DNA of 64,000 nt from Pseudoflavitalea sp. G-6-1-2. Its GTDB lineage: Bacteria > Bacteroidota > Bacteroidia > Chitinophagales > Chitinophagaceae. Shown piece after piece: positions 1 to 64,000 of the stretch. Numbering within the stretch: the stretch's first letter is position 1; every line of letters starts with the position of its first letter. The stretch lies in assembly GCF_012927185.1 (NCBI RefSeq), contig NZ_JABBGB010000001.1, positions 1,240,001-1,304,000 of the forward strand, given 5' to 3'. A program made the translations under genes and the position numbers. Below the pieces are notes generated by a model, which was not told where the DNA came from, searched no databases, and worked only from the letters and a program-made list of their open reading frames with translations.

Positions 1-645
1 AACTCCAACGAAACGGATGGCGCCATCTCCGATGATCTCCGCCTCGGTATCGGGTTTATCCAGAAGCAGGATGAACTGAAAGAACAATCCGGCATCACAG
101 ACAACTGGCTGGTATTATCAAAACAAGTATCTGAACGCGATAACATCACTACCGAAAAGTTCTGGCTCTACGGAACAGGCAGCCAACGTTATGCGCTGAT
201 ATTGCAATTCATCGCAAAAGGACAACTGGCGCAGCTCGCCATCACTCCGGGATTGAACATCAATGCGGAACTGGTATTCTATCCTTCTGCATTGCCTATG
301 CGCGCCATCATCAAACAACAGCATAATGCCGGCACCAAACCTGCATTCAAAGGATTCAACAACTGGCAGGAGGTTGCCGAAGAAGAAACTGCTGGCTTTG
401 CCAAACTTCCTTTCAGAACCGAACGGCCTTACCTCATTCATCAGTTGAAACCTGTTGAATACAAAGAACAATGGTGGTTGCAGGATAGCGATGGAGCAAT
501 GATGCAGTTGCTGCATCCAAATAAATACATCTGGAAAATGCTCTCCATCAGCGGAGGTGCTGCGCTCGACGTAGCCGTGATCGGAAAAGAAGACAGATAC
601 CTGGCCGTAGGATTATGGAACCAGGGCGAATACATCATTTTATAA
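1..645 (+). CDS. C-terminal part of a SWIM-type zinc finger family protein (5' end outside window)
   Basis: Frame 1 is open from the first base to the TAA at 643-645, giving 214 residues without an N-terminus, so this is the tail of a larger protein. The SWIM CxCx(n)CxH motif would lie outside the window, and the assignment rests mainly on context: a SWIM protein is the usual first member of gene sets that also carry a YehL-type MoxR ATPase, a DUF5682-like protein and a vWA protein. The visible part is soluble, tryptophan-rich near the end and has no membrane segment. The next gene starts 8 bp after its stop, so they are probably one operon. Its role in the complex is unknown. Confidence 0.6.
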   Translation, partial: NSNETDGAISDDLRLGIGFIQKQDELKEQSGITDNWLVLSKQVSERDNITTEKFWLYGTGSQRYALILQFIAKGQLAQLAITPGLNINAELVFYPSALPMRAIIKQQHNAGTKPAFKGFNNWQEVAEEETAGFAKLPFRTERPYLIHQLKPVEYKEQWWLQDSDGAMMQLLHPNKYIWKMLSISGGAALDVAVIGKEDRYLAVGLWNQGEYIIL

Positions 646-653
646 TCAGCCAT

Positions 654-2144
654 ATGGAGCAATGGAATCATATTGTAACTGCTGCAATGATGGGATCGGA
701 AAAACATCCTTTCAATGCTGCTATTCTTCCTGAAGCGCTGATGCCCGCTGCAACAGCTATTCAGCAGAATGCAAATCTCAGCAGAGAAGAGCAGTTTCTG
801 CAACTGGCTGCACTTACCATGAATTACCGGCAATGCGGAGTAAGACCTGTGGAAGCGGCTTCGGTAACGCTGCCAGTTGCGGCCGAAGAAACCTTGCCGT
901 ATTGCAGCACACTTGCCATGCGGGTGCTGAAAGATATCATTGCAGAAGACATGGAACCTTTATTGCAGATCTGGTTGGAGCAATGCACAAAGCATCAGCA
1001 GCTCATCCATCCTGCCCACATTCCTGCCATGCTTGAACTCGCTGCATTCAAAAAGAAATGGCAGCCGATGGTAACTGCATGCTGCGGCAAACGTGGTGAA
1101 TGGTTGGCGAAGTTCAATCCGGCATGGAAGTTCACTGCCAATCAAACAGAAGAAGATGCATGGCAGACAGGAAGTCCCGAACAAAGAAAACAAGTGCTGA
1201 AAGATCAGCGTGCAGCAGATCCTGCAAAAGCTATCAAAATGCTGCAGGCTGTATGGGCATCGGAAGATGCCAATACGAAGCAGGCATTTCTTTCTCTGCT
1301 CGATGAAGGAATCAGTGAAGCCGATCTCCCGTTTCTGCAATCACAACTGACCGAGAAAAGTAAAAAGGTGAAGAGTGAAACCATTCGGCTGATGTTGCTG
1401 ATCCCTTCTTCACCGCTGGTGAAAAAAAATGAAGAACTGCTGCGGCAACTGGTGCATTTGCAGAAAGAGAAAACCCTGCTCGGAATGAGCAGCAAGTTGA
1501 AAATAAAATTCGAACCGGCAATCAATTTATCCAAAGAAGAATTGACTGAGTTGGGTATCGATGTAACGAATATCCAGCCTGGCGAAACCAAAGAAGAGCA
1601 TATCTACAATCATCTGATCAGAGCAGTGCCTGTTGAATTCTGGGAAACCCATCTTGGGTTGCCTGGCGAAAAAATAATTGAACTGTTGCAATCGGATGAG
1701 TTTGGAAGCAGGCTAATGCTGGCGCTGTCTGGAGCCGTTGGGAAATATAAGAATCGTCGATGGGCGGAGATGTTATGGCAGGTCACAGAAAAAGTTTATC
1801 CGGATACACTTTCTCTGTTGCCCGCGGATAAATGGGAAGAGGTGCTGGTGAAGAATTTCGATAAGTCCAGCGACTCCTTTACCAGACTGGCCATGGATGG
1901 AGAGCATATCTGGAGCACTCGCCTCTGCAAACTGATACTCGGAGAGGCAGCCCGCAACCCCTACAATTTCCAGCGGAATGTTTTTCTGAAATGCATCAGA
2001 ATAATGCCCGATGAAATTGTTCACCTGCTCGATGAACAGAAGCCGGCTGAAGATTACAAAGCCACCTTCTGGAAAAATACATCAGATTATATCCGTCAAT
2101 TAATTCAAATAAGGAGAGACCTTATCAAAGCATTCAACGCATAA
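654..2144 (+). CDS. DUF5691-like helical-repeat protein of the MoxR/vWA cluster
   Basis: A 496-residue protein with no signal peptide or membrane segment. I chose ATG 654 over the in-frame ATG at 615 because the latter overlaps the upstream gene by 31 bp. The middle (about residues 170-265) is made of short amphipathic helices of the form KQVLKDQRAADPAKAIKMLQ, resembling HEAT/armadillo repeats. Position and size match the protein catalogued as DUF5691 in similar clusters, the counterpart of the large helical protein beside yehL in Escherichia coli. Such repeats usually make protein-protein scaffolds, so a substrate or adaptor role next to the AAA+ ATPase is an inference. The next gene starts 10 bp downstream. 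Confidence 0.7.
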   Translation: MEQWNHIVTAAMMGSEKHPFNAAILPEALMPAATAIQQNANLSREEQFLQLAALTMNYRQCGVRPVEAASVTLPVAAEETLPYCSTLAMRVLKDIIAEDMEPLLQIWLEQCTKHQQLIHPAHIPAMLELAAFKKKWQPMVTACCGKRGEWLAKFNPAWKFTANQTEEDAWQTGSPEQRKQVLKDQRAADPAKAIKMLQAVWASEDANTKQAFLSLLDEGISEADLPFLQSQLTEKSKKVKSETIRLMLLIPSSPLVKKNEELLRQLVHLQKEKTLLGMSSKLKIKFEPAINLSKEELTELGIDVTNIQPGETKEEHIYNHLIRAVPVEFWETHLGLPGEKIIELLQSDEFGSRLMLALSGAVGKYKNRRWAEMLWQVTEKVYPDTLSLLPADKWEEVLVKNFDKSSDSFTRLAMDGEHIWSTRLCKLILGEAARNPYNFQRNVFLKCIRIMPDEIVHLLDEQKPAEDYKATFWKNTSDYIRQLIQIRRDLIKAFNA

Positions 2145-2154
2145 AACAATTCAT

Positions 2155-3237
2155 ATGTCAACCATCTTACGTCAGCACGCAGAAAACTTATTTGCACAGG
2201 AGCTGGAAGAACTGAAAAAGCAGGATGATGAACATCGTCCCGATAACTGGGTGTTGTCTCCCCGTGCAGTGGTAACCTATCTCAACGGCGGAAAGCTGAA
2301 GAATGGATTTGAAGTTAGTCCCAAATACATCGGCAACAAACGCCTGATGGAAATTGCAGTAGCCACTCTCACTACCGACAGAGCTTTGCTTCTCTACGGA
2401 TTACCCGGAACGGCCAAGAGCTGGGTGAGCGAGCATCTGGCAGCAGCCATCAGTGGCAATTCCACACTCATAGTGCAGGGCACTGCCGGCACCGGCGAAG
2501 AAGCTATTCGTTATGGCTGGAACTATGCAAGATTGCTCGCCGAAGGACCTACACCAAACGCACTCGTTGAAACACCCGTGATGCGTGCAATGAAAGACGG
2601 AAAGATTGCGCGTATCGAAGAACTCACGCGAATCGGATCTGATGTGCAGGATGCGTTGATCACTATCCTTTCCGAAAAATCTTTACCGGTTCCTGAGCTG
2701 AATACAGAAGTGCAGGCCATAAAAGGATTCAATATAATCGCTACTGCCAATAACCGCGATAAAGGGGTGAACGAATTGAGCAGCGCCCTGAAACGCAGAT
2801 TCAATACGGTTATTCTTCCTGTCCCCGATTCGATGGAAGAAGAGATCGATATCGTAAAACGGAGAGTGGAAAGCTTTGAGAAAGTAATGAAACTTCCGGC
2901 AGAGCCGCCTGCGTTGCAGGAGATCCGCCGCATTGTTACCATCTTCCGCGAACTGAGATCAGGAGTAACCCTCGATGGAAAAACAAAAGTAAAAATGCCA
3001 ACTGGTACACTCAGCACTGCAGAAGCAATCTCCGTTGTGAATAACGGATTGTCGATGGCTGCTTACTTCGGAGATGGCCGATTGACTGCGCATGATCTTG
3101 CGGCAGGCATCATCGGCGCTGTAGTGAAAGATCCGGTGCAGGATAAAATTGTATGGAATGAATATCTCGAAACCGTTCTCAAAACAAGAGAAGACTGGAA
3201 GGATATTTATCGCGCCTGCCGCGACCTCGGTGTGTAA
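2155..3237 (+). CDS. MoxR-type AAA+ ATPase, YehL subfamily
   Basis: A 360-residue cytoplasmic ATPase. Walker A is GLPGTAKS (residues 82-89). The Walker B position reads IARIEE (151-156), so the usual first Asp of the hhhhDE motif is Glu here. Sensor 1 is in IATANN (195-200) and the arginine finger in KRRF (213-216). MoxR proteins act as hexameric chaperones that remodel or load cofactors into partners, usually working with a vWA protein, and one is encoded three genes on. The neighbours (SWIM, DUF5691-like, DUF5682-like, vWA) identify the YehL branch of MoxR. The gene lies in a tight run with gaps of 10 and 28 bp. Confidence 0.85.
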   Translation: MSTILRQHAENLFAQELEELKKQDDEHRPDNWVLSPRAVVTYLNGGKLKNGFEVSPKYIGNKRLMEIAVATLTTDRALLLYGLPGTAKSWVSEHLAAAISGNSTLIVQGTAGTGEEAIRYGWNYARLLAEGPTPNALVETPVMRAMKDGKIARIEELTRIGSDVQDALITILSEKSLPVPELNTEVQAIKGFNIIATANNRDKGVNELSSALKRRFNTVILPVPDSMEEEIDIVKRRVESFEKVMKLPAEPPALQEIRRIVTIFRELRSGVTLDGKTKVKMPTGTLSTAEAISVVNNGLSMAAYFGDGRLTAHDLAAGIIGAVVKDPVQDKIVWNEYLETVLKTREDWKDIYRACRDLGV

Positions 3238-3265
3238 ACTGATCTGATCATTACAAGATTTTCTG

Positions 3266-5557
3266 ATGGCCATTCATATTCTTGGGATAAGACATCATGG
3301 TCCCGGCTCCGCCAGAAATGTGAAACAGTTTCTGGAGCAGGTGAAACCTGATATTGTGCTGGTGGAAGGTCCGCCTGAAGCCGATGGTATTCTGCAATGG
3401 GCAGCAAGTGAAGAGATGAAACCTCCCGTGTCGATCCTCTGCTTTCAGCCGGAGAATCCGCAGCAGGCTGTGTTCTATCCATTCGCTGAATTCTCGCCGG
3501 AGTGGCAGGCAATTCTGTATGCGAGGAAGAACAATATCCATGTTCGCTTTATGGATCTTCCTGTTGCACACAAATTTGCGCTGGACGAAGAAAAGAAACA
3601 GGCAGTTGCTGTAAACGATAAAGCTGATATTGATCCGGCATTGCAGTCCGATGCCGATATTCCGGTTCAATTGCAACCTGCTGAAGAAGCTGATATATCT
3701 GAAGCTGCTCCCCAACGCTTTCGGGTAGACCCTATTTCCGAACTCGCCGCCGCTGCCGGTTTTGCGGATGGTGAGAAATGGTGGGAGCATATGGTGGAGT
3801 ACCGAAAAGATACACAAGAGCTGTTTGAAGCGGTGGAAGAAATGATGAGCGAACTCCGCGAAGCATTTCCCGATACCGATAACAAAATGGAGCAGCTGCG
3901 CGAAGCGCATATGCGGAAAACAATCCGCCAGGCTGAAAGGGAAATGTTCGGAAACATCGCCGTGATCTGCGGTGCATGGCATGCGCCTGCATTGAAGAAC
4001 ATGCCAAAACAAAAAGAAGACAATGATCTGCTGAAAGGACTTCCGAAAGTGAAAGTCGATTGCACCTGGATTCCCTGGACCTACAGTCGTCTCAGCTTCA
4101 ACTCTGGTTATGGCGCCGGCATCTGGTCGCCGGGATGGTACGAGCATATCTGGCATCATCCCAACGACGATGGTACCCGCTGGATGGCGCTCGTAGCAAA
4201 GCTTTTCAGGGCACAGCAGATTGATACATCCGTAGCGCATGTGATGGAAGCCGTTCGCCTTGCTGAAGCTCTCGCTGCTCTCCGCAATCTTCCGAAAGCC
4301 GGATTGGAAGAACTCAACGAAGCCACGCTCAGCGTGCTCTGCAACGGAGAAAATATCTTACTGAAACTCGTTAACGATAAACTCATTATTTCAGACCGGC
4401 TCGGATCGGTGCCGGTAGAAATTCCGAAACCGCCATTGCAGCTCGATATTGAGCGACTGCAAAAGAAACTACGCTTGCCTGCTACTGCTGAACAAAAAGA
4501 GTATACGCTTGATCTCCGCAAAGAAATGGATCTGGAGCGAAGCAATTTGCTGCATCGTCTTCGCCTGCTCGACATCAAATGGGGACGGCAATCGAATGTT
4601 TCCGGATCAGGCACTTTCAAAGAACTATGGACCCTCAAATGGGAACCCGAATTCTCCATCGAGATCATCGAAAAAGGAACATGGGGAAGTACAGTGGAAG
4701 ATGCTACCAGCAGCTTCATTCTGCATCAGGCCAAAGAAGCGAATACATTACCGGTTGTGTGCTCATTGCTTGAAAGGGCCATCCCTGCTGCATTGCCGGT
4801 GGCCGTTGAAAAATTGATCCAGGCTGTCAACAACCTCGCAGCAACCAGCGACGATGTGGTACAGTTGATGGACGTAATTCCTCCGCTCGTAAATGTGAGT
4901 CGTTATGGCAACGTGCGCAATACCGATGCGGGCATGGTGCTGAATATAGTGGAGAGTATGATCGAGCGCGTTTGCGTGAGCCTTCCCGCTGCATGCGTTT
5001 CTGTAGACGATGATGCATCGGCGGCGCTGCTGGAGCATTTCAGAGAAATGACAGACGCAGTGAACCTGCTGCAACAAGCCACACTCAACACACAATGGCA
5101 ACAAACCCTGCTGGTGATTGCCGGCAATCAATCCACCTCTCCTTCTGTAAGTGGCTACGCTACCCGCTTGCTCAGCGATTACAAAATTCTGGCAGGTGAA
5201 GAGCTCACGAAGAAATTCCATCAGGCCATGTCGCCGGCCATAGCACCAGCAATAGCAGCGGCATGGCTCGAAGGTTTTCTGAAAGGAAGCGGAACCATTC
5301 TGCTGCTCGATAACGAACTCTGGGCTGTACTCGACAACTGGATGCAACAGCTCGAAGAAGACATCTTTATTCAGGTGCTTCCTTTGCTTCGCAGAACATT
5401 CTCCAATTTCGCTAAACCCGAAAGAAAGAAGATGGGAGAAAAAGCGAAGCATGGCACAACAGGTATCACAGTTAGACAAACCAATGCTGATCCCGATCAT
5501 GAAAGAGCTGCAAAAGGCATTCCGGTGATCATGAAATTGTTCAATTATCCAATGTAA
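3266..5557 (+). CDS. DUF5682-like protein with TraB/TIKI/EreA-like motifs
   Basis: A 763-residue soluble protein. The N-terminal 245 residues show, in order, GIRHHGPGS (residues 7-15), VLVEGPPE (31-38), an Arg-containing strand YARKNNIHVRFMDLP (85-99), LREAHMRKTI (211-220) and VICGAWHAPA (233-242). This series of GxxH, buried Glu, RExxM and a second GxxH resembles the active-site layout of TraB/TIKI/erythromycin-esterase-like hydrolases, some of which are metal-dependent. The remaining 500 residues look mostly helical and I recognise nothing in them. Known members of this family sit beside YehL-type MoxR and vWA genes, as here. A hydrolase activity is my inference; no member's reaction is known to me. 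Confidence 0.75.
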   Translation: MAIHILGIRHHGPGSARNVKQFLEQVKPDIVLVEGPPEADGILQWAASEEMKPPVSILCFQPENPQQAVFYPFAEFSPEWQAILYARKNNIHVRFMDLPVAHKFALDEEKKQAVAVNDKADIDPALQSDADIPVQLQPAEEADISEAAPQRFRVDPISELAAAAGFADGEKWWEHMVEYRKDTQELFEAVEEMMSELREAFPDTDNKMEQLREAHMRKTIRQAEREMFGNIAVICGAWHAPALKNMPKQKEDNDLLKGLPKVKVDCTWIPWTYSRLSFNSGYGAGIWSPGWYEHIWHHPNDDGTRWMALVAKLFRAQQIDTSVAHVMEAVRLAEALAALRNLPKAGLEELNEATLSVLCNGENILLKLVNDKLIISDRLGSVPVEIPKPPLQLDIERLQKKLRLPATAEQKEYTLDLRKEMDLERSNLLHRLRLLDIKWGRQSNVSGSGTFKELWTLKWEPEFSIEIIEKGTWGSTVEDATSSFILHQAKEANTLPVVCSLLERAIPAALPVAVEKLIQAVNNLAATSDDVVQLMDVIPPLVNVSRYGNVRNTDAGMVLNIVESMIERVCVSLPAACVSVDDDASAALLEHFREMTDAVNLLQQATLNTQWQQTLLVIAGNQSTSPSVSGYATRLLSDYKILAGEELTKKFHQAMSPAIAPAIAAAWLEGFLKGSGTILLLDNELWAVLDNWMQQLEEDIFIQVLPLLRRTFSNFAKPERKKMGEKAKHGTTGITVRQTNADPDHERAAKGIPVIMKLFNYPM

Positions 5558-5561
5558 TGAT

Positions 5562-6698
5562 ATGAGTGAAAACAATCTTCGCAGATGGCGACTGATACTC
5601 GGAGGCGATGAAAGTGACGGAACCGGTATTGATATTTCCGGACAGGATATCCGACTGGATAAAACCCTCGAAGCGCTGTACGACAGTGATCGTCGTGGGG
5701 GACTAGGCGCTTCCTCCCCTAATGTGAGCCGCTGGCTCGGTGATATCCGCAGCTTCTTTCCCAATACCGTTGTACAGGTGATGCAGCGCGATGCACTCAA
5801 GCGTCTCGATCTCACACAAATGCTCACCGAAAAAGAAATGCTGGAGAATGTAGAAGCAGACGTTCATCTGGTGGCAACACTGATGACGCTCAGTCGCGTG
5901 ATACCCGATAAAACAAAAGATACTGCCCGTCAGGTGGTGCGCAAAGTTGTGGATGAACTGATGAAGAAACTGGCGCAGCCTATGCAACAGGCCATCACCG
6001 GAAGTCTCAATCGTTCTACGCGAAACAGAAGACCACGCCACAATGAAATCAACTGGGCGGAGACCATCAGAAAGAATCTGAAACATTATCAACCCGAATA
6101 CAAAACCATCATTCCCGAAACACGTATTGGTTATGGCAGAAAGCAAACATCTCTCAAAGATGTGGTGCTTTGTCTCGATCAGAGTGGAAGCATGGGAACA
6201 TCGGTTGTTTATTCCGGAATTTTCGGTGCAGTGATGGCTTCCATTCCTGCCATCAAAACAAAGATGGTGGTGTTCGATACTGCGGTGGCGGACCTTACCG
6301 AAGAACTGACTGATCCCGTTGAATTATTGTTCGGCGTGCAACTCGGCGGTGGAACCGATATCAATCTGGCATTGGGTTATTGTCAGCAGATCATTACACG
6401 TCCTTCAGATACCGTACTGGTGCTGATTACGGACCTCTACGAAGGAGGCGATCCTGCAGGTATGCGCAAACGCGCTGTGGAGCTCACTTCTGCGGGAGTG
6501 CAACTGATAGTGCTGCTGGCATTGAATGATGATGGAGCGCCCTCCTACGATCATGCACAGGCAAGCTTCTTTTCCAATCTGGGTGTTCCGGTATTTGCAT
6601 GTACACCCGATAAGTTTCCTGATATGATGGCAACAGCGCTTACCAAACAAGACCTCGCATTGTGGGCCGCGAAAGAAGAGCTGGTGCTAAAAAAGTAG
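5562..6698 (+). CDS. von Willebrand factor A domain protein, partner of the MoxR ATPase
   Basis: A 378-residue soluble protein starting 4 bp after the preceding stop. The C-terminal half is a vWA domain with a complete MIDAS: DQSGS (residues 206-210), the Thr of GGGTD (265) and the Asp of LITDLYEGG (291), so it should bind a divalent metal. The N-terminal 195 residues are helical and basic around 150-160, and would give partner specificity. MoxR ATPases usually act through such a vWA protein. It is the last gene of the five-gene run; about 110 bp of non-coding DNA and a new promoter follow. Confidence 0.88.
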   Translation: MSENNLRRWRLILGGDESDGTGIDISGQDIRLDKTLEALYDSDRRGGLGASSPNVSRWLGDIRSFFPNTVVQVMQRDALKRLDLTQMLTEKEMLENVEADVHLVATLMTLSRVIPDKTKDTARQVVRKVVDELMKKLAQPMQQAITGSLNRSTRNRRPRHNEINWAETIRKNLKHYQPEYKTIIPETRIGYGRKQTSLKDVVLCLDQSGSMGTSVVYSGIFGAVMASIPAIKTKMVVFDTAVADLTEELTDPVELLFGVQLGGGTDINLALGYCQQIITRPSDTVLVLITDLYEGGDPAGMRKRAVELTSAGVQLIVLLALNDDGAPSYDHAQASFFSNLGVPVFACTPDKFPDMMATALTKQDLALWAAKEELVLKK

Positions 6699-6769
6699 GG
6701 GTAAATTGCCTGTCGTTTTACGCCCGTTTTTTGTCGGATTCGTACAAGGTGAGGTATCGAAGTTCGCCG

Positions 6770-6777
6770 TAGTTTTG
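6770..6777 (+). promoter_or_regulatory. Bacteroidota -7 element TAGTTTTG for the VOC gene
   Basis: TAGTTTTG fits TAnnTTTG and lies 31 bp before the ATG at 6809. No clear -33 TTTG is at the expected distance. Confidence 0.55.
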
Positions 6778-6808
6778 TGTTATCAAATCAAGCAAAAAAA
6801 CTCAAACT

Positions 6809-7234
6809 ATGGTACAACAAATTTTCATCAACCTGCCAGTTAAAGATCTTAAGAAGACAAGAGAATTCTTTTCAAAGCTCGGATTTACTTTCAATGAACA
6901 ATTCAGCAACGATGAAGCAGCAAGTATGGTAATGGGAGAGAATATCTACGCTATGTTGCTGGTTGAGCCGTTCTTCAAAAGCTTCCATAATAAAGAAATT
7001 GGTGATGCTACAAAAACTGCACAGATGATCAATGCCATTGCAGTGGAGAGCCGTGCCAAAGTAGATGAACTGGTAGATGCAGCGCTTGCTTCAGGCGGTT
7101 CGTTTGTGAAAAATCCGCAGGATCATGGATGGATGTACGGCCGCAGCTTTGCCGACATCAATGGGCATCAGTGGGAAGTGCTCTATATGGATGAGACGGC
7201 TGTTCCCGATGATGTAGCAGGAAACAACAACTAA
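6809..7234 (+). CDS. VOC (glyoxalase/bleomycin-resistance fold) family protein
   Basis: A 141-residue protein opening with FINLPVKDLKKTREFFSKLG, the typical first beta-alpha unit of VOC domains, and ending with a DINGHQWEVLYM strand that carries the usual C-terminal His and Glu. VOC proteins bind a divalent metal between paired beta-alpha-beta-beta-beta units and act as glyoxalases, dioxygenases or drug-binding proteins. The substrate cannot be told. The internal pattern is closest to small lactoylglutathione-lyase-like proteins common beside START-domain and regulator genes in Bacteroidota. It is a single-gene unit with its own promoter and a strong terminator. Confidence 0.85.
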   Translation: MVQQIFINLPVKDLKKTREFFSKLGFTFNEQFSNDEAASMVMGENIYAMLLVEPFFKSFHNKEIGDATKTAQMINAIAVESRAKVDELVDAALASGGSFVKNPQDHGWMYGRSFADINGHQWEVLYMDETAVPDDVAGNNN

Positions 7235-7252
7235 TATACAATTGCCAAAATA

Positions 7253-7287
7253 AAGAGGCCGTCTGCTTTTCGGAGCGACGGCCTCTT
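7253..7287. terminator. Bidirectional intrinsic terminator between convergent genes
   Basis: An 11-bp perfect stem (7253-7263 with 7277-7287, AAGAGGCCGTC) around a 13-nt loop is followed by TCTTGTTTT on the plus strand and has A-rich sequence on its left. It separates the VOC gene from the convergent GlxA-type regulator. Confidence 0.85.
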
Positions 7288-7327
7288 CTTGTTTTGCTGT
7301 AAAAGAAATTTGTTTCCGGATGTCTGA

Positions 7328-8314
7328 TCAGTTTTCAGACATGGCAAGCCTGTTGTACTTGTTTCGGTACTGAACGGGCGATAAACCGGTAATGCGTTTG
7401 AAGGTAGAGCGAAAGGCTTTGGAGTCTGTATAGCCTACTTTGTACATAACTTCATTCACGTTGTCTCTCGACGATTCAAGATTTTGTTTGGCTGCCTCTA
7501 CACGAACACGCTGGATGTATTCAACTACTGTGTTGGAAGTGGCTTTCTTGAACCGGCGTTCCAGATTGCGTCGGCTGAGCGCGAGCATTGTTGCGAGCTG
7601 ATCAACGGAGATCTTTTCCTGCACATTCTTTTCGATGAAATCCTGTGCGCGGTGGATGGTTTCGTCTTCATGCGACTTCTGACCCTGGAACATCATAAAT
7701 GGCGACTGGCTCTTTCTGTCGATATCTATCTGAAAGGTTTTGGCAGCGAGCACAGAGAGTTCTCGTCCTGCATATTTTTCGATCAGATACAACAGCAGGT
7801 TAAGATAAGAGAAAGCGCCACCGCTCGAATAGATACCGTTCTCGTCGGTGAGAATTTTGTCTTCTACCAGTTCAACCTCAGGAAAAGCTTTGCGGAATGC
7901 ATCGGCAGCCATCCAGTGAGTGGCTACTTTCTTTCCGTTCACCAGTCCGGTTGCTGCCAGCAGAAAAGCGCCGATGCAAAGGCTGGCCACTTCAGCACCT
8001 GCGTGATGCTGTCTGATGATCCAGGGAATGAATTCTTCATTTTCCTGAACGGCCTTGGCTACATCGCCTGCGAGGGCGGGAATGATGATGAGGTCGGTTT
8101 TGGAAATGTCTTTTGTCAACGCATCCGGGTTGATGGTGTACAGGCCATCATAAACAGGCACGTCTTTTTTGAATGCCACGAGCTGAACTTTGAACATGGG
8201 CCCTTTGCCCAGTCGGTCTTCGATCATGGTATTCACTTCAGAAAACACCTGCCGGGGGCCTTCGATGCTACCCAGCAACGCACCCTGTGGTACAAGGATT
8301 GATATATGTTTCAT
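7328..8314 (-). CDS. GlxA-family transcriptional regulator (DJ-1/PfpI-like domain plus AraC HTH)
   Basis: A 328-residue protein. The first 190 residues form a DJ-1/PfpI (class I glutamine amidotransferase-like) domain, with the nucleophile-elbow sequence EVASLCIGAFLLA (Cys in the usual position) and the THWMAADAF segment seen in GlxA relatives. The last 100 residues hold two helix-turn-helix units of the AraC/XylS type, with the ending VGYTDSKAFRSTFKRITGLSPVQYRNK. Such proteins sense small metabolites and usually activate a neighbouring operon. The START-like gene at 8491 is transcribed divergently from a shared 176-bp region and is the likeliest target, which is inference. Confidence 0.9.
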   Translation of the reverse strand: MKHISILVPQGALLGSIEGPRQVFSEVNTMIEDRLGKGPMFKVQLVAFKKDVPVYDGLYTINPDALTKDISKTDLIIIPALAGDVAKAVQENEEFIPWIIRQHHAGAEVASLCIGAFLLAATGLVNGKKVATHWMAADAFRKAFPEVELVEDKILTDENGIYSSGGAFSYLNLLLYLIEKYAGRELSVLAAKTFQIDIDRKSQSPFMMFQGQKSHEDETIHRAQDFIEKNVQEKISVDQLATMLALSRRNLERRFKKATSNTVVEYIQRVRVEAAKQNLESSRDNVNEVMYKVGYTDSKAFRSTFKRITGLSPVQYRNKYNRLAMSEN

Positions 8315-8430
8315 TCTATAAAATTAGTGGAAAATCGTGTCGCTAAATACCCCGTTTGGTACAAAGAGTACTGAAACCGAAAATAAACCCGACGAGACCA
8401 GCAGCAGTGCTTACAAATTTAATTTGCGTA

Positions 8431-8442
8431 ACCGATCGGTTT
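8431..8442. promoter_or_regulatory. 12-bp perfect palindrome AACCGATCGGTT with a -7-like element
   Basis: AACCGATCGGTT lies in the divergent region. TAATTTCG at 8448-8455 (one mismatch to TAnnTTTG) follows 6 bp later, so the palindrome sits just upstream of the likely promoter of the START-domain gene. It resembles a dimeric repressor site; the protein that would bind it is unknown. Confidence 0.4.
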
Positions 8443-8490
8443 CATATAATTTCGAATAACAAGCATTCCTTCAAACTTAAAATTCCTTTT

Positions 8491-8919
8491 ATGGCTAGTC
8501 AACCTTTAGTTGTGGAACGAGTGTACAATGCTCCATCATCCCGCGTATGGCAGGCCCTTACGAATGAAGATGATATGAGGAAGTGGTATTTCGATGTAAG
8601 TGGCTTTAAGCCTGAAGTGGGCTATGAGTTTGAGTTTACAGCCGGTGAGCCTGGGCAGGACCCATGGAGGCATCTCTGTAAAGTGCTCGAAGTAAAGCCA
8701 GGAAAATTATTGAAACATACCTGGAGGTACGATGGTTATTCCGGCGAGTCAGTCGTAACCTGGGAGCTATTTGAGGAGGACGGAAAAACCAGAGTGAAAC
8801 TCACGCATGAAGGGTTGGATACCTTCCCGAAAGATGTGCCATCATTTGTGGTATCGAACTTCGAAAAAGGCTGGAACGATATTCTGGGCAATACGCTGAA
8901 GAACTATGTAAACGGATAA
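8491..8919 (+). CDS. SRPBCC/AHSA1 (START-like) domain protein
   Basis: A 142-residue protein from ATG 8491; an in-frame ATG at 8356 would overlap the promoter region and add a poor-looking extension. It opens with VERVYNAPSSRVWQALTNED, the classic start of AHSA1/CalC-type START-like domains, and ends in a long C-terminal helix (FEKGWNDILGNTLKNYV). These helix-grip proteins bind hydrophobic ligands in a central pocket. No catalytic residues or partner can be named. It is a single-gene unit between the GlxA regulator and a strong terminator. Confidence 0.88.
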   Translation: MASQPLVVERVYNAPSSRVWQALTNEDDMRKWYFDVSGFKPEVGYEFEFTAGEPGQDPWRHLCKVLEVKPGKLLKHTWRYDGYSGESVVTWELFEEDGKTRVKLTHEGLDTFPKDVPSFVVSNFEKGWNDILGNTLKNYVNG

Positions 8920-8995
8920 TGTTTGCCTGCTGATCGGTTCGGTGAACAATTATCTTGTTAGTGATGCGATAATTCATTCAATAAATCTATTTCAC

Positions 8996-9031
8996 AAAAC
9001 GACGGCTGCCAAATCCGGCAGCCGTCGTTTT
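8996..9031. terminator. Bidirectional intrinsic terminator
   Basis: A perfect 15-bp stem (8996-9010 with 9017-9031) with a 6-nt loop, A-rich on the left and T-rich on the right, lies between two convergent genes. Confidence 0.9.
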
Positions 9032-9051
9032 TATCTGGTATCGTTTTCTGA

Positions 9052-11127
9052 TCAAAGGAATTCCTGTTTCAGGTATTCGACCACTTTTGATTTGATCTCA
9101 CCACTCTGCAAATATTTATACAGGTTCTTACCCGGACAATCAGTTTTGGCAGAGTAATCTTTGTGTGAGGCAATCTTTTCGGGAGAGATGCCGAAGCGAA
9201 AGCAGGAGAATGCAATCAGTCGTTCCAGTGATTCGAGCTGCTGTGCCGGCATTTCCTGCTCTTCCAGATTTCCGAGACAGGAGATCAGCAAGTGCCCTGT
9301 TGGATCGTACTCCGTAGCGGTTTCTCCAGTGGTGTACACACTTCTCCCTTCGTACACCGTACCGTCTGGTGCAATGAGAAAATGATAAGGGATATCAGCC
9401 CAGTTGCGCTCTGGCCCCATTCCCCATGTCTGCACATTTTTGATATGTTTTGCTGCGTCTTTGCTGCTGTCGAATTTAGTGCCTTCGTGGTGGATAGTGA
9501 TGCGTTCCGTTGTCTGTGTTTTGAAAGGTCTGGCTGCAGCTGCGTTCCATCCTGATCTTGGTATGATGGATAAATTCTTTGCAGCGTTCGCATAAATGGT
9601 GTCGGCCTTAATGAATTTCAATATGCCTTCATTTCCGTTTCCGTTCACAGCAGTGACTGCAACCTGCTTCAACAGCATTTTTGATTTATCGCCCAAACTG
9701 CGTGGAAGCATAATGCTCTTCTGCTGATAGGGCAGGATGCTGTACTCTGGTTTGCGATTGCCATATTGAGCATACACTACCCATCTGCGGATATTATCTG
9801 ATGCAGTGTAATTCCAGGTGAGCATTAAGGAGTCGCCGACAGTAACCATCTTCACTTCCGGAGTGCCGGGCTTAGAATCGTCGAGCCATGGACTTTCGGG
9901 AACGAGTGCATCTTTTTTGTATGGACCATCGAGCAGCGCTTGAGCGAGTGCAGGATTGTTGAGCAATGATTTCATGCTCCAGTGAATGGTTCCCGGCGCA
10001 TCGGCAACAATGCCTCTGGTGATCATTATTTCGTTCTGTATCTCGCGGGCATTGGCTGCACTGGTATCGCGGCCTACACTCATGCCCGGCCAGAGATGGC
10101 GCTGGTAGGGGTTTTCACGGGCCCACCATCCGAGCAGCACCGGAAAACTGAGGTTCTCTTTGTTGATCGGCCAGTAGAGTTGCGGAGAAAAATAATCTAC
10201 CCATCCTTTGTTCAACCAGAGTTTTGCATCGGCATAGAGTTGATCGTACTGATCGAAGCCGGCAGCTGAAGCCGGTTGGCCGGGACGATACATTCCAAAA
10301 GGACTCAATCCGAATTTCACATGCTTCTTCGTTGCCTTGATCTCTTTGTAAAGGTTGCTGATGAAACTGTTCACAGCATCTCTTCTCCAGTCGCCACGTG
10401 ATAATTTTCCGCCGTCTGCCACATATTTGTTCCAGCTTGCACTGTCAGGGAAATCTTCAAACTTATTGTAATCGGGATACGGATAAAAGTAATCGTCGAA
10501 ATGAATGCCGTCGATATCGTATCTCTTAACTATGTCGAGAACAACAGCGGTGCTGTGATCTTTGGTTCCCTGCAATGCAGGATCGAACCACCAGTAGTTG
10601 CCATCTTTCAGTTTCAATACCAGCTCAGGTTTTCTTTTCACGATGGAACTTTCGGTTACTGGTCCACCTACGGTGTGATGGGCACGATAAGGATTCATCC
10701 ATACATGCAGTTCCATGCCGCGCTTATGTGATTCATCTACCCAGAACTGCAGCGGATCATAGAACGGAGCCGGAGCTTTGCCCTGTTCTCCTGTGAGGTA
10801 ATAACTCCAGGGTTCGAGGCTGCTTTGATACAGTGCATCGGCCTGAGGTCTCGCCTGAAAAATCACTGCATTGAAATGATGCGCCTGCAGAAAGTCGAGA
10901 ATGCGGATCGCTTCTGCCTGTTGATCGGCTGTGCTGAGCCCACGTTTGGAAGGCCAGTCGATATTCGCAACGGTGGCAACCCATGCAGCTCTGAACTCTC
11001 TCAATGCCGGAGAAGCGGGCGTTGAAGTGGCATTGCCCGATGCCTGAGAAGCAATCTTTTTCGATGAGCTGCAAGCCTGCAATAGTGATAAGGCAACTAC
11101 AGCAAGTAGCAATAACCTGTTGAACAT
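9052..11127 (-). CDS. Lipoprotein with GHL10 glycoside-hydrolase-like domain fused to a peptidoglycan amidase
   Basis: A 691-residue envelope protein. I chose the ATG at 11127 because it yields a clean lipoprotein signal (hydrophobic stretch ending LLQAC, Cys about residue 19). Residues about 40-380 form a GHL10 (DUF187) TIM-barrel domain, with FRAAWVATVANIDWPS near its start and the acidic motif GIHFDDYFYPYPDY. A fibronectin-like linker follows. The C-terminal 170 residues are an N-acetylmuramoyl-L-alanine amidase (amidase_2/PGRP) with zinc ligands in ITIHHEG, SHKDY and DCPG. GHL10 includes DigH, which cleaves glycan strands stripped of peptides, so one protein may strip peptides and cut the bare glycan. 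The fusion is seen; the coupled activity is inferred. Confidence 0.9.
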   Translation of the reverse strand: MFNRLLLLAVVALSLLQACSSSKKIASQASGNATSTPASPALREFRAAWVATVANIDWPSKRGLSTADQQAEAIRILDFLQAHHFNAVIFQARPQADALYQSSLEPWSYYLTGEQGKAPAPFYDPLQFWVDESHKRGMELHVWMNPYRAHHTVGGPVTESSIVKRKPELVLKLKDGNYWWFDPALQGTKDHSTAVVLDIVKRYDIDGIHFDDYFYPYPDYNKFEDFPDSASWNKYVADGGKLSRGDWRRDAVNSFISNLYKEIKATKKHVKFGLSPFGMYRPGQPASAAGFDQYDQLYADAKLWLNKGWVDYFSPQLYWPINKENLSFPVLLGWWARENPYQRHLWPGMSVGRDTSAANAREIQNEIMITRGIVADAPGTIHWSMKSLLNNPALAQALLDGPYKKDALVPESPWLDDSKPGTPEVKMVTVGDSLMLTWNYTASDNIRRWVVYAQYGNRKPEYSILPYQQKSIMLPRSLGDKSKMLLKQVAVTAVNGNGNEGILKFIKADTIYANAAKNLSIIPRSGWNAAAARPFKTQTTERITIHHEGTKFDSSKDAAKHIKNVQTWGMGPERNWADIPYHFLIAPDGTVYEGRSVYTTGETATEYDPTGHLLISCLGNLEEQEMPAQQLESLERLIAFSCFRFGISPEKIASHKDYSAKTDCPGKNLYKYLQSGEIKSKVVEYLKQEFL

Positions 11128-11176
11128 ATGAAAGTATATGGCTGTGAAAAAATGATGAGGCTTAAAAATAAACAAA

Positions 11177-11184
11177 CAAAACTA
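11177..11184 (-). promoter_or_regulatory. Minus-strand -7 element TAGTTTTG for the amidase lipoprotein gene
   Basis: The plus strand reads CAAAACTA, giving TAGTTTTG on the minus strand 49 bp before the start at 11127. The rest of the gap 11185-11544 holds no gene I can support; short open frames there look random. Confidence 0.5.
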
Positions 11185-11544
11185 TTGGCTGTGTGCTGCT
11201 GTGCTGCATTGAATCAATTTTAATGCAATTAAAACCGAAATGGCTGAAATCTTCCCTGAGCCTGCAACTGAGGGGTTTTGCGAAAGCCGTTTTTTTGATG
11301 TGCAACTGCACAAACCTGCAAGTGGAGTCATTCGTTTATGCAACATGATAAAAACGGGAAGAGAGGTTGAGTGGTTTCTTCGAGGAAATTTGGATGTATG
11401 TCTTTTGAAAGTGCAATTTGATTTTAGGGATCGTGTAAGTTTCTTCAGCTGACTTATCTCCGTATCTGTTCACGCGTATAAGATGAGGAGGGTAGCTTTA
11501 ACTTTTCCTGTTCAAAAAAAATTCTCCGGTTTAAGAAATTCGAC

Positions 11545-11567
11545 TAATTTTGTATCATCAGATGATA
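11545..11567 (+). promoter_or_regulatory. -7 element TAATTTTG followed by a 15-bp palindromic operator at the FadR-type gene
   Basis: TAATTTTG (11545-11552) is followed directly by TATCATCAGATGATA (11553-11567), a palindrome around a central A. The same core recurs with two changes at 12248-12260 before the exporter gene. Its position over the start site suggests autorepression by the adjacent GntR/FadR regulator. The initiation codon touches the operator, so the transcript would have a very short leader. Confidence 0.6.
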
Positions 11568-12232
11568 TGATGAATCGCCAACCTTTAAAACGCCAGTCTC
11601 TCGCCGATGAGGTAGCTGTTCTGCTCGAACAGCAGATCTCACAAGGTCTGTTCAAAACCGGCGACCAGCTGCCCACTGAGCCAGAGCTCATGGAAAGCTT
11701 TGGCGTTGGGAGATCAAGCATCCGCGAAGCGGTGAAGATCCTCGTTAACAAGGGAATGGTGAAAGTGCAGCAGGGTGTGGGCATGTTCATCCTGTCAACT
11801 GAACCCAGCGAACCACTCAGCAACAGATTGCAGCGTGCGCATTTTGAAGATCTCAATGAAGTACGCCTGCTGCTCGAAGTAAAGATCGCTGAGAAAGCTG
11901 CCATCAACCGCACCGCCAAAGACGTAACACGGATCAAAGGTTTTCTGAAAGACCGTGCCCGCTATGCCACAGAGAACAACAAGGAGGCCTGCATTCAGGC
12001 CGATATAAATTTCCACTCGGCCATCGCCGATGCTTCGGGAAATCCCATTATCGTTGATCTCTACAAAACGATTGCAACCCATCTGAAACAGGCTTTCATG
12101 GAGCGTTACAAAGACACTTCGGGCTTTATGCTTTCGCAGCAGCTGCACGAAGATCTCCTGCAAGCCATCGCAGACAAAAATCCTGCAAGAGCGCTGATCA
12201 TGGCAACAAAGATCAGTACGCACACAAAGTGA
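11567..12232 (+). CDS. FadR-type GntR-family transcriptional regulator
   Basis: A 222-codon frame from tandem ATGs at 11567 and 11570; an upstream in-frame ATG at 11483 would place the promoter inside the gene. The winged helix is at about residues 10-75 (LADEVAVLLEQQISQG, then the GVGRSSIREAVKIL recognition helix). The FCD ligand domain fills the rest, with ADINFHSAIADASGNP and QLHEDLLQAI carrying Asp/His residues that usually bind metal or a carboxylate ligand. The MFS exporter gene starts 48 bp downstream and shares its operator motif, so the two form a regulator-effector pair. The ligand cannot be read from the sequence. Confidence 0.9.
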   Translation: MMNRQPLKRQSLADEVAVLLEQQISQGLFKTGDQLPTEPELMESFGVGRSSIREAVKILVNKGMVKVQQGVGMFILSTEPSEPLSNRLQRAHFEDLNEVRLLLEVKIAEKAAINRTAKDVTRIKGFLKDRARYATENNKEACIQADINFHSAIADASGNPIIVDLYKTIATHLKQAFMERYKDTSGFMLSQQLHEDLLQAIADKNPARALIMATKISTHTK

Positions 12233-12247
12233 TTTTTTTTATTCTAA

Positions 12248-12260
12248 GTCGTCAGATGAT
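12248..12260 (+). promoter_or_regulatory. Second FadR-type operator, before the exporter gene
   Basis: GTCGTCAGATGAT matches the ATCATCAGATGAT core at 11554-11566 in 11 of 13 positions, with the same central A, and lies 20 bp before the MFS start codon. Both sites flanking the regulator suggest independent control of the two genes. Confidence 0.55.
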
Positions 12261-12280
12261 CAGATTATTAAAAAGAAAGT

Positions 12281-13510
12281 ATGCAAACCACCACTCTTCC
12301 CGCTGAAGAAAAAAAGGCTGCTCAAAAGATGGCCGAAGGCACAGTATTCTCGGTGCTTATCGCCCTCAGTGTAACACATTTATTGAACGATACATTGCAG
12401 TCGCTCATTCCCGCTATCTATCCGCTGGTGAAAGAATCGCTGCACCTGAATTTTTCTCAGGTAGGATTGATCACCCTCACCTTCCAGACCTCTGCTTCTA
12501 TATTGCAGCCGCTGGTAGGATTGTACACCGATAAACGTCCACAACCCTATTCACTGGCCATTGGCATGAGTTTTAGTCTCATCGGATTGATCTCGCTGGC
12601 ACTCGCCCATTCATTCCCCATGGTACTGGTTTCAGTTTCATTGGTGGGAATTGGCTCTGCCATATTCCATCCGGAAGCATCGAGGCTGGCATATATGGCA
12701 GCTGGTGGAAGACATGGCATGGCCCAATCATTATTTCAGGTGGGCGGTAATGCCGGCAGCTCGCTGGGGCCGTTGCTTGCGGCGGCGATCATCGTTCCGC
12801 TCGGTCAGTTCCATGTGATCTGGTTTTCACTGGCAGCGTTGCTGGCTATCTTCATCATGCTTCGCATCAGCGGTTGGTACAAACTGAACACACATCGCAT
12901 CAAACCAAAGAAGGTAGCGGTACTCACAGAGAAGAAAAAACTATCCACTGCTAAAGTGACCTTCTCTCTGATCATTCTGCTGGTACTGATCTTCTCGAAA
13001 TATTTTTACATGAGTAGTCTCACCAGCTACTACACGTTCTATCTGATGGATAAGTTCCATATCACCAAACAGAGTTCACAGATCTATCTGTTCATCTTCC
13101 TGTTCTCCATTGCAGCCGGTACTTTCATCGGGGGACCACTGGGCGATCGTATCGGAAGAAAATACGTTATCTGGATCTCCATCCTTGGCGCTGCTCCGTT
13201 CACTTTGATGATGCCTTATGCCAGTCTTTTCTGGACCTGCATTCTGAGCGTTTTCATCGGAGTGATCATCAGCTCTGCTTTCTCTGCCATCCTTGTATAT
13301 GCACAGGAACTGCTGCCGGGTAAAGTAGGTATGATCGCCGGACTGTTCTTCGGTTTCGCCTTCGGTATGGCTGGTGTGGGCGCCGCCCTTCTCGGAAAAC
13401 TGGCCGATGCCACCAGCATCCGTTACGTGTATCAGGTTTGTGCATGGTTACCGCTGATTGGTATCCTCACTGCATTCTTACCGAACCTTGAAACAAGAAA
13501 GAAGCAATAA
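12281..13510 (+). CDS. MFS exporter of the fosmidomycin-resistance (Fsr) type
   Basis: A 409-residue membrane protein with about 12 hydrophobic segments. VTHLLNDTLQSLIPAIYPLV in the first helix and GIGSAIFHPEASRLA are typical of Fsr-type transporters of the major facilitator superfamily. A basic central loop (residues about 205-225) separates the halves, and GGPLGDRIGRK is the loop motif of the second half. Fsr proteins export fosmidomycin and some other drugs by proton antiport; the true substrate here is unknown. The gene follows the FadR-type regulator and has its own copy of the operator, so expression is probably ligand-induced. Confidence 0.88.
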   Translation: MQTTTLPAEEKKAAQKMAEGTVFSVLIALSVTHLLNDTLQSLIPAIYPLVKESLHLNFSQVGLITLTFQTSASILQPLVGLYTDKRPQPYSLAIGMSFSLIGLISLALAHSFPMVLVSVSLVGIGSAIFHPEASRLAYMAAGGRHGMAQSLFQVGGNAGSSLGPLLAAAIIVPLGQFHVIWFSLAALLAIFIMLRISGWYKLNTHRIKPKKVAVLTEKKKLSTAKVTFSLIILLVLIFSKYFYMSSLTSYYTFYLMDKFHITKQSSQIYLFIFLFSIAAGTFIGGPLGDRIGRKYVIWISILGAAPFTLMMPYASLFWTCILSVFIGVIISSAFSAILVYAQELLPGKVGMIAGLFFGFAFGMAGVGAALLGKLADATSIRYVYQVCAWLPLIGILTAFLPNLETRKKQ

Positions 13511-13547
13511 AGCAGGTGTAGATTTCATACCTTTAGCATATCATTCC

Positions 13548-13604
13548 GATCCCGCTGAACCGTAGCCCATGGCAACATGAGTGAAGTGCAGCGGGATCTT
13601 TCTT
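13548..13604 (+). terminator. Possible intrinsic terminator after the exporter gene
   Basis: A 10-bp stem (GATCCCGCTG at 13548-13557 with 13589-13598) has a long 31-nt loop and is followed by TTTCTT. The long loop makes the call moderate. Confidence 0.5.
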
Positions 13605-13736
13605 CTGTATCATTCCATTCCTGAAGGTCCACTCAGATACAGGCCTGAAAAACAAAAACTGCTTCGAAATCTGTTCTTAATGTAGATTAAGAAATGGGCT
13701 TAACCTGCATTATTGGCCTACGGCATCATTCACTGG

Positions 13737-13771
13737 TATTTTTGCTAAACACAATTCAACATACCAGGAGG
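13737..13771 (+). promoter_or_regulatory. -7 element TATTTTTG and AGGAGG ribosome site of the pirin cluster
   Basis: TATTTTTG (13737-13744) fits TAnnTTTG. AGGAGG (13766-13771) lies 4 bp before the ATG at 13776. A full Shine-Dalgarno of this kind is unusual in this window and suggests strong translation of the first pirin. Confidence 0.6.
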
Positions 13772-13775
13772 TTAT

Positions 13776-14648
13776 ATGAAAAAGACAATCGAGCATATTT
13801 TTGCAAAACCCGCCGCCCCAGGTATGGTGGGGGATGGTTTCAGAGTATACAATTACTTTCCTTCTGCGAGGACCTTCAATCCTCAAAAGATCAGTCCGTT
13901 TTTGTTGCTCGACTTCAATGCAGAGATCGATTTCAGTGCAACAGATAAGATCCGTGGCGTAGGCGTTCACCCGCATAAAGGGTTTGAGACCGTAACCATT
14001 GCCTACAAAGGAAGTGTGGCGCATGCAGACAGTACCGGTAACTCCGGTGTTATCAATGCCGGCGACGTTCAGTGGATGACGGCAGGCGGAGGCATTCTTC
14101 ACAAAGAACATCACTCCGAAGAGTTCTCCAAATCCGGCGGTCCATTTGAAATGGTACAGCTCTGGGTAAACCTTCCAAAACAATACAAACAAACCCCCGC
14201 AAAATATCAGGCCATCACTGCCGATAAAATGGGCATGGCCGAGTTAGCCAATAATGGCGGGCATGTTCGCGTTATTGCAGGCGATTTCAACGGAGTGAAA
14301 GGTCCGGCTTACACGTTCACGCAGATCAATATGTTTGATATCCGCCTGAATAAAAATGGTACCTTAACTACCAATATACCGGCTGCGCATAACACAGCGA
14401 TCCTTGTGATCAACGGAGAAGTGGAAGTGAACGGATCAAAAACACCAGAACACAGTTTTGTGTTGTTCCGCAACGAAGGTGAAGAGATCACCATCAATGC
14501 AACAGAGAATAGTGTGCTGCTGTTGCTCAGCGGTGAGCCAATTAAAGAACTCGTAGCATCTTACGGACCATTTGTAATGAACACGCAGGAAGAATTGCTG
14601 GAAGCTATTCAGGAATTCAATTCAGGCAAATTCGGAACACTCGAATAA
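13776..14648 (+). CDS. Pirin family protein
   Basis: A 290-residue bicupin. The N-terminal cupin has the pirin metal motif with HPHKGFETVT and the second pair in GGGILHKEHH (two His, then His and Glu), so it should bind one divalent metal. Bacterial pirins include quercetin dioxygenases and redox-responsive regulators; the reaction cannot be assigned here. The gene heads a run with a second pirin, a GNAT, YceI and an OsmC-ferredoxin fusion, with gaps of 9-40 bp. The set looks like an oxidative or electrophile stress group, which is inference from its members. Confidence 0.92.
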   Translation: MKKTIEHIFAKPAAPGMVGDGFRVYNYFPSARTFNPQKISPFLLLDFNAEIDFSATDKIRGVGVHPHKGFETVTIAYKGSVAHADSTGNSGVINAGDVQWMTAGGGILHKEHHSEEFSKSGGPFEMVQLWVNLPKQYKQTPAKYQAITADKMGMAELANNGGHVRVIAGDFNGVKGPAYTFTQINMFDIRLNKNGTLTTNIPAAHNTAILVINGEVEVNGSKTPEHSFVLFRNEGEEITINATENSVLLLLSGEPIKELVASYGPFVMNTQEELLEAIQEFNSGKFGTLE

Positions 14649-14669
14649 TCACTAAGAAATAACACGGCT

Positions 14670-15530
14670 ATGATAAAGTCCATTGCGCATATTCTTGCAG
14701 GAAGGGAAAAACAGATCACTAAAGAAGAAACAGTATTGCAGCCATTGCCGCATAAGGATTTCAGATTTGCAAGCCCCTTCATTCTGATACATCATTTGAA
14801 GCCGGAGGAAATTGCTCCGGGTTCGGAGCTGAGGATACACCCTCATCCGCACCGCGGATTTTCTCCGGTAACATTCATGTTGCAGGGAGAAGGATTTCAC
14901 AAAGACAATGCAGGGCATCAGGGAGTTGTTGGAGCAGGAGGTGCTCAATGGATGTTCGCCGGAAAAGGATTGCTGCACAGCGAAGGCCCCACAGACAAAG
15001 TGTTGAAGAACGGAGGCATTCAGGAGTTTGTTCAGGTTTGGCTGAACGTACCGGCAGCACACAAATGGGATGAGCCCTATTATCAGAATGCCAGCAAAGA
15101 ACAGATGCCATCTGTTCTTCAGCAACCCGGTACAGACCTGAAACTGGTGAGCGGAAATTTCGACGGGCAGAAAGGTCCGCTCGAAAAAAGTTTTACACCC
15201 ATCATCAGCGTAATGGGCAGCATCAGCCAGGGAACAAGTCTGAAGGTTCCCGTTACTCCCGGTTACTGGACATTGCTGTACATCGCAAAAGGCGAACTTA
15301 CCGTAAATGATACAAACAAAGTGGCTGAGCACAATCTCATCATATTTGAAAAAGACAATAACGAGTTCTTAATACAGGCAGAAGAAGACAGCACTATTCT
15401 GCTGCTCTCTGGCGAACCTATCGATGAGCCTGTTGCAGCAAAGGACAACTTTGTAATGAACACTGCCGAAGAAGCAGATCAGGCCATTGAAGATTACAAG
15501 AATGGTGTATTCGGCACCCTGGATTTTTAA
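14670..15530 (+). CDS. Second pirin family protein
   Basis: A 286-residue bicupin, a distant paralogue of the gene just upstream: the metal motifs are HPHPHRGFSPVT and GKGLLHSEGP, and both proteins share the ending in which FVMNT is followed by an acidic helix and FGTL. The conserved His-His-His-Glu set suggests it binds metal. The two pirins differ widely elsewhere, so this is an old duplication with probable division of labour rather than a recent copy. It starts 21 bp after the first pirin and is followed after 18 bp by the small GNAT. Confidence 0.92.
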   Translation: MIKSIAHILAGREKQITKEETVLQPLPHKDFRFASPFILIHHLKPEEIAPGSELRIHPHPHRGFSPVTFMLQGEGFHKDNAGHQGVVGAGGAQWMFAGKGLLHSEGPTDKVLKNGGIQEFVQVWLNVPAAHKWDEPYYQNASKEQMPSVLQQPGTDLKLVSGNFDGQKGPLEKSFTPIISVMGSISQGTSLKVPVTPGYWTLLYIAKGELTVNDTNKVAEHNLIIFEKDNNEFLIQAEEDSTILLLSGEPIDEPVAAKDNFVMNTAEEADQAIEDYKNGVFGTLDF

Positions 15531-15548
15531 ACCATTAAATCAATACTT

Positions 15549-15851
15549 ATGCAGGAGCAGTACAAAAACCTTCCATTGATCAAGAATGAAGCACTTCAGC
15601 AATTTGAGTTGGAAGTAGACGGGTATACATCTTTGATTGAATACAAAGAGGCAGGTGATCAGGTTGTGTTGACGCATACCGAAGTGCCGGTGGAGCTGGA
15701 AGGAAAAGGAGTAGGAACGGCCATTGTAGAGAAGACCCTCGAATACATCGAAGAACGCAAGCAAAGACTGGTGCCGCTTTGTCCGTTTGTGATAGCCTAT
15801 CTCAAGCGCCATCCGGACTGGAATCGTTTGTTATCTGATTCAGTAAAATAA
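15549..15851 (+). CDS. Small GNAT-fold N-acetyltransferase (YjdJ-type)
   Basis: A 100-residue protein, the length of minimal GNAT domains of the YjdJ/human GNAT-like type. VELEGKGVGTAIVEKTLEYI is the acetyl-CoA-binding loop and helix, and VPLCPFVIAYLKRHPDW is the usual ending in which a Cys may take part in catalysis. Proteins of this type have no settled substrate. It lies inside the pirin operon with gaps of 18 and 40 bp. Confidence 0.88.
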   Translation: MQEQYKNLPLIKNEALQQFELEVDGYTSLIEYKEAGDQVVLTHTEVPVELEGKGVGTAIVEKTLEYIEERKQRLVPLCPFVIAYLKRHPDWNRLLSDSVK

Positions 15852-15891
15852 AGACCAATCATCAATATTCCATAACCAGAAAAATAGCTTT

Positions 15892-16464
15892 ATGAAAAAA
15901 CACATGCTTTCCATTCTGCTCACGTTGTTTGTATCCGCAGGCTTTGCACAAAGCTGGAAATCTGATGCTGCGCATTCAAGATTAGGCTTTTCTGTTGTGC
16001 ACATGAGCATATCCGATATAACCGGAAGCTTCAATAAATTTGATGCAACCATCGATGCCACCAAACCAGATTTCAGTGATGCCAAAGTGGAGCTCACTGC
16101 AGAAATAGGATCGATCAATACCGGAGTTGAAATGCGCGACAATCACCTGAAAACTGCAGATTTCTTCGATGCAGAGAAATATCCGGCAATGAGTTTCAAG
16201 AGTACTGGAATTACAAAAATCGGTAAGGGTAATCGTTACAGACTCACCGGATATCTTACATTGCATGGTGTAGAAAAACCTGTTACCATGGCGATGACGT
16301 ATCGTGGCACCACTACCAATCCGCAAAGCAAGAAAAAAGTAGCGGGCTTTCAGGTAGTAGGAGTAATCAGAAGATCCGACTTCGGCATTGGCAATAAATT
16401 TCCTTCTGTAATGATCAGCGACAATGTAACTATCAAAGCAGATGGAGAGTTCATGCAACCTTAA
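15892..16464 (+). CDS. YceI family periplasmic lipid-binding protein
   Basis: A 190-residue protein with a signal peptide (about residues 1-20, ending GFAQ) followed by a YceI beta-barrel starting WKSDAAHSRLGFSVVHM. KTADFFDAEKYPAMSFKST and the ending near SDFGIGNKFP are family hallmarks. YceI proteins are lipocalin-like and bind isoprenoid or quinone-like lipids in the periplasm. It is the only exported member of this operon, so it may deliver or scavenge a quinone or a stress-generated lipid, which is inference. Confidence 0.93.
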   Translation: MKKHMLSILLTLFVSAGFAQSWKSDAAHSRLGFSVVHMSISDITGSFNKFDATIDATKPDFSDAKVELTAEIGSINTGVEMRDNHLKTADFFDAEKYPAMSFKSTGITKIGKGNRYRLTGYLTLHGVEKPVTMAMTYRGTTTNPQSKKKVAGFQVVGVIRRSDFGIGNKFPSVMISDNVTIKADGEFMQP

Positions 16465-16473
16465 AAACCATAT

Positions 16474-17130
16474 ATGCAGTACAAATTGGAGAAGCCCGTT
16501 CATGGAAGTATCGGAACAGAAAAATACAAGGTTGCCATCGATTGGAGGAACGGCAGCTTTATCTCGGACGAACCGGTGAAGTCGGGAGGAAAGGATTCAG
16601 GTCCTGACCCATATACTCTGCTGCTTTCATCGCTTGCAAGCTGTACCCTGGTTACACTTCGCATGTACATAGAGCGCAAGGGCTTGGATGTTCCGCGCAT
16701 CACGGTAAATGTAAATATGTTCCAGACGAAGAAGGAAGAAGAAACGATCACCACTTTCGACAGGGACATTGTATTTGAAGGCGAACTTACCCTGGAACAA
16801 AAAGACAGATTGCGTGAAATAGCAGCAGCTTGTCCGGTTTCAAAGATCCTCGAAGGATCAGTGAAAGTGCGCAATTATGTGATGAAGGAAGAAGACACCG
16901 AGAAGAAGATCCGCTATACCAATGGAGAAGTAACCGTGGTGTGGAAACCTGAATTCTGTAAACATGCCGGAAGATGTGTAACGCAGTTGCCATCGGTGTT
17001 CAATTTGCAGGAAAGGCCGTGGATAAACATGACCGGAGCAGATTCGGAGACCATCATCAATCAGGTGAACCGTTGTCCAACGGGAGCGCTCTCTTATTTC
17101 AACAACAAAGACGAAGAAGCGCAGCAATAG
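16474..17130 (+). CDS. OsmC-family protein fused to a mono-cluster 4Fe-4S ferredoxin-like domain
   Basis: A 218-residue fusion. Residues 1-135 form an OsmC/Ohr-like domain with its second catalytic Cys in AACPVSKIL and the first near SSLASCTL, a pair that reduces organic hydroperoxides. Residues about 145-210 form a small Fer4_19-type domain, with cysteines in EFCKHAGRCV and NRCPTGALSYF. The fusion ties a peroxidase to an iron-sulfur electron carrier, which could supply electrons in place of the usual lipoyl or thiol donor. That coupling is inference. It is the last gene of the pirin operon and is followed by a terminator. Confidence 0.9.
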   Translation: MQYKLEKPVHGSIGTEKYKVAIDWRNGSFISDEPVKSGGKDSGPDPYTLLLSSLASCTLVTLRMYIERKGLDVPRITVNVNMFQTKKEEETITTFDRDIVFEGELTLEQKDRLREIAAACPVSKILEGSVKVRNYVMKEEDTEKKIRYTNGEVTVVWKPEFCKHAGRCVTQLPSVFNLQERPWINMTGADSETIINQVNRCPTGALSYFNNKDEEAQQ

Positions 17131-17173
17131 CTTCTTTATACATATCAGTTGATCCGTCCCCTACAGTTAAATG

Positions 17174-17211
17174 AAAAGAGCGGGCATCAGTAAATGATGA
17201 CCCGCTCTTTC
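17174..17211 (+). terminator. Intrinsic terminator of the pirin/YceI/OsmC operon
   Basis: AAAGAGCGGG (17175-17184) pairs with 17201-17210, with extra inner CATCA/TGATG pairing, followed by a few T residues. Confidence 0.75.
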
Positions 17212-17572
17212 ACTGAGAGCCCGTTTTAGTAGATAGCCCGTGAGCTTTGATGGTTTGCCGCCGTCTTATTAAATGGAAATGGTGAATGGTGGTTTTCGGA
17301 ACTACTGTCACCTGCTTGTAGGCCCCCGATCAGGTTATTGCAAGGAAGAACGCGATGATAAAACTTATTCAATATCAATTTCAGGGGCCTGTGGGCTGTC
17401 ATATGATCCAGGGATTAGGTTGATGCAAATTAATAAGAGCAGGTACCATCAAAAAGGGTGATTCTCCCGGTAACGGCACCGTGTTTTCACCCTTTTTTGC
17501 GTAAAGTTCTACAGAGAAATTGCCTGAATTCAGCTGAAAACATGCTATTTTCGATTGAGCAAATAATCTAAT
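17212..17572. other. Non-coding stretch with a strong hairpin at 17451-17498
   Basis: No gene is supported here; a 62-codon frame at 17273-17461 has no recognisable features. An 11-bp stem (AAAAAGGGTGA at 17451-17461 with 17487-17497), holding an inner CGGT/ACCG pair and ending in a T run, lies 75 bp before the next gene. It terminates either an unseen small RNA or read-through from the left, or acts as an attenuator for the gene at 17573. Confidence 0.45.
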
Positions 17573-17878
17573 ATGACCGTAGCCAAGGCGATTTCCGACG
17601 TACTCTCTGAATACATGGATCAATGTGCACGTTACAAAAAAGAGGAATCTGCTGAAAACAACTCAACCCGTGGGGACCTCATTGTATTACAGTTCGATTG
17701 TGGCGACCTTGAACTATTCAGAAACACCTTAAAATATAACAGAGAGAAAATAGAAAGCAGGGTGCATATGATGCTGAAGGCCGAAGGCATCAATCAGGCT
17801 GTCAGCTTCGATGAGCTCTTCTTCTCTCCGGGGGCCGACTCAAATGTTACCGCAAGAGTTCAGTTCAGGGTGGTGTAG
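17573..17878 (+). CDS. Unrecognised 101-residue protein
   Basis: I do not recognise this family. The protein is soluble, without signal peptide or membrane segment. It begins with an amphipathic helix (AKAISDVLSEYMDQCARYKKEE), then a strand (GDLIVLQFDCGDLELF), a basic helix and a final strand (VTARVQFRVV), a small alpha/beta fold. TATTTTCG 23 bp before the ATG is one mismatch from the -7 consensus. It is followed after 63 bp by the AlkA-type glycosylase, which has its own promoter. Codon use matches its neighbours, so it is probably a real gene. Confidence 0.6.
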   Translation: MTVAKAISDVLSEYMDQCARYKKEESAENNSTRGDLIVLQFDCGDLELFRNTLKYNREKIESRVHMMLKAEGINQAVSFDELFFSPGADSNVTARVQFRVV

Positions 17879-17929
17879 TTAATTGACCATTTTCGCAAGA
17901 ATCCGGTGATGGCCATCTCCGCCGCACCG

Positions 17930-17937
17930 TACATTTG
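17930..17937 (+). promoter_or_regulatory. -7 element TACATTTG abutting the alkA-like start
   Basis: TACATTTG ends 4 bp before the ATG at 17942, so transcription would begin at or next to the start codon. The same arrangement is seen on the minus strand at 19091-19098. Confidence 0.6.
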
Positions 17938-17941
17938 CAGC

Positions 17942-18853
17942 ATGAAGGAATTGATGACAATCGAGAAACCTGCCCTCTTCAGTTTCCGCGAATGCCTCTG
18001 GTTTCTCGACAGAGGATATGATGATTGCCTCTTCCGCATCCACGATCAACAACTCACCAGATTTATATTGCTGGATGGAAAACCCATTCTGTTCCGCATC
18101 AGCGATGCCGGTAATTCATTGGCAGTACATCTGCTGCACGGATCGGTATCGGACCATCAGCTTCCTTTGCTTCGCAACCACATTATGGATTGGTTCGATA
18201 TGAACAAAGATCTCTCTCCCTTTTATGCGTTGTTGCAGCGCGACAAAAAACTGCAATACATGCCGAAAGATTTCGAGGGGCTTCGGTTGATCAGCATCAC
18301 AGATCTTTTTGAAGCGCTTTGCTGGAGCATCATCGGGCAGCAGATCAATCTTACATTTGCTTACAAGCTGAAACGACGGCTGGTAGAGGCTTTCGGGACA
18401 GCGCTTACTTATGAAGATCACACGTATCATCTTTTCCCGTCTCCCGAAAAACTGCGCTCGCTTTCGGTGGAAGATCTTCGTCCGTTGCAGTACTCGCAAA
18501 GTAAAGCCAAATACCTGATCGGCATTGCGCAGGCATTTGCTGAAAAGAAACTGAGTTACGAAATGCTGGCTGCGCTGAAAGATTTCAATGCTATGCAGCA
18601 GGCGCTGATTGCTCACAAAGGCATCGGTGTATGGACGGCCAATTATGTGCTGATGAAAACCATGCGTGTACCCAATGCCATTCCTTACGGAGATGTAGGT
18701 TTGCTCAAAGCATTGGAAACACATGAAATAATTAAGGAAAGAAACGAGACTGAAAAAATAGAGCGTTTTTTCAAAAAGTATAAAGGATGGGAAGCGTATC
18801 TGGTATTTTATTTATGGCGAAGTCTGGCGCCTCCGGTTTTCCAGACTAAGTAG
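17942..18853 (+). CDS. AlkA-type DNA-3-methyladenine glycosylase
   Basis: A 303-residue protein from ATG 17942 (12 residues shorter than the longest frame, chosen because of the -7 element at 17930-17937; ATG 17954 is also possible). An N-terminal AlkA-like domain precedes the HhH-GPD core: ITDLFEALCWSIIGQQIN, then the helix-hairpin-helix AHKGIGVWTANYVLM and the catalytic Asp in PYGDVGLLKA. It excises alkylated bases from DNA. Its last 46 bp overlap the 3' end of a convergent Ada-like gene, which also belongs to alkylation biology. Confidence 0.9.
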   Translation: MKELMTIEKPALFSFRECLWFLDRGYDDCLFRIHDQQLTRFILLDGKPILFRISDAGNSLAVHLLHGSVSDHQLPLLRNHIMDWFDMNKDLSPFYALLQRDKKLQYMPKDFEGLRLISITDLFEALCWSIIGQQINLTFAYKLKRRLVEAFGTALTYEDHTYHLFPSPEKLRSLSVEDLRPLQYSQSKAKYLIGIAQAFAEKKLSYEMLAALKDFNAMQQALIAHKGIGVWTANYVLMKTMRVPNAIPYGDVGLLKALETHEIIKERNETEKIERFFKKYKGWEAYLVFYLWRSLAPPVFQTK

Positions 18854-19086
18854 CCCTGGCGCATGCAATGCCCGCAGGGGCGGTATCCTGCTTCGGTCGC
18901 TTCTTTTTCGGATTGAAAGAAAACCCTGTTGGCTGTTTTCATCTTCATGCCGCTTTTGCATTGCAGGGTTCCGTAGATCTTCAGATTTTTATTTCCTCCC
19001 AAACGAATTTTTCCTTCATCGATGAGCTTTTTCAGCTGTCGGCTTCGTTCGAAATTTGTATTACCTAAAGTAAGATGTGCAATCAT
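18808..19086 (-). CDS. Small Ada-type zinc-binding domain protein
   Basis: A 92-residue protein; the start at 19086 is supported by a -7 element 4 bp upstream. The core is the Ada N-terminal zinc domain: GTLQCKSGM, then ANRVFFQSEKEATEAGYRPCGHC. Three of the four Ada cysteines are present (Cys43, Cys71, Cys74); the position of the second is Met47, so the zinc site needs another ligand, perhaps His73. In Ada the first Cys takes methyl groups from DNA phosphotriesters. There is no AraC domain or methyltransferase domain attached. It overlaps the convergent alkA-like gene by 46 bp. Confidence 0.82.
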   Translation of the reverse strand: MIAHLTLGNTNFERSRQLKKLIDEGKIRLGGNKNLKIYGTLQCKSGMKMKTANRVFFQSEKEATEAGYRPCGHCMRQGYLVWKTGGARLRHK

Positions 19087-19090
19087 ACTG

Positions 19091-19098
19091 CAAAGGTA
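19091..19098 (-). promoter_or_regulatory. Minus-strand -7 element TACCTTTG abutting the Ada-like start
   Basis: The plus strand reads CAAAGGTA; on the minus strand TACCTTTG ends 4 bp before the ATG at 19086, the same spacing as before alkA. Confidence 0.6.
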
Positions 19099-19134
19099 TT
19101 CGCTCATCAGGCAAAACTTTATAGGGAAGTACAA

Positions 19135-20769
19135 TTAATATTCCGGCAATACAAAGGGGATGGAGAATCTGAAACTGCTTCCTTTTCCTGGTTCGGAGCT
19201 TGCCCAGATAGAGCCTCCGTGCAACTCAACAATTTTGCGGCAGTGCGCCAGTCCGATTCCGCTGCCTTCGTAAGCACTTTGATTATGAAGTCTTCTGAAA
19301 AGCAGAAAGATCTTTTCGAGATGGGCGGGTTCTATGCCAATGCCATTGTCTTCGATTGAAAAGATCCACTGCCTCGTGTCTTTGATGGCTGAAATGGAGA
19401 TCACGGGCGCTTCTTCCGGCTTTTTGAACTTGATGGCATTAACGAGCAGGTTCTGGAAAAGCAGCTTCAGTTCGAGCGGATATCCTGTGAGTACGGGAAG
19501 TTGCTGCTTGTTAATCACCGCCTGGTGTTTGCTGATGATTGCTCCGAGATCAGCGAGCACATCATCGACAACAGCATTGCAGTCCACCTCCTTAAATTCT
19601 TTCTTGCTGCCCAGGCGGGAATATTCCAGCAGTTCTCTCACGAGCGTTTTCATTCGTTCGTTGGCGCGGGTAACATAGCCGAAGAACTTTTCGGTGTCTT
19701 TATCTGTCTGGGTTTTGAATTTCAGTTTCAGCAATTCAATAAAGCCGGTGGTGGTATTGAGGGGTTCCTGTAAGTCGTGCGAAGCGAAGTATGTGATCTG
19801 CTCAATTTCCTTTGCTTTTGCGGTGAGCTGCTGTGTTCTCAGTTTTACTTTGTCTTCTAGTTTTTCGTTGAACTTGCGGAGCTGCATTTCCAGCTGCCTG
19901 CGTTCTGTGATGTCTCTGCCTACTGCGAAAATATTACTGAGCCTGCCCTTATCGTCGCGATAGAGTGCTGCGTTGAAGAGCAGCTCGATGGGACCTGTAC
20001 CCGGCTGAATAAGTGTAAGCGGATAGTTCAGTGCTTTACCTTCTCTGAACACCTGCTCGCAGAAAGCGTTTGCCTGCGCGGGCTCAGCAAACTGGCTGGC
20101 GAATGAACTGCCTGCTAATTCGTCGAAAGTTTTACCGGAGATTTCTTCAGTTGCTTTATTTACATCTTTGATATTCCCATCGATGCCAATAGTGAAGAAA
20201 GGATCGATGCTCGACTCCAGCAGGCTATGCGTGTAGTCGAGCATCTGTTTATAGTTAAGCGATTTCTGTTTGATGAAATAATTGCAGGCCATGAATACCA
20301 TGAGGCAGGCAAAGAAATTGAGGAGTGCGATGCCCGACCAGGGTTGAGGAATGATACCCGTTATCTGAAGAACGGCAGCAATAGCGCATCCTCCTACGAG
20401 CGCGAGAATCCAATACACACCTTTACCTGTTTCCGCCAGATAAAATACAAATGGCATGAAGGCGAATGGCCAGAGGAAACCTGTTTTGTCCCACCCGCCA
20501 CTGGCGAACATGCAAACAACTACCACCGTTCCGATTGTGAGAATAATATCAACACGTTCGTAATTCCGTGTTTTCCTAAGAAAGAAATAATTGAACAGCA
20601 CACTGCCGAAAGCCAACGCGTGCAGTATGCCCAGAAAGTGATTGCCTACAACAAAGTAATACAGCAAGCTGAAAACGCCGCAATACATTACCGCAATAGC
20701 GGTGTAGGCGTTTACAATTGCGAGACCCGATACTTTTCCGGGCTTCTGTTGTCTTTCAGGGCGGCTCAT
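19135..20769 (-). CDS. Membrane PAS-domain sensor histidine kinase
   Basis: A 544-residue kinase. Residues about 15-170 hold several membrane helices forming an input domain. A PAS domain follows (DYTHSLLESSIDPFFTIG to a GRDITERRQLE ending), then a coiled coil, the HisKA box FASHDLQEPLNTTTG, the N box NLLVNAIKF, and ATP-binding motifs EDNGIGI and YEGSGIGLAHCRKIVELHGG. This order is typical of orphan phytochrome-like kinases of Bacteroidota. There is no receiver or response regulator gene next to it. The signal is unknown. The minus-strand neighbour downstream has its own promoter. Confidence 0.92.
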   Translation of the reverse strand: MSRPERQQKPGKVSGLAIVNAYTAIAVMYCGVFSLLYYFVVGNHFLGILHALAFGSVLFNYFFLRKTRNYERVDIILTIGTVVVVCMFASGGWDKTGFLWPFAFMPFVFYLAETGKGVYWILALVGGCAIAAVLQITGIIPQPWSGIALLNFFACLMVFMACNYFIKQKSLNYKQMLDYTHSLLESSIDPFFTIGIDGNIKDVNKATEEISGKTFDELAGSSFASQFAEPAQANAFCEQVFREGKALNYPLTLIQPGTGPIELLFNAALYRDDKGRLSNIFAVGRDITERRQLEMQLRKFNEKLEDKVKLRTQQLTAKAKEIEQITYFASHDLQEPLNTTTGFIELLKLKFKTQTDKDTEKFFGYVTRANERMKTLVRELLEYSRLGSKKEFKEVDCNAVVDDVLADLGAIISKHQAVINKQQLPVLTGYPLELKLLFQNLLVNAIKFKKPEEAPVISISAIKDTRQWIFSIEDNGIGIEPAHLEKIFLLFRRLHNQSAYEGSGIGLAHCRKIVELHGGSIWASSEPGKGSSFRFSIPFVLPEY

Positions 20770-21237
20770 CTATAGGTTGGCATTGGCGAATGAAGGTAAT
20801 GTATTCATGGAAAACATGCAATTTGAATGAATGTATTTACGTATTATTAAGGCCTTCGGAACTCGTTGATACTGATTATGATGAGCATAAGGAAACCTTC
20901 ATAATCTGCGGTGTTTTATTACTGCTGTAAATATTTTAAGAATTCGTTGTAATATTTGAAATGCACCTGCGTCTGATGTTACATACAATTCGATTATGAA
21001 ACGCTTTACTATCACTGAAAGAATGGAACAATCAACAGCGCTCTACAGCACTGTTTCCTCCGCGGCTCCTGCTCTTTCAGAAGGATTTGCTTCACCGATG
21101 TACTGCAAACGCTTATAGCATCTTTTAAGATCCCCGCTATTTATTGTTTCTACATATCGCAAAGCAGCCAGCTTTGATTGGTACCGGCATCCGTATGCCT
21201 TCACCTGATCTTTTTCACTCTAAATACCAGATCATTT
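20770..21237. other. Non-coding divergent region
   Basis: This 468-bp region lies between the divergent PAS kinase and the coiled-coil/ABC operon. I see no gene and no strong hairpin. CAGCTTTG near 21168-21175 is one mismatch from the -7 consensus and could serve the operon starting at 21238. Confidence 0.4.
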
Positions 21238-21930
21238 ATGCTTAAAAACTGGAAAAGTCTGTTTGTAAAAACAGACGGGGAATCTTCTGCCAAAGAAGAA
21301 CCACCGGGCTTCTCTTTCCCTGTAACAGAAACTAACGTTACGGAACAGCCGAAAAATAAATCCGATACGCTTCCGCCTGCTAATGTCCCAAAGACTGTGG
21401 TGGATGAAGTGATCGAAACATACGAAAGTGGTCTCGACAGCATCAATATGCCGGGCTATGATTTCTATGAATTCTACAAAGCTGTATCTGCCGGCGGTGC
21501 GCATTCGCCTCAGGCCTATCAGATGGCTTTTGAAATGGCGAAGGCATTCGATAAAAGCCTTACCACAAGAAAGCTGTTGCAGGATGCGGAGTTCTACATC
21601 AGCAAAATCAATGAAGTGCACGGCCAGTATGTATCGCAGGGGCAGCAAAAGTTGCAGTCGCTCGCCGATCAGCGGAATGCAGAACAGCGATCGCTTCAGC
21701 AGGAGGCAGACAATGCAGCGCAACGGATCAATCAACTCAAAGCAGAGTTGCAGCAGCTCGAATCGCTGATCAGAGAGAAACAAAATGTGCTTGCTACAAT
21801 TCAGCAGCAGAGCCAGCCGCAGGAAAATGCTATCCGTGAAAAGCTACAGGCGAACGACCTGGCTAAAAAAGCCAGTATCGATAAACTGGCTGCCATTAAG
21901 AACGGCATTCAGCAATTCATCAAAGAATAA
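21238..21930 (+). CDS. Unrecognised coiled-coil protein, first gene of the ABC/OmpA cluster
   Basis: A 230-residue soluble protein from ATG 21238, without a signal peptide. The first 50 residues are Pro/Ser/Thr/Glu-rich and probably disordered. A small helical region follows (YDFYEFYKAVSAGG, QMAFEMAKAFDKSL). Residues about 125-205 are a Gln-rich coiled coil. The last segment (SIDKLAAIKNGIQQFIKE) is a short amphipathic helix. The gene is 17 bp before a membrane coiled-coil protein and heads a run that ends in an ABC transporter. A cytoplasmic scaffold or regulator role is inference; I recognise no family. Confidence 0.75.
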   Translation: MLKNWKSLFVKTDGESSAKEEPPGFSFPVTETNVTEQPKNKSDTLPPANVPKTVVDEVIETYESGLDSINMPGYDFYEFYKAVSAGGAHSPQAYQMAFEMAKAFDKSLTTRKLLQDAEFYISKINEVHGQYVSQGQQKLQSLADQRNAEQRSLQQEADNAAQRINQLKAELQQLESLIREKQNVLATIQQQSQPQENAIREKLQANDLAKKASIDKLAAIKNGIQQFIKE

Positions 21931-21947
21931 CATAAACCAACCAAACT

Positions 21948-23060
21948 ATGTCAATGGAACAAAACAAAGTGATGGAGTTGCCCATCTTCAAGCACTTTGA
22001 ACAAAATCAGATCTCGCTCAATCCGAAGAACTGGCGAAAGGGCGAAAAAGGAATTGCAACGATCATCGGCCTCGTGCTGCTGGGTACCATCGCATGGGGC
22101 TTGTACAGGTTTATTCTTCCCATTGTATTCACCTGGGTAGGACAAGCGCTTGGAGCTATCAGCGCCGCGGTACTCGTGATCGCTTTCTTCATTATGCTGC
22201 CTGTGATTGTGAAGGGGCTGAAGAGATTTTCACGAAGCATGCACAAAGCGCTTATCAAACACGATCCATTCGCAGAACTCGAAGATCAGAAGATGAAGAT
22301 GATGCAGAACCGACAACACTTCAAAGAAGCGAAGGCGAAGATCAAAGCCATCAAGTCAAATATGGAAAGCGAATCGGTGAAGGCTGAGAAGGAAGCGAAA
22401 GAATATCAGGAGAAAGTAGTTACGCTGCAGGCCAGAGCCGAAGGCACCAAATCGAAAATGACTGAGCTGGAACAAAGGATTGGAGCTGCACAAGCCCGCG
22501 AATCGGACGATTACGTAGAGCTGCAAACAGGCCTGATGAAAACACTCAGCGAAGCACAGCGTGTAAGTCATATGCTCAATCAGAGTACGGGTCTCGTGAG
22601 AAAATACGGAAGCCGTGCGCACGTGATAGGCAAGCTCGACAGAAAGCTTAACATGGTAGATACTGCCATGGAAATTAAGATCATGGACTTCGATGTAAGT
22701 ATCGATATGCTGAAAAAAGAATACGCATTCGCTACCGCAGCCCGCGAAGCTACAGAACAGGCAAAGTCTGCTATGGGCTTCACCAAAGGATGGGAGTTGG
22801 ATTATGCGCTGGATGTTGTTACCAATACCATCGCACTTGATCTTGCCACCACACAGGAAAATCTGCTCGATCTCGATACGCTCACCAGTCAGTATGCATT
22901 CGACAGTGACGAACTGTACACGCGTCTCGACAAACTGGCCGATCAGATTAAGACAGACAACTACAATATTCCGGAATCAAAGAAATACTCAAACCCGAAT
23001 TACAAACTCGATGCAAACGACAAGCTCGAAAGCAAAGGATTCGGAGACATCTTCAACTAA
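21948..23060 (+). CDS. Membrane-anchored coiled-coil protein of the ABC/OmpA cluster
   Basis: A 370-residue protein starting at 21948 (or ATG 21954). Residues about 33-85 contain two or three hydrophobic segments (IATIIGLVLLGTIAWGLYRF and SAAVLVIAFFIMLPVIV). The rest is cytoplasmic by the positive-inside rule and rich in heptads, with a highly charged coiled coil at about 110-190. No enzyme motif is seen. It resembles PspA/TelA-like envelope-stress proteins in layout only, not in recognisable sequence. Its position between a soluble coiled-coil gene and the OmpA fusion suggests it is the inner-membrane partner of one complex. Confidence 0.75.
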   Translation: MSMEQNKVMELPIFKHFEQNQISLNPKNWRKGEKGIATIIGLVLLGTIAWGLYRFILPIVFTWVGQALGAISAAVLVIAFFIMLPVIVKGLKRFSRSMHKALIKHDPFAELEDQKMKMMQNRQHFKEAKAKIKAIKSNMESESVKAEKEAKEYQEKVVTLQARAEGTKSKMTELEQRIGAAQARESDDYVELQTGLMKTLSEAQRVSHMLNQSTGLVRKYGSRAHVIGKLDRKLNMVDTAMEIKIMDFDVSIDMLKKEYAFATAAREATEQAKSAMGFTKGWELDYALDVVTNTIALDLATTQENLLDLDTLTSQYAFDSDELYTRLDKLADQIKTDNYNIPESKKYSNPNYKLDANDKLESKGFGDIFN

Positions 23061-23080
23061 CCCCCTAAAAATTATCAATT

Positions 23081-24877
23081 ATGAAATGGTCTAATCTCAC
23101 TTTTTTTTCAAAATCACTGATTGTATTGCTGATTGCGGGCGGTGTGGGCAGTGCTGTGTATTTTCTATCACCCGGTCTGCGTGTAGATGAATCGAAGAAG
23201 CTGGATAAGCTGGCACTCAACGATCAGGATGTGAACAATCTTTCTTCGTCCGCAGAATTGCCTTTGCCGCAGATCGATCAGCCCGGCAATGTTACGGGCA
23301 AATCAACAGTGCGCATTGCGGGTTATGCGTGGAATGCGCAGTCGGGAATAATTGTAGCCAATGGTGGTGCAAAAACTTCGAAAGGCTCGTTGATGGAGCA
23401 GAATGGCGTAAAGCTGGAGATCATCCGTCAGGACTGGCTCTCCGAGCTACGTAATCTGCAAATGAAGTTCGTGGATGAATTCGATAAAGGAAACAGCTTT
23501 CCTGCAGAGGGTGCAGCTGCTATCATGATAATGGGTGATGGCGTTCCATTCTACATCAGCGCAGCGCAACAGGCACTCGATGATAAATACGGAAAAGGAA
23601 AATACCAGTTGCAGGCAATCGGCGCTATTGGTCTGAGTTATGGAGAAGATAAGCTCATCGGACCACCCAGCTGGAAAATGAATCCGCAATCGATGAAAGG
23701 TGCGCTGGTGTCAGCCGTGATTGGTGATGGCGACTGGGTAACTGCTGTGAACTACGCATTCGCAAACGGACTCAAAGTGAACCCCGATCCCAGCACTTAC
23801 GATGCCGATGCAGTGAACTTCCTGGCTTCTGCCAATGATGATTACATCGAGTCTGCAAAGGAACTCATCAAGTCTCAACAAGAAGGCTGGACCATTCCGC
23901 TCAAAGAAGTGAAAGACGGAAAGCTCACCGGCAAAACCATCAACAAAAAAGTAGATGGCTGTGCCACCTGGACGCCCGGCGATAAAATGGTGTTCGACAA
24001 GCTGGCAGGTTTTACAGACGTGGTTTCTACCAGAGAGTTCAATAATCAGATGGCCACAACACTCATCTTTCTGCGCCAGTGGGCGGAGAACAACAAAGAG
24101 CTGATTGGAAAGATCCTTCGTTCTTCTTACACCGCCAGCAACCAGATGAAGCAATACGACAGCTGGAGAAAGAAAGCCTCTGAAACAACTGCAAAAACCT
24201 TCGGCATCGAAACACCGGACTACTGGTACAATATGTTCAAAGGGCAGAAAGGTGAAAAGAATGGCGTGAGCTACAATATGGGTGGATCAAGGGTTTTCAA
24301 CCTTGCCGATGCAAACCAGTACTATGGCATCTCTGATGGAACCAATCGTTACAAAGCAGTGTATGATCAAGTATCGAAATACCTGAAAGAGTTGAACCCT
24401 GCCGGCTTCAATCAGAATGTGAAACGCATTGTGCCATTTGAAGAAGCCGTGAGTGTCGCTTATCTGAAAGACATCAAAGACATCGATGCAGGAGACAGCT
24501 ACACAACGGACTATTCGCAGAAAGCAACCAATGTAGTAGCGTCTGGTGAATGGAGGATCAATTTCGATGTAAGTCGTGCTACGGTAAGGCCGGAAGCTGC
24601 CGATGTGCTTGAGCAGATCTACAATTTGCTTATCCAGGCCGAAGATTCGAAACTCGAACTCGTAGGCCACACAGACAATAGCGGTACACAGGAAAGCAAC
24701 TATGCGCTTTCATCTGCCCGCGCCGAATCTGTGAAGAACTATCTGGTGAAGAGAGGCATACCTGTAAGCAGGTTTCAGAAAACTGATGGTAAAGGGCAGG
24801 ATGAGCCGATTGCAGATAATAACACTGCTTCTGGTAAAGCGCAGAACAGACGCGTAGTGATCACCATCCTCAAATAA
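23081..24877 (+). CDS. Substrate-binding-protein-like domain fused to an OmpA peptidoglycan-binding domain
   Basis: A 598-residue envelope protein. One N-terminal membrane segment (about residues 11-29) anchors it with the rest in the periplasm. Residues about 75-430 resemble a type 2 periplasmic binding protein of the NitT/TauT kind (VRIAGYAWNAQSGIIVANGG at the start, IGAIGLSYGEDK and WMKNPQS-like turns later). The C-terminal 115 residues are an OmpA-like domain with LVGHTDNSGTQESNYALS, ARAESVKNYL and QNRRVVITI, which binds diaminopimelate in the cell wall. The protein can thus tie the inner membrane to the wall. Permease and ATPase genes follow, so the binding domain probably serves them. 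The ligand is unknown. Confidence 0.88.
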   Translation: MKWSNLTFFSKSLIVLLIAGGVGSAVYFLSPGLRVDESKKLDKLALNDQDVNNLSSSAELPLPQIDQPGNVTGKSTVRIAGYAWNAQSGIIVANGGAKTSKGSLMEQNGVKLEIIRQDWLSELRNLQMKFVDEFDKGNSFPAEGAAAIMIMGDGVPFYISAAQQALDDKYGKGKYQLQAIGAIGLSYGEDKLIGPPSWKMNPQSMKGALVSAVIGDGDWVTAVNYAFANGLKVNPDPSTYDADAVNFLASANDDYIESAKELIKSQQEGWTIPLKEVKDGKLTGKTINKKVDGCATWTPGDKMVFDKLAGFTDVVSTREFNNQMATTLIFLRQWAENNKELIGKILRSSYTASNQMKQYDSWRKKASETTAKTFGIETPDYWYNMFKGQKGEKNGVSYNMGGSRVFNLADANQYYGISDGTNRYKAVYDQVSKYLKELNPAGFNQNVKRIVPFEEAVSVAYLKDIKDIDAGDSYTTDYSQKATNVVASGEWRINFDVSRATVRPEAADVLEQIYNLLIQAEDSKLELVGHTDNSGTQESNYALSSARAESVKNYLVKRGIPVSRFQKTDGKGQDEPIADNNTASGKAQNRRVVITILK

Positions 24878-24914
24878 TTGTATCAACTCAGGGAAGGGGA
24901 TTAAGGATAGTTCC

Positions 24915-24961
24915 TGCGGAAGCCAGTAAAGATGGCCATGCGTAATCACTGTGCTTCCGCA
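24915..24961 (+). repeat. Inverted repeat (mRNA hairpin) between the OmpA fusion and the permease
   Basis: TGCGGAAGC (24915-24923) pairs with 24953-24961 around a 29-nt loop without a T run. A hairpin here would protect the upstream message and lower permease expression relative to the binding protein, as in many ABC operons. Confidence 0.55.
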
Positions 24962-24992
24962 CCTTCTCTCGTTCCAACTAAACCAAACAAAA

Positions 24993-25769
24993 ATGAAAAT
25001 TGCCAACTGGATCAAACCGTTTGAAAAAATATCTCCGCAACAGCGAATGGTCATCGGCATTTGCTGGATCGCACTGCTGACAGGATACTGGTTCATTGCT
25101 TCTTCAGGAAGCACACATTTATTTCCCACACCTGGTCAGGTATGGGATGGGTTCAAAAGTTTGTACAATGAAGGATTGATTGTGCATGTTGGGAGCTCAT
25201 TGTCCCTCTGTCTGCAGGCCACACTGTTATCGGTGTTTGTTTCGCTGGTGCTGGTGTATCTGTCTCCACTTCCCGCATTGCGGCCACTGGCTTTGGCAAT
25301 GAGCCGGCTTCGGTACCTGCCGCTGACTGGTATCACCTTTTACCTCGCAATACTGGTGAGCAATGCCCGGACTATGCAGGTGGGAGTGCTTTTCATCTTT
25401 ATGAGTTTGTACTTCATCACGTCGTTGCTGGCAGTATTGAAAGATATCCCTGCTGAAGAGATCGATCATGCACGTTCGCTGAAATGCAGCCGATGGGAAG
25501 TGTTATTCGAAGTGGTGATCAAGGGAAGATTTGATTATGTGATCGATGTACTTCGTCAAAACCTGGCTATTACATGGATGATGCTCGTAACAGTAGAATC
25601 TATTCTGGTAGCGGCTGGTGGGCTGGGTGTGCTGATCAAGAACAGCGACAAATTCATGAATCATGGCCGAATTGTGGCACTGCAACTGGTGATACTGCTT
25701 GTGGGTCTGCTGCTCGATTGGGCACTGCGCATTATCCGTAAAAGATGTTTCAGGTATTCAACTTTCTAA
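24993..25769 (+). CDS. ABC transporter permease, NitT/TauT type
   Basis: A 258-residue membrane protein from ATG 24993 (the longer frame from 24951 adds a poor extension). It has about six hydrophobic segments. The cytoplasmic EAA loop reads EEIDHARSLKCSRWEVLFEVV, close to TauC/SsuC permeases but with Lys in place of the usual Gly after SL, so coupling to the ATPase may differ. Partners are the ATPase gene 9 bp downstream and the binding/OmpA fusion upstream. NitT/TauT systems import sulfonates, nitrate or thiamin precursors, but with the unusual partners a transport substrate should not be assumed. Confidence 0.85.
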   Translation: MKIANWIKPFEKISPQQRMVIGICWIALLTGYWFIASSGSTHLFPTPGQVWDGFKSLYNEGLIVHVGSSLSLCLQATLLSVFVSLVLVYLSPLPALRPLALAMSRLRYLPLTGITFYLAILVSNARTMQVGVLFIFMSLYFITSLLAVLKDIPAEEIDHARSLKCSRWEVLFEVVIKGRFDYVIDVLRQNLAITWMMLVTVESILVAAGGLGVLIKNSDKFMNHGRIVALQLVILLVGLLLDWALRIIRKRCFRYSTF

Positions 25770-25778
25770 TCTACTATC

Positions 25779-26627
25779 ATGAGCAAAACATACGAACAAA
25801 AACAAACGATCCTCCAGGTTGAGAACCTGAGCGTGGCATACAACGGAAAAACAATTATTCAGGATATAAATTTTACTGAACGTGATACGGTACGTCCGGG
25901 TATGCAGCAGGGACAGATCATTGCTGTGCTGGGAAGATCGGGCCGGGGGAAGTCGACTCTTTTCCGAACGTTGACCGGGCTCGAAAAACCAACCACCGGG
26001 CAGGTTTTGATTCCTGATCTGGAAAAGCCGGTTGCTAACGGTATTCAGCCGGCGAAAAAAGTTTCTGAAGGAGATGTTGGTTTTGTAGATCAGAAATACA
26101 CGCTGTTCAGACATAAAACGGTTTGGCAGTCGCTGTTCTTTGCAATGCGCAGATCCGGACTCACGGATATCGAGAAGAAAGAAAAAATATTGCAGCATCT
26201 CAGCGACTGGGGACTTACTCAGTGCAGGGATCAATATCCGGTATTCCTTTCCGGCGGGCAACGTCAGCGTACAGCAATATTGGAGCAACTGCTTAGCTCA
26301 GGCTATTACATGGTGCTCGATGAGCCTTTCTCCGGGCTCGATATAGGGAATATTCAAAGTGTGAAGAAAGCTTTCCAGTGGATCAATGCGAGCCATGAGC
26401 TCCATACGATCATATTCAGTACACACGATATAGAACTTGCAGTAGAGCTGGCAGACAGCATTTACGTACTGGGATACCCGAAAGATGCTGAAGGGGTATC
26501 AGGCACAGCAGGAACCATACTCAAGCATTACGATCTGAAGTCAATGGGGCTGGCATGGAACGAGAGCTTTACAGGCGACCATCTGGAATGCGTAAAAGAG
26601 ATCAAGGAGGTGATGCTGGCATCTTAG
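25779..26627 (+). CDS. ABC transporter ATP-binding protein, NitT/TauT type
   Basis: A 282-residue ATPase with Walker A GRSGRGKST, a Q-loop region DVGFVDQKY, the signature LSGGQRQR, Walker B MVLDEPFSGLD and the switch His in FSTHDIELA. It pairs with the permease encoded 9 bp upstream. The Walker A has Arg where most relatives have Gly or Ser (GRSGRGKST), which is allowed. A C-terminal extension of about 50 residues follows the nucleotide-binding domain. It is the last gene of the cluster; DinD follows after 96 bp with its own promoter-like sequence. Confidence 0.92.
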   Translation: MSKTYEQKQTILQVENLSVAYNGKTIIQDINFTERDTVRPGMQQGQIIAVLGRSGRGKSTLFRTLTGLEKPTTGQVLIPDLEKPVANGIQPAKKVSEGDVGFVDQKYTLFRHKTVWQSLFFAMRRSGLTDIEKKEKILQHLSDWGLTQCRDQYPVFLSGGQRQRTAILEQLLSSGYYMVLDEPFSGLDIGNIQSVKKAFQWINASHELHTIIFSTHDIELAVELADSIYVLGYPKDAEGVSGTAGTILKHYDLKSMGLAWNESFTGDHLECVKEIKEVMLAS

Positions 26628-26664
26628 TAATATGCAATCAGAACGGATAAAACCAAGGCGACTC

Positions 26665-26681
26665 TATTTTTCGTATATACG
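26665..26681 (+). promoter_or_regulatory. Promoter-like TATTTTTC overlapping the palindrome CGTATATACG before dinD
   Basis: TATTTTTC (26665-26672) is one mismatch from the -7 consensus. A perfect 10-bp palindrome CGTATATACG (26672-26681) directly follows, 42 bp before the start codon. DinD is damage-inducible in Escherichia coli, so a repressor site is plausible. Confidence 0.4.
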
Positions 26682-26723
26682 TGCAGTTAAGTTTCTGGTA
26701 GTAATTACATTAAATCTTACACT

Positions 26724-27584
26724 ATGAAAAAAGAATTAATTACAGAGCTATTAGGGAAATTTGAAGCTGCATGTTATGTGATCAAGGATGTAGAATGCTG
26801 GAGTGCCCGCGACCTGCAGGACATCTTAGGATACAGTCGCTGGGAGAATTTCACAAGGGCAATTGACAAAGCCAAAAAATCATGTGAGGCCGCACTGGAA
26901 AAGGTTTCTAACCATTTTCGTGATATCACGAAAATGGTAGAGCTGGGTAGCGGATCGCAAAGGGAAATTGATGATGTTGCCCTTACCCGCTACGCCTGTT
27001 ATCTGGTTGCTCAGAATGGAGATCCTGCCAAACCTTCGATTGCATTCGCACAGACTTATTTCGCCGTTCAGACCCGCAAGCAGGAGATCATTGAACAGCG
27101 GCTTCTCGATGTTGCAAGAGTTTCGGCCCGTGAAAAACTCTCCAAGTCGGAGAAAAAGCTATCGGGGATTATTTATGAACGCGGAGTGAATGAGCAAAGT
27201 TTTGCTTCCATCAGGTCGAAAGGTGATCAGGCGCTCTTTGGTGGATTCAACACTGCCGAAATGAAGAAGAAGCTTGGTGTACCGGCTGCCAGAGCGTTGG
27301 CAGATTTTCTACCGACCCTTACCATCAAGGCCAAAGATTTCGCTACCGAACTAACTAGTCATAATGTGGTAGAAAAAGACCTGAAGGGGGAGTCGCAAAT
27401 CTCAAAGGAGCATGTTGACAACAATGTAGCGGTAAGAGACATGCTGAAAAAACGTGGAGTGAAACCCGAGGCATTACCAGCGGACGAAGATGTAAACAAG
27501 CTGAAACGCAGACTGGAGAACGATGAGAAGAAAATTCTCAAAGACACAAAGAATGCGGGTAAGAAAAAGAGCAGGCAGAAATGA
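26724..27584 (+). CDS. dinD: DNA damage-inducible protein D (DinD)
   Basis: A 286-residue protein. The N-terminal BRO-like domain is marked by ECWSARDLQDILGYSRWENF and the central part by GDPAKPSIAFAQTYFAVQTRKQE, both standard for DinD. The end is a Lys-rich tail. In Escherichia coli DinD is SOS-induced and inhibits RecA filament activities. Whether this host regulates it by DNA damage cannot be seen, but a palindrome overlaps its promoter. A strong terminator follows. It is not clearly linked to the ABC genes upstream. Confidence 0.92.
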   Translation: MKKELITELLGKFEAACYVIKDVECWSARDLQDILGYSRWENFTRAIDKAKKSCEAALEKVSNHFRDITKMVELGSGSQREIDDVALTRYACYLVAQNGDPAKPSIAFAQTYFAVQTRKQEIIEQRLLDVARVSAREKLSKSEKKLSGIIYERGVNEQSFASIRSKGDQALFGGFNTAEMKKKLGVPAARALADFLPTLTIKAKDFATELTSHNVVEKDLKGESQISKEHVDNNVAVRDMLKKRGVKPEALPADEDVNKLKRRLENDEKKILKDTKNAGKKKSRQK

Positions 27585-27598
27585 ATTTGCTGTTCTGA

Positions 27599-27634
27599 AG
27601 AGACACAAGGACTTTCTCCTTGTGTCTCTTTTTA
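27599..27634 (+). terminator. Intrinsic terminator of dinD
   Basis: A 13-bp perfect stem (27599-27611 with 27617-27629) and a 5-nt loop are followed by TTTTTATTT. Confidence 0.93.
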
Positions 27635-27696
27635 TTTACAAAGGGATTCTTGCTTCAACCGAAACTACCCAGGTTGCAATTTTGTATCTTCATCGT

Positions 27697-28128
27697 ATGC
27701 CACTCAACATCCGATCTGTAAATCCGGAAGACGTTCAAATAATCTACACCTTCATCTGCGATCTCGAAGAAACCACCTTCGACTATGAACGCTTCAAACA
27801 GCTATACCTGCAAAACATAGCAGAGGAAAATCATATTTATCTGGTGGCTGAAGAAAATTCGAAAGTAATCGGCTATCTCAGTTGTCATGGTCAGAACCTC
27901 CTCCATCATCTCGGTATGGTCTTTGAAATTCAGGAGATGTTTGTTGATGCTGGCCAACGGGGAAAAGGCATTGGCCGCAAACTTGTTTCTGAGCTTGAAA
28001 ATCGTTTGCGGGATCGGGAATGCTGTGGTGTCGAAGTCAGTTCAAATGCTACCAGAACTGCTACTCACGAATTCTATGTCTCATGCGGCTTCAAAAAAAG
28101 CCATTTTAAGTTTACCAAAGCATACTAG
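27697..28128 (+). CDS. GNAT family N-acetyltransferase
   Basis: A 143-residue GNAT. The start at 27697 leaves out an upstream extension that would run through the dinD terminator. MFVDAGQRGKGIGRKLVSELE is motif A with the acetyl-CoA pyrophosphate loop, and EFYVSCGFKKSHFKF is motif B and the end. The start PLNIRSVNPEDVQIIYTFICDLEE is typical of PaiA/RimI-like small-molecule acetyltransferases. CAATTTTG at 27677-27684, one mismatch from the -7 element, lies 12 bp before the ATG. The substrate is unknown. It is a lone gene between dinD and the suf operon. Confidence 0.88.
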   Translation: MPLNIRSVNPEDVQIIYTFICDLEETTFDYERFKQLYLQNIAEENHIYLVAEENSKVIGYLSCHGQNLLHHLGMVFEIQEMFVDAGQRGKGIGRKLVSELENRLRDRECCGVEVSSNATRTATHEFYVSCGFKKSHFKFTKAY

Positions 28129-28331
28129 GCCTTTTACCCCGGATTTTACCTCAAGTAAGATTGCATTTTATTGTAAATCAATCTTTTGAATTGTATTTTT
28201 CTTCAGTGACCCTGCTTTCTTCCCTGTAATAATCCTATATCCTGCCTCCGGCTGCATTTGTTCAAATCTGCCATATTTGACCAAACTGCCAGAAACTCTG
28301 CATTTCCGCTCCAAACCCCAAATTTTGGGTG

Positions 28332-28339
28332 TACTTTTG
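28332..28339 (+). promoter_or_regulatory. -7 element TACTTTTG, likely promoter of the suf operon
   Basis: TACTTTTG fits the consensus and lies 182 bp before the first suf gene, leaving a long leader. The gap 28129-28521 has no supported gene; an 82-codon frame at 28277-28525 shows no family features. I see no clear Fur or IscR site. Confidence 0.5.
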
Positions 28340-28521
28340 TGGGCTAAAATCTGCCTGGCCGCTCCGGCATTTGCGAGATCGGAAATTTTTCAGGCGGGAT
28401 GTTTGTTTGCTATTGTAAATCAGGAAGATACCGCATTATGGACAATTCCTCAGAAGGGAACCAAACCCTCCCGATATTGTTATATATGCACATCAGGTCC
28501 TAAACTCACAATCAAAAGAAC

Positions 28522-28848
28522 ATGATTACTATCTCTGAAAATGCTAAAACATATATCCATCAATTGATGGAAAAGGAAGGTCATCCCGGCGACAGCTTTG
28601 TACGTGTAGGCGTGAAAGGCGGAGGTTGCTCCGGATTGGCTTATGAAATGAAATTCGACCACGAAATGCGTGAGAACGATCAGGTTTTTGAAGACAAAGG
28701 CGTGAAATTGGTAGTGGAAATGAAAAGCCTCCTCTATCTGTATGGTACCGAACTGGATTACTCCGGCGGTCTCAACGGCAAAGGTCTTCACTTCAATAAC
28801 CCGAATGCATCGAGAACCTGCGCCTGTGGCGAAAGCTTTGCTGTATAA
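28522..28848 (+). CDS. A-type iron-sulfur carrier (SufA/ErpA/IscA family)
   Basis: A 108-residue protein with the three conserved cysteines of A-type carriers: one in [14 protein letters not shown] and two in [10 protein letters not shown] at the end. A-type carriers take clusters from the SufBCD scaffold and pass them to target apoproteins. It is the first gene of a suf operon with B, C, D, S, E and a DUF59 protein, so it is the carrier of that system. Its fold ends with the normal CxCG motif. The leader before it is long and could carry control. Confidence 0.92.
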
Positions 28849-28883
28849 TACAGCCCCGAAATAACATACACCCTGAAAAAATT

Positions 28884-30329
28884 ATGAGCACAGATTTAGA
28901 TATTTTAAAAGATGTTTCCACGGAAGAGTACAAGTACGGCTTTACCACGGACATCGAAATGGAAATTGCACCCGTAGGGTTGAACGAAGACATCGTGAGG
29001 TACATTTCACAGAAGAAGAATGAACCGGAGTGGATGCTGGAATACCGTCTCAAAGCGCTCCGTCACTTTCTGAAACTGGAGATGCCCACCTGGCAGAACT
29101 TCGAACTGCCTCCTATCGACTTCCAGGCTATATCTTATTATGCAGCGCCTAAAAAGCAAGTAAAGCTTAATAGTCTCGATGAAGTAGATCCTGAACTGCT
29201 GGCCACTTTCGAGAAGCTTGGTATCCCGCTCTCCGAACAGAAATTGCTGAGCGGCGTTGCTGTGGATGCTGTATTCGACAGTGTTTCCGTAGCCACCACC
29301 TTCAAAGAAAAACTGAAAGAAGTAGGTGTGATCTTCTGCTCTTTCAGCGATGCCGTTCGCGAGCATCCTGAACTGGTTCAGAAATACCTGGGAAGCGTTG
29401 TTCCTTACACAGATAACATTTTCTCTGCACTCAATGCAGCAGTAGTATCAGACGGATCATTCGTATACATTCCAAAAGGCGTGCGCTGCCCGATGGAACT
29501 GAGCACATACTTCCGTATCAATGCACAGAATACCGGCCAGTTCGAGCGTACCCTCATCATAGCCGATGAAGGCAGCTACGTTAGCTACCTCGAAGGTTGT
29601 ACTGCTCCTATGCGCGACGAAAATCAACTGCATGCAGCAGTAGTGGAACTGATCGCAATGGAAAATGCAGAGATCAAATACTCTACCGTTCAGAACTGGT
29701 ATCCTGGTGATAAAGATGGTAAAGGTGGTATCTACAACTTCGTTACCAAACGTGGTATCTGCAAAGGCGATAACTCAAAGATCAGCTGGACGCAGGTTGA
29801 AACCGGATCGAGCATCACCTGGAAATATCCAAGTGTAATTCTCAAAGGTGATAACTCAACCGGAGAATTCTACTCTGTAGCACTCACCAAGAACAAACAA
29901 ATTGCCGACACAGGTACTAAAATGTACCATATCGGAAAGAATACACGCAGCCGCATCATTTCAAAAGGTATCTCTGCCGGAGAAGGACAGAACAGTTACC
30001 GCGGACTGGTACAGATTGGAAACAGCGCAGAGAATGCCCGCAACTTCACCCAGTGTGATTCGTTGCTGATCGGCGATCAGTGCGGAGCGCATACTTTCCC
30101 TTACATCGAATCGAAGAACAACAGCTCCATGATCGAGCACGAGGCTACCACCTCCAAGATCGGTGAAGACCAGATCTTCTATCTCAATCAGCGTGGCATC
30201 GATACCGAAAAGGCAGTAGCGCTCATCGTAAACGGATATGCGAAAGAAGTGCTCAATCAGCTCCCCATGGAATTTGCCGTGGAAGCACAGAAGCTTCTCG
30301 CCATCTCACTCGAAGGCAGCGTAGGATAA
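28884..30329 (+). CDS. sufB: Fe-S cluster assembly scaffold SufB
   Basis: A 481-residue protein of normal SufB length. [38 protein letters not shown] and later [20 protein letters not shown] mark the family; the beta-helix core is rich in short strands. SufB forms the scaffold with SufC2 and SufD, on which the cluster is built from SufS-derived sulfide. The second Cys-containing motif ([17 protein letters not shown]) includes the site used for cluster assembly. It starts 35 bp after the A-type carrier. Confidence 0.96.
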
Positions 30330-30381
30330 CACAACACAACAAAATATACCCAGAGACATAATAAAACACAATAAAGCAATC

Positions 30382-31146
30382 ATGTTAAGTATAAAAAATC
30401 TGAAGGCTTCTGTAGATGACAAGGAGATTCTGAAAGGACTGGACCTCGAAGTAAAAGCAGGAGAAGTACACGCCATCATGGGACCTAACGGTTCAGGCAA
30501 AAGTACCCTCGCTTCAGTACTCGCAGGAAAAGACAATTATGAAGTAACAGGAGGTCAGGTAACCTTTGATGGCAAAGACCTGATGGATATGAGCCCCGAA
30601 GACCGTGCAAGAGCAGGTCTCTTCCTCGCTTTCCAATACCCTGTAGAAATTCCGGGTGTTTCCAACATCAACTTCCTCAAAACCGCCATGAACGAAGTGC
30701 GGGCTTACAATAATCTTCCTCCTATCGAAGCAAAGGAATTCCTGCGCATGATGAAGGAAAAACAAAAACTGGTTGAATTCGATTCAGCACTCGCTAACCG
30801 CTCCCTCAACGAAGGGTTCTCCGGTGGTGAGAAGAAAAGAAACGAGATCTTCCAACTGGCAATGCTCGAACCAAAACTGTCTATCCTCGACGAAACAGAT
30901 TCTGGTTTGGATATCGACGCGCTCCGCATTGTTTCACGCGGTGTGAACAAACTCCGTTCAGGAAAGAATGCATTTATCCTCATTACCCACTATCAGCGTC
31001 TGCTGGAGTACATCGTGCCAGACTATGTTCACGTACTGTACAACGGACAGATTGTGAAATCCGGTACTAAAGAACTGGCACTGGAACTCGAAGAAAAAGG
31101 GTACGATTGGCTGAAAGAATCTGCACCAGCTGCAAGCTTCCACTAA
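30382..31146 (+). CDS. sufC: Fe-S cluster assembly ATPase SufC
   Basis: A 254-residue ABC-type ATPase without membrane partner: Walker A GPNGSGKST, signature FSGGEKKRNEI, Walker B LSILDETDSGLDID and switch His in LITHYQR. The SGGEKKRNE signature and ETDSGLD loop are diagnostic of SufC. It drives conformational change of SufB and SufD to expose the assembly site. It lies 52 bp after sufB and 48 bp before sufD. Confidence 0.97.
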   Translation: MLSIKNLKASVDDKEILKGLDLEVKAGEVHAIMGPNGSGKSTLASVLAGKDNYEVTGGQVTFDGKDLMDMSPEDRARAGLFLAFQYPVEIPGVSNINFLKTAMNEVRAYNNLPPIEAKEFLRMMKEKQKLVEFDSALANRSLNEGFSGGEKKRNEIFQLAMLEPKLSILDETDSGLDIDALRIVSRGVNKLRSGKNAFILITHYQRLLEYIVPDYVHVLYNGQIVKSGTKELALELEEKGYDWLKESAPAASFH

Positions 31147-31194
31147 TCAGGAGTGATAATTGAAAACAACCTATTCGCAGTACGCTGCGATTAA

Positions 31195-32526
31195 ATGATC
31201 GGAATGGAAAATACGGCCACACAAATCATCAACTCGTTATACGACCAGTGCATTGCAGACTTCGAAGTGCGCAGCAATACTGCTGAGCCCGAAGCCCTCA
31301 CTGCCTTGCGTCAGAAAGGATTTCAAAATTTCAAGAAAGCAGGCTTCCCCTCCAATAAGGTGGAAGACTGGAAATACGTTAACCTCACACCGTTTCTGAA
31401 AGAATCTTTTGCTACGGCTACCGAAGAAGAACTGGTAGAAGTGCCTGAGTCTGTAATCAAAAACGCAGCCATCCCTCACCTCGATGTATGGACCATCGTA
31501 CTGGTGAACGGCGTGTTCAGAAAAGATCTTTCCGATACAGTTAATCAGGAAGGCGTGTTTGTTCTTCCGATTCTGGAAGCAGCATCCAGACCTGCCTTTC
31601 AAAAACACTTCGGTACATATACCGATCTCGCGAAGAATCACTTTGCAGCAGTGAACACTGCGCTCTTCCGCGATGGACTCTTTATCGAAATAAAGAACAA
31701 TGCCATTGTTGAAAAGCCTATTCATGTACTGCATATCAATACGGCCAATGAGCCACTGTTTCTGCAGCCCCGCAGCCTGTATGTTGTTGGTGTGAGCGCC
31801 AACGGCAGCATCATCGAGAGTTTTGTGAATGCAGGGGCCAATGCCAATGTATTCGTTAACAATGTTGCAGAGATCTTTGTAGCGGAGAATGCTAATCTGC
31901 ATCATTACTATATTCAGGCTGGTTCTGAGAAGAACCGCTATGTGCATCATACAGAAGTGTACCAGCAGCAAAACAGTGTGTACAATAACTACAAGGCATC
32001 ATTCCCGGGAACAAGCCTGCTGCGCAATAACCTCAACATTGCGCTCGACGGTGAGAACGTGGAAAGCCATCTGTACGGATTGTACCTCAGTGGCGGCCAT
32101 CAGCTGGTAGACAATCATACCATCGTTGACCACCGCAAGCCACATTGCCAGAGCAACGAATTGTATAAAGGTGTGATGAAAGATGAATCCACCGGCGTTT
32201 TCAACGGTAAGATCTTTGTTCGCAAAGACGCGCAGAAAACAAATGCCTTCCAGCAGAACAATAACCTGATGCTTGGCAGAAAAGCCGTTGTTGATTCTAA
32301 ACCACAACTGGAAATTTTTGCCGACGATGTAAAATGCTCCCACGGTTCAACAGTTGGTCAGTTCAATGCCGATGCATTGTTCTACCTCAAGAGCCGCGGT
32401 ATCGGCGAGGAGAAAGCACGTGCTCTTCTCGTACATGCGTTTGCTTTTGATGTAACGGAAAAGATCCCCCTTGCAGAAGTGCAGGATCATATCAATCACC
32501 TGATCGAAGAAGGTCTGAAAGCTTAA
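31195..32526 (+). CDS. sufD: Fe-S cluster assembly protein SufD
   Basis: A 443-residue SufD from ATG 31195; an in-frame ATG at 31204 would also fit. FPSNKVEDWKYVNLTPFL near residue 50 is typical, as are DVKCSHGSTVGQFNADALFYLKSRGI and EEKARALLVHAFAFDV near the end. It heterodimerises with SufB. The DVKCSHGSTVG motif contains the conserved Cys/His pair that takes part in cluster formation. The next gene, sufS, starts 3 bp after the stop. Confidence 0.96.
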   Translation: MIGMENTATQIINSLYDQCIADFEVRSNTAEPEALTALRQKGFQNFKKAGFPSNKVEDWKYVNLTPFLKESFATATEEELVEVPESVIKNAAIPHLDVWTIVLVNGVFRKDLSDTVNQEGVFVLPILEAASRPAFQKHFGTYTDLAKNHFAAVNTALFRDGLFIEIKNNAIVEKPIHVLHINTANEPLFLQPRSLYVVGVSANGSIIESFVNAGANANVFVNNVAEIFVAENANLHHYYIQAGSEKNRYVHHTEVYQQQNSVYNNYKASFPGTSLLRNNLNIALDGENVESHLYGLYLSGGHQLVDNHTIVDHRKPHCQSNELYKGVMKDESTGVFNGKIFVRKDAQKTNAFQQNNNLMLGRKAVVDSKPQLEIFADDVKCSHGSTVGQFNADALFYLKSRGIGEEKARALLVHAFAFDVTEKIPLAEVQDHINHLIEEGLKA

Positions 32527-32529
32527 ATC

Positions 32530-33783
32530 ATGAGCGCTACTTCAACTATATCACCTGCTGTACTCGACGTTGAAAAGATCCGGAAAGATTTTCCGATTCT
32601 CTCAACCATGGTGCATGGCAAACCTTTGGTGTATCTCGATAATGCGGCTACTTCTCAGAAGCCGCTCAGTGTAATCAAGGCCATCGAGCATTATTACACG
32701 CATGAGAACAGCAATATCCATCGCGGCGTACACTTCCTCAGCCAGCGTGCTACGGAAGCTTATGAAGTGAGCAGGAAAAAAGTAGCAAAGTTCATCAATG
32801 CCCCACACGATTATGAGTGCCTTTTCGTAAAAGGAACCACCGATGGCATCAACCTGGTTGCGTACAGCTATGGCAAACAGTTTGTAAAAGAAGGCGATAC
32901 CATTATCATCTCGGCCATGGAACATCACTCCAATATTGTTCCCTGGCAGATTTTGTGTGAAGACCGTAAAGCCAATCTGAAAGTGATCCCCATCAATGAG
33001 AAGGGAGAGCTGAAGATGGATGAATACAAAAAAATGCTGGCAGAAGACAAGAACGTGAAACTCGTTTCTGTCTGCTGGATCTCCAACTCACTTGGAACCA
33101 TCAATCCGGTGAAAGAGATCATTGCTCTGGCGCATGAGAAAGGCATTCCGGTAATGCTCGATGCTGCGCAGGCTGTTCAGCATATTGTAGTAGATGTGCA
33201 GGATCTCGATGTAGACTTCCTCACATTCTCCGGTCACAAACTCTACGGACCTACAGGAAGTGGCATCCTTTACGGTAAGGAAAAATGGCTGAATGCAATG
33301 CCTCCTTATCAGGGTGGCGGAGACATGATCAAACACGTTACATTCGAGAAAACTACCTATAACGAACTGCCCTTCAAATTCGAGGCAGGCACTCCAAATA
33401 TTGAAGCCGGCATCTGTATCAGTGCAGGTATCGATTATCTCAACGGGCTGGGTATTGAAGTGGTTGCTCAGTATGAGCACGAACTGCTTGAATACGTAAC
33501 GGCGAAACTGCTGGAAATTCCGGGGCTTCGCATCATCGGAACAGCCGATCAGAAAACAAGTGTGGTTTCTTTCTTCGTCGACGGAACCCATCCTTCTGAT
33601 ATCGGCATCCTGCTCGATAAAATGGGAATCGCTGTGAGAACAGGTCACCACTGTACGCAGCCTCTCATGGAGATCTTTGGTATCCCCGGCACTGTAAGGG
33701 CCAGCCTTGCATTCTGCAATACTAAACAGGAAATGGATCAGCTGGTAGAAGGCGTTAAACGCGCAGTATCCATGCTGTTGTAA
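32530..33783 (+). CDS. sufS: Cysteine desulfurase SufS
   Basis: A 417-residue PLP enzyme. The Schiff-base Lys is in FLTFSGHKLYGPTG and the active-site Cys in VRTGHHCTQPLME. HHSNIVPW and the PYQGGGDMI loop also identify group II desulfurases. It converts cysteine to alanine and forms the persulfide that SufE collects. Its length and ending are normal. It overlaps neither neighbour but is spaced 3 bp and 17 bp from them, so translation is probably coupled. Confidence 0.97.
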   Translation: MSATSTISPAVLDVEKIRKDFPILSTMVHGKPLVYLDNAATSQKPLSVIKAIEHYYTHENSNIHRGVHFLSQRATEAYEVSRKKVAKFINAPHDYECLFVKGTTDGINLVAYSYGKQFVKEGDTIIISAMEHHSNIVPWQILCEDRKANLKVIPINEKGELKMDEYKKMLAEDKNVKLVSVCWISNSLGTINPVKEIIALAHEKGIPVMLDAAQAVQHIVVDVQDLDVDFLTFSGHKLYGPTGSGILYGKEKWLNAMPPYQGGGDMIKHVTFEKTTYNELPFKFEAGTPNIEAGICISAGIDYLNGLGIEVVAQYEHELLEYVTAKLLEIPGLRIIGTADQKTSVVSFFVDGTHPSDIGILLDKMGIAVRTGHHCTQPLMEIFGIPGTVRASLAFCNTKQEMDQLVEGVKRAVSMLL

Positions 33784-33800
33784 TTTCCGGATAATTGAAT

Positions 33801-34223
33801 ATGACCATCAACGAAATACAGGACGAGCTCATAGACGAATTTCAAATGTTCACAGACTGGATGGAAAAGTATGAATACATCATCCAGATGGGGAAAGATC
33901 TGCCACTGATCAGTGAACAATACAAACAGGATGATAACCTCATCCGCGGCTGCCAGTCGAGAGTATGGCTTCATGCAGATTACAAAGATGGTAAAGTGCT
34001 CTTCACGGCAGACAGCGATGCCATTATCACCAAAGGGCTGGTGAGTATGGTGGTAAGAGTACTGAGCGATCATACACCTTCCGAAATCGCCGGCGCTGAA
34101 CTGTACTTTGTAGACAAGATCGGATTACGCGAGCATCTCTCTGTAACCCGCTCCAATGGCCTGCTGAGCATGATCAAACAAATGAAACTGTATGCAGTGG
34201 CCCTGCAATCACAGGAGAAGTAA
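33801..34223 (+). CDS. sufE: Sulfur acceptor protein SufE
   Basis: A 140-residue protein from ATG 33801 (a TTG lies two codons upstream). LIRGCQSRVWLHADY holds the active Cys, and DLPLISEQYKQDDN before it is the usual lead-in. SufE takes sulfur from SufS and passes it to SufB. It sits between sufS and a DUF59 gene with 17- and 25-bp gaps. Confidence 0.95.
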   Translation: MTINEIQDELIDEFQMFTDWMEKYEYIIQMGKDLPLISEQYKQDDNLIRGCQSRVWLHADYKDGKVLFTADSDAIITKGLVSMVVRVLSDHTPSEIAGAELYFVDKIGLREHLSVTRSNGLLSMIKQMKLYAVALQSQEK

Positions 34224-34248
34224 GATTCATTTTTCAACCTGCACTACT

Positions 34249-34563
34249 ATGCTGAACAAGCAACAAATAGAAGAAGAAATTTACAACAGGCTCCGCACGG
34301 TGTTCGATCCGGAAATTCCGGTGAATATCGTAGAGCTCGGATTGATCTACGGAGTAGAAATCAATGACGGCGGATACGTTAATTTGACGATGACACTCAC
34401 TGCGCCTGCTTGTCCGGTTGCCGGTGAGATTGTGCGCGAAGTTGATGAAAAGATCAGAGAAGTGGAAGGAGTAACCGACGCAAACGTGATGCTGACTTTT
34501 GATCCTGCATGGACCAAAGACAGAATGAGCGAAGAAGCGAAGCTGGAGCTGGGCTTTTTGTAA
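34249..34563 (+). CDS. DUF59/MIP18 family Fe-S assembly protein (SufT-like)
   Basis: A 104-residue protein from ATG 34249 (an upstream in-frame ATG overlaps sufE). VFDPEIPVNIVELGLIYG is the DUF59 hallmark, and MTLTAPACPVAGEIVREV carries the conserved Cys. FDPAWTKDRMSEEAKLELGFL is the standard end. Such proteins (SufT, MIP18 family) help deliver clusters late in assembly. It is the last gene of the suf operon and is followed by an intrinsic terminator. Confidence 0.92.
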   Translation: MLNKQQIEEEIYNRLRTVFDPEIPVNIVELGLIYGVEINDGGYVNLTMTLTAPACPVAGEIVREVDEKIREVEGVTDANVMLTFDPAWTKDRMSEEAKLELGFL

Positions 34564-34595
34564 GAAACGCATTTCGACTTACTGATAAAAAATTG

Positions 34596-34621
34596 AATGA
34601 CCGGTATTCCGGTCATTTTTG
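34596..34621 (+). terminator. Intrinsic terminator of the suf operon
   Basis: AATGACCGG (34596-34604) pairs perfectly with 34609-34617 around TATT, followed by TTTTTG. The rest of the gap to 34886 contains only a weak GGGCCTATC/GATAGACCC hairpin near 34650 without a T run. Confidence 0.9.
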
Positions 34622-34885
34622 TTTTAATAAAGTCTGTGTAAACAAAGAGGGCCTATCAACTGATAGACCCTCGAAACACAACCTCTATACTGAGAGACAC
34701 AACCATATATGAACACAAACTTTATTCTTTAATTGAAGCACCGGGACATTCCTCCATCTTTCGTTTTATCTTCCCAGATATGCATTCATTCTCTTCAATC
34801 CCGGTGCTGACTTGCGCTTGCTTCCTATTTGTTCAATCTTACTGCTAAACTTTATTGCGTTTCTATTCTTGCTAACCCTTTGTTC

Positions 34886-36235
34886 TTATCGTGCTACTCC
34901 TTCGTTGCCTCTCGTTCTCGCCAGATCAATTGTTGCACTGAGGTAGTCGAATACCGATTCTAAATAATTCAGTTGTGCTGCTGTCAATGCCAGTTCTGCA
35001 TCTGTCAATTCCAGTCTGGAGGTTACTCCTTTTGCGTATCTATATGCTACGATGTCGTAACTGGTTAAAGCCGTTTCTTTCACTCTCAGTTGTGTTTTCA
35101 TTCTCGCACTTGTTTCGCGGAGATTGGCGATCACTTGTTTAACGGTGGTCTTCAGCGACTGCTGCGCTTCATTGATACGGATGCCTGATTGCTCCTGTGC
35201 CAATTGTGCCTGACGGATCTTCGCCTGATTGCTGAAACCTGTGAACAGCGGCAGCGTTACCTGTGCTCCTGCCCATGAAGCTGAAGGCCAGTAAGCGTTT
35301 GCGAAATCAACCTTGCGTGCCTGACTGGTCAGTTGATATTGACCAGCGAGCGATACAACTGGTTTTCTTGCTGCCTTAGCGAGTGAGGTTTGTTGTTCAC
35401 TCACCTGTTGTTGCAGATTCAGTGCCTGCAGATCGGGGCGTTGACGAAGTGCTTCTTCGTAGAGTGCTGTCTCATCGGGCACTGCATCGGGTGCATCCAC
35501 TTTGAGAGAATCGGTGAGACTGATCTCAGAGAGTGAATCAAGTCCCATGAGTGTGATCAGTTGCTGCTTGCCTACTGAAATGGCATAGTTGAGTTTGAGA
35601 ATATCCGGACGTAGATTCTCAACCGCAGTGTATGCACGTAGTGTATCAACGCGCAAGCCGCGGCCCTGAGCGAGTAAGCTTCTTGCATCTGCCAGTGCTT
35701 TCTCGTTACGCTGCAGGCTTTCCTGCTGGAGTTTTACACGCTCTGCGAGTACCAGAATTCCGAGATAGGTTTGTTGTACATCAGCTGCCACATCGATAGA
35801 CGACTGGCGATATGCTGATTGTGCAACTTTCTCCTGCAACAGCGCTGCTCTGCGGGAGGGCGCTGCTACTGGATTATAGATCGGATAGGTTGCGCTTACA
35901 GATCCTGAGAACTGATCGCGGCCCCCGATCCTGGAGTAAGGGATTTTCTTATCGCTTCCGTTTGTACCCATCCCGAAAAATGCGGGAAGGGCAAAATAAT
36001 GTGCGTACTGCGCTCCCAGTTGGGCGGCAGGCAGCGAAAGGCTTTTCGCTACCCGCACCTGCTCTCCGGCAATGGAAACATCCAGGGCATTTGCTTTTAG
36101 AGTCCGGTTGTTCTGTGTTGCCAGCTGCACTGCGTCCTGCAGACTGAGACTTCTTGCCTGCTGTGCCGTGCTCTTCAGCGAGCCGCCGGCGATAATGGCA
36201 GACAGGAGTATATATTTGAGGGAGGAATTTCTCAT
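34886..36235 (-). CDS. TolC-family outer membrane efflux protein
   Basis: A 449-residue protein with a signal peptide (about residues 1-24, ending STAQQ) and long alternating helices of TolC type: LSLQDAVQLATQNNRTLKANALDV near the start and AKGVTSRLELTDAELALTAAQLNYLESVFDY near the end. It forms the outer-membrane exit duct of a tripartite pump. Its start overlaps the stop of the RND gene by 4 bp (ATGA), so the two are translated together. Confidence 0.93.
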   Translation of the reverse strand: MRNSSLKYILLSAIIAGGSLKSTAQQARSLSLQDAVQLATQNNRTLKANALDVSIAGEQVRVAKSLSLPAAQLGAQYAHYFALPAFFGMGTNGSDKKIPYSRIGGRDQFSGSVSATYPIYNPVAAPSRRAALLQEKVAQSAYRQSSIDVAADVQQTYLGILVLAERVKLQQESLQRNEKALADARSLLAQGRGLRVDTLRAYTAVENLRPDILKLNYAISVGKQQLITLMGLDSLSEISLTDSLKVDAPDAVPDETALYEEALRQRPDLQALNLQQQVSEQQTSLAKAARKPVVSLAGQYQLTSQARKVDFANAYWPSASWAGAQVTLPLFTGFSNQAKIRQAQLAQEQSGIRINEAQQSLKTTVKQVIANLRETSARMKTQLRVKETALTSYDIVAYRYAKGVTSRLELTDAELALTAAQLNYLESVFDYLSATIDLARTRGNEGVAR

Positions 36236-39200
36236 GATAAAACTGTATTGGGTTGAAGTGATGGAGCGGCAGAAGAAACTGCTGTTCCGTTTGAATCGTC
36301 GGTTACTGGTTTGTGTTTGCGGCTGAAGAAACTGTACACCGCAGGGATTACGAAAAGTGTAAGTACACCTGCGAATACCAGTCCACCTACCACAACAATA
36401 CCCAGTGAGGCACGGCTTCCGGATGAATTACCCAGTGACAATGCGATTGGCAGTGCACCGAAGATCATCGCGAGTGTGGTCATCAAGATCGGTCTGAAAC
36501 GTGATGCTGCTGCGTATATAACGGATTCGCGCACACTATATCCTTCTTTCTTCCTGTGGTTCGCAAACTCTACGATGAGGATACCGTTCTTGGTGATCAG
36601 ACCTATCAGCATGATCATACCGATCTGGCTGAAGATGTTGATGGAACTGTCGCTTAACCAAAGGCTCAGCAAGGCACCGGTTACGGCCATCGGAACTGTC
36701 AGCAGGATGATGAACGGATCGATCAGACTTTCGAATTGCGCTGCCAGTACCAGATAGATAAGTACGATGGCGAAGATGAACGCAAACACGAGACTGGAGC
36801 TGCTCTCCTTGTAGTCGCGGCTTTGTCCGGCCAGCGAAGTTCTGAATCCTGAGGGCAGGGTTTCTTTGGTGATCTTATCCATTTCAGCCAGCGCTTCTCC
36901 CATGCTCACACCAGGTGCAGGCGTTGCCTGAATGGTTACACTGTAGCTCTGGTTGTAGCGGTAGATTGCGGGAGGACTAATGCCTTCTTTCAGTTGCACC
37001 AGGTTATCCAGCGGTACCATTTCGTTGTTGGACGATTTCAAAAACAGTGAACGAAGGTTCTCTGGTGTAGAGCGGTCAGCTCTTTCGAGTTGCCCGATCA
37101 CTTCGTACTGACGGTCGTTGTGAATGAAGTATCCGTAACGTCTTCCACTGAGTGCTAGTTGGAGTGTGCGGCCGATTTCCTGTGTGGAGATACCCAGCTG
37201 CGCTGCTCTTTGTCTGTCGATGGAGATACCGATCTCAGGGCGGTTCACTTTGAAGTCGGGGTTCACGAAGGCCAGCTTTTTGCTGCCATATGCTGCGCCG
37301 GTGAGTTTAGGCATTACATCGATCAGGCTTTTCAGATCTGGCGCCTGCACCACGTATTCGATTGGCTGGCTGGATGCAAATCCACCAATGGTAGGCGTCT
37401 GGATCGGGATCATCAGAACGTTTCTGAATCTGCTGCTGGCTGCCACGAGTTTTTCGAATACCTGTTGTTGCGTCATTTTGCTTTTACGCTTGGCAGGATC
37501 TTCGAGGAACACCCACTGGAACGCTGTATTGGCGGGTTGTGCAAGAGTTCCCATTCCGGCTGCTACAGCTGCATACGTGATATTGTTATTGAGATCAGGG
37601 ATAGAATCTGCTACATAGTTGTTGATCTCCTTCATGGTTTCTTCCATGCTCTCGAATGAAGTTCCTTCCGGTGCAATTACGGCTAACCCTACCAGTGAGC
37701 GGTCTTCCAAAGGAGCCAGCTCAGAAGGAAGTTTAGGAGCCAGGAAATATGCGATACCGAAAGAAAGGAGGAGCAACACAATTCCTAACCAGCGGAAACG
37801 CATGAATCCTTTCAGCAGATTTTCGTACCCGTTGTTGAGTTTTACAAAGAATGGTTCAGTTTTGCGATAGAGCCAGTTGTGATGTGCGCCGGCTTTGAGC
37901 AGATAGGCGCTCATCATGGGAGACAAGGTAAGGGCTACGAATGCTGAAATCAGCACAGATCCGGCAACTACTACCACAAACTCTTTGAACAGTTTACCGG
38001 TGATACCTCCGAGGAACATGATGGGAAGGAACACAGCTGCAAGTGTGATGGTGGTTGAGATTACTGCAAAGTAGATCTCATTGGAACCTTTGCGTGCTGC
38101 TTCCAGCGGTTTCATGCCCTGTTCCACTTTCGAGTATATATTTTCAAGTACCACAATCGCATCATCCACCACAAGTCCGATGGCGAGTACAAGGCCCAGC
38201 AGCGTCAATACGTTGATGGAGTAATCCGCCAGATACATGATAAAGAAGGAGGAGATAATGGATACGGGGATTGCCACAAGTGGAATCAGTGTACTGCGCC
38301 AGTCGCGCAGGAAGATGAAGATGATGATCGTCACCAGTCCGAATGCAAGAATGAGCGTTTCTTCCACTTCTGCCAGTGAATTTCTAACAGGAACCGTGAA
38401 GTCTTTACCCAGTTTAACATCGTAACCTTTTGGAGCCGTTTTTACGATGTCTTCAAATCTTTGTTTGAATTCATCTACGATGGCCAGAGAGTTGGCGCCG
38501 CGTTGTGGTTGGATAGCTGTACCTACACCATATCGTGCTTTCTTTCCTTCTATCACTATCATTGCGGTGCGTTCGTTCTGAGAGCTCATGATGGCTTGTC
38601 CTACATCACGGAAGCGAACGATGGCTCCGTTCTTCTCACTCACGATCATGTTATTGAAATCATCTTCAGTAACGAGGCGGCCTTCGGTGCGGAGGGTCAT
38701 TTCTGTTTGCTGACCTTCGATGCGTCCGCTTGGAAGGTCTACGTTCTCACGTTGCAATGCTGTTTGGATATCAGCCGGAGAGAGACCGTAGGAAGATAAT
38801 TTTACAGGGTCCATTCTCAGTCGCATAGCGCGTTTGCGGCCTGCATAAGAATCCACCAAACGAACGCCTGGTATGGATTGTAAGCGTTCTTTGATATTGA
38901 TGTTTACGAAGTCGGTAACGTCTTCGAGAGTTTTTGTATCGCTCTGAACGGTGAGGAACACGAGGAAGTCTGCAGGACCAGCTTTCTCAACAATGGTAGG
39001 TTCAATATCTGTCGGCAGTTGCTGACGGCTTTTGGATACCTTATCGCGCACGTCGTTGGCGGCGGCTTCGAGATCGGCATTCATATTGAATTCAACTGTG
39101 ATGATACTAACCTGCTCGCGGCTTACAGAAGAAAGGGCGCGGATGCCGTTGGCTTCTGCGATGGCTTCTTCCAAAGGTTTGGTAACCTGCGAGGCAATAA

Positions 39201-39375
39201 TGTCGGCGCTTGCGCCGGGATATACTGTGGTAACGGTCACAATGGGCGAGTCGGTTACGGGATATTCCCTTGTTCCGAGAAAAGTGTAGCCCACTATGCC
39301 AAATAAGATCAAAAGAACCGACATCACCCCCGCCAATACTGGCCGGGAGATGCTCATTTGTGAAATGGCGCTCAT
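36232..39375 (-). CDS. RND efflux permease, HAE1/AcrB type
   Basis: A 1047-residue inner-membrane pump with two repeats of six helices and large periplasmic loops. The proton-relay Asp pair is in AIGLVVDDAIVVLENIYS and the matching Lys in GLITKNGILIVEFANH. The N-terminus MSAISQMSISRPVLAGVM is typical. It works as a trimer with the membrane fusion protein and the TolC-like protein encoded on either side, using proton motive force to export hydrophobic compounds. Substrates are unknown; control by an ArsR-type protein hints at an inducer that is not a typical AcrR ligand. Confidence 0.96.
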   Translation of the reverse strand: MSAISQMSISRPVLAGVMSVLLILFGIVGYTFLGTREYPVTDSPIVTVTTVYPGASADIIASQVTKPLEEAIAEANGIRALSSVSREQVSIITVEFNMNADLEAAANDVRDKVSKSRQQLPTDIEPTIVEKAGPADFLVFLTVQSDTKTLEDVTDFVNINIKERLQSIPGVRLVDSYAGRKRAMRLRMDPVKLSSYGLSPADIQTALQRENVDLPSGRIEGQQTEMTLRTEGRLVTEDDFNNMIVSEKNGAIVRFRDVGQAIMSSQNERTAMIVIEGKKARYGVGTAIQPQRGANSLAIVDEFKQRFEDIVKTAPKGYDVKLGKDFTVPVRNSLAEVEETLILAFGLVTIIIFIFLRDWRSTLIPLVAIPVSIISSFFIMYLADYSINVLTLLGLVLAIGLVVDDAIVVLENIYSKVEQGMKPLEAARKGSNEIYFAVISTTITLAAVFLPIMFLGGITGKLFKEFVVVVAGSVLISAFVALTLSPMMSAYLLKAGAHHNWLYRKTEPFFVKLNNGYENLLKGFMRFRWLGIVLLLLSFGIAYFLAPKLPSELAPLEDRSLVGLAVIAPEGTSFESMEETMKEINNYVADSIPDLNNNITYAAVAAGMGTLAQPANTAFQWVFLEDPAKRKSKMTQQQVFEKLVAASSRFRNVLMIPIQTPTIGGFASSQPIEYVVQAPDLKSLIDVMPKLTGAAYGSKKLAFVNPDFKVNRPEIGISIDRQRAAQLGISTQEIGRTLQLALSGRRYGYFIHNDRQYEVIGQLERADRSTPENLRSLFLKSSNNEMVPLDNLVQLKEGISPPAIYRYNQSYSVTIQATPAPGVSMGEALAEMDKITKETLPSGFRTSLAGQSRDYKESSSSLVFAFIFAIVLIYLVLAAQFESLIDPFIILLTVPMAVTGALLSLWLSDSSINIFSQIGMIMLIGLITKNGILIVEFANHRKKEGYSVRESVIYAAASRFRPILMTTLAMIFGALPIALSLGNSSGSRASLGIVVVGGLVFAGVLTLFVIPAVYSFFSRKHKPVTDDSNGTAVSSAAPSLQPNTVLS

Positions 39376-39400
39376 ATAATTAATTGTAAAAGGTCAATAC

Positions 39401-39432
39401 AAGGGCAGTGTGCAGTGATGTACACTGCCCTT
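39401..39432 (-). repeat. Hairpin between the fusion protein and RND genes
   Basis: An 11-bp perfect stem (AAGGGCAGTGT, 39401-39411 with 39422-39432) and a 10-nt loop lie in the 146-bp gap within the efflux operon. No T run follows on the minus strand, so it looks like an mRNA-stability element, not a terminator. Confidence 0.55.
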
Positions 39433-39521
39433 TAGATGTTGTGTTGAATAATTATCTGCTGGAAAAAAGGGACGGGATAAAAACCAGGGGAAAGGGAACA
39501 GCTATTGCTTCACTGTTGCTG

Positions 39522-40655
39522 CTACTTCAGGTTCACAATGTTCACATCTGCACCATTACTGAGGCGGAGCTGATTGCTCACTACAACGGTGTCGCCTACG
39601 CTAAGACCTTTGGTGATCTGTACGTTGTCGGGACCGCGTTGACCTACAGCAACCGGAGTGAGAACTGCTTTTCCGCTCTTCACTACAAATACAGAGTAAC
39701 CCTGAGAAGATGGCATGAGGCTCTGGCTGGGGATCTGCAGCGCATTATCTGAGCTGCGAAGCGCCAGGGTGAGGCGCGCACTCTGTCCCACTACCAGTTT
39801 ATGATTGGTATTGGCGGCAGTTGCACGAACCAGCAATGTTCTGGTGGCTTGATCCACATATGACTCTTTTGCCATTACGGTTGCTTTGTACTCGGTGCTG
39901 TCTGATTCTACTGTGAAGGTTTGCTGTTTACCCTGTGCTACCAGGTTGGCATATTTCTCAGGAACAGAAAATTCTACTTTCACCTGTGCATCATCCACGA
40001 TGGTTGTCAGCGGAGTGCTGGGCGAAACCAGTGCACCGGGGTAGGTGCGGATGATACCGATCCTGCCATTGAAAGGCGCGCGGATGCGGGTTTTGTCGAT
40101 GGTAGTGAGTAATTGTCTGATCTCTGCTTTCAACACTGCCAGGTTGGTGGCTGCCTGGTCGTAGTCCTGTTGTGAAGCGGCATCATGCGCAATCAGGTCT
40201 TTCAAACGTGCTTCATTCAGGGCGGCTAATTTTTCCTGCTGACGAAGTCTTTCGAGTTGTGCCTGGAGGTCTGCATCATCGAGTTGGAAGAGCAGGGTTC
40301 CTTTAGACACGATATTTCCTTCTCTCACGGGAACGCTCACCACTTTTTTAGTCAGCTCGCTGCTGATCACTACATTCTGATTTGCGGCCAGAGTGCCAGT
40401 GATTTCCAGTACTTCTTTTACTTCGCCGGGTGTTACCACATGGGCATCAGCCGGAAGGCCTGGAACCACTGCTGCCGCTGTGGCAACTTTGGGAGCCGGT
40501 TCGTTGGCGCGGCTTGCACAGGCATGAAGGAAAATCATTACAGGGAGAGACAATATGAGTAAAAGTGTGGTGGCAATCGGTGGGTGTTTCAGCGCCGGTG
40601 CAGCGGAAGCCTGCAGGCGGTGGTTGATTGGTCTGGCTGGTAGTAGGCGATTCAT
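39522..40655 (-). CDS. RND membrane fusion lipoprotein (HlyD/AcrA family)
   Basis: A 377-residue protein; I chose ATG 40655 because the upstream part of the frame runs through the operator region. It has a hydrophobic segment with lipobox FLHAC (Cys about residue 45), a lipoyl-like half-motif near VVSVPVREGNIVSKGTLLFQLD, a coiled-coil hairpin (LQAQLERLRQQEKLAALNEARL), and the barrel domain RAPFNGRIGIIRTYPGALVS. It links the inner-membrane pump to the duct. Its N-terminal tail before the membrane segment (about 28 residues, basic) is longer than usual for a lipoprotein signal. Confidence 0.92.
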   Translation of the reverse strand: MNRLLPARPINHRLQASAAPALKHPPIATTLLLILSLPVMIFLHACASRANEPAPKVATAAAVVPGLPADAHVVTPGEVKEVLEITGTLAANQNVVISSELTKKVVSVPVREGNIVSKGTLLFQLDDADLQAQLERLRQQEKLAALNEARLKDLIAHDAASQQDYDQAATNLAVLKAEIRQLLTTIDKTRIRAPFNGRIGIIRTYPGALVSPSTPLTTIVDDAQVKVEFSVPEKYANLVAQGKQQTFTVESDSTEYKATVMAKESYVDQATRTLLVRATAANTNHKLVVGQSARLTLALRSSDNALQIPSQSLMPSSQGYSVFVVKSGKAVLTPVAVGQRGPDNVQITKGLSVGDTVVVSNQLRLSNGADVNIVNLK

Positions 40656-40674
40656 AACTCTCGGTTTAATAGAT

Positions 40675-40775
40675 GTATTGAAATGTTTCGATATGTTCTT
40701 TCTAAAAAAATCCTTTTGAAAAAGGATTGTCGTGTTCACGATTGAGAATGCAAATCTATCGAAACATTTCAATAC
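40675..40775 (-). promoter_or_regulatory. Control region of the efflux operon: -7 element and two identical inverted operator sites
   Basis: A 19-bp sequence occurs at 40675-40693 and as an exact reverse complement at 40757-40775. Each copy is itself a near-palindrome (core TATTGAAATGTTTCGATA). The minus-strand -7 element TAGATTTG (40758-40751) abuts the right-hand copy, so a protein bound there would block RNA polymerase. Between the copies, on the minus strand, a 9-bp hairpin (40709-40728) followed by seven T residues is a weak terminator for read-through from arsR. The adjacent ArsR-type protein is the probable ligand. Confidence 0.75.
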
Positions 40776-40802
40776 GTCGATCATTTCCCCCAAATTTTTT
40801 TT

Positions 40803-41078
40803 TTACACCTTCAGTGCCAGCAAAAAGCTTACGTACTGATCAATCATTTTATTGTTCATGGTATACTTTACATTCCGGCCTTCTTTTTCAGCTATGATCA
40901 GTTCAGCCTCAGTGAGTTGCTTGAGGTGGTGGGAGATAGATGGCTGAGTAAGGTCGATGAGTTCATTGATATCAGAGCAATACAGGCAAGCCTGTTTTTT
41001 GTGAAGTGACTTCAAAATCTGGAGTCGGTTGGGATCTGCTAATGCTTTCGAGATCTTTTCTACTTTTTTAAGTTCCAT
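40803..41078 (-). CDS. ArsR-family transcriptional regulator of the efflux operon
   Basis: A 91-residue winged-helix protein. LADPNRLQILKSLHK is helix 1-2, and LTQPSISHHLKQLTEAELI is the recognition helix region; the wing is KEGRNVKYTM. Two Cys in KKQACLYCSD lie in the position where metal or thiol-sensing ArsR proteins place their alpha-3 sensor site, so it may sense a metal or oxidant. The efflux genes follow on the same strand, with two matching operator copies between. No operator copy is seen before arsR itself, so it may not repress itself. Confidence 0.92.
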   Translation of the reverse strand: MELKKVEKISKALADPNRLQILKSLHKKQACLYCSDINELIDLTQPSISHHLKQLTEAELIIAEKEGRNVKYTMNNKMIDQYVSFLLALKV

Positions 41079-41531
41079 AGCAAACTGTTTACAACATGAT
41101 AAATCGTTGGTTTAAAGGTGTGTGTCTTCAGCAGTGTTCCCGGTTTTCATACTTAGGTATTATGCGAAATTACGTTTTTATGAATAATTCAAACAATGCC
41201 GTTGCTTTTGTGTTTGCGAAAACGCATTAAAAATTGTTTAAAGCGGCATCGGTCCATTCAATTTCCGGACAATTTCTGAATATCGCTACCTGCCTGAGTT
41301 TTATTGGTTTCCGGAGTTTTTTGACACACAACCGGCTGCTAAAAAAAATCCGGTTGAACTGCTAACCTTGAGGTTAGTTCCTGCCGGTATTTTGATTTTT
41401 TCGAAATCCTGTCCGAAGAATTTCTTCCCGCAATAAAGATGAGAATCGATACGAAGTGGTTGCGCTTCGCCGATCAGTAAGAAGTTTTTTGAGAATTGGT
41501 TAACAACACAATTGTGCTGCTTGCCTTGTTT
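41079..41531. other. Non-coding gap with adjacent dyads at 41329-41377
   Basis: No gene is supported. CAACCGG (41329-41335) pairs with CCGGTTG (41350-41356), and CTAACCT (41362-41368) with AGGTTAG (41371-41377). Neither has a T run in a useful place. They could be protein-binding sites or a small structured RNA. A CACAATTGTG palindrome lies at 41507-41516. Confidence 0.35.
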
Positions 41532-42581
41532 CTAGTACATCGCCGGTAATTTCTTCGCGGGCTTTTTATGTCTTCCAACCACAATTTTTCCCGACACATA
41601 ACCGAGTGCAAGTGCCAGCGGATAATCGCCTGCCCAGTGAACTTCGGTATTCATCATGGCAAATCCTGATAGTCCCATGATGAGGTACCCTACCGGTTTT
41701 ATCCATTTTTTCTCCGGATAGTTCTCTGCAAGAATGGTAACTGTGCACATCATGGTGGCCAGGTGCCCCGAAGGAAACCCATCGTAGTTAGGTGTGTTGC
41801 GCTGGTATTCAGCGAAAGATGGAAATGGCTGCCACTTGCCTCCGGGTTGCGTAGACATAAAGGGGCTCTGTCTTCCTGTAATTCGTTTGAGTATCTGCGT
41901 GCCCAATCCCATCAGTACAAAACCTTCCGCCAGATCACTGGCCGTTTGCAGTGCGCGATAATCTTTGTTGATTTTTCCGTAGATGAACAGGCCACCGGCA
42001 ATGAACATGCTGGTGCCGCCTTCGCCCAGCTGATACAGGGCTGTATTGAGATTGGTGGGAATTTTCAGAATCTTGGTATCCCCTGCTTTCAGAAAAACTT
42101 TGTATCCGGTTTCGCGTTGCAGATGAATGTTATCAGCAAATCTTTTGGTTTCGTCGATGAGGTTCTGATCCTGCCAGATCAGCAATGCAGTAGTGCCTGC
42201 AACAATTCCCAATCCCAATAAATTCTTTTTCTGGAACGGACTCTTCGCCACCTGCAGCAGGTCTGAAGGGAGATTGGTGATGAATCCCCATTTTTTCGGT
42301 CTTGGGTATCCGTTACGATCCGTTTGTACTGCCGGGTCAACGAATTTATCCAGCCTGACCAAAGTGTCCAATGGAAGTCTCACAGTGCATCTGTTTTTCG
42401 GAGAGGGAGCAGGAACGGTATCGGTGTTTTTTATGCCCGATGCGTTTGCGGGAACGGTATCCATTAACGGCTTTGCCGGAACAGTATCGTTTGAAATAAT
42501 CTGGGGTGCCTGCAAATTCGAATATCCTTGAAGGATGATGAATTGCATCACAATGGCCAATATCGATGGTTTCAGGTTCAT
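41532..42581 (-). CDS. PAP2-family membrane-associated phosphatase
   Basis: A 349-residue protein with a signal-like N-terminus and a Pro/Thr-rich segment to about residue 65. The PAP2 signature is present: KRITGRQSP, FPSGHLATMM and EVHWAGDYPLALALGY, giving the catalytic His of PSGH and the second His of HWAGD. Such enzymes dephosphorylate phosphatidate, undecaprenyl diphosphate or lipid A, outside the inner membrane. Its gene starts 2 bp after the stop of a second PAP2 gene, so they form an operon. Confidence 0.9.
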   Translation of the reverse strand: MNLKPSILAIVMQFIILQGYSNLQAPQIISNDTVPAKPLMDTVPANASGIKNTDTVPAPSPKNRCTVRLPLDTLVRLDKFVDPAVQTDRNGYPRPKKWGFITNLPSDLLQVAKSPFQKKNLLGLGIVAGTTALLIWQDQNLIDETKRFADNIHLQRETGYKVFLKAGDTKILKIPTNLNTALYQLGEGGTSMFIAGGLFIYGKINKDYRALQTASDLAEGFVLMGLGTQILKRITGRQSPFMSTQPGGKWQPFPSFAEYQRNTPNYDGFPSGHLATMMCTVTILAENYPEKKWIKPVGYLIMGLSGFAMMNTEVHWAGDYPLALALGYVSGKIVVGRHKKPAKKLPAMY

Positions 42582-42583
42582 GC

Positions 42584-43597
42584 TTAGAATTTGTAGGTCA
42601 GTCCCAGTACTGTTTGATTGTTAAGATAGTTTACGTTAAACGATAATGGTGGCTCCTGATTGTTATTTTTGTTTTTCAATCCGAACATTCTCCAGTAATT
42701 GTTCACTACCTGCGAGCCGCAGAAATAACCGAGGGCTGCCCCCATCAGCACATCGGACCCCCAGTGGCGGTTATCGATAATGCGTGTTACCCCTACCAGA
42801 GATGCCGCACTGTAAGCAATGATCGGAATAGCTGGAACATCCCGATACATTTTTGCGAACACCGTTGCTATGGCAAATGCATTGGATGTATGGCCCGAAG
42901 GGAAAGAGTTGAATTCATTATTCCAGAAAATATCATCTGATTTACGTGGCTTGAAAAAATACCCCGGCCCCTCAAATCTGTTGTAGGCATTGGGCCTTGT
43001 ACGGGATGTGATGAATTTGAAAGTATGCGTCCATACGCCGGTGCTCAATGCTGCCTGGGTGGCCAGCAGAAAAGTTGTCTGTGCTTTGGGGTCTTTGAAG
43101 ATAAACCCGTATGCGCCGGTAAGGCCCAGTACCACAAAGCTGTAACTCGCGCCCAGCTTGCCTATTATGGGACTGTTCACCCGAACGAAACTGCTGTGTC
43201 TGCGCAAATCTCCCAGCTGCCGGTTGGTTTCTTTATCTGTAAGAAAAGCTACTGTGGCTGTTAATCCCAGTCCAAGGAGAATGTCTCTGTCTTTTCTGGT
43301 AGTTCTGAATGGGAATGTTATCTGCCTCTTAAAGTTGTCTTTCAGCAAATGACGGTAATTACTGAAGCTGAGCGTTGGGTATGCCTTTTTTTCTACCGTC
43401 GGGGTTTCGTGAAGAGTGATCACCTGTTCGGGCAATTCATGAATTACAATGGTGGTATCTGGTTCTTCCTGTGCAGATGCTGAGCTGAACTGAAACAGCA
43501 GCAACAGCAAGGCGGCGGTACGGCTCCATCTGAGTAAACGATCATTTGCGGTAAGGTTCCATTTTCCGGATTCTGATTGACTGGCTGGGAACATCAA
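42584..43597 (-). CDS. Second PAP2-family phosphatase
   Basis: A 337-residue protein with an N-terminal hydrophobic segment ending SSASAQ, probably a signal peptide preceded by a 25-residue polar extension (a second ATG lies one codon in). The signature motifs are KFITSRTRP, FPSGHTSNAFAIA and RIIDNRHWGSDVLMGAALGY, a better fit to the consensus than the paralogue downstream. The two share the same order of domains but little sequence outside the motifs. Lipid or undecaprenyl phosphate hydrolysis is the likely reaction; the exact substrate cannot be told. Confidence 0.9.
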   Translation of the reverse strand: MMFPASQSESGKWNLTANDRLLRWSRTAALLLLLFQFSSASAQEEPDTTIVIHELPEQVITLHETPTVEKKAYPTLSFSNYRHLLKDNFKRQITFPFRTTRKDRDILLGLGLTATVAFLTDKETNRQLGDLRRHSSFVRVNSPIIGKLGASYSFVVLGLTGAYGFIFKDPKAQTTFLLATQAALSTGVWTHTFKFITSRTRPNAYNRFEGPGYFFKPRKSDDIFWNNEFNSFPSGHTSNAFAIATVFAKMYRDVPAIPIIAYSAASLVGVTRIIDNRHWGSDVLMGAALGYFCGSQVVNNYWRMFGLKNKNNNQEPPLSFNVNYLNNQTVLGLTYKF

Positions 43598-43912
43598 GAG
43601 CTAAAGTTTGTGTTTGAAATAGAATTATGGTGGGTTGATTTATATGGTTTGTGATTATTGTAATAGCAGCAGCAAGGAGGTTCTCCTTAGTTTTGGGTGT
43701 GCATAGCGATTCCTAACAGCCACGCATATGCTGCAGGCTGCAACTTTTTTTTCAAATGCTCAAAGGCGTAGAAGTACCGTGTACAAATGCTTTCATGAGA
43801 CCAGGGCATTTAGGTACTTTGTATATTTTGGTTATTCGCTATTTCAGGTAAGACTATAAGAAGCATCGATACCCCTACGGGCCTGCGGGTTTTTTGTCGA
43901 AAAAGTATTCAT

Positions 43913-43950
43913 AAAAAAACGAGGCCGCCTCTGGTGAAGACGACCCCGTT
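43913..43950 (-). terminator. Intrinsic terminator of the FG-GAP protein gene
   Basis: On the minus strand a 13-bp stem with three G-U pairs and a 7-nt loop is followed by seven T residues. It lies 78 bp after the stop at 44029. The rest of the 43598-44028 gap shows nothing I can name. Confidence 0.8.
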
Positions 43951-44028
43951 AGCCTGTGTGCAATGAACCCTGAACGTATTTCCTCAACCTACATGAGGAT
44001 CGGTTTGTGTGTCCGAGATCTCACAAAC

Positions 44029-47000
44029 CTATTGGACGATAACCCTGCTTGTACCAACTTTTTGTCCTGCGTTATCAAATACAGTGAGCCAGTAGATGCC
44101 CGGCGCAGCATTGCCACGCTCGAAGTATACAATCTGATCCTGCTGTTGAATATTGATTGATTTGGAGAATTGTAATTGTCCTGCCACATTTCTAAGCTCT
44201 GTGGTGTAGTTTCCTTTTACAAGTCCGCTGAAGATGGCTCTGATATTGCCCTGCACAGGATTGGGTGCAATGGCAATGCTGGTAGTCACCGTCTGTCCGA
44301 TTTTCGCAGCTACGATGAGCGAATACTTGGACGATCCATCTTTATCCACCGATTTCAGGCGGTAGAAGTTGATGCCCATAAACGGTTTCTTGTCGGAGTA
44401 CTGATAGGTGTTCGATACCTGACTGTTATCCCAGGGGAATACTAGGGCGATGGACTCGAAATTCTTTCCGTCGCTGCTGCGTTCCAGCTCGTAGCGGTCG
44501 AGATTGAGTTCTTCTCTTACATTCCAGTTTATATCCACTGTGCTGTTATTCTTCGCTTCGGCTTTGATGGAAGTGATGGTAACAGGCAGTGTAGTGGACA
44601 TGGCGTCGAAACTGTATGCTTTACCAAGACCATTGCTGCCGGCAGCAAAGTTGAATGTTGTGCCGAGTGTGCTGCCGAGATTGAGTACGCTGCTGCTGAA
44701 ATCGAGCGCGCTCAGCGGAGAGCCTACTACCAGTCTTGTTGGACTGCTGGCGATGCTCAGCGTAGAAGTTTTTCCAGACACCATCGATACTTTCGATGGA
44801 TTGGTGATCTTCTGAACGCCCGTTACGCTGAACCCGAAGAGGGCTGTGGCATTCACGCTGAGGAACTCATTTCCGTAGGTAGCTGATACTTCAAAACCGG
44901 GAGTGGTATTGTATCCGCCGGTAGCATCGCCGTAGTAGATGTAAGCCGATCCGCCAACGAGGTTAGTCTGAAGCATGCCGAGATTTACGCCCGATGAAAG
45001 CGGTTCACCGATGATGATATCAGGAAAGCCGTCGCTGTTTACATCATATCCATTGTCCATGGATGTACCGAAGAGAACGCTGAGTTGCAGTGTTCCGCTG
45101 AACAGTCCCTGCAGGAGGTTGGATGGTCTGGGAGATTCGAGCACCTGGTTGGCCACTTCAACATTTCCTGAGTAACCTGCAGCTTTCTTTTTGAATACAT
45201 GCACATTACCTGTTTTGATATTGAGGCTAAGTGCATTTGAAAGTAAGCCTCCTAACGGGGCACCTACCACGATATTTCCGTTCTTCTTTCCGTCGATGCC
45301 TTTCACCCCTTTTACTTTGAAGCCAAAGAGGTTGGCAGCATTGCCGAGAAGCCCGGTGGATGCGGCCTGCAGCCTGCAGCCGATATTTGAATTGATCCCT
45401 GTTTTATCGGTCTTGCCATAATAAACGTAGGCGGAGCCTCCGAGAATTTGTCCGTTCAGAATATCGAGCAGACCGGTGAGGTTAACGCCGGCAGGAGCAC
45501 CCACCACAACATCGGGGGCTCCGTCGCCATTGTAGTCGCCCACGCCGTCCACGCTGAGGCCGAACATCAACCCTGCGATGCCATTGAGCAGCGGAAGGGG
45601 AATGCCGAGCAGGCTGAATGTGGGCGGCTCAAGCTGAACCATATTGGAGAAACTGTTATTGTTTTTGTTGGAAAGGCAAACGAATGCAGCGCCAGTCTGA
45701 GTTTTTACCAGACCAGCCAGTTCTACTTTCACATAACCGGGAGCACCGACTACGATATCCTGTTTGCCATCTTTATTGAGATCGTCTGTAACGCCCACGG
45801 AGAATCCAAACAGCGCATTGAGTTTGATATTGATTCCGCCTACATGGGCAGTAGATACAGTGAGTGTAAGAAAATTAGAGGGATTGGGTGCAGCGAGTGT
45901 TCCGCCGGGATACACATACACTTTACCCACTGTTCCATCGATTGTACCGAGACCAGCTGAGAGTTCAACGTGGTCGAGCGGAGCGCCGATCACAATATCG
46001 TTGATGCCATCGCCGGTTACGTCGCCTGCGTCGATGCTGGTTCCGAAGAGTGCGCCTGCCACTGCTGTGTTGGGTTGCAGTGTTTTTGCAGGAGTGGTGG
46101 CCAGGCCGGCTGCTGATCCGTAGTACACGAATACTGCGCCTACGCTTACGAGTGAGCTGCTGTTTCCGAGCACACCGATAAGGCCGGGTGCAGATACTGC
46201 AACATCGCCATAACCATCGTCGTTCACATCTCCGAGGCCGCATACGGCGAAGCCGTAGAGCGAAGTAAGGATTTGAAGATTGCTCAATCCCAGTCCGGCA
46301 AGAACCCCGTTGGTATTGGTTTTCCAGTCGGGAGTCTTATTGATGGGGTCGATGGTGATGGGGTACTGTGCATTGGCGTCGTCCACTTCGATGGTAAGGA
46401 TGTCTCCTTTCAGTTTCATGGAAGCGTTGAGTGGTTTGTACTGATTGTCCCACACTTTGAGATCCTGATACATCAATTTTGTTTGCTGAAGACTATCGCG
46501 GCTAACGAACCGGAGACTGTTATTCTCCAGTATTGTTTTTAGTGTACCGGTGATGCGCATGCGAACCTGTAATGGCTGGTTGCCATCCGGACGCTGATTG
46601 ATGATAAAGTTCTGACGAAGTCCATCGGTACTGTTGGTGTACTGAACTTCAACTTCTTTATACATATAGCGAAGCATATCGTTGCCTGAGGCTGACTCAA
46701 ATGACTGTTTTGGCGTCCATTGAAGCCTGCGTCTGCCGGCGCCGAGGATATTGAACTGCATTTTCCAGGTTTCTTCCTTGTATTGCTGACTAACCTGGTA
46801 AACGGTATATCCTTTTTGAGAAATGTCAAATGCGATCCGGTGTGTGGAATTTGCTACCCTGTATTTATTATGGGCAGTTGGGTAGAAAGCATTTTCCAAT
46901 TCCTGGATATTGTTGGAGACTTCTGCGAACCAGTTGGGGGTAGCAGAGGATGGCAAAGGATGATTGGATGAGTTGGGCATTTCGGGAATGCCGTTTGTGG

Positions 47001-47118
47001 ACATTTGTACGGAAGGAGGATAAGGAAATTTTGAGGCCTGGATTTGCGCATGAGCCGGATCAACGGTTAAAAACGGTACAGAGGTAAGCACTAAAGTGTA
47101 AAATTTCCTGAGTTTCAT
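44029..47118 (-). CDS. Secreted FG-GAP repeat protein with T9SS sorting domain
   Basis: A 1029-residue secreted protein: signal peptide (ending DPAHAQ), an N-terminal beta-rich domain to about 260, then seven FG-GAP repeats (openings such as LYGFAVCGLGDVNDDGYGD, LFGTSIDAGDVTGDGIND). Repeats 1-4 and 6 keep the DxNxDG calcium loop; repeats 5 and 7 have lost it. Seven repeats suit one seven-bladed propeller, as in integrin alpha chains. A fibronectin-like linker and a T9SS type A tail (IAIAPNPVQGN, VYFERGNAAPGIYWLTV) follow. It is probably surface-exposed or released and may bind a ligand or host/matrix protein, which is inference. Confidence 0.9.
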   Translation of the reverse strand: MKLRKFYTLVLTSVPFLTVDPAHAQIQASKFPYPPSVQMSTNGIPEMPNSSNHPLPSSATPNWFAEVSNNIQELENAFYPTAHNKYRVANSTHRIAFDISQKGYTVYQVSQQYKEETWKMQFNILGAGRRRLQWTPKQSFESASGNDMLRYMYKEVEVQYTNSTDGLRQNFIINQRPDGNQPLQVRMRITGTLKTILENNSLRFVSRDSLQQTKLMYQDLKVWDNQYKPLNASMKLKGDILTIEVDDANAQYPITIDPINKTPDWKTNTNGVLAGLGLSNLQILTSLYGFAVCGLGDVNDDGYGDVAVSAPGLIGVLGNSSSLVSVGAVFVYYGSAAGLATTPAKTLQPNTAVAGALFGTSIDAGDVTGDGINDIVIGAPLDHVELSAGLGTIDGTVGKVYVYPGGTLAAPNPSNFLTLTVSTAHVGGINIKLNALFGFSVGVTDDLNKDGKQDIVVGAPGYVKVELAGLVKTQTGAAFVCLSNKNNNSFSNMVQLEPPTFSLLGIPLPLLNGIAGLMFGLSVDGVGDYNGDGAPDVVVGAPAGVNLTGLLDILNGQILGGSAYVYYGKTDKTGINSNIGCRLQAASTGLLGNAANLFGFKVKGVKGIDGKKNGNIVVGAPLGGLLSNALSLNIKTGNVHVFKKKAAGYSGNVEVANQVLESPRPSNLLQGLFSGTLQLSVLFGTSMDNGYDVNSDGFPDIIIGEPLSSGVNLGMLQTNLVGGSAYIYYGDATGGYNTTPGFEVSATYGNEFLSVNATALFGFSVTGVQKITNPSKVSMVSGKTSTLSIASSPTRLVVGSPLSALDFSSSVLNLGSTLGTTFNFAAGSNGLGKAYSFDAMSTTLPVTITSIKAEAKNNSTVDINWNVREELNLDRYELERSSDGKNFESIALVFPWDNSQVSNTYQYSDKKPFMGINFYRLKSVDKDGSSKYSLIVAAKIGQTVTTSIAIAPNPVQGNIRAIFSGLVKGNYTTELRNVAGQLQFSKSINIQQQDQIVYFERGNAAPGIYWLTVFDNAGQKVGTSRVIVQ

Positions 47119-47807
47119 AGTAACTGATTTCGTGAGGTGACAGGATTGTCGATTAGGTTAATTGCTATCAGAGTCCTTGCCAGGTGGATTTTCACTTTCT
47201 TACATGAGGGGCAATAAAGTACCGTTTGCATAGGTGGAGACCTTTGCAGGCAGCAAAAACTACTCTTCTTTTCAGAAAAAAAGTTATTGACAGACTAGTA
47301 CAGTGATGTCACTTGCTTGTTACTTAATTGAAGGACATGCAGAAAGTTCTGGATATTGAATGGATGGAGATGTTGCTTTGGTTTTAGCAAGGGATTGTTG
47401 GATTGGGAAGTCTGAATAACCGGTGTTGACTTCTGCGGTTAAAATTAATCAGGGCAATTGACTTTAGATGCCCAAATGGATTCAGAAAATGCCCGTAAAA
47501 GTTCAATAAACACTTAGAGAGCATAAATAGTGGAAGATATTCTTGAGGAAAGTCAACAACTGTATGTTCGGTAATAAAATTTATATATTTTAGTATTAAT
47601 GATAGCTAACGATCTGGTATAATCGTTTTAAACCTCCTCTCCTTAACCTTCATCCTTGTTAATCGTCCTGGTTTTTTTCTGATAGTAGCTCAACAAGTCA
47701 AATGTTGCTGGTCCCTGGCATTGCTGTAGTGTACCTGTACGGGTATAACAGGCAGCAATAGGGTATGTTATGCAATGTAAAATGCCAATGTTCAACCTAA
47801 ACCAGAC
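47119..47807. other. Non-coding gap
   Basis: This 689-bp gap separates the divergent FG-GAP and AraC genes. I see no supported gene, no hairpin with a T run and no clear -7 element; the frame on the minus strand across 47643-48113 is a shadow of the AraC gene. Confidence 0.4.
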
Positions 47808-48821
47808 ATGAAAAACTATCGAATCAAATTTCCTGCGATCGACCTCGACAAAGAGTTTGAGCAACTTTCCAATGAAATCAGCGGAGAGTTTGTTAATGAG
47901 GACACACTGCGTGTTTCCGGGCGACTTGCCCGTGGAACTATCCACCGCTGGCATCTTGAGCCTGCCTTTTCTCTTCGTGCCTGGAACCTGCTGTTTCAGC
48001 AACCCGTTGAGTTTTATAAACCTGGTACAGCGGGGGCGGATAAAACATTCACCATTATTTTCGTTCTCACACCTGAGCATGTCAACTGGCAGCAGATTGG
48101 TGCGCACCGGCAATATTCACGGCCGGGCACCAGAAGTACGCTGATGATTGCAGACAGTGTGCCGATGGATCTGGAGATACTGCCCAATTTTCCGGTGCAA
48201 TGGATAGATATGAATGTGAGTGCGTTCTGGCTGGCTCAGCAGTTTCAGAAAGCGGATCTTCCGCTGGAGGCGTTGTGGGATAAATTAAATGCAGATTCAA
48301 AACCGCTGGTGCTGATCGAGCCCGGTTCGGTAACCGATAATATTTCTGTGAATACTTTATTCGAGTCTGCCATCAATCAGCAGACTGAGCCATCGCAGAT
48401 TCGTTCGATGGCAATAAAGCTCATCACCGGATTTATGACGCATGCGCTCCGCCATCGCGTACAGGGAGTACCGGCTACACATGATGTACATTTCGAAAAG
48501 ATCATGGAGGCCGAAGCCATTCTTAAAGCGCATCTGCAAAAAACATTACCAAATCTGAATGCCATTGCACATCAGGTAGCGTTGAGTGAATCTACCCTGA
48601 AGCGCCACTTCAAAAATGTTTTCGGAAAGAGTGTGTATGAATATTACCTCGATAAAAAAATGCAGCTGGCTAAAAATCTCCTGCTCGAAAAACCGCTTAC
48701 TGTCAATGAGGCTGCGGTGATGCTGGGTTATGAGAAGGTCAGCAATTTCATAGATATTTTTAAGAAACACCATGGCATGTCGCCGGGAAGTGTAAAGAAA
48801 AAAGGCTTCCAAAGCCTCTAA
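47808..48821 (+). CDS. AraC-family transcriptional regulator
   Basis: A 337-residue protein. The C-terminal 95 residues hold two helix-turn-helix units, with ALSESTLKRHFKNVFGKSVYEYYLDKKMQLAKNLLLE and then LGYEKVSNFIDIFKKHHGMSPGS. The N-terminal 220 residues are a ligand-binding or dimerisation domain I do not recognise, apart from a cupin-like pattern. No obvious target is next to it; the gene stands alone, with a terminator after it and a long gap before it. The inducer is unknown. Confidence 0.9.
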   Translation: MKNYRIKFPAIDLDKEFEQLSNEISGEFVNEDTLRVSGRLARGTIHRWHLEPAFSLRAWNLLFQQPVEFYKPGTAGADKTFTIIFVLTPEHVNWQQIGAHRQYSRPGTRSTLMIADSVPMDLEILPNFPVQWIDMNVSAFWLAQQFQKADLPLEALWDKLNADSKPLVLIEPGSVTDNISVNTLFESAINQQTEPSQIRSMAIKLITGFMTHALRHRVQGVPATHDVHFEKIMEAEAILKAHLQKTLPNLNAIAHQVALSESTLKRHFKNVFGKSVYEYYLDKKMQLAKNLLLEKPLTVNEAAVMLGYEKVSNFIDIFKKHHGMSPGSVKKKGFQSL

Positions 48822-48824
48822 ATT

Positions 48825-48873
48825 TATCCTCACAGGTTGTAAATTAAAACCTACGAGGATATTTATTGTTTTT
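48825..48873 (+). terminator. Intrinsic terminator of the AraC gene
   Basis: TATCCTC (48825-48831) pairs with GAGGATA (48855-48861), with an inner AGGTT/AACCT stem, followed by TTTATTGTTTTT. Confidence 0.8.
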
Positions 48874-49574
48874 GCGGTTATTTGTGCCGCTGAACAGTCG
48901 CAGGAAGGATCACCTTTTGATTGAATTGATTGGAAGAATCAGAAGACAGGTACTGAACAGATAGCGCGGGTATATAGTATAACAGGAATCAATAAGCGAA
49001 AATATTTTTTCAATCAGCTGATCTCCTTAATAAGTTTTTGACTTATCTTTAACAGACCTGTTTCAAATCCCCTGATAATTTGGGTTCACCACTTTGGTTA
49101 TTCTCTGATATTTTTCCAACGCAAACATGAGACGCCTGATTCTGATCAGTGCAACAGAATTCCCCTGGTTATGGTTCTCTGATAAACGAATTATTGAAAA
49201 ACCACAAAAAAGAAACCCTGTGTGCCCTCTGACCGTCTGAATTTCCGTACACCAAAGCGAGATCTGTGGCAAAGATGCTGACATAGAATCCGGGCTAATC
49301 ACCCATCTATGCTCCTATGTAAAATCCAGCCCAAATCTGCTACCCTATTGAATGCTGTTTTTAGTTTACCCGGTTCATTTCTATGAACAATTTTACAATT
49401 CCGGAACAACGAAATCCAGAAGCAGTTACCTGTGCTGCTTTTCTTTCCTTCTTCCATTGGGAATCTCACCTGCTGCGAAGCGTGGGTTTGCAACCCATCT
49501 GCATTCACCTCCGGGCCTTCCTGCCCACTTCATTCAGCGGCTTTTCTTCCTCCATTCTCTGTAATTCCCTGTGT
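48874..49574. other. Non-coding gap before the two-component system
   Basis: This region has short open frames only (for example 49383-49673), none with family features or codon use like its neighbours. No strong hairpin was found. Confidence 0.4.
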
Positions 49575-49620
49575 TTTAATTCACTTTTAATACGATATTT
49601 ACAGCGTCAGCGCTCCTTTG
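49575..49620 (+). promoter_or_regulatory. TTTAAT direct repeats at 11-bp steps before the response regulator gene
   Basis: TTTAAT occurs at 49575-49580 and 49586-49591, and ATTTAC at 49597-49602, each start 11 bp from the last. A TTTG at 49617-49620 lies where the -7 element would fall, 16 bp from the last repeat start to the element start as in the two arrays downstream. This suggests autoregulation by the OmpR-type regulator encoded at 49660. Confidence 0.6.
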
Positions 49621-49659
49621 GCTGTTTATTTCTGAATTTTGCCGGCATAAGTCATAACT

Positions 49660-50355
49660 ATGAATATGGATGAAGTCAAAATCTTGCTCGTAGAAGACGA
49701 AAAGAAAATCGCAGAAGCCCTCCGCAAGGGGCTGATGGAGCAGCAATACCATGTGGAAGTTGCCTACGACGGACTGATCGGAAAGAAAATGGTCGAAACA
49801 TACAAGTTCGATCTGGTGATCCTCGACATTAACCTTCCCGGCATGAACGGGTATGAGCTCTGCAAAGAGATCCGCAAACGCGATGAGCGGATCCCAGTTG
49901 TGATGCTTACCGCCCTCAGCGCCACCGATGATAAGATCGAAGGTTTCGATGCAGGAGCAGACGACTACATTGTAAAACCTTTCGATTTCAAAGAGTTGCT
50001 GGTGCGCATCCGCGCCCTCCTCAAAAGGATCTACCAGAATGTGCCCACCGGCAATATGCTCAAAGTAGCAGACCTGGTTATGAACCTCGACAGCAAGGAG
50101 GTGACCCGCGCAGATAAACCCATTTCGCTCACGGCAAAAGAATTTCAGTTGCTGGAGTATCTGGTGCGCAATAAGAACCGTGTGGTTTCACGGGCGGATA
50201 TTGCCCTCAATGTGTGGGATATCGATTTCGATACCAAAACCAATGTGATCGACGTATACGTAAACTTCCTGCGAAAAAAACTCGACAGGGATTACGATGC
50301 GAAGCTGATCCACACACAGGTGGGCATGGGTTACATACTCAAAGAAAACCCCTGA
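49660..50355 (+). CDS. OmpR/PhoB-family response regulator
   Basis: A 231-residue regulator. The receiver domain has the acidic pair in LLVEDEKK, the phosphorylation Asp in LVILDINLPG, and the Thr and Lys of MLTALSA and YIVKPFDFKE. The C-terminal winged helix is of the OmpR type (SLTAKEFQLLEYLVRNKNRVVSRADI, then VDVYVNFLRKKLD and GMGYIL). Such proteins bind direct repeats as tandem dimers with 11-bp spacing, which is exactly the arrangement in front of this gene and its neighbours. The partner kinase begins 6 bp after the stop. Confidence 0.96.
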   Translation: MNMDEVKILLVEDEKKIAEALRKGLMEQQYHVEVAYDGLIGKKMVETYKFDLVILDINLPGMNGYELCKEIRKRDERIPVVMLTALSATDDKIEGFDAGADDYIVKPFDFKELLVRIRALLKRIYQNVPTGNMLKVADLVMNLDSKEVTRADKPISLTAKEFQLLEYLVRNKNRVVSRADIALNVWDIDFDTKTNVIDVYVNFLRKKLDRDYDAKLIHTQVGMGYILKENP

Positions 50356-50361
50356 TTCTGA

Positions 50362-51750
50362 TTGAAGATCAAGTATAAAATAACCGCACTCTTTGCATTG
50401 CTGGCCACTGCCATCATGTTGCTCAGCAGTGTGAGCGTGTATTATTTTACTTCGCGCGATCGCGCCGAAGCCTTCACCAAAAGGCTGAAAGGCCGCGCCA
50501 ACAATAACGCGCAGATCTACTCCATCTTTGGCGACAGCAGCCTCAAACTGCTTACCACCATCGACTCGGGTTCTGTAAATACGCTTCCGCGCAAGAGCGT
50601 AGTGATCTACGATTACCTCGATCATCCGCTCTACGAGTTCAATGCTCCGGGAGAATCCACGCCCTTTGTTGACAGCAGTATTCTCGAACGCTCGCGCGTA
50701 GAAGAAGAGATCTACTTCAAAGTGGATGGCAGGGAAGCGATCGCCTTTCACCATACCGACAGCAAGAACCGCATTGTGATTGTAGTGGCAGGATATGATG
50801 CTGATGGATGGGCAAGGCTGATACAACTTCGGCATATCCTCTTTCTCGGCCTGCTCATCGGAATTGCCATTGCACTTATCGGCGGATATGTTTTCTCTAC
50901 CCAACTGGTGAAGCCGCTCTCGATGATCATTCAGGAAGTGAAGGATATCTCCTCGCAAAATCTTTCGCATCGCCTCGAAGCAGGCAGCGGGCACGATGAA
51001 CTGCATCAGCTGGCCAACACCTTCAACGATCTGCTCAACCGCCTGCAGGAATCTTTCAATATTCAGCGAAGGTTTATATCCAATGCCTCGCATGAGTTGA
51101 GTACACCACTCACTTCCATTTCCAGTCAGTTAGAAGTTACGCTGCATAAAGACAGAGACATCGAAGAATACAAACAGGTGATGCTGAGCATCCGTGAAGA
51201 TGTGAAGCAGATGCAGCAGCTCACCAAAAGCCTGCTCGAAATTGCCAAAACTGGCTCCCAGGGCACCATCGAGCTGGTTGAAGTGCGCATCGATGAAGTG
51301 ATGTTCAAGGTAATGGGAGATGTGCAGAAGATCAGTCCGGCTTACAAAGTGGAACTGCACTTCGAAGATATCCCCGACGACGACCGCGAATTTCTCGTTT
51401 TCGGAAACAGCGATCTGCTCTACAGCGCTATCAAAAACTTTGTAGAGAACGGCTGCAAATATTCTCCCGATCATATCAGTTGGGTGGACCTCAGTTTTCA
51501 GAACAGTCAGATCATCATCAGAGTAAAAAACCAGGGTGATGTAATTGCTGAAGAAGAGATTGAGAACATCTTTCAGCCATTTTACCGAACCAATACTGCA
51601 GCTACAAGAACCAAGGGTTTCGGGCTCGGATTGGCGCTCGCCAAAAGGATCATCGGGCTGCATAAAGGCTCTATCAATGTGCAGTCGGATATCGTTTCAG
51701 GAACCGTTTTTACCATCATTTTACCGTCCATCAAGGCATTCTCACGCTGA
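50362..51750 (+). CDS. Membrane sensor histidine kinase, partner of the response regulator
   Basis: A 462-residue kinase starting at TTG 50362, the only start that keeps the first membrane segment (residues about 8-27). A periplasmic sensor of about 130 residues, a second membrane segment, a HAMP linker (FSTQLVKPLSMIIQEVKDIS), and the kinase core follow: NASHELSTPLTSISSQLE, NFVENGCKYS, FQPFYRT and GFGLGLALAKRIIGLH. It phosphorylates the regulator encoded 6 bp upstream. The signal is unknown; probable targets include a universal stress protein, so general envelope or energy stress is possible. Confidence 0.95.
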   Translation: MKIKYKITALFALLATAIMLLSSVSVYYFTSRDRAEAFTKRLKGRANNNAQIYSIFGDSSLKLLTTIDSGSVNTLPRKSVVIYDYLDHPLYEFNAPGESTPFVDSSILERSRVEEEIYFKVDGREAIAFHHTDSKNRIVIVVAGYDADGWARLIQLRHILFLGLLIGIAIALIGGYVFSTQLVKPLSMIIQEVKDISSQNLSHRLEAGSGHDELHQLANTFNDLLNRLQESFNIQRRFISNASHELSTPLTSISSQLEVTLHKDRDIEEYKQVMLSIREDVKQMQQLTKSLLEIAKTGSQGTIELVEVRIDEVMFKVMGDVQKISPAYKVELHFEDIPDDDREFLVFGNSDLLYSAIKNFVENGCKYSPDHISWVDLSFQNSQIIIRVKNQGDVIAEEEIENIFQPFYRTNTAATRTKGFGLGLALAKRIIGLHKGSINVQSDIVSGTVFTIILPSIKAFSR

Positions 51751-51807
51751 TTTAATTTGTTTTTAATCTTTCTTTAATCCCCGTTTAAGAGGATTGGATC
51801 AAATTTG
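51751..51807 (+). promoter_or_regulatory. Four TTTAA(T/G) repeats at exact 11-bp steps plus a -7-like element
   Basis: TTTAAT starts at 51751, 51762 and 51773, and TTTAAG at 51784. CAAATTTG at 51800-51807 (one mismatch to TAnnTTTG) begins 16 bp after the last repeat start. The array begins just after the kinase stop codon and lies 36 bp before the small membrane protein gene. This is the expected form of an OmpR-family activator site. Confidence 0.75.
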
Positions 51808-51824
51808 GCGACTTATAAAATGGT

Positions 51825-52037
51825 ATGAACTACCGGTTGCTTTTTCAATGGATCCCTCTTACCTGCATTATCATCTTGTTGGTTGCAGGTGCATTTCTGA
51901 AACAAAAGAATGTAAGTCTGGACAGACAGAACAAGAAGCTTGTATTGCAGAACGACTCTATTCTTTCCGTGAATATCGAGTTGCTGAAACAAATGACAAG
52001 ACTGAAAGAATCGCTCGACAGTCTGCGTCCTCAATAG
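51825..52037 (+). CDS. Small single-pass membrane protein with a coiled coil
   Basis: A 70-residue protein from ATG 51825. Residues about 8-25 (WIPLTCIIILLVAGAFL) form one membrane helix, followed by a heptad-rich, charged periplasmic or cytoplasmic tail (LDRQNKKLVLQNDSILSVNIELLKQM) that should form a coiled coil, as in FtsL/DivIC-like proteins. The gene lies downstream of the TTTAAT array and of the kinase, so it is probably a regulated member of the same regulon. Its short length is the main reason for doubt. Confidence 0.55.
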   Translation: MNYRLLFQWIPLTCIIILLVAGAFLKQKNVSLDRQNKKLVLQNDSILSVNIELLKQMTRLKESLDSLRPQ

Positions 52038-52061
52038 GTTGAAACCCTTATTCCCTATCAG

Positions 52062-52118
52062 TTTAATGGCCTTTTAATTCACGATTAATCACGGTTTAAT
52101 TGCTTAGTTATAGCTTTA
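52062..52118 (+). promoter_or_regulatory. Four TTTAAT-type repeats at exact 11-bp steps plus a -7-like element before the Usp gene
   Basis: TTTAAT starts at 52062, 52073 and 52095, and ATTAAT at 52084, so all four are in 11-bp register. TAGCTTTA at 52111-52118 (one mismatch to TAnnTTTG) starts 16 bp after the last repeat start, the same spacing as in the preceding array. Confidence 0.78.
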
Positions 52119-52141
52119 TTTAAAGTGGAAGCACTGGATGC

Positions 52142-52987
52142 ATGAAGAAGCTATTTAATAATATTCTGGTGCCTGTTGAATTCAGTAAACAGACAAGCCA
52201 GGTGGTTGGTAAGGCGGTGATGATAGCAAATCATTTCAGGTGCGATGTGCATCTGTTGTTTGTGGAGAATCACGCTATGGCTTCGGCTGATAAACACCTT
52301 GTTCAGGCATTTACGGAAGGCGAACTCGCCGACTACGAAGTAAAGATGCAGGAACTCAGAAACGAATATCTGCCGATGCTTGAAGATGGCTTACAGCTAC
52401 TAACGGCTATGCGTAAGGGAAGTAAGGAACTGCATGTTACTTCTTACGCTAATCAAAATCAGATCGATCTTATCATCGTGGAAAAACCGTACAGTATCCT
52501 GCCCATGCGGTTTGCCCGTTCTTTCAATATCAATCGCATTTCCAAAAAAACAGGTTGCCCGGTTCTTACCGTAAAAGGAACTGCCAAATTAGAAGCGATC
52601 CGCAATATCGTATTGCCGGTTGATGCACACCTGCCTTTGAGGAAAGTGATGTTCGCCAGTTATCTCGCCAAACATTTCAATGCAAAGATTCACCTGATCG
52701 CTCTTGCCGGTCCTGGTGAGGCGGAAGATGTTGAAAGCAAAGTTTATCTCTACAAAACCTATCAGCTATTGCGGGAGAATACCAATCTCTCCATCGAATG
52801 TCATACCGTACCGGGAGGCAATATTGCAGATACAACATTGGAATATGCGCGTCAGATCGATGCAGATCTGATTGTAGTGAATCCGGGTAAAGAAATGCTG
52901 CTTTCCGGATTTGTGAACAGGCTCTTTGCGCGATTGCTGTTCAATGAATCGCGTATTCCTGTAATGACGGTAGCACCTGCCCGCTAA
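52142..52987 (+). CDS. Tandem-domain universal stress protein
   Basis: A 281-residue protein with two Usp domains. The first begins NNILVPVEFSKQTSQVVGKAVMIA (about residues 5-145); the second begins NIVLPVDAHLPLRKVMFASYLAKHF (about 155-280), with the partner strand LIVVNPGKEMLLSGFVNRL. In the second domain the residues expected for an ATP-binding GxxG motif read NPGKEMLLSG, which is plausible but not canonical. Usp proteins accumulate under starvation or respiratory stress. It is the probable target of the two-component system upstream. Confidence 0.9.
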   Translation: MKKLFNNILVPVEFSKQTSQVVGKAVMIANHFRCDVHLLFVENHAMASADKHLVQAFTEGELADYEVKMQELRNEYLPMLEDGLQLLTAMRKGSKELHVTSYANQNQIDLIIVEKPYSILPMRFARSFNINRISKKTGCPVLTVKGTAKLEAIRNIVLPVDAHLPLRKVMFASYLAKHFNAKIHLIALAGPGEAEDVESKVYLYKTYQLLRENTNLSIECHTVPGGNIADTTLEYARQIDADLIVVNPGKEMLLSGFVNRLFARLLFNESRIPVMTVAPAR

Positions 52988-53028
52988 CTTCTTTTCGATT
53001 TCTTTTTTTGTGGTGATCTGTACCCGAT

Positions 53029-53056
53029 TTTAATCAGAGATTTACATTTAATTAAT
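53029..53056 (+). promoter_or_regulatory. Degenerate TTTAAT array before the glycogen-binding-like gene
   Basis: TTTAAT (53029), ATTTAC (53040) and ATTAAT (53051) are in 11-bp register; the last two are the variants found in other arrays of this region. The -7 candidate (TAACTTTT, 53079-53086) does not keep the 16-bp spacing, so this site is weaker. Confidence 0.4.
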
Positions 53057-53198
53057 TCCGATCCTTCGGGAAAAGTCGTAACTTTTATATCCCCTCTAAC
53101 CAGACCGGTTATCAACTTATCTATGGCCTTACTGCGTGCCGGGAAACAATTTGATTGCTTGGCTTTGTCTATTCTGCCATCATAAAATTGGAGCGATC

Positions 53199-53495
53199 AT
53201 GAAAATGCATGAATATCCTTACGTGAACAAGCGGAAGAAAACGATCCGCTTTATGATCCACCACAGTTGTGCAGATCATATTGCACTCTCCGGTTCTTTC
53301 AATCACTGGGCGCCGGATGAATTGCTGCTGATTCATGATAAACAGGATGAGTGGATCATCGAAATTCCGATGCTGCCGCATGGCAAGTATCATTACAAAT
53401 TTTACATCGACGACAGAATGTGGATGGAAGACGTGGAGAACAGGCATCGCGAACCAGACGGGGTTTCCGGCTGGAACAGCGTGTTGATTGTATAG
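53199..53495 (+). CDS. Glycogen-binding-like (CBM48/AMPK-beta-type) domain protein
   Basis: A 98-residue protein from ATG 53199, chosen because the longer frame from 53136 adds a hydrophobic, cysteine-rich extension unlike the family. HIALSGSFNHWAPDELLLI and WIIEIPMLPHGKYHYKFYIDD, followed by ENRHREPDGVSGWNSVLIV, are the classic E-set/CBM48 motif with the tryptophans and Lys that hold alpha-glucans. It is soluble and has no catalytic domain. It may tether a partner to glycogen; a weak TTTAAT array lies upstream. Confidence 0.85.
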   Translation: MKMHEYPYVNKRKKTIRFMIHHSCADHIALSGSFNHWAPDELLLIHDKQDEWIIEIPMLPHGKYHYKFYIDDRMWMEDVENRHREPDGVSGWNSVLIV

Positions 53496-53523
53496 CGGAC
53501 AAACTGCACCATTAAAAATAATC

Positions 53524-53568
53524 AAGCCAGCATGTGGCCGGATGATCCGGTTACAGGCTGGCTTTTAT
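53524..53568. terminator. Intrinsic terminator between convergent genes
   Basis: AAGCCAGC (53524-53531) pairs with 53557-53564, with an inner CCGG/CCGG pairing, followed by TTATTTT. Confidence 0.8.
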
Positions 53569-53598
53569 TTTGGCCTGCTGCGAGGCAGGATAATCTTA

Positions 53599-54294
53599 TC
53601 AGGCGTTATTGTAAATCTTGTAAACAGATTCGCGGAGCGGATCTCCTTTGTCTGAGCAAATGAATTCCATCAGGTCTGCAATCTGTTCGCCCTTTACCCA
53701 CTTGCTGGTGTCGGCATCGGGCATATCGCGGCGATTTGTGGGCGTATCGATAGTGCTGGGGGCGATTACCGAGCAAACGACATTGGTGCCTTTAGCGCTT
53801 TCGTTCAACAGCTCAGCGAGCTTGAACAGCATGCTCTTTGCAATGGCATAGGCCAGTACATTTTTGCCGGCAGCGGGCTGTAAGGCAGGTTTAGAGCCGA
53901 TCAGCACAATGCGGCCATAACCATGCTGGTGCATATGATTGAAGAGCGGCCTTGCTGTGTAATACGCTGTTTCGAAGTTGATATGAAACTGGTCTTTGAT
54001 GGCTTGTCCGTCTGTAGTATCGATATTGCCCATGGCAAAACCACCAACGAGCAGCAAGGCTCCGTCGATCTTTTTGTGCTTGCTGATCATGGCATCGATG
54101 AAGGTGCTGGTTTCTGTTTCATCGCCTACATTCACTACGTGGAATTCATAACGGGCATGCCCCTCCGCAAAACTGTTTCTGTCTTTCGAGTGGTCTACCG
54201 CAATCACATGGTAATCTTCGGATGTGAGAAATCTTTTTACTACAGCGGAACCCAGTCCTCCGTTTGCTCCTGTGATGATGATGGTTTTAGACAT
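53599..54294 (-). CDS. Short-chain dehydrogenase/reductase family protein
   Basis: A 231-residue Rossmann enzyme. The nucleotide motif is TGANGGLGSAV, the catalytic Tyr-Lys pair is in YAIAKSML, and a Ser (IGSKPA) precedes it, so the Ser-Tyr-Lys triad is complete. It should oxidise or reduce an alcohol or ketone with NAD(P). A single-gene unit with its own promoter (54318-54325). The substrate is unknown. Confidence 0.92.
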   Translation of the reverse strand: MSKTIIITGANGGLGSAVVKRFLTSEDYHVIAVDHSKDRNSFAEGHARYEFHVVNVGDETETSTFIDAMISKHKKIDGALLLVGGFAMGNIDTTDGQAIKDQFHINFETAYYTARPLFNHMHQHGYGRIVLIGSKPALQPAAGKNVLAYAIAKSMLFKLAELLNESAKGTNVVCSVIAPSTIDTPTNRRDMPDADTSKWVKGEQIADLMEFICSDKGDPLRESVYKIYNNA

Positions 54295-54317
54295 AGTGAA
54301 GATATTTGATAGAACTG

Positions 54318-54325
54318 CAAATGTA
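54318..54325 (-). promoter_or_regulatory. Minus-strand -7 element TACATTTG for the dehydrogenase gene
   Basis: The plus strand reads CAAATGTA, giving TACATTTG on the minus strand, 23 bp before the start at 54294; the same element precedes the AlkA gene. Confidence 0.55.
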
Positions 54326-54355
54326 CATTTAATAGTTCCGCGGCATTCTTTTTGA

Positions 54356-54393
54356 TAAAAAAAAGGACCCTACGTAGAGACGTCCGGTCCTTT
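54356..54393 (-). terminator. Intrinsic terminator of the decarboxylase/acetyltransferase pair
   Basis: On the minus strand AAAGGACC pairs with GGTCCTTT (54386-54393 with 54362-54369) and a T run of eight or more follows. Confidence 0.88.
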
Positions 54394-54420
54394 CCAACAT
54401 GAGTTTCATGTGGATCCTTT

Positions 54421-54948
54421 TTAAAACACAGCGTTCGGTTCCTGCCGGTTCTCGTTATTGTTCCGGTAAGAACTGGTGCTGTTATCGAGCAGTAGTTCCA
54501 TTTTGATATCAGATCTGATGTAGTCGTTGTCGGGTTCCAGAGGAACTTCAGTAAAGCCCAGTTTGTGGTAAAGTGATAAGGCTGGTTTGAGGCTTTTGTT
54601 CGAGTACAGAATTACTTTGCGGGCGCCGAGCTTTGCTGCTTCTTCGATAATGGCTTTACCGAGAATATAACCGATTCCTTTACCTTGATATTGTTCGCTT
54701 ACTGCCATTTTGATCATTTCGTATACATCATTGTCGATCTTCCGGAGTCCTACAACTCCGGCGGCAGTGCAATCGTCTAACGCAATCAGGATGGAGCCAC
54801 CTTTATCGATAATCGTCTCTTCCGGATTTTGCAGCACATATTCATCAGCGGGTTCTATCCGGAAGTATTTTTCAATCCAAGCTCTGTTGAGGCTTACATA
54901 AGCGCTCTTGTATTTTGCTTCATACGAAACTACAGATATATTCTGCAT
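54421..54948 (-). CDS. GNAT family N-acetyltransferase (decarboxylase-linked)
   Basis: A 175-residue GNAT with motif A SEQYQGKGIGYILGKAIIEEA, and LYHKLGFTEVP near the end. Its start lies 10 bp after the stop of the aromatic amino acid decarboxylase, so they form one operon. Acetylation of the decarboxylase product (an aromatic amine) is a natural guess from context, as in melatonin-like or N-acetyltyramine routes, but is inference. The last 25 residues are polar and probably disordered. Confidence 0.88.
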   Translation of the reverse strand: MQNISVVSYEAKYKSAYVSLNRAWIEKYFRIEPADEYVLQNPEETIIDKGGSILIALDDCTAAGVVGLRKIDNDVYEMIKMAVSEQYQGKGIGYILGKAIIEEAAKLGARKVILYSNKSLKPALSLYHKLGFTEVPLEPDNDYIRSDIKMELLLDNSTSSYRNNNENRQEPNAVF

Positions 54949-54958
54949 TTTGTTTGCT

Positions 54959-56440
54959 TTAATCGTTAATTTTTATGGTTGGTGCCACATCGTTTCCTAT
55001 CGACACCACTGCGTTTACCAATGCATCGAAGTCGGCAAGTCTGCTGCGATGATTGGTGATGGCCGCTCTTATCACGTATTTGCCATTCAGTAATGTGTAT
55101 GATGGAAGCGCTATTCCTTCTTCATGCAAACGCATTAGAATTTCTTTGTTGATATGATTCAATTCATCATCTGTATGTTGTGATGTTGCATATCGGAAAC
55201 AAACTATATTCAGTGATACTTCGGCCATCAGCTGCAGATTGTCTTCCAGCCTGATAAGGTTGGCGAGGTATTCTGCCTGACGAATATTCTGTCGCACCAG
55301 CTGGCGGTATTTCTGCATGCCGTTCTCTTTCAGGCTCATCCATACTTTCAGTGCTTTGAATCCTCTCGATAATTCCATTCCAAGGTTGCTGAAAGCCTCG
55401 GGCCCTGCAGAAAGTCCGCGCTCGTGGGTAACCAGGTAGTTTGCCTGAACAGTAAATGCATTGCGATGTGCGTCTGCATCTCTGATCAGAACACAAGCTA
55501 CTTCGTAGTTTACGTATAACCATTTGTGATAGTCGAAAGCCAGGCTGTCTGCCAGTTCGATGCCGGCAAGCTGTTGCTGAAACTCCGGCAATATTTTGGG
55601 GATCGCTCCGAATGCACCATCGATGTGGAACCAGCAACCGTATGCCTTTGCGATGGCAGAAAGTTCTGTCAGCGGATCGATGGCTCCGGTATTTACAGTG
55701 CCTGCATTTCCGATGATGCAGAAAGGGGTAAGTCCTGCAGCAATATCTGCTTCGATAGCTGCTTTCAGTTCATCGGTTTTGATGCGGTAGTTTTCATCGA
55801 TGGGAATTCTTCTGAAATTGTCGTTGCCGATACCGATCACTTCAATTCCTTTGATAGCACAGTTATGCGTTTCTGATGATCCGTATACGATCAGTTGCGA
55901 CTGCACAGATTGCAATCCTTTCGCACGAATGGTTTTGTTGAAATGATTTCTCGCAACAACAAGTGCCGTGATATTGGCCAATGATCCCCCACTCAATAGT
56001 ATGCCGCTTGCTTCCGAAGGAAAGCCCATCATTTCTTTTGCCCAGCCGATCACTTGTTTCTCCACGTACATGGCCATATGATCACCGAGACTCACGTTGG
56101 AATTCATGCCACTCGCGAGCATATCGGCGAGCATGCCCATGGGCGTACCGCCGCCCTGAACCCATGCCCAGAAACGTGGATGCACATTGTTGTTATTGAA
56201 AGGGAGAACCTGATTGAAAAAATCTTCATACACAGATGCGGCTTCCTGCGACTGTTCGGGCAGCGGTTGATTCATGCTGCCGACAGCATAGGCAGATGGT
56301 TTTTTCCATGCCGGCAATTGGCCGGCTGATTGAAGATAATCCAGCATATCATCGAGCATCTGATGGCCGAGTGTTCTGATGGAGGTCCAGTCCTGCGGAT
56401 CGAGCGTAGCTTCTTCGGAGAGCATAATTTCTGTTTTCAT
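54959..56440 (-). CDS. PLP-dependent group II (aromatic-L-amino-acid-type) decarboxylase
   Basis: A 493-residue enzyme from ATG 56440 (the frame extends 17 residues further to 56491). LPFNNNNVHPRFWAWVQGGGTP and GILLSGGSLANITALVVARN are typical; the Schiff-base Lys is in DSLAFDYHKWLYVNYE, and TGAIDPLTELSAIA is also diagnostic. The family decarboxylates aromatic amino acids such as tryptophan, tyrosine or DOPA. The specificity-determining loop cannot be read by eye. It heads an operon with a GNAT. A distinctive His-Trp-rich region suits aromatic substrates. Confidence 0.9.
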   Translation of the reverse strand: MKTEIMLSEEATLDPQDWTSIRTLGHQMLDDMLDYLQSAGQLPAWKKPSAYAVGSMNQPLPEQSQEAASVYEDFFNQVLPFNNNNVHPRFWAWVQGGGTPMGMLADMLASGMNSNVSLGDHMAMYVEKQVIGWAKEMMGFPSEASGILLSGGSLANITALVVARNHFNKTIRAKGLQSVQSQLIVYGSSETHNCAIKGIEVIGIGNDNFRRIPIDENYRIKTDELKAAIEADIAAGLTPFCIIGNAGTVNTGAIDPLTELSAIAKAYGCWFHIDGAFGAIPKILPEFQQQLAGIELADSLAFDYHKWLYVNYEVACVLIRDADAHRNAFTVQANYLVTHERGLSAGPEAFSNLGMELSRGFKALKVWMSLKENGMQKYRQLVRQNIRQAEYLANLIRLEDNLQLMAEVSLNIVCFRYATSQHTDDELNHINKEILMRLHEEGIALPSYTLLNGKYVIRAAITNHRSRLADFDALVNAVVSIGNDVAPTIKIND

Positions 56441-56738
56441 ACACACCGTTTTGGGGAGATCCCATGGAGGGGGAAATGAGTTTGTCAACACAAATTTCCT
56501 ATGATTTTCTGATTGAAAACAGATTCAGATTCGGATTTATAGACTGTATCAGATTGGGAGTACAGAAGAAAGTGAGAAGAGTTGAAAACGATGAAAATCA
56601 GTGTGGTTAAGCCTGTTAGAGAAATGTGCCCTTACGGTAAGGCTGAAAACCTTTTTTCTCCAAATCGGTATAGATCAGATTGAAAGAAACGGGATGAACG
56701 ACAATTGATATATGATAATGCGGGATCTGTTGATCTAT

Positions 56739-56909
56739 CTAATGCATAATTACCTGACAGGCATCAGGCGTATACACGATAATTTGTTGATTGGACGATT
56801 GATCAGAAACAGGAAGCTGGTTTGTTGAAGAAGGATAACCGGAACGAATATCTGCCACAGTGAATCCCATGTTTGCATAGATCAGCAATCCCCACAATAG
56901 CTTTTTCAT
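56739..56909 (-). CDS. Possible small secreted peptide
   Basis: A 56-residue frame from ATG 56909 begins MKKLLWGLLIYANMGF, a short signal-like start, and continues with a Ser/Gln/Asn-rich tail. It has no recognisable family, no clear promoter and lies in a 720-bp gap (56441-57161) otherwise empty except for a terminator. Its start looks real, its length makes chance possible. No cleavage motif can be fixed with confidence. Confidence 0.35.
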   Translation of the reverse strand: MKKLLWGLLIYANMGFTVADIRSGYPSSTNQLPVSDQSSNQQIIVYTPDACQVIMH

Positions 56910-57039
56910 ACACCGCTGGTTGAACAATTGATAGAATAAGTGTGCCTGTAAATTTGCATCGGATTCTACTTGCAGACAAGCCTATACTGCATCAACTGAC
57001 GATTTTACTGACTGAGCCGGTGTATTAGTTACATCAATA

Positions 57040-57112
57040 AAAAAGAGGCTGTCTCTTTTTCTGAAAACTCCTGCTTTTCAGCTCCGGAATTGTTCAGACT
57101 GAGTCAGCCTCT
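57040..57112 (-). terminator. Terminator of the acyl-CoA ligase gene, with nested hairpin
   Basis: On the minus strand CAGCCTCT-type arms (57044-57051 with 57105-57112) enclose a second stem (CTGAAAA/TTTTCAG, about 57061-57081), and a T run follows. The long loop makes the call moderate. Confidence 0.65.
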
Positions 57113-57161
57113 CTGAATCTATTGAACTGCTGATGGCGGGTAAGGCCATCAGCAAAAAGGT

Positions 57162-58985
57162 TTATACTTCGTGTACACCAACAGTGCTGCCGTTGGCATT
57201 TACTCCCTGATAGATGCGTTCGATAGCATCGTTGTATTTCTCTGTGATTACTTTTCGTTTGATGCTCAGTTTTGGAGTAAGCTCTCCGGTATTGATGCTC
57301 CACTCGGCGGGCAGCAATTCGAACTTCTTCACCTGTTCTACATGATTGAAGTATTTGTTGTAATTCTCAATCAGGTTTTTGTAGAAGGCGATCACTTTGG
57401 GTTCTTTAGCCAATGCAGCATTATCCATTTCGGGGAGTCCTTCTTTCTTCGCCCAATCTTTGAGGTTGGCGAAGGAAGGCACTATGAGTGCGCCAACAAA
57501 TTTTCTTTCCGGTCCCACTACCATTATCTGTTCGATGAATCTTGATTCTTTGATCTTATTCTCGATAGTAACAGGCGCTACATATTTGCCACCGCTGGTT
57601 TTGAAGAGTTCTTTTTTGCGGTCGGTGATTTTGAGGAATTTGTTGTCGATCATCTGGCCGATGTCTCCTGTATGGTACCAGCCTTCCGTCATACATTCTG
57701 CTGTGAGATCGGGGCGTTTGTAGTAGCCCATCATAACGTTGGGGCCTTTACAAAGCACTTCGCCGTCTTCAGCGATCTTTACTTCCACGCCGTTAACGGT
57801 AGGGCCAACGGTGCCGAACATGCGATTTTCAACCTGGTACCGGTTTACGCAGATCACGGGTGAGGTTTCGGTAAGGCCGTATCCTTCCATGATGGGAACA
57901 CCGGCTGCCGTGAAGATTCGGATGAGGCGTACCTGAGCGGCTGCACCTCCAGTAACGATGCAGAGCAGCTGGTTGCCCAGCGCTTCGCGCCATTTGTTGA
58001 AGATGAGTTTGTTTGCCAGCGCCAGCTGCATGTTGTACAGAATTCCCTGATTCTTGTTGATCTCAAATCTGGTGGCGAGATTATGTGCCCAGAAAAAGAG
58101 TTTCCGTTTGATGCCGGTAAGCTCTGCTCCTTTGGACATAATGCGTTCGTACACTTTCTCCAGCAATCTCGGTACTGTGGTGAACATATGAGGCTTCACC
58201 TCTTTGAGGTTATCGCCAATAGTCTCCATGCTTTCTGCATAGTAAATGGAAGCGCCTTTGAAAAGGTAGATATAGGTTACCATCCTTTCAAAAACGTGGT
58301 TCAATGGCAGAAAGCTCAATGCGCGCAGGTTCTCTCCCGGAGGAAAACAGGGGAGGCAGGCCTGTACGTTGCTGAGGATATTGCGATGGCTCAGCATCAC
58401 GCCTTTGGGCGTGCCGGTAGTGCCGGAAGTATAAATGATGGTTGCGAGATCTTCGTATTGAATGGAATCGGCGATGGCCGCTACTCTTGCAGTATTGGCG
58501 GCATCGGCGAGGGTAAGCAGTTCTTTCCAGTTGCGGGCGTTGGGCACTTCTTCGATGGTGAAAATGAATTGCAGCAGTGGGAGCTTGTCTTTGATGCTCA
58601 GAATTTTCTGCATCATCTCTTCATCGTTCACAAAAATGATCCTCACTTTAGAGTCGGTGAGAATGAATTCCAGATCGGCGAGGCCGATGGTGGGATATAC
58701 TGGTGTAAGTGCTGCTCCGATCTGCATAACGGCCATGTCGATCATCATCCATTCGGGCCGGTTCTTTGCCATGAGGGCCACCTTATCCCTGCCTTCGAGG
58801 CTGCTGTCGCCGGGGCCGATGCCAATCGACAGAAGGCCTGCGCTCAACTGGTCCACAATATCTTTCACTTCCCTGGTGCTATAAGTTTTCCATGATCCGT
58901 TCACTTTGGCAGCAAGCATATCAGGAAGCGGCTTTCTTTCCAGGTGATAATTCAGGCAATCGAAAAGGCGTTTGGGTTCGGTCAT
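57162..58985 (-). CDS. Long-chain fatty acid-CoA ligase
   Basis: A 607-residue AMP-forming synthetase. The nucleotide-binding motif is IIYTSGTTGTPKGVMLSH, and GYGLTETSPV, YHTGDIGQ and TDRKKELFKTSGGKYV are the standard core motifs. The length (about 600) and ending fit long-chain acyl-CoA synthetases of the FadD/Faa type used to activate fatty acids for oxidation or lipid synthesis. No partner genes of beta-oxidation lie next to it, so it looks like a single-gene unit. Confidence 0.95.
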   Translation of the reverse strand: MTEPKRLFDCLNYHLERKPLPDMLAAKVNGSWKTYSTREVKDIVDQLSAGLLSIGIGPGDSSLEGRDKVALMAKNRPEWMMIDMAVMQIGAALTPVYPTIGLADLEFILTDSKVRIIFVNDEEMMQKILSIKDKLPLLQFIFTIEEVPNARNWKELLTLADAANTARVAAIADSIQYEDLATIIYTSGTTGTPKGVMLSHRNILSNVQACLPCFPPGENLRALSFLPLNHVFERMVTYIYLFKGASIYYAESMETIGDNLKEVKPHMFTTVPRLLEKVYERIMSKGAELTGIKRKLFFWAHNLATRFEINKNQGILYNMQLALANKLIFNKWREALGNQLLCIVTGGAAAQVRLIRIFTAAGVPIMEGYGLTETSPVICVNRYQVENRMFGTVGPTVNGVEVKIAEDGEVLCKGPNVMMGYYKRPDLTAECMTEGWYHTGDIGQMIDNKFLKITDRKKELFKTSGGKYVAPVTIENKIKESRFIEQIMVVGPERKFVGALIVPSFANLKDWAKKEGLPEMDNAALAKEPKVIAFYKNLIENYNKYFNHVEQVKKFELLPAEWSINTGELTPKLSIKRKVITEKYNDAIERIYQGVNANGSTVGVHEV

Positions 58986-59040
58986 ACAATCGTTTTTTAC
59001 TGGTTATTCCACACTAACAAATTACCAAATATGCGCTAAT

Positions 59041-59080
59041 AAAAAAAGCTATTCCGGGGCTTTAATGGCCGCAGAATAGC
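59041..59080 (-). terminator. Intrinsic terminator of the TPR protein gene
   Basis: On the minus strand GCTATTC (59080-59074) pairs with GAATAGC (59054-59048), with inner pairing, followed by seven T residues. Confidence 0.85.
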
Positions 59081-59101
59081 CGGATGGGTGCAATACCGTA
59101 A

Positions 59102-60127
59102 TTATTTCAAGGCTGTCTGGTAGTATTGACCAGTGGCCGGTAACTTAAAAACACGATTCTTTTGGAAATTGTTGAACTGGCTGGCTTCTTCAGAATGGGC
59201 TTTCGTCCAGTTATCATAGCCGGCCAGGTTGGCGGCAGCTCCGAAAATCCATTGATTATAAGCATCAAATGTACCTGCTTTGAGCAGTTGCTGCTGATAA
59301 TCGAAAAGGCGGAACGGATAACTTTTAGCATTTCTTGCAAACCATTCTACTATGAACTTGGTGCGGATGGCAGACATTGTTTCGGGAGTAACGCCGTTTG
59401 TTGCCACATAGTTGGACTGTGTTTGCATGATGTCGAGGAAAGCCTTCACAAACTCATTCTTTACATCCTGATTTTTAGTGAGGGTGGCATCCGTGAACAA
59501 TTTCTTGTAGCTGTCCAGCAACAGGGTCTTGATTTCAGGCGTTCTTTTGGAATAGCTTTCGATATTCACGAAGATCTCTCCGTAGATCAGGCTCCACACT
59601 TTATCCTGCGTGAAATAGTAGTATTTGGCTGCATTGTAATAATTGCCGGAATGATTGGGATCTGCCTGGATGCCCTGTTCCCACTGACGGATCGCTTCTT
59701 TGTAATCTTTCTTCGACCAGAGCATTTCGCCATATTCACTATAGAGAACGCCGGCTGCCGGATATTTCTTTAATGCAGCGCGATACATCTTCTCGCAATC
59801 TTTTCTTTCTTCCAGCGCTTTGTACACCATTCCCAGAATCTGGTAACTCTGGATGTCTGCATCTTCTCTTTCTGTGATGGGTTTGGCTACGCTCATGGCA
59901 TGCGCATAGTCGCGCTGAAGATAGTATGCAAAGGCAAGGTCTTTCTGCAGGTCGAGGTTTCCGGCATCTTTCTGCAAGGCACGGTTCAGGATCATGATGG
60001 CATTGGGATAATCTCCCTGGCGTACAAATCCTTTGGCTGTTTCCTGCAGGTTCTTGCTATCCTGATCCTGGGCAGCAGCTATACCTGCTGATAACAATAA
60101 GCTAGCGGCAAATAATAACTTTTTCAT
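59102..60127 (-). CDS. Exported tetratricopeptide repeat protein
   Basis: A 341-residue protein from ATG 60127, supported by a -7 element 6 bp upstream. A signal peptide (ending IAAAQ) leads to TPR units: YPNAIMILNRALQKDAGNLD, AYYLQRDYAHAMSVAKP, YQILGMVYKALEERKDCEKMYRAALKKY and GEMLWSKKDYKEAIRQWEQGIQADP. The C-terminal half is a helical region with no repeat I recognise. Periplasmic TPR proteins scaffold envelope complexes; the partner is unknown. Confidence 0.85.
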   Translation of the reverse strand: MKKLLFAASLLLSAGIAAAQDQDSKNLQETAKGFVRQGDYPNAIMILNRALQKDAGNLDLQKDLAFAYYLQRDYAHAMSVAKPITEREDADIQSYQILGMVYKALEERKDCEKMYRAALKKYPAAGVLYSEYGEMLWSKKDYKEAIRQWEQGIQADPNHSGNYYNAAKYYYFTQDKVWSLIYGEIFVNIESYSKRTPEIKTLLLDSYKKLFTDATLTKNQDVKNEFVKAFLDIMQTQSNYVATNGVTPETMSAIRTKFIVEWFARNAKSYPFRLFDYQQQLLKAGTFDAYNQWIFGAAANLAGYDNWTKAHSEEASQFNNFQKNRVFKLPATGQYYQTALK

Positions 60128-60133
60128 ATCTAT

Positions 60134-60141
60134 CAAAGATA
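60134..60141 (-). promoter_or_regulatory. Minus-strand -7 element TATCTTTG abutting the TPR start
   Basis: The plus strand reads CAAAGATA; TATCTTTG ends 6 bp before the ATG at 60127, so the transcript would have almost no leader. Confidence 0.6.
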
Positions 60142-60231
60142 GGTGTTTGAAGGTGATAACGGCTGGGACCGGGGTTGGGTCTACGAATAATGGCAATTGA
60201 TTAACAAGCTTTTAATGCTGGTCTAATCAAC

Positions 60232-61461
60232 TCAATCGATCAGATGGGTGAGTAATCCGTCTCTGAGCTTTGGTTCGAACCAGGTGCTCTTGGGAGGCAT
60301 TACATTTCCGCTGTCTGCTATATCGAATAATTGTTGAATGGTTACAGGATGCAAACTGAATGCTACAGCCATTTCCCCGCTGTCCACTCTTTTCTCCAGC
60401 TCGCCAAGTCCGCGGATGCCGCCAACGAAATCAACGCGTTTGTCTGTACGCTGATCTTTGATGCCGAGGATCGGGTCCAGCGCATTGTTGGAAAGAATGG
60501 TTACATCGAGTACGCCAATCGGATCTTCCGTGAAAGTTCCGGGCTTAGAAGTGAGTTTGTACCAGCTTCCATCGAGGTACATGCCAAATTCGTGGAGTGA
60601 TGCCGGTGAGAGCGCTGCATCCACCTTTTCGATGGTGAAAGCTGATTGCAGTTTTTCCAGAAAAGCTTCTTTGCTCAGTCCGTTCAGATCTTTCACTACA
60701 CGATTGTAATCCATAATGTACAACTGATTGGACGGGAAAAGCGTAGTGAGGAAAAGATCCGCACCTGGTTTGGCTTCTCCGCCAAGCGCTTTGCGCACTT
60801 TGGCTGCGGAGGCCGCACGGTGGTGACCGTCTGCGATATAGGTTGCAGGTACCAGCTTGAGGAATAATTCCGAAATAGCTCTGATGGTATTGGCATCGTC
60901 TACTACCCAGATGGTATGGCTGATCTTATCTTCAGCAGTGAAGAGGTAAGCCGGATGATTGGCGGCTTTCCAGTCTTCGATGAGTTTATCGAGCTCGGCC
61001 ACATTTCTGTAGGCAAGAAATACGTTGCCTGTTTGTGCGCCGGTGGTTTTGATATGGTTGATCCTGTCCTGCTCTTTTTCAGGACGGGTGAACTCGTGTT
61101 TTTTGATCAGGTCCTTTTCGTAGTCGTCTACTGAACTTCCGCAAACGAGGCCGGTTTGGCTGCGTCCGTTCATGATCAGCTGGTAGATATAGTAACAGGG
61201 CTTTTCTTCGCGGAAAAGGGTACCGCGACTGATAAAATCCTGCAGGTTTTCTTTCGCCTTATCGTATACAGGCTGAGAATGAATGTCTGCATCTTCAGGA
61301 AGGTCGATCTCCGACTTGGTGATATGAAGAAATGAATCGGGATGGCCAGCCGCTTCTGCGCGGGCTTCCTTGCTATTCAATACATCATAAGGTCTGGATG
61401 CAACTTCTTTTGCCTTTGCCGCAGCAGGTCTTAACGCTCTGAAAGGTGAAATGGTAACCAT
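60232..61461 (-). CDS. DUF1015 family protein
   Basis: A 409-residue soluble protein of DUF1015 type: FRALRPAAAKAKEVASRPYDVLNSKEA at the start, HEFTRPEKEQDRINH in the middle, ATYIADGHHRAASA, and LDPILGIKDQRTDKRVDFVGG near the end. The GHHR motif resembles ParB-like kinase or nuclease folds, and SerK-type serine kinases share this motif, so ATP/ADP-dependent phosphorylation of serine is a possible role. It is often encoded next to serA and serC in Bacteroidota; here serC is 1.8 kb away, with a lipoprotein gene between. The function is inferred from this pairing. Confidence 0.85.
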   Translation of the reverse strand: MVTISPFRALRPAAAKAKEVASRPYDVLNSKEARAEAAGHPDSFLHITKSEIDLPEDADIHSQPVYDKAKENLQDFISRGTLFREEKPCYYIYQLIMNGRSQTGLVCGSSVDDYEKDLIKKHEFTRPEKEQDRINHIKTTGAQTGNVFLAYRNVAELDKLIEDWKAANHPAYLFTAEDKISHTIWVVDDANTIRAISELFLKLVPATYIADGHHRAASAAKVRKALGGEAKPGADLFLTTLFPSNQLYIMDYNRVVKDLNGLSKEAFLEKLQSAFTIEKVDAALSPASLHEFGMYLDGSWYKLTSKPGTFTEDPIGVLDVTILSNNALDPILGIKDQRTDKRVDFVGGIRGLGELEKRVDSGEMAVAFSLHPVTIQQLFDIADSGNVMPPKSTWFEPKLRDGLLTHLID

Positions 61462-61568
61462 AACTGTGAATTATGTAACTGTCCTGAACAGGTTTAAATG
61501 AATGATAATACCGGATATGGAACCTATGCAAAAAACGATCCCATAAGCTGGGTTAGCGTAAACAAAAT

Positions 61569-61603
61569 AAAAGGCTTTAAGAGTATTTACCAAAAAGCCT
61601 TTT
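61569..61603. terminator. Intrinsic terminator after the lipoprotein gene
   Basis: AAAAGGCTTT (61569-61578) pairs with AAAGCCTTTT about 61594-61603, with T-rich sequence on both strands. Confidence 0.7.
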
Positions 61604-61644
61604 ACGTGATGGATGGTTTATGATGGTCAATTAATGGTATCGGA

Positions 61645-62967
61645 TCAGTTTCTTACTGGCATGGTATAGGAAACCGGTGTGCCGCAATCGTAGTTGGCAA
61701 AACCATCGGTGAGGCCGCAGCTGCCGATATTGCTTCTGTTGTATTCGAAGAAGCTGGCTCTGTCCCAGGCAAGCTGCCGTATGATTTCATCTTTCGTTTT
61801 TACCATTATGTTGTAACCGAATGGCTCGATGGTGAATGCTTTGATAGTGGTTTTGATCGATCCTGAGAACGATTTGCTTCCTTCGGTATCTTCTTCATAG
61901 ATTCCGAAGACCTGCTGAATGTTTTTAGGTTCCCAGTTGGAGTCCCAAATGCTGTTCAAGGATTTCCATCTTTTTTTACGGATGTCCGATCGCTTCAGAT
62001 CTACCGAGATCACATTTTCCGGACTGGTGATCTGCCCTTCAGAATTCTGTTTCATAAAGCCATCGCCTCTGATGAACCGTAGCTCCGAGCCTCCGCCATT
62101 TCCAGTGAAGCTGATCAGGTGATCGTATTGACGGGTACAGCGCACATTGCCGAGGAGTACAGCATTGATGGGGGCCGGTGGTGGCGCGGGCGTGGCTGCC
62201 TGACCGCCGGATTGAGCAATGTGAGTAAGCTGAAGCTCGCAGTAATCATCGTTCACCCTAACATCTTTGTAGCAGGTTCTGCTGAGGCAATTGTAAGGTT
62301 CTCTTCCCGGAGCTTCGTTGGCATCTCTGTCTGCTGCTACCAGCGTGGCTCTGGGCCATTCCTGATCATCTCTGGGATTAACAGGTCTGTATACATCCGA
62401 GTAAGGGTTATAGATGCTGAGATCTTCCACATCGCCAGCATCTGTTACCGGATTCATGGTACCTCCGTTCAGTTCCATTCCCGTACTGATGGAATCTGCA
62501 GAACCGGCTGCTGTGTGGTACTTGATGGGTAATAGCTGCCAGTCGGACCCCGGCGTATACCCTTTGCGTGGCAATGAATTACTGAGAATGGGATAGTTGC
62601 CTGTAGCCAGACAGGAATCGAACTTTCGCTGAAATATGCCTGCACTAAGTCCGAACTGTTTGAAGCTGTCGGTCTGGTAAACCGGACTTAATCCCGGTGC
62701 CAGCAGATCTTTCAGCATGATGCGTTCATCGGCATAGTAACCACTCCAGATGGCTGCCTGCGCTTCCCTGAATGCATCGGGGTTCTGATAGATCTGTTCG
62801 AGCATGGCTGCGAACTCCTGATGCAGTTTTGCTTTTTGTTTTCCTTCGGGTGTTAGTGGCAGACCGTCGGGGTTTCTGTTGATGGAATCGAGGTTTCTGT
62901 TGCAGGAAGAAATGTACAGGCCAATGATGCCTGTAAAAATGATAAGGAGAAATCCAGATAGTTTCAT
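61645..62967 (-). CDS. Unrecognised lipoprotein
   Basis: A 440-residue protein with a lipoprotein signal: hydrophobic residues 5-20 ending YISSC (Cys about 22). The rest is rich in Asn, Asp, Pro and Tyr with about six cysteines (for example NCLSRTCYKDV, GSCGLTDGFANYDCG), suggesting disulfides or a metal site. A Pro/Ala linker (TPAPPPAPI) separates an N-terminal from a C-terminal domain of about 190 residues. I recognise no family. It is a single-gene unit with its own promoter (63013-63020), lying between DUF1015 and serC. Confidence 0.78.
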   Translation of the reverse strand: MKLSGFLLIIFTGIIGLYISSCNRNLDSINRNPDGLPLTPEGKQKAKLHQEFAAMLEQIYQNPDAFREAQAAIWSGYYADERIMLKDLLAPGLSPVYQTDSFKQFGLSAGIFQRKFDSCLATGNYPILSNSLPRKGYTPGSDWQLLPIKYHTAAGSADSISTGMELNGGTMNPVTDAGDVEDLSIYNPYSDVYRPVNPRDDQEWPRATLVAADRDANEAPGREPYNCLSRTCYKDVRVNDDYCELQLTHIAQSGGQAATPAPPPAPINAVLLGNVRCTRQYDHLISFTGNGGGSELRFIRGDGFMKQNSEGQITSPENVISVDLKRSDIRKKRWKSLNSIWDSNWEPKNIQQVFGIYEEDTEGSKSFSGSIKTTIKAFTIEPFGYNIMVKTKDEIIRQLAWDRASFFEYNRSNIGSCGLTDGFANYDCGTPVSYTMPVRN

Positions 62968-63012
62968 GAGAGTAAGTTTATTGTTTCGGTTATCGGTTTT
63001 CGATCACCGTTA

Positions 63013-63020
63013 CAAACATA
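63013..63020 (-). promoter_or_regulatory. Minus-strand -7 element TATGTTTG for the lipoprotein gene
   Basis: The plus strand reads CAAACATA; TATGTTTG lies 45 bp before the start at 62967. Confidence 0.5.
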
Positions 63021-63154
63021 AGGGCGGATGAAATTGAACAGAACAGGTCAGTAGTAATGAGGTTGAAATATAGCTGTAGGTTGTATTGTAGCGGGTAGAG
63101 CGATAAAATTGTGGGTGGGACAAGAATGAATGTTTAGAAATTAGTGCATAAAAA

Positions 63155-63184
63155 AAGAAGCAGCATTTTGAGATGCTGCTTCTT
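63155..63184 (-). terminator. Intrinsic terminator of serC
   Basis: A 12-bp stem (63155-63166 with 63173-63184) and a 6-nt loop are followed on the minus strand by a T run. Confidence 0.88.
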
Positions 63185-63221
63185 CATTCTTTTATTTTTT
63201 TGCTGAATTTCTGCTCAGCGA

Positions 63222-64000
63222 TTATCCATTCTTCTTTGCAAAATCATGCATCAATGAAGTGAGCGCTTCCACGCTGCCCAACGTCATCGCATTGTACAAC
63301 GAAACCCTGAAGCCACCTGAAGACCTGTGACCTTTAACTCCGATCATTCCATTTTCCTTGCAGGTATCGAGGAAGGCTTTTTCCAGCGCAGGATCTTCGA
63401 TCACAAAACAAACGTTCATCTTGCTGCGGTCTTCTTTCGCTACTGTACCCTTGAATATTGGCAGTGCGTCGATAGTGTTGTACAGCAATGCTGCTTTCTG
63501 ATTGTTGATCTTCTCAATGGCAGATACACCTCCCTGAGCTTTCAGCCAGCGGAGTGTGAGCATGCACACATAGATGGCAAAAACAGGCGGAGTGTTCAGC
63601 AGTGATCCGTTCTCGATATGATTGCGGTAATCCATCATGGTAGGCAGCTGCCTGTCCACCTTTCCGAGAATATCTTTTTTCACTATCACGAGATTCACGC
63701 CGGCTGCGCCTACGTTCTTCTGTGCTCCTGCGTAAATGAGATCGAATTTATTGAAGTCGAGCTCGCAGCTGAGAATATCACTGCTCATGTCGCAAACCAG
63801 CGGTACGCCTGCATTGTAGAAGGCAGAGTAATCGTGCCACTGAGTTCCGTAGATGGTATTGTTGGAAGTAAGGTGAAGATATTTCGCAGTTCTTGGAAAC
63901 TGGAAATTCTTAGGAAGCTGGCGGTAGCCGGATTCTTTTCCGCTGCACACCACTTCTACATGCCCGTACAATTTTGCTTCTTTGATAGCTTTGGAAGCCC
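63222..64000 (-). CDS. serC: Phosphoserine aminotransferase SerC (5' end outside window)
   Basis: The C-terminal 259 residues of the PLP-dependent enzyme that makes phosphoserine in serine synthesis. The Schiff-base Lys is in YAGAQKNVGAAGVNL, and SNNTIYGTQWHDY, RSSGGFRVSLYNAM and KGHRSSGG are further SerC motifs. The frame runs past the window edge, so the N-terminus is missing. A terminator follows. Nearby DUF1015 fits the usual serine-synthesis neighbourhood of Bacteroidota. Confidence 0.95.
   Translation of the reverse strand, partial: ASKAIKEAKLYGHVEVVCSGKESGYRQLPKNFQFPRTAKYLHLTSNNTIYGTQWHDYSAFYNAGVPLVCDMSSDILSCELDFNKFDLIYAGAQKNVGAAGVNLVIVKKDILGKVDRQLPTMMDYRNHIENGSLLNTPPVFAIYVCMLTLRWLKAQGGVSAIEKINNQKAALLYNTIDALPIFKGTVAKEDRSKMNVCFVIEDPALEKAFLDTCKENGMIGVKGHRSSGGFRVSLYNAMTLGSVEALTSLMHDFAKKNG

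Follow-up and report, generated by a model that had tools for sequence, protein, structure and literature searches.

Organization of the locus

The window, a stretch of 64,000 nucleotides from Pseudoflavitalea sp. G-6-1-2, carries a response regulator gene and a sensor kinase gene followed by genes for a small membrane protein and a universal stress protein, with TTTAAT-type hexamers (half-sites) repeated upstream of the regulator gene and of each of the two following genes. The features are as follows.

49575-49591, forward strand: two TTTAAT half-sites (49575 and 49586) ahead of the regulator gene, a likely site of autoregulation; the pair is kept in relatives
49634-49641, forward strand: GAATTTTG, likely the -7 element of the regulator promoter, judged from its conserved position
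49660-50355, forward strand: OmpR/PhoB-family response regulator, 231 residues (Pfam Response_reg 5.9e-33, Trans_reg_C 8.6e-25)
50362-51750, forward strand: sensor histidine kinase, 462 residues, TTG start, with one extracytoplasmic domain, HAMP, HisKA and HATPase_c
51751-51789, forward strand: array 1, four half-sites repeating every 11 bp, abutting the kinase stop codon on its 3' side
51800-51807, forward strand: CAAATTTG, putative -7 element for the small membrane protein gene, 16 bp after the last half-site of array 1 begins
51825-52037, forward strand: small membrane protein, 70 residues, with one predicted membrane segment and, in our reading, a coiled-coil-like tail
52062-52100, forward strand: array 2, four half-sites repeating every 11 bp
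52111-52118, forward strand: TAGCTTTA, putative -7 element for the universal stress protein gene, 16 bp after the last half-site of array 2 begins
52142-52987, forward strand: universal stress protein, 281 residues, with two matched Usp stretches (Pfam Usp 5.6e-15)

The regulator combines a receiver domain with a winged-helix Trans_reg_C domain, and these Pfam assignments bear out an initial sequence-only reading that placed an OmpR-family regulator gene among the arrays; direct repeats spaced one helical turn are also the type of site that characterizes the OmpR/PhoB family. The HAMP, HisKA and HATPase_c domains of the kinase are those of a HisKA sensor kinase. Its sensor part was modelled with a mean pLDDT of 92.5, and a Foldseek search with this model gave best matches at an E value of 1e-3 or worse, including WalK extracellular and Cache-like domains, from which no ligand is inferred. 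The small membrane protein has no Pfam or NCBIfam match, and an alignment of eight sequences shows 47-73% identity and 18 invariant columns.

Half-site arrays and promoter geometry

Read directly, array 1 consists of TTTAAT at 51751, 51762 and 51773 and TTTAAG at 51784, and array 2 of TTTAAT at 52062 and 52073, ATTAAT at 52084 and TTTAAT at 52095. A scan of the window for three in-register half-sites with at most three mismatches gave eight matches, compared with 0.10 expected (sd 0.30, maximum 1) in 100 shuffles, an 80-fold excess. The TTTAAT-type arrays in 11-bp register proposed at 51751-51784 and 52062-52095 are thus confirmed by both the direct reading and the shuffle test. In the 6.1-Mb genome, a scan allowing at most two mismatches produced eight matches, four of which lie in arrays 1 and 2, versus four for the pattern read backward. 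One of the eight window matches, at 60200, between two minus-strand genes and without a -7 element, was taken as chance. Half-sites at 53029 and 53051 (region 53029-53056), before a CBM48 gene, were rejected, as the register is lost before the orthologous gene in relatives. A TAACTTTT-like -7 element is present at the CBM48 gene in several relatives.

Direct reading likewise verifies the distance of 16 bp from the start of the last half-site to the start of the -7 element claimed for both strong arrays. CAAATTTG and TAGCTTTA each differ by one letter from the Bacteroidota primary-sigma -7 consensus TAnnTTTG. The -33 element of such promoters was not found: a TTTG at -33-like spacing occurs in 0 of 53 arrays that have a -7 at 16 bp, and a -33 motif was likewise not found in Flavobacterium johnsoniae according to excerpts of PMC7366714. 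Among the Phe-class arrays defined below, the -7 begins with C rather than T in 17 of 22 (one locus, L154, a near copy of L109, was excluded from the -7 and -33 counts and from the trees). Together, the fixed 16-bp spacing, the C-starting -7 and the absent -33 element give the expected look of an activator-dependent promoter. The arrays do occupy the position where a -33 element would lie and might repress, for example by covering that region, but a repressor needs no fixed distance, and these three features fit an activator, so that repression appears rather unlikely. A scan for sigma-70-type promoters was uninformative (seven found, 5.6 expected).

The site upstream of the regulator gene differs in detail. 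Its TTTAAT pair is conserved in all eight loci tested, while the third repeat, ATTTAC at 49597, is degenerate. GA(A/T)TTTTG lies 47-49 bp past the second half-site in seven of the eight loci tested (48 bp in the window), the exception being L056, where TAGCTTTA is found at 38 bp. The sequence-only reading had treated this site as a third array with a -7 at the TTTG 16 bp on (49617). Neither L009 and L010 nor the remaining relatives compared have this TTTG, so the conserved pair stands while the proposed -7 does not, the conserved GA(A/T)TTTTG lying further on. That the regulator controls its own gene is plausible, though less well supported than control of the two other genes, because this site has only two half-sites and a -7 other than the one first proposed.

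Conservation in related genomes

Both arrays are retained in all six genomes of the genus. Absence of the arrays from close relatives still carrying the genes, which would have spoken against a regulon, was looked for in these six genomes and not found, and the predicted conservation extends, with register and spacing kept, to many genera, in which the arrays adjoin the OmpR-family regulator gene. The main survey covered 100 related loci chosen solely for the similarity of their kinase, with arrays called by their half-sites and reversed DNA as the control; 61 arrays were found, compared with seven in reversed DNA. The -7 element lies at exactly 16 bp in 29 of the 61 (0 of 7 controls) and at 27-28 bp, the spacing of a sister clade, in nine. 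An array sequence model (R1) searched against 147 genomes of the family placed 28 of 33 matches at E ≤ 1e-4 within 10 kb of a relative of the kinase; by our count, the same holds for 11 of the 16 matches outside the model-building set.

At a looser threshold, 44 of 122 regulator loci lack an array (rows L164 and L171, which have no usable regulator, were left out), and a few Phe-type neighbours (L151, L160) lack any pair of half-sites. The half-sites are short and AT-rich, and this looser scan yields 33 control matches to 105 real arrays, as would be expected if they arose by AT-rich chance or served as nucleoid-protein sites without specific meaning. However, the stricter scan separates real from reversed DNA, register and spacing are conserved, all six genomes of the genus keep the arrays, and the second base follows a residue of the regulator (below); this explanation is already contradicted by the conservation and is exceedingly improbable.

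As to the set of targets proposed at the outset, support is good for the small membrane protein and for the universal stress protein as predicted targets, with the regulator itself a plausible but weaker member. Targets that recur across relatives are the universal stress protein, the small membrane protein, a glucosylglycerate-type enzyme, a hibernation factor, a trehalose enzyme and MscS, suggesting a stress regulon. At a SixA-type site (L007 and L097) the half-sites are conserved with TTTTG at another distance, and at G000:C3:414164 (L143) two half-sites adjoin an unrelated gene.

Residue 203 and the second base of the half-site

The recognition helix of the regulator, TNVIDVYVNFLRKKL, begins at residue 194, and residue 203 is a phenylalanine. 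When loci are scored by a pair of half-sites, the half-sites read TTTAAT at 33 of 33 loci with Phe203 and TCTAAT at 62 of 64 loci with Tyr203, so that residue 203 predicts base 2 in 95 of 97. In the kinase-picked loci alone, Phe accompanies T in 27 of 27 and Tyr accompanies C in 46 of 47. Of all regulator columns, residue 203 also carries the most information on base 2 (0.746 bits, with 0.362 for the runner-up), and it predicts 76 of 78 loci. The discordant loci are two Tyr loci in each scoring; L062 was scored as T in the main counts, one scoring having given C from CCTGAG, which is not a half-site.

In trees of 120 regulator rows (rows of 170 residues or fewer were dropped), six Phe/Tyr changes are needed (eight on a quick tree), of which well-supported branches require three (two in the case of the quick tree). 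All three well-supported switches are concordant, but a sign test on them is not significant (median p 0.25), since only three are available. The common descent of related regulators counts against taking the covariation as independent evidence. The tracking of base 2 by residue 203 represents the best evidence that the regulator would bind the arrays.

A structural precedent is offered by the Mycobacterium tuberculosis PhoP-DNA complex (PDB 5ed4), in which, according to the portion of PMC4832192 available, the protein binds tandem direct repeats and Tyr220, which aligns with Phe203, hydrogen-bonds C5, base 2 of the half-site TCACAGC. PhoP is a distant protein with this different half-site and a 4-bp spacer, and differs in regulon, phylum and sigma factor.

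The OmpR family is large and many of its members bind 10-11-bp direct repeats, so the adjacency might be incidental and the arrays bound by a different family member of the same cell, for which a close paralogue pair in this genome (L070; regulator 66% and kinase 41% identical) would be a candidate. The paralogous regulator, however, has Tyr203 and its own adjoining TCTAAC/TCTAAT array, and the pattern TCTAAY-N5-TCTAAT-N5-WTTAAY has a single exact match in the whole genome, at L070, and one more with one mismatch. With the residue of the adjacent regulator predicting base 2 so consistently, binding by another regulator is considered quite improbable.

Comparison with known systems

The closest NCBIfam family of the regulator is CusR/CopR/CzcR (TIGR01387), and the top matches of regulator and kinase are cztR_silR_copR and cztS_silS_copS, respectively. 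A heavy-metal switch of the CusR/CopR type, with the universal stress protein as a side target, would also accord with the distant relatives L112 and L175, in which the array lies in front of a gene for a CusB-related RND adaptor. Nevertheless, both matches fall below the curated cut-offs (236.3 versus 279.2 bits for the regulator, 175.1 versus 292.6 for the kinase), the window arrays are not accompanied by a metal gene and it is stress genes that recur as targets, all of which makes a metal switch unlikely.

PmrA/BasR is similar in being an OmpR/PhoB-family regulator with near-identical head-to-tail half-sites. Excerpts of PMC3973317 give the half-sites of the Klebsiella PmrA box as CTTAAT and CCTAAG (CTTAAT-N5-type), also discuss TTTAAT and place PmrA Asn196 where PhoB has Arg201. 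The PmrA box has two half-sites, whereas the window arrays have four together with a Bacteroidota -7, and the regulator scores 163.9 against a curated cut-off of 330 for the PmrA/BasR family (NF007928). RprY of Porphyromonas gingivalis is likewise a Bacteroidota OmpR-family regulator tied to stress, and the study in question (PMC3646045) reports a change in a universal stress protein gene; motif, consensus and binding site are terms that do not appear in that paper. The regulator scores 152.5 against the curated cut-off of 370 for RprY (NF051850) and 179 against 270 for Bacteroidota PhoB (NF053854).

Proposed mechanism

The analysis gives computational support to the original interpretation of a two-component regulon acting through TTTAAT arrays. 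The register, spacing and conservation of the arrays, their position beside the regulator gene and the covariation of residue and base are observed directly, and it is very probable that the regulator encoded at 49660-50355, once activated by its kinase, binds the arrays and switches on the downstream genes. The kinase encoded at 50362-51750 would activate the regulator, presumably by phosphorylation, and on each array two tandem dimers of the regulator would sit next to each other along the same face of the helix, with one DNA-binding domain per TTTAAT half-site and Phe203 of the recognition helix reading base 2 (T). The array would replace the -33 element and keep a constant distance of 16 bp to a weak -7, so that bound regulator may touch RNA polymerase in a class-II-like manner and turn on the gene directly downstream, activation being favoured over repression. 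The regulator operon would probably control its own expression by way of a pair of half-sites lying roughly three helical turns farther upstream. The physiological role would be in growth arrest and in the response to osmotic or general stress.

To our knowledge, predictions of two-component regulons in Bacteroidota are scarce and the activation of stress genes in this phylum is poorly known. A literature search, mostly of papers outside subscription, found no description of this regulon or of the relation of Phe/Tyr to T/C. As the regulator, its exact predicted sites, the promoter geometry and the residue predicted to read base 2 are all named, the whole chain is directly testable, and the relation could serve as a rule for predicting the sites of related regulators from sequence.

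The window system (Phe) and its paralogue (Tyr) coexist in this genome. It is possible, although doubtful as a whole, that a natural recognition code operates in a large paralogous set of Bacteroidota stress regulators, in which a single aromatic position, residue 203 (Phe or Tyr), determines base 2 (T or C), has switched several times and separates sister systems within a cell, and that the Phe and Tyr systems jointly run an osmotic, desiccation or general stress and growth-arrest regulon, as a candidate general stress switch of the Chitinophagaceae. The genes named for this joint regulon encode universal stress proteins, compatible-solute enzymes, MscS and functions in ribosome hibernation and Fe-S repair.

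Arrays in the window

The window (G000:C1:1240001–1304000) belongs to a 6.1 Mb genome of the Chitinophagaceae type. Of the named relatives that turned up, Pseudoflavitalea rhizosphaerae (L010) is the nearest, with a kinase that is 90% identical. The relevant features are as follows.

49575 and 49586, third site, a pair of half-sites
49660–50355 (+), OmpR/PhoB-family response regulator
50362–51750 (+), sensor histidine kinase
51751–51784, array 1, four TTTAAT-type half-sites
51825–52037, small membrane protein
52062–52095, array 2, four TTTAAT-type half-sites
53199–53495, small CBM48/AMPK1_CBM protein

Direct reading of the sequence bore out the half-site positions of the sequence-only reading, and the eight matches to the in-register half-site pattern in the window are far above the 0.10 expected by chance. 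The arrays of that reading are right, and the regulon that it proposed is very probably right. Array 1 starts immediately after the kinase stop codon. Both strong arrays are followed by a −7-like element, which begins 16 bp from the first base of the last half-site. Two half-sites make up the third site; the −7 that the sequence-only reading assigned to it is without conservation in relatives, and GA(A/T)TTTTG is kept 47–49 bp past its second half-site in seven of eight loci. OmpR/PhoB regulators on one-turn direct repeats are an already known kind; no account of this regulon, its promoter geometry or the residue-to-base relation described below came up in the literature listings searched.

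Conservation and promoter geometry

Arrays 1 and 2 were both found in all six genomes of the genus (12/12 arrays). Across the family, arrays repeatedly adjoin the orthologous regulator and kinase genes, often right behind the former's partner kinase or in divergent orientation to the regulator. R1, a sequence model that was made from 25 such family arrays and contains the −7, found 33 places in 147 family genomes (E up to 1e-4), 28 of them no more than 10 kb from a kinase relative (kinase E up to 1e-80), the majority of the 33 being model-building loci or close copies thereof; among places independent of model building, 11 of 16 are near a kinase relative by our count. The remaining five of the 33 places comprise a trehalose-phosphate synthase gene, two glycosyltransferase-phosphatase fusion genes, a contig end with a truncated regulator and an unexplained place in the related genome G094.

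R1 includes the −7 and so favours loci with the 16 bp spacing; the spacing was therefore recounted in 100 loci picked by kinase similarity alone, with arrays called by half-sites only. These yielded 61 arrays, against seven in the same DNA reversed. Of the 20 arrays next to regulators with Phe at residue 203 in the recognition helix, as in the window, 16 have the −7 at 16 bp, as do 13 of the 41 next to Tyr-type regulators and none of the seven reversed-DNA arrays. Nine further Tyr-type arrays have it one turn further, at 27–28 bp, and one at 25; one Phe-type array has it at 28. With all loci pooled, the −7 is at 16 in 50 of 104 arrays and at 28 in eight. The spacing of 27–28 rather than 16 bp occurs mainly in a sister clade with helix TNFIDVYINYLRKK (L165–L170, L196, L222), which carries four TCTAAT-type half-sites. 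The first letter of the −7 is C in 17 of 22 Phe-class arrays, and TTTG at a −33-like distance is found in none of 53 arrays with the −7 at 16. The geometry looks like that of activator-dependent promoters, in which the array would stand in for the −33 element.

Residue 203 and the second base of the half-site

A looser-threshold scan over 122 regulator loci found an array in 78, with 105 arrays in all; reversed DNA gave 33 arrays, spread over 26 loci. Here the scan is blind to the second base of the half-site, so the residue–base result is not built in. By array scoring, Phe203 goes only with T (23/23) and Tyr203 with C (53/55). Among all regulator columns, residue 203 carries by far the most information on this base (0.746 bits; next 0.362). 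By half-site pairs, which assigned a state in 97 of 120 loci, Phe occurs with T in 33/33 and Tyr with C in 62/64. Kinase-chosen loci alone gave 27/27 and 46/47 by pairs, and 17/17 and 36/38 by arrays. Phe loci hold 76 TT and no CC pairs and Tyr loci 75 CC and 10 TT, against 2 TT, and 4 CC and 7 TT, respectively, in reversed DNA. On trees computed without the helix columns, Phe/Tyr changes number six (81 rows), six (120 rows) and eight (quick tree), of which three, three and two are forced by well-supported branches. The independent pairs on such branches are essentially always concordant and never opposite (median p 0.25), but at three they are too few for significance.

Recognition helix NVIDVYVNFLRKK of the regulator aligns with NVVESYVSYLRRK of Mycobacterium tuberculosis PhoP, placing PhoP Tyr220 as the counterpart of residue 203. 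In the PhoP–DNA crystal, as described in PMC4832192, Tyr220 hydrogen-bonds C5, the second base of half-site TCACAGC. A preference of the Tyr hydroxyl for C and of Phe for T would fit this contact, the stereochemical step being our inference.

The same genome holds a sister system (L070; regulator 66%, kinase 41%) with Tyr203, in which the array TCTAAC-TCTAAT-ATTAAT stands before a TPR gene; TCTAAY-N5-TCTAAT-N5-WTTAAY has a single exact match genome-wide. The extracytoplasmic part of the kinase gave a confident structure model (mean pLDDT 92.5), which bears only a weak resemblance to sensor domains of the Cache/PDC type, the WalK domain among them; structure comparison returned nothing below E 1e-3.

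Predicted target genes

Downstream genes were assigned where possible for 81 arrays with the −7 at 16 from 114 loci, which were partly chosen with R1 and include some near copies and one array without an ORF.

Table. Downstream-gene clusters (number of arrays)
Universal stress protein: 26
Small membrane protein: 11, not counting that of the window, for which the automatic assignment chose an incorrect frame
Glycosyltransferase-HAD fusion: 7
TPR protein: 6
MscS channel: 3
Fe-S repair (RIC-like): 3
Secreted repeat protein: 3
Regulator itself: 3
OmpA: 2
Hibernation factor: 2
RND adaptor: 2
Single universal-stress-like protein: 2
Others, including trehalose-phosphate synthase and DUF4142: 1 each

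With one member of each checked, MscS, trehalose synthase/phosphatase, S30AE hibernation, OmpA and DUF4142 reached their family cut-offs; RIC, at 108.7 bits against a cut-off of 204.7, and glucosyl-3-phosphoglycerate synthase, at 176.5 against 262, fell short, so both names are approximate. Judged by gene names, the common denominator may be a role in stress, osmotic response and growth arrest. The fusion gene comes with an array not only where it lies behind the kinase (L011, L058; weaker in L062) but also elsewhere (L006 in this genome, L089–L093 in the genus). At L006/L145 (G000:C3:11547, minus strand) three half-sites and a degenerate fourth, conserved in the genus, precede it, with −7 CATATTAC at 16. 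The small membrane protein is without a family match, and its LxLxNDSIxSVN motif is kept in relatives; speculatively, it might partner the kinase in feedback.

Synteny of the downstream CBM48/AMPK1_CBM gene is kept in relatives, several of which have a TAACTTTT-like −7 before it, with no half-sites conserved. At L144:3811 (G000:C2:1918310) mixed half-sites (TTTAAT, TCTAAT, TTTAAT, TTGAAC), with the −7 at 15 bp, lie upstream of genes that we read as RND efflux-like. Two species (L007, L097) also have TTTAAT repeats before the gene of a SixA-like phosphatase, with TTTTG at another distance.
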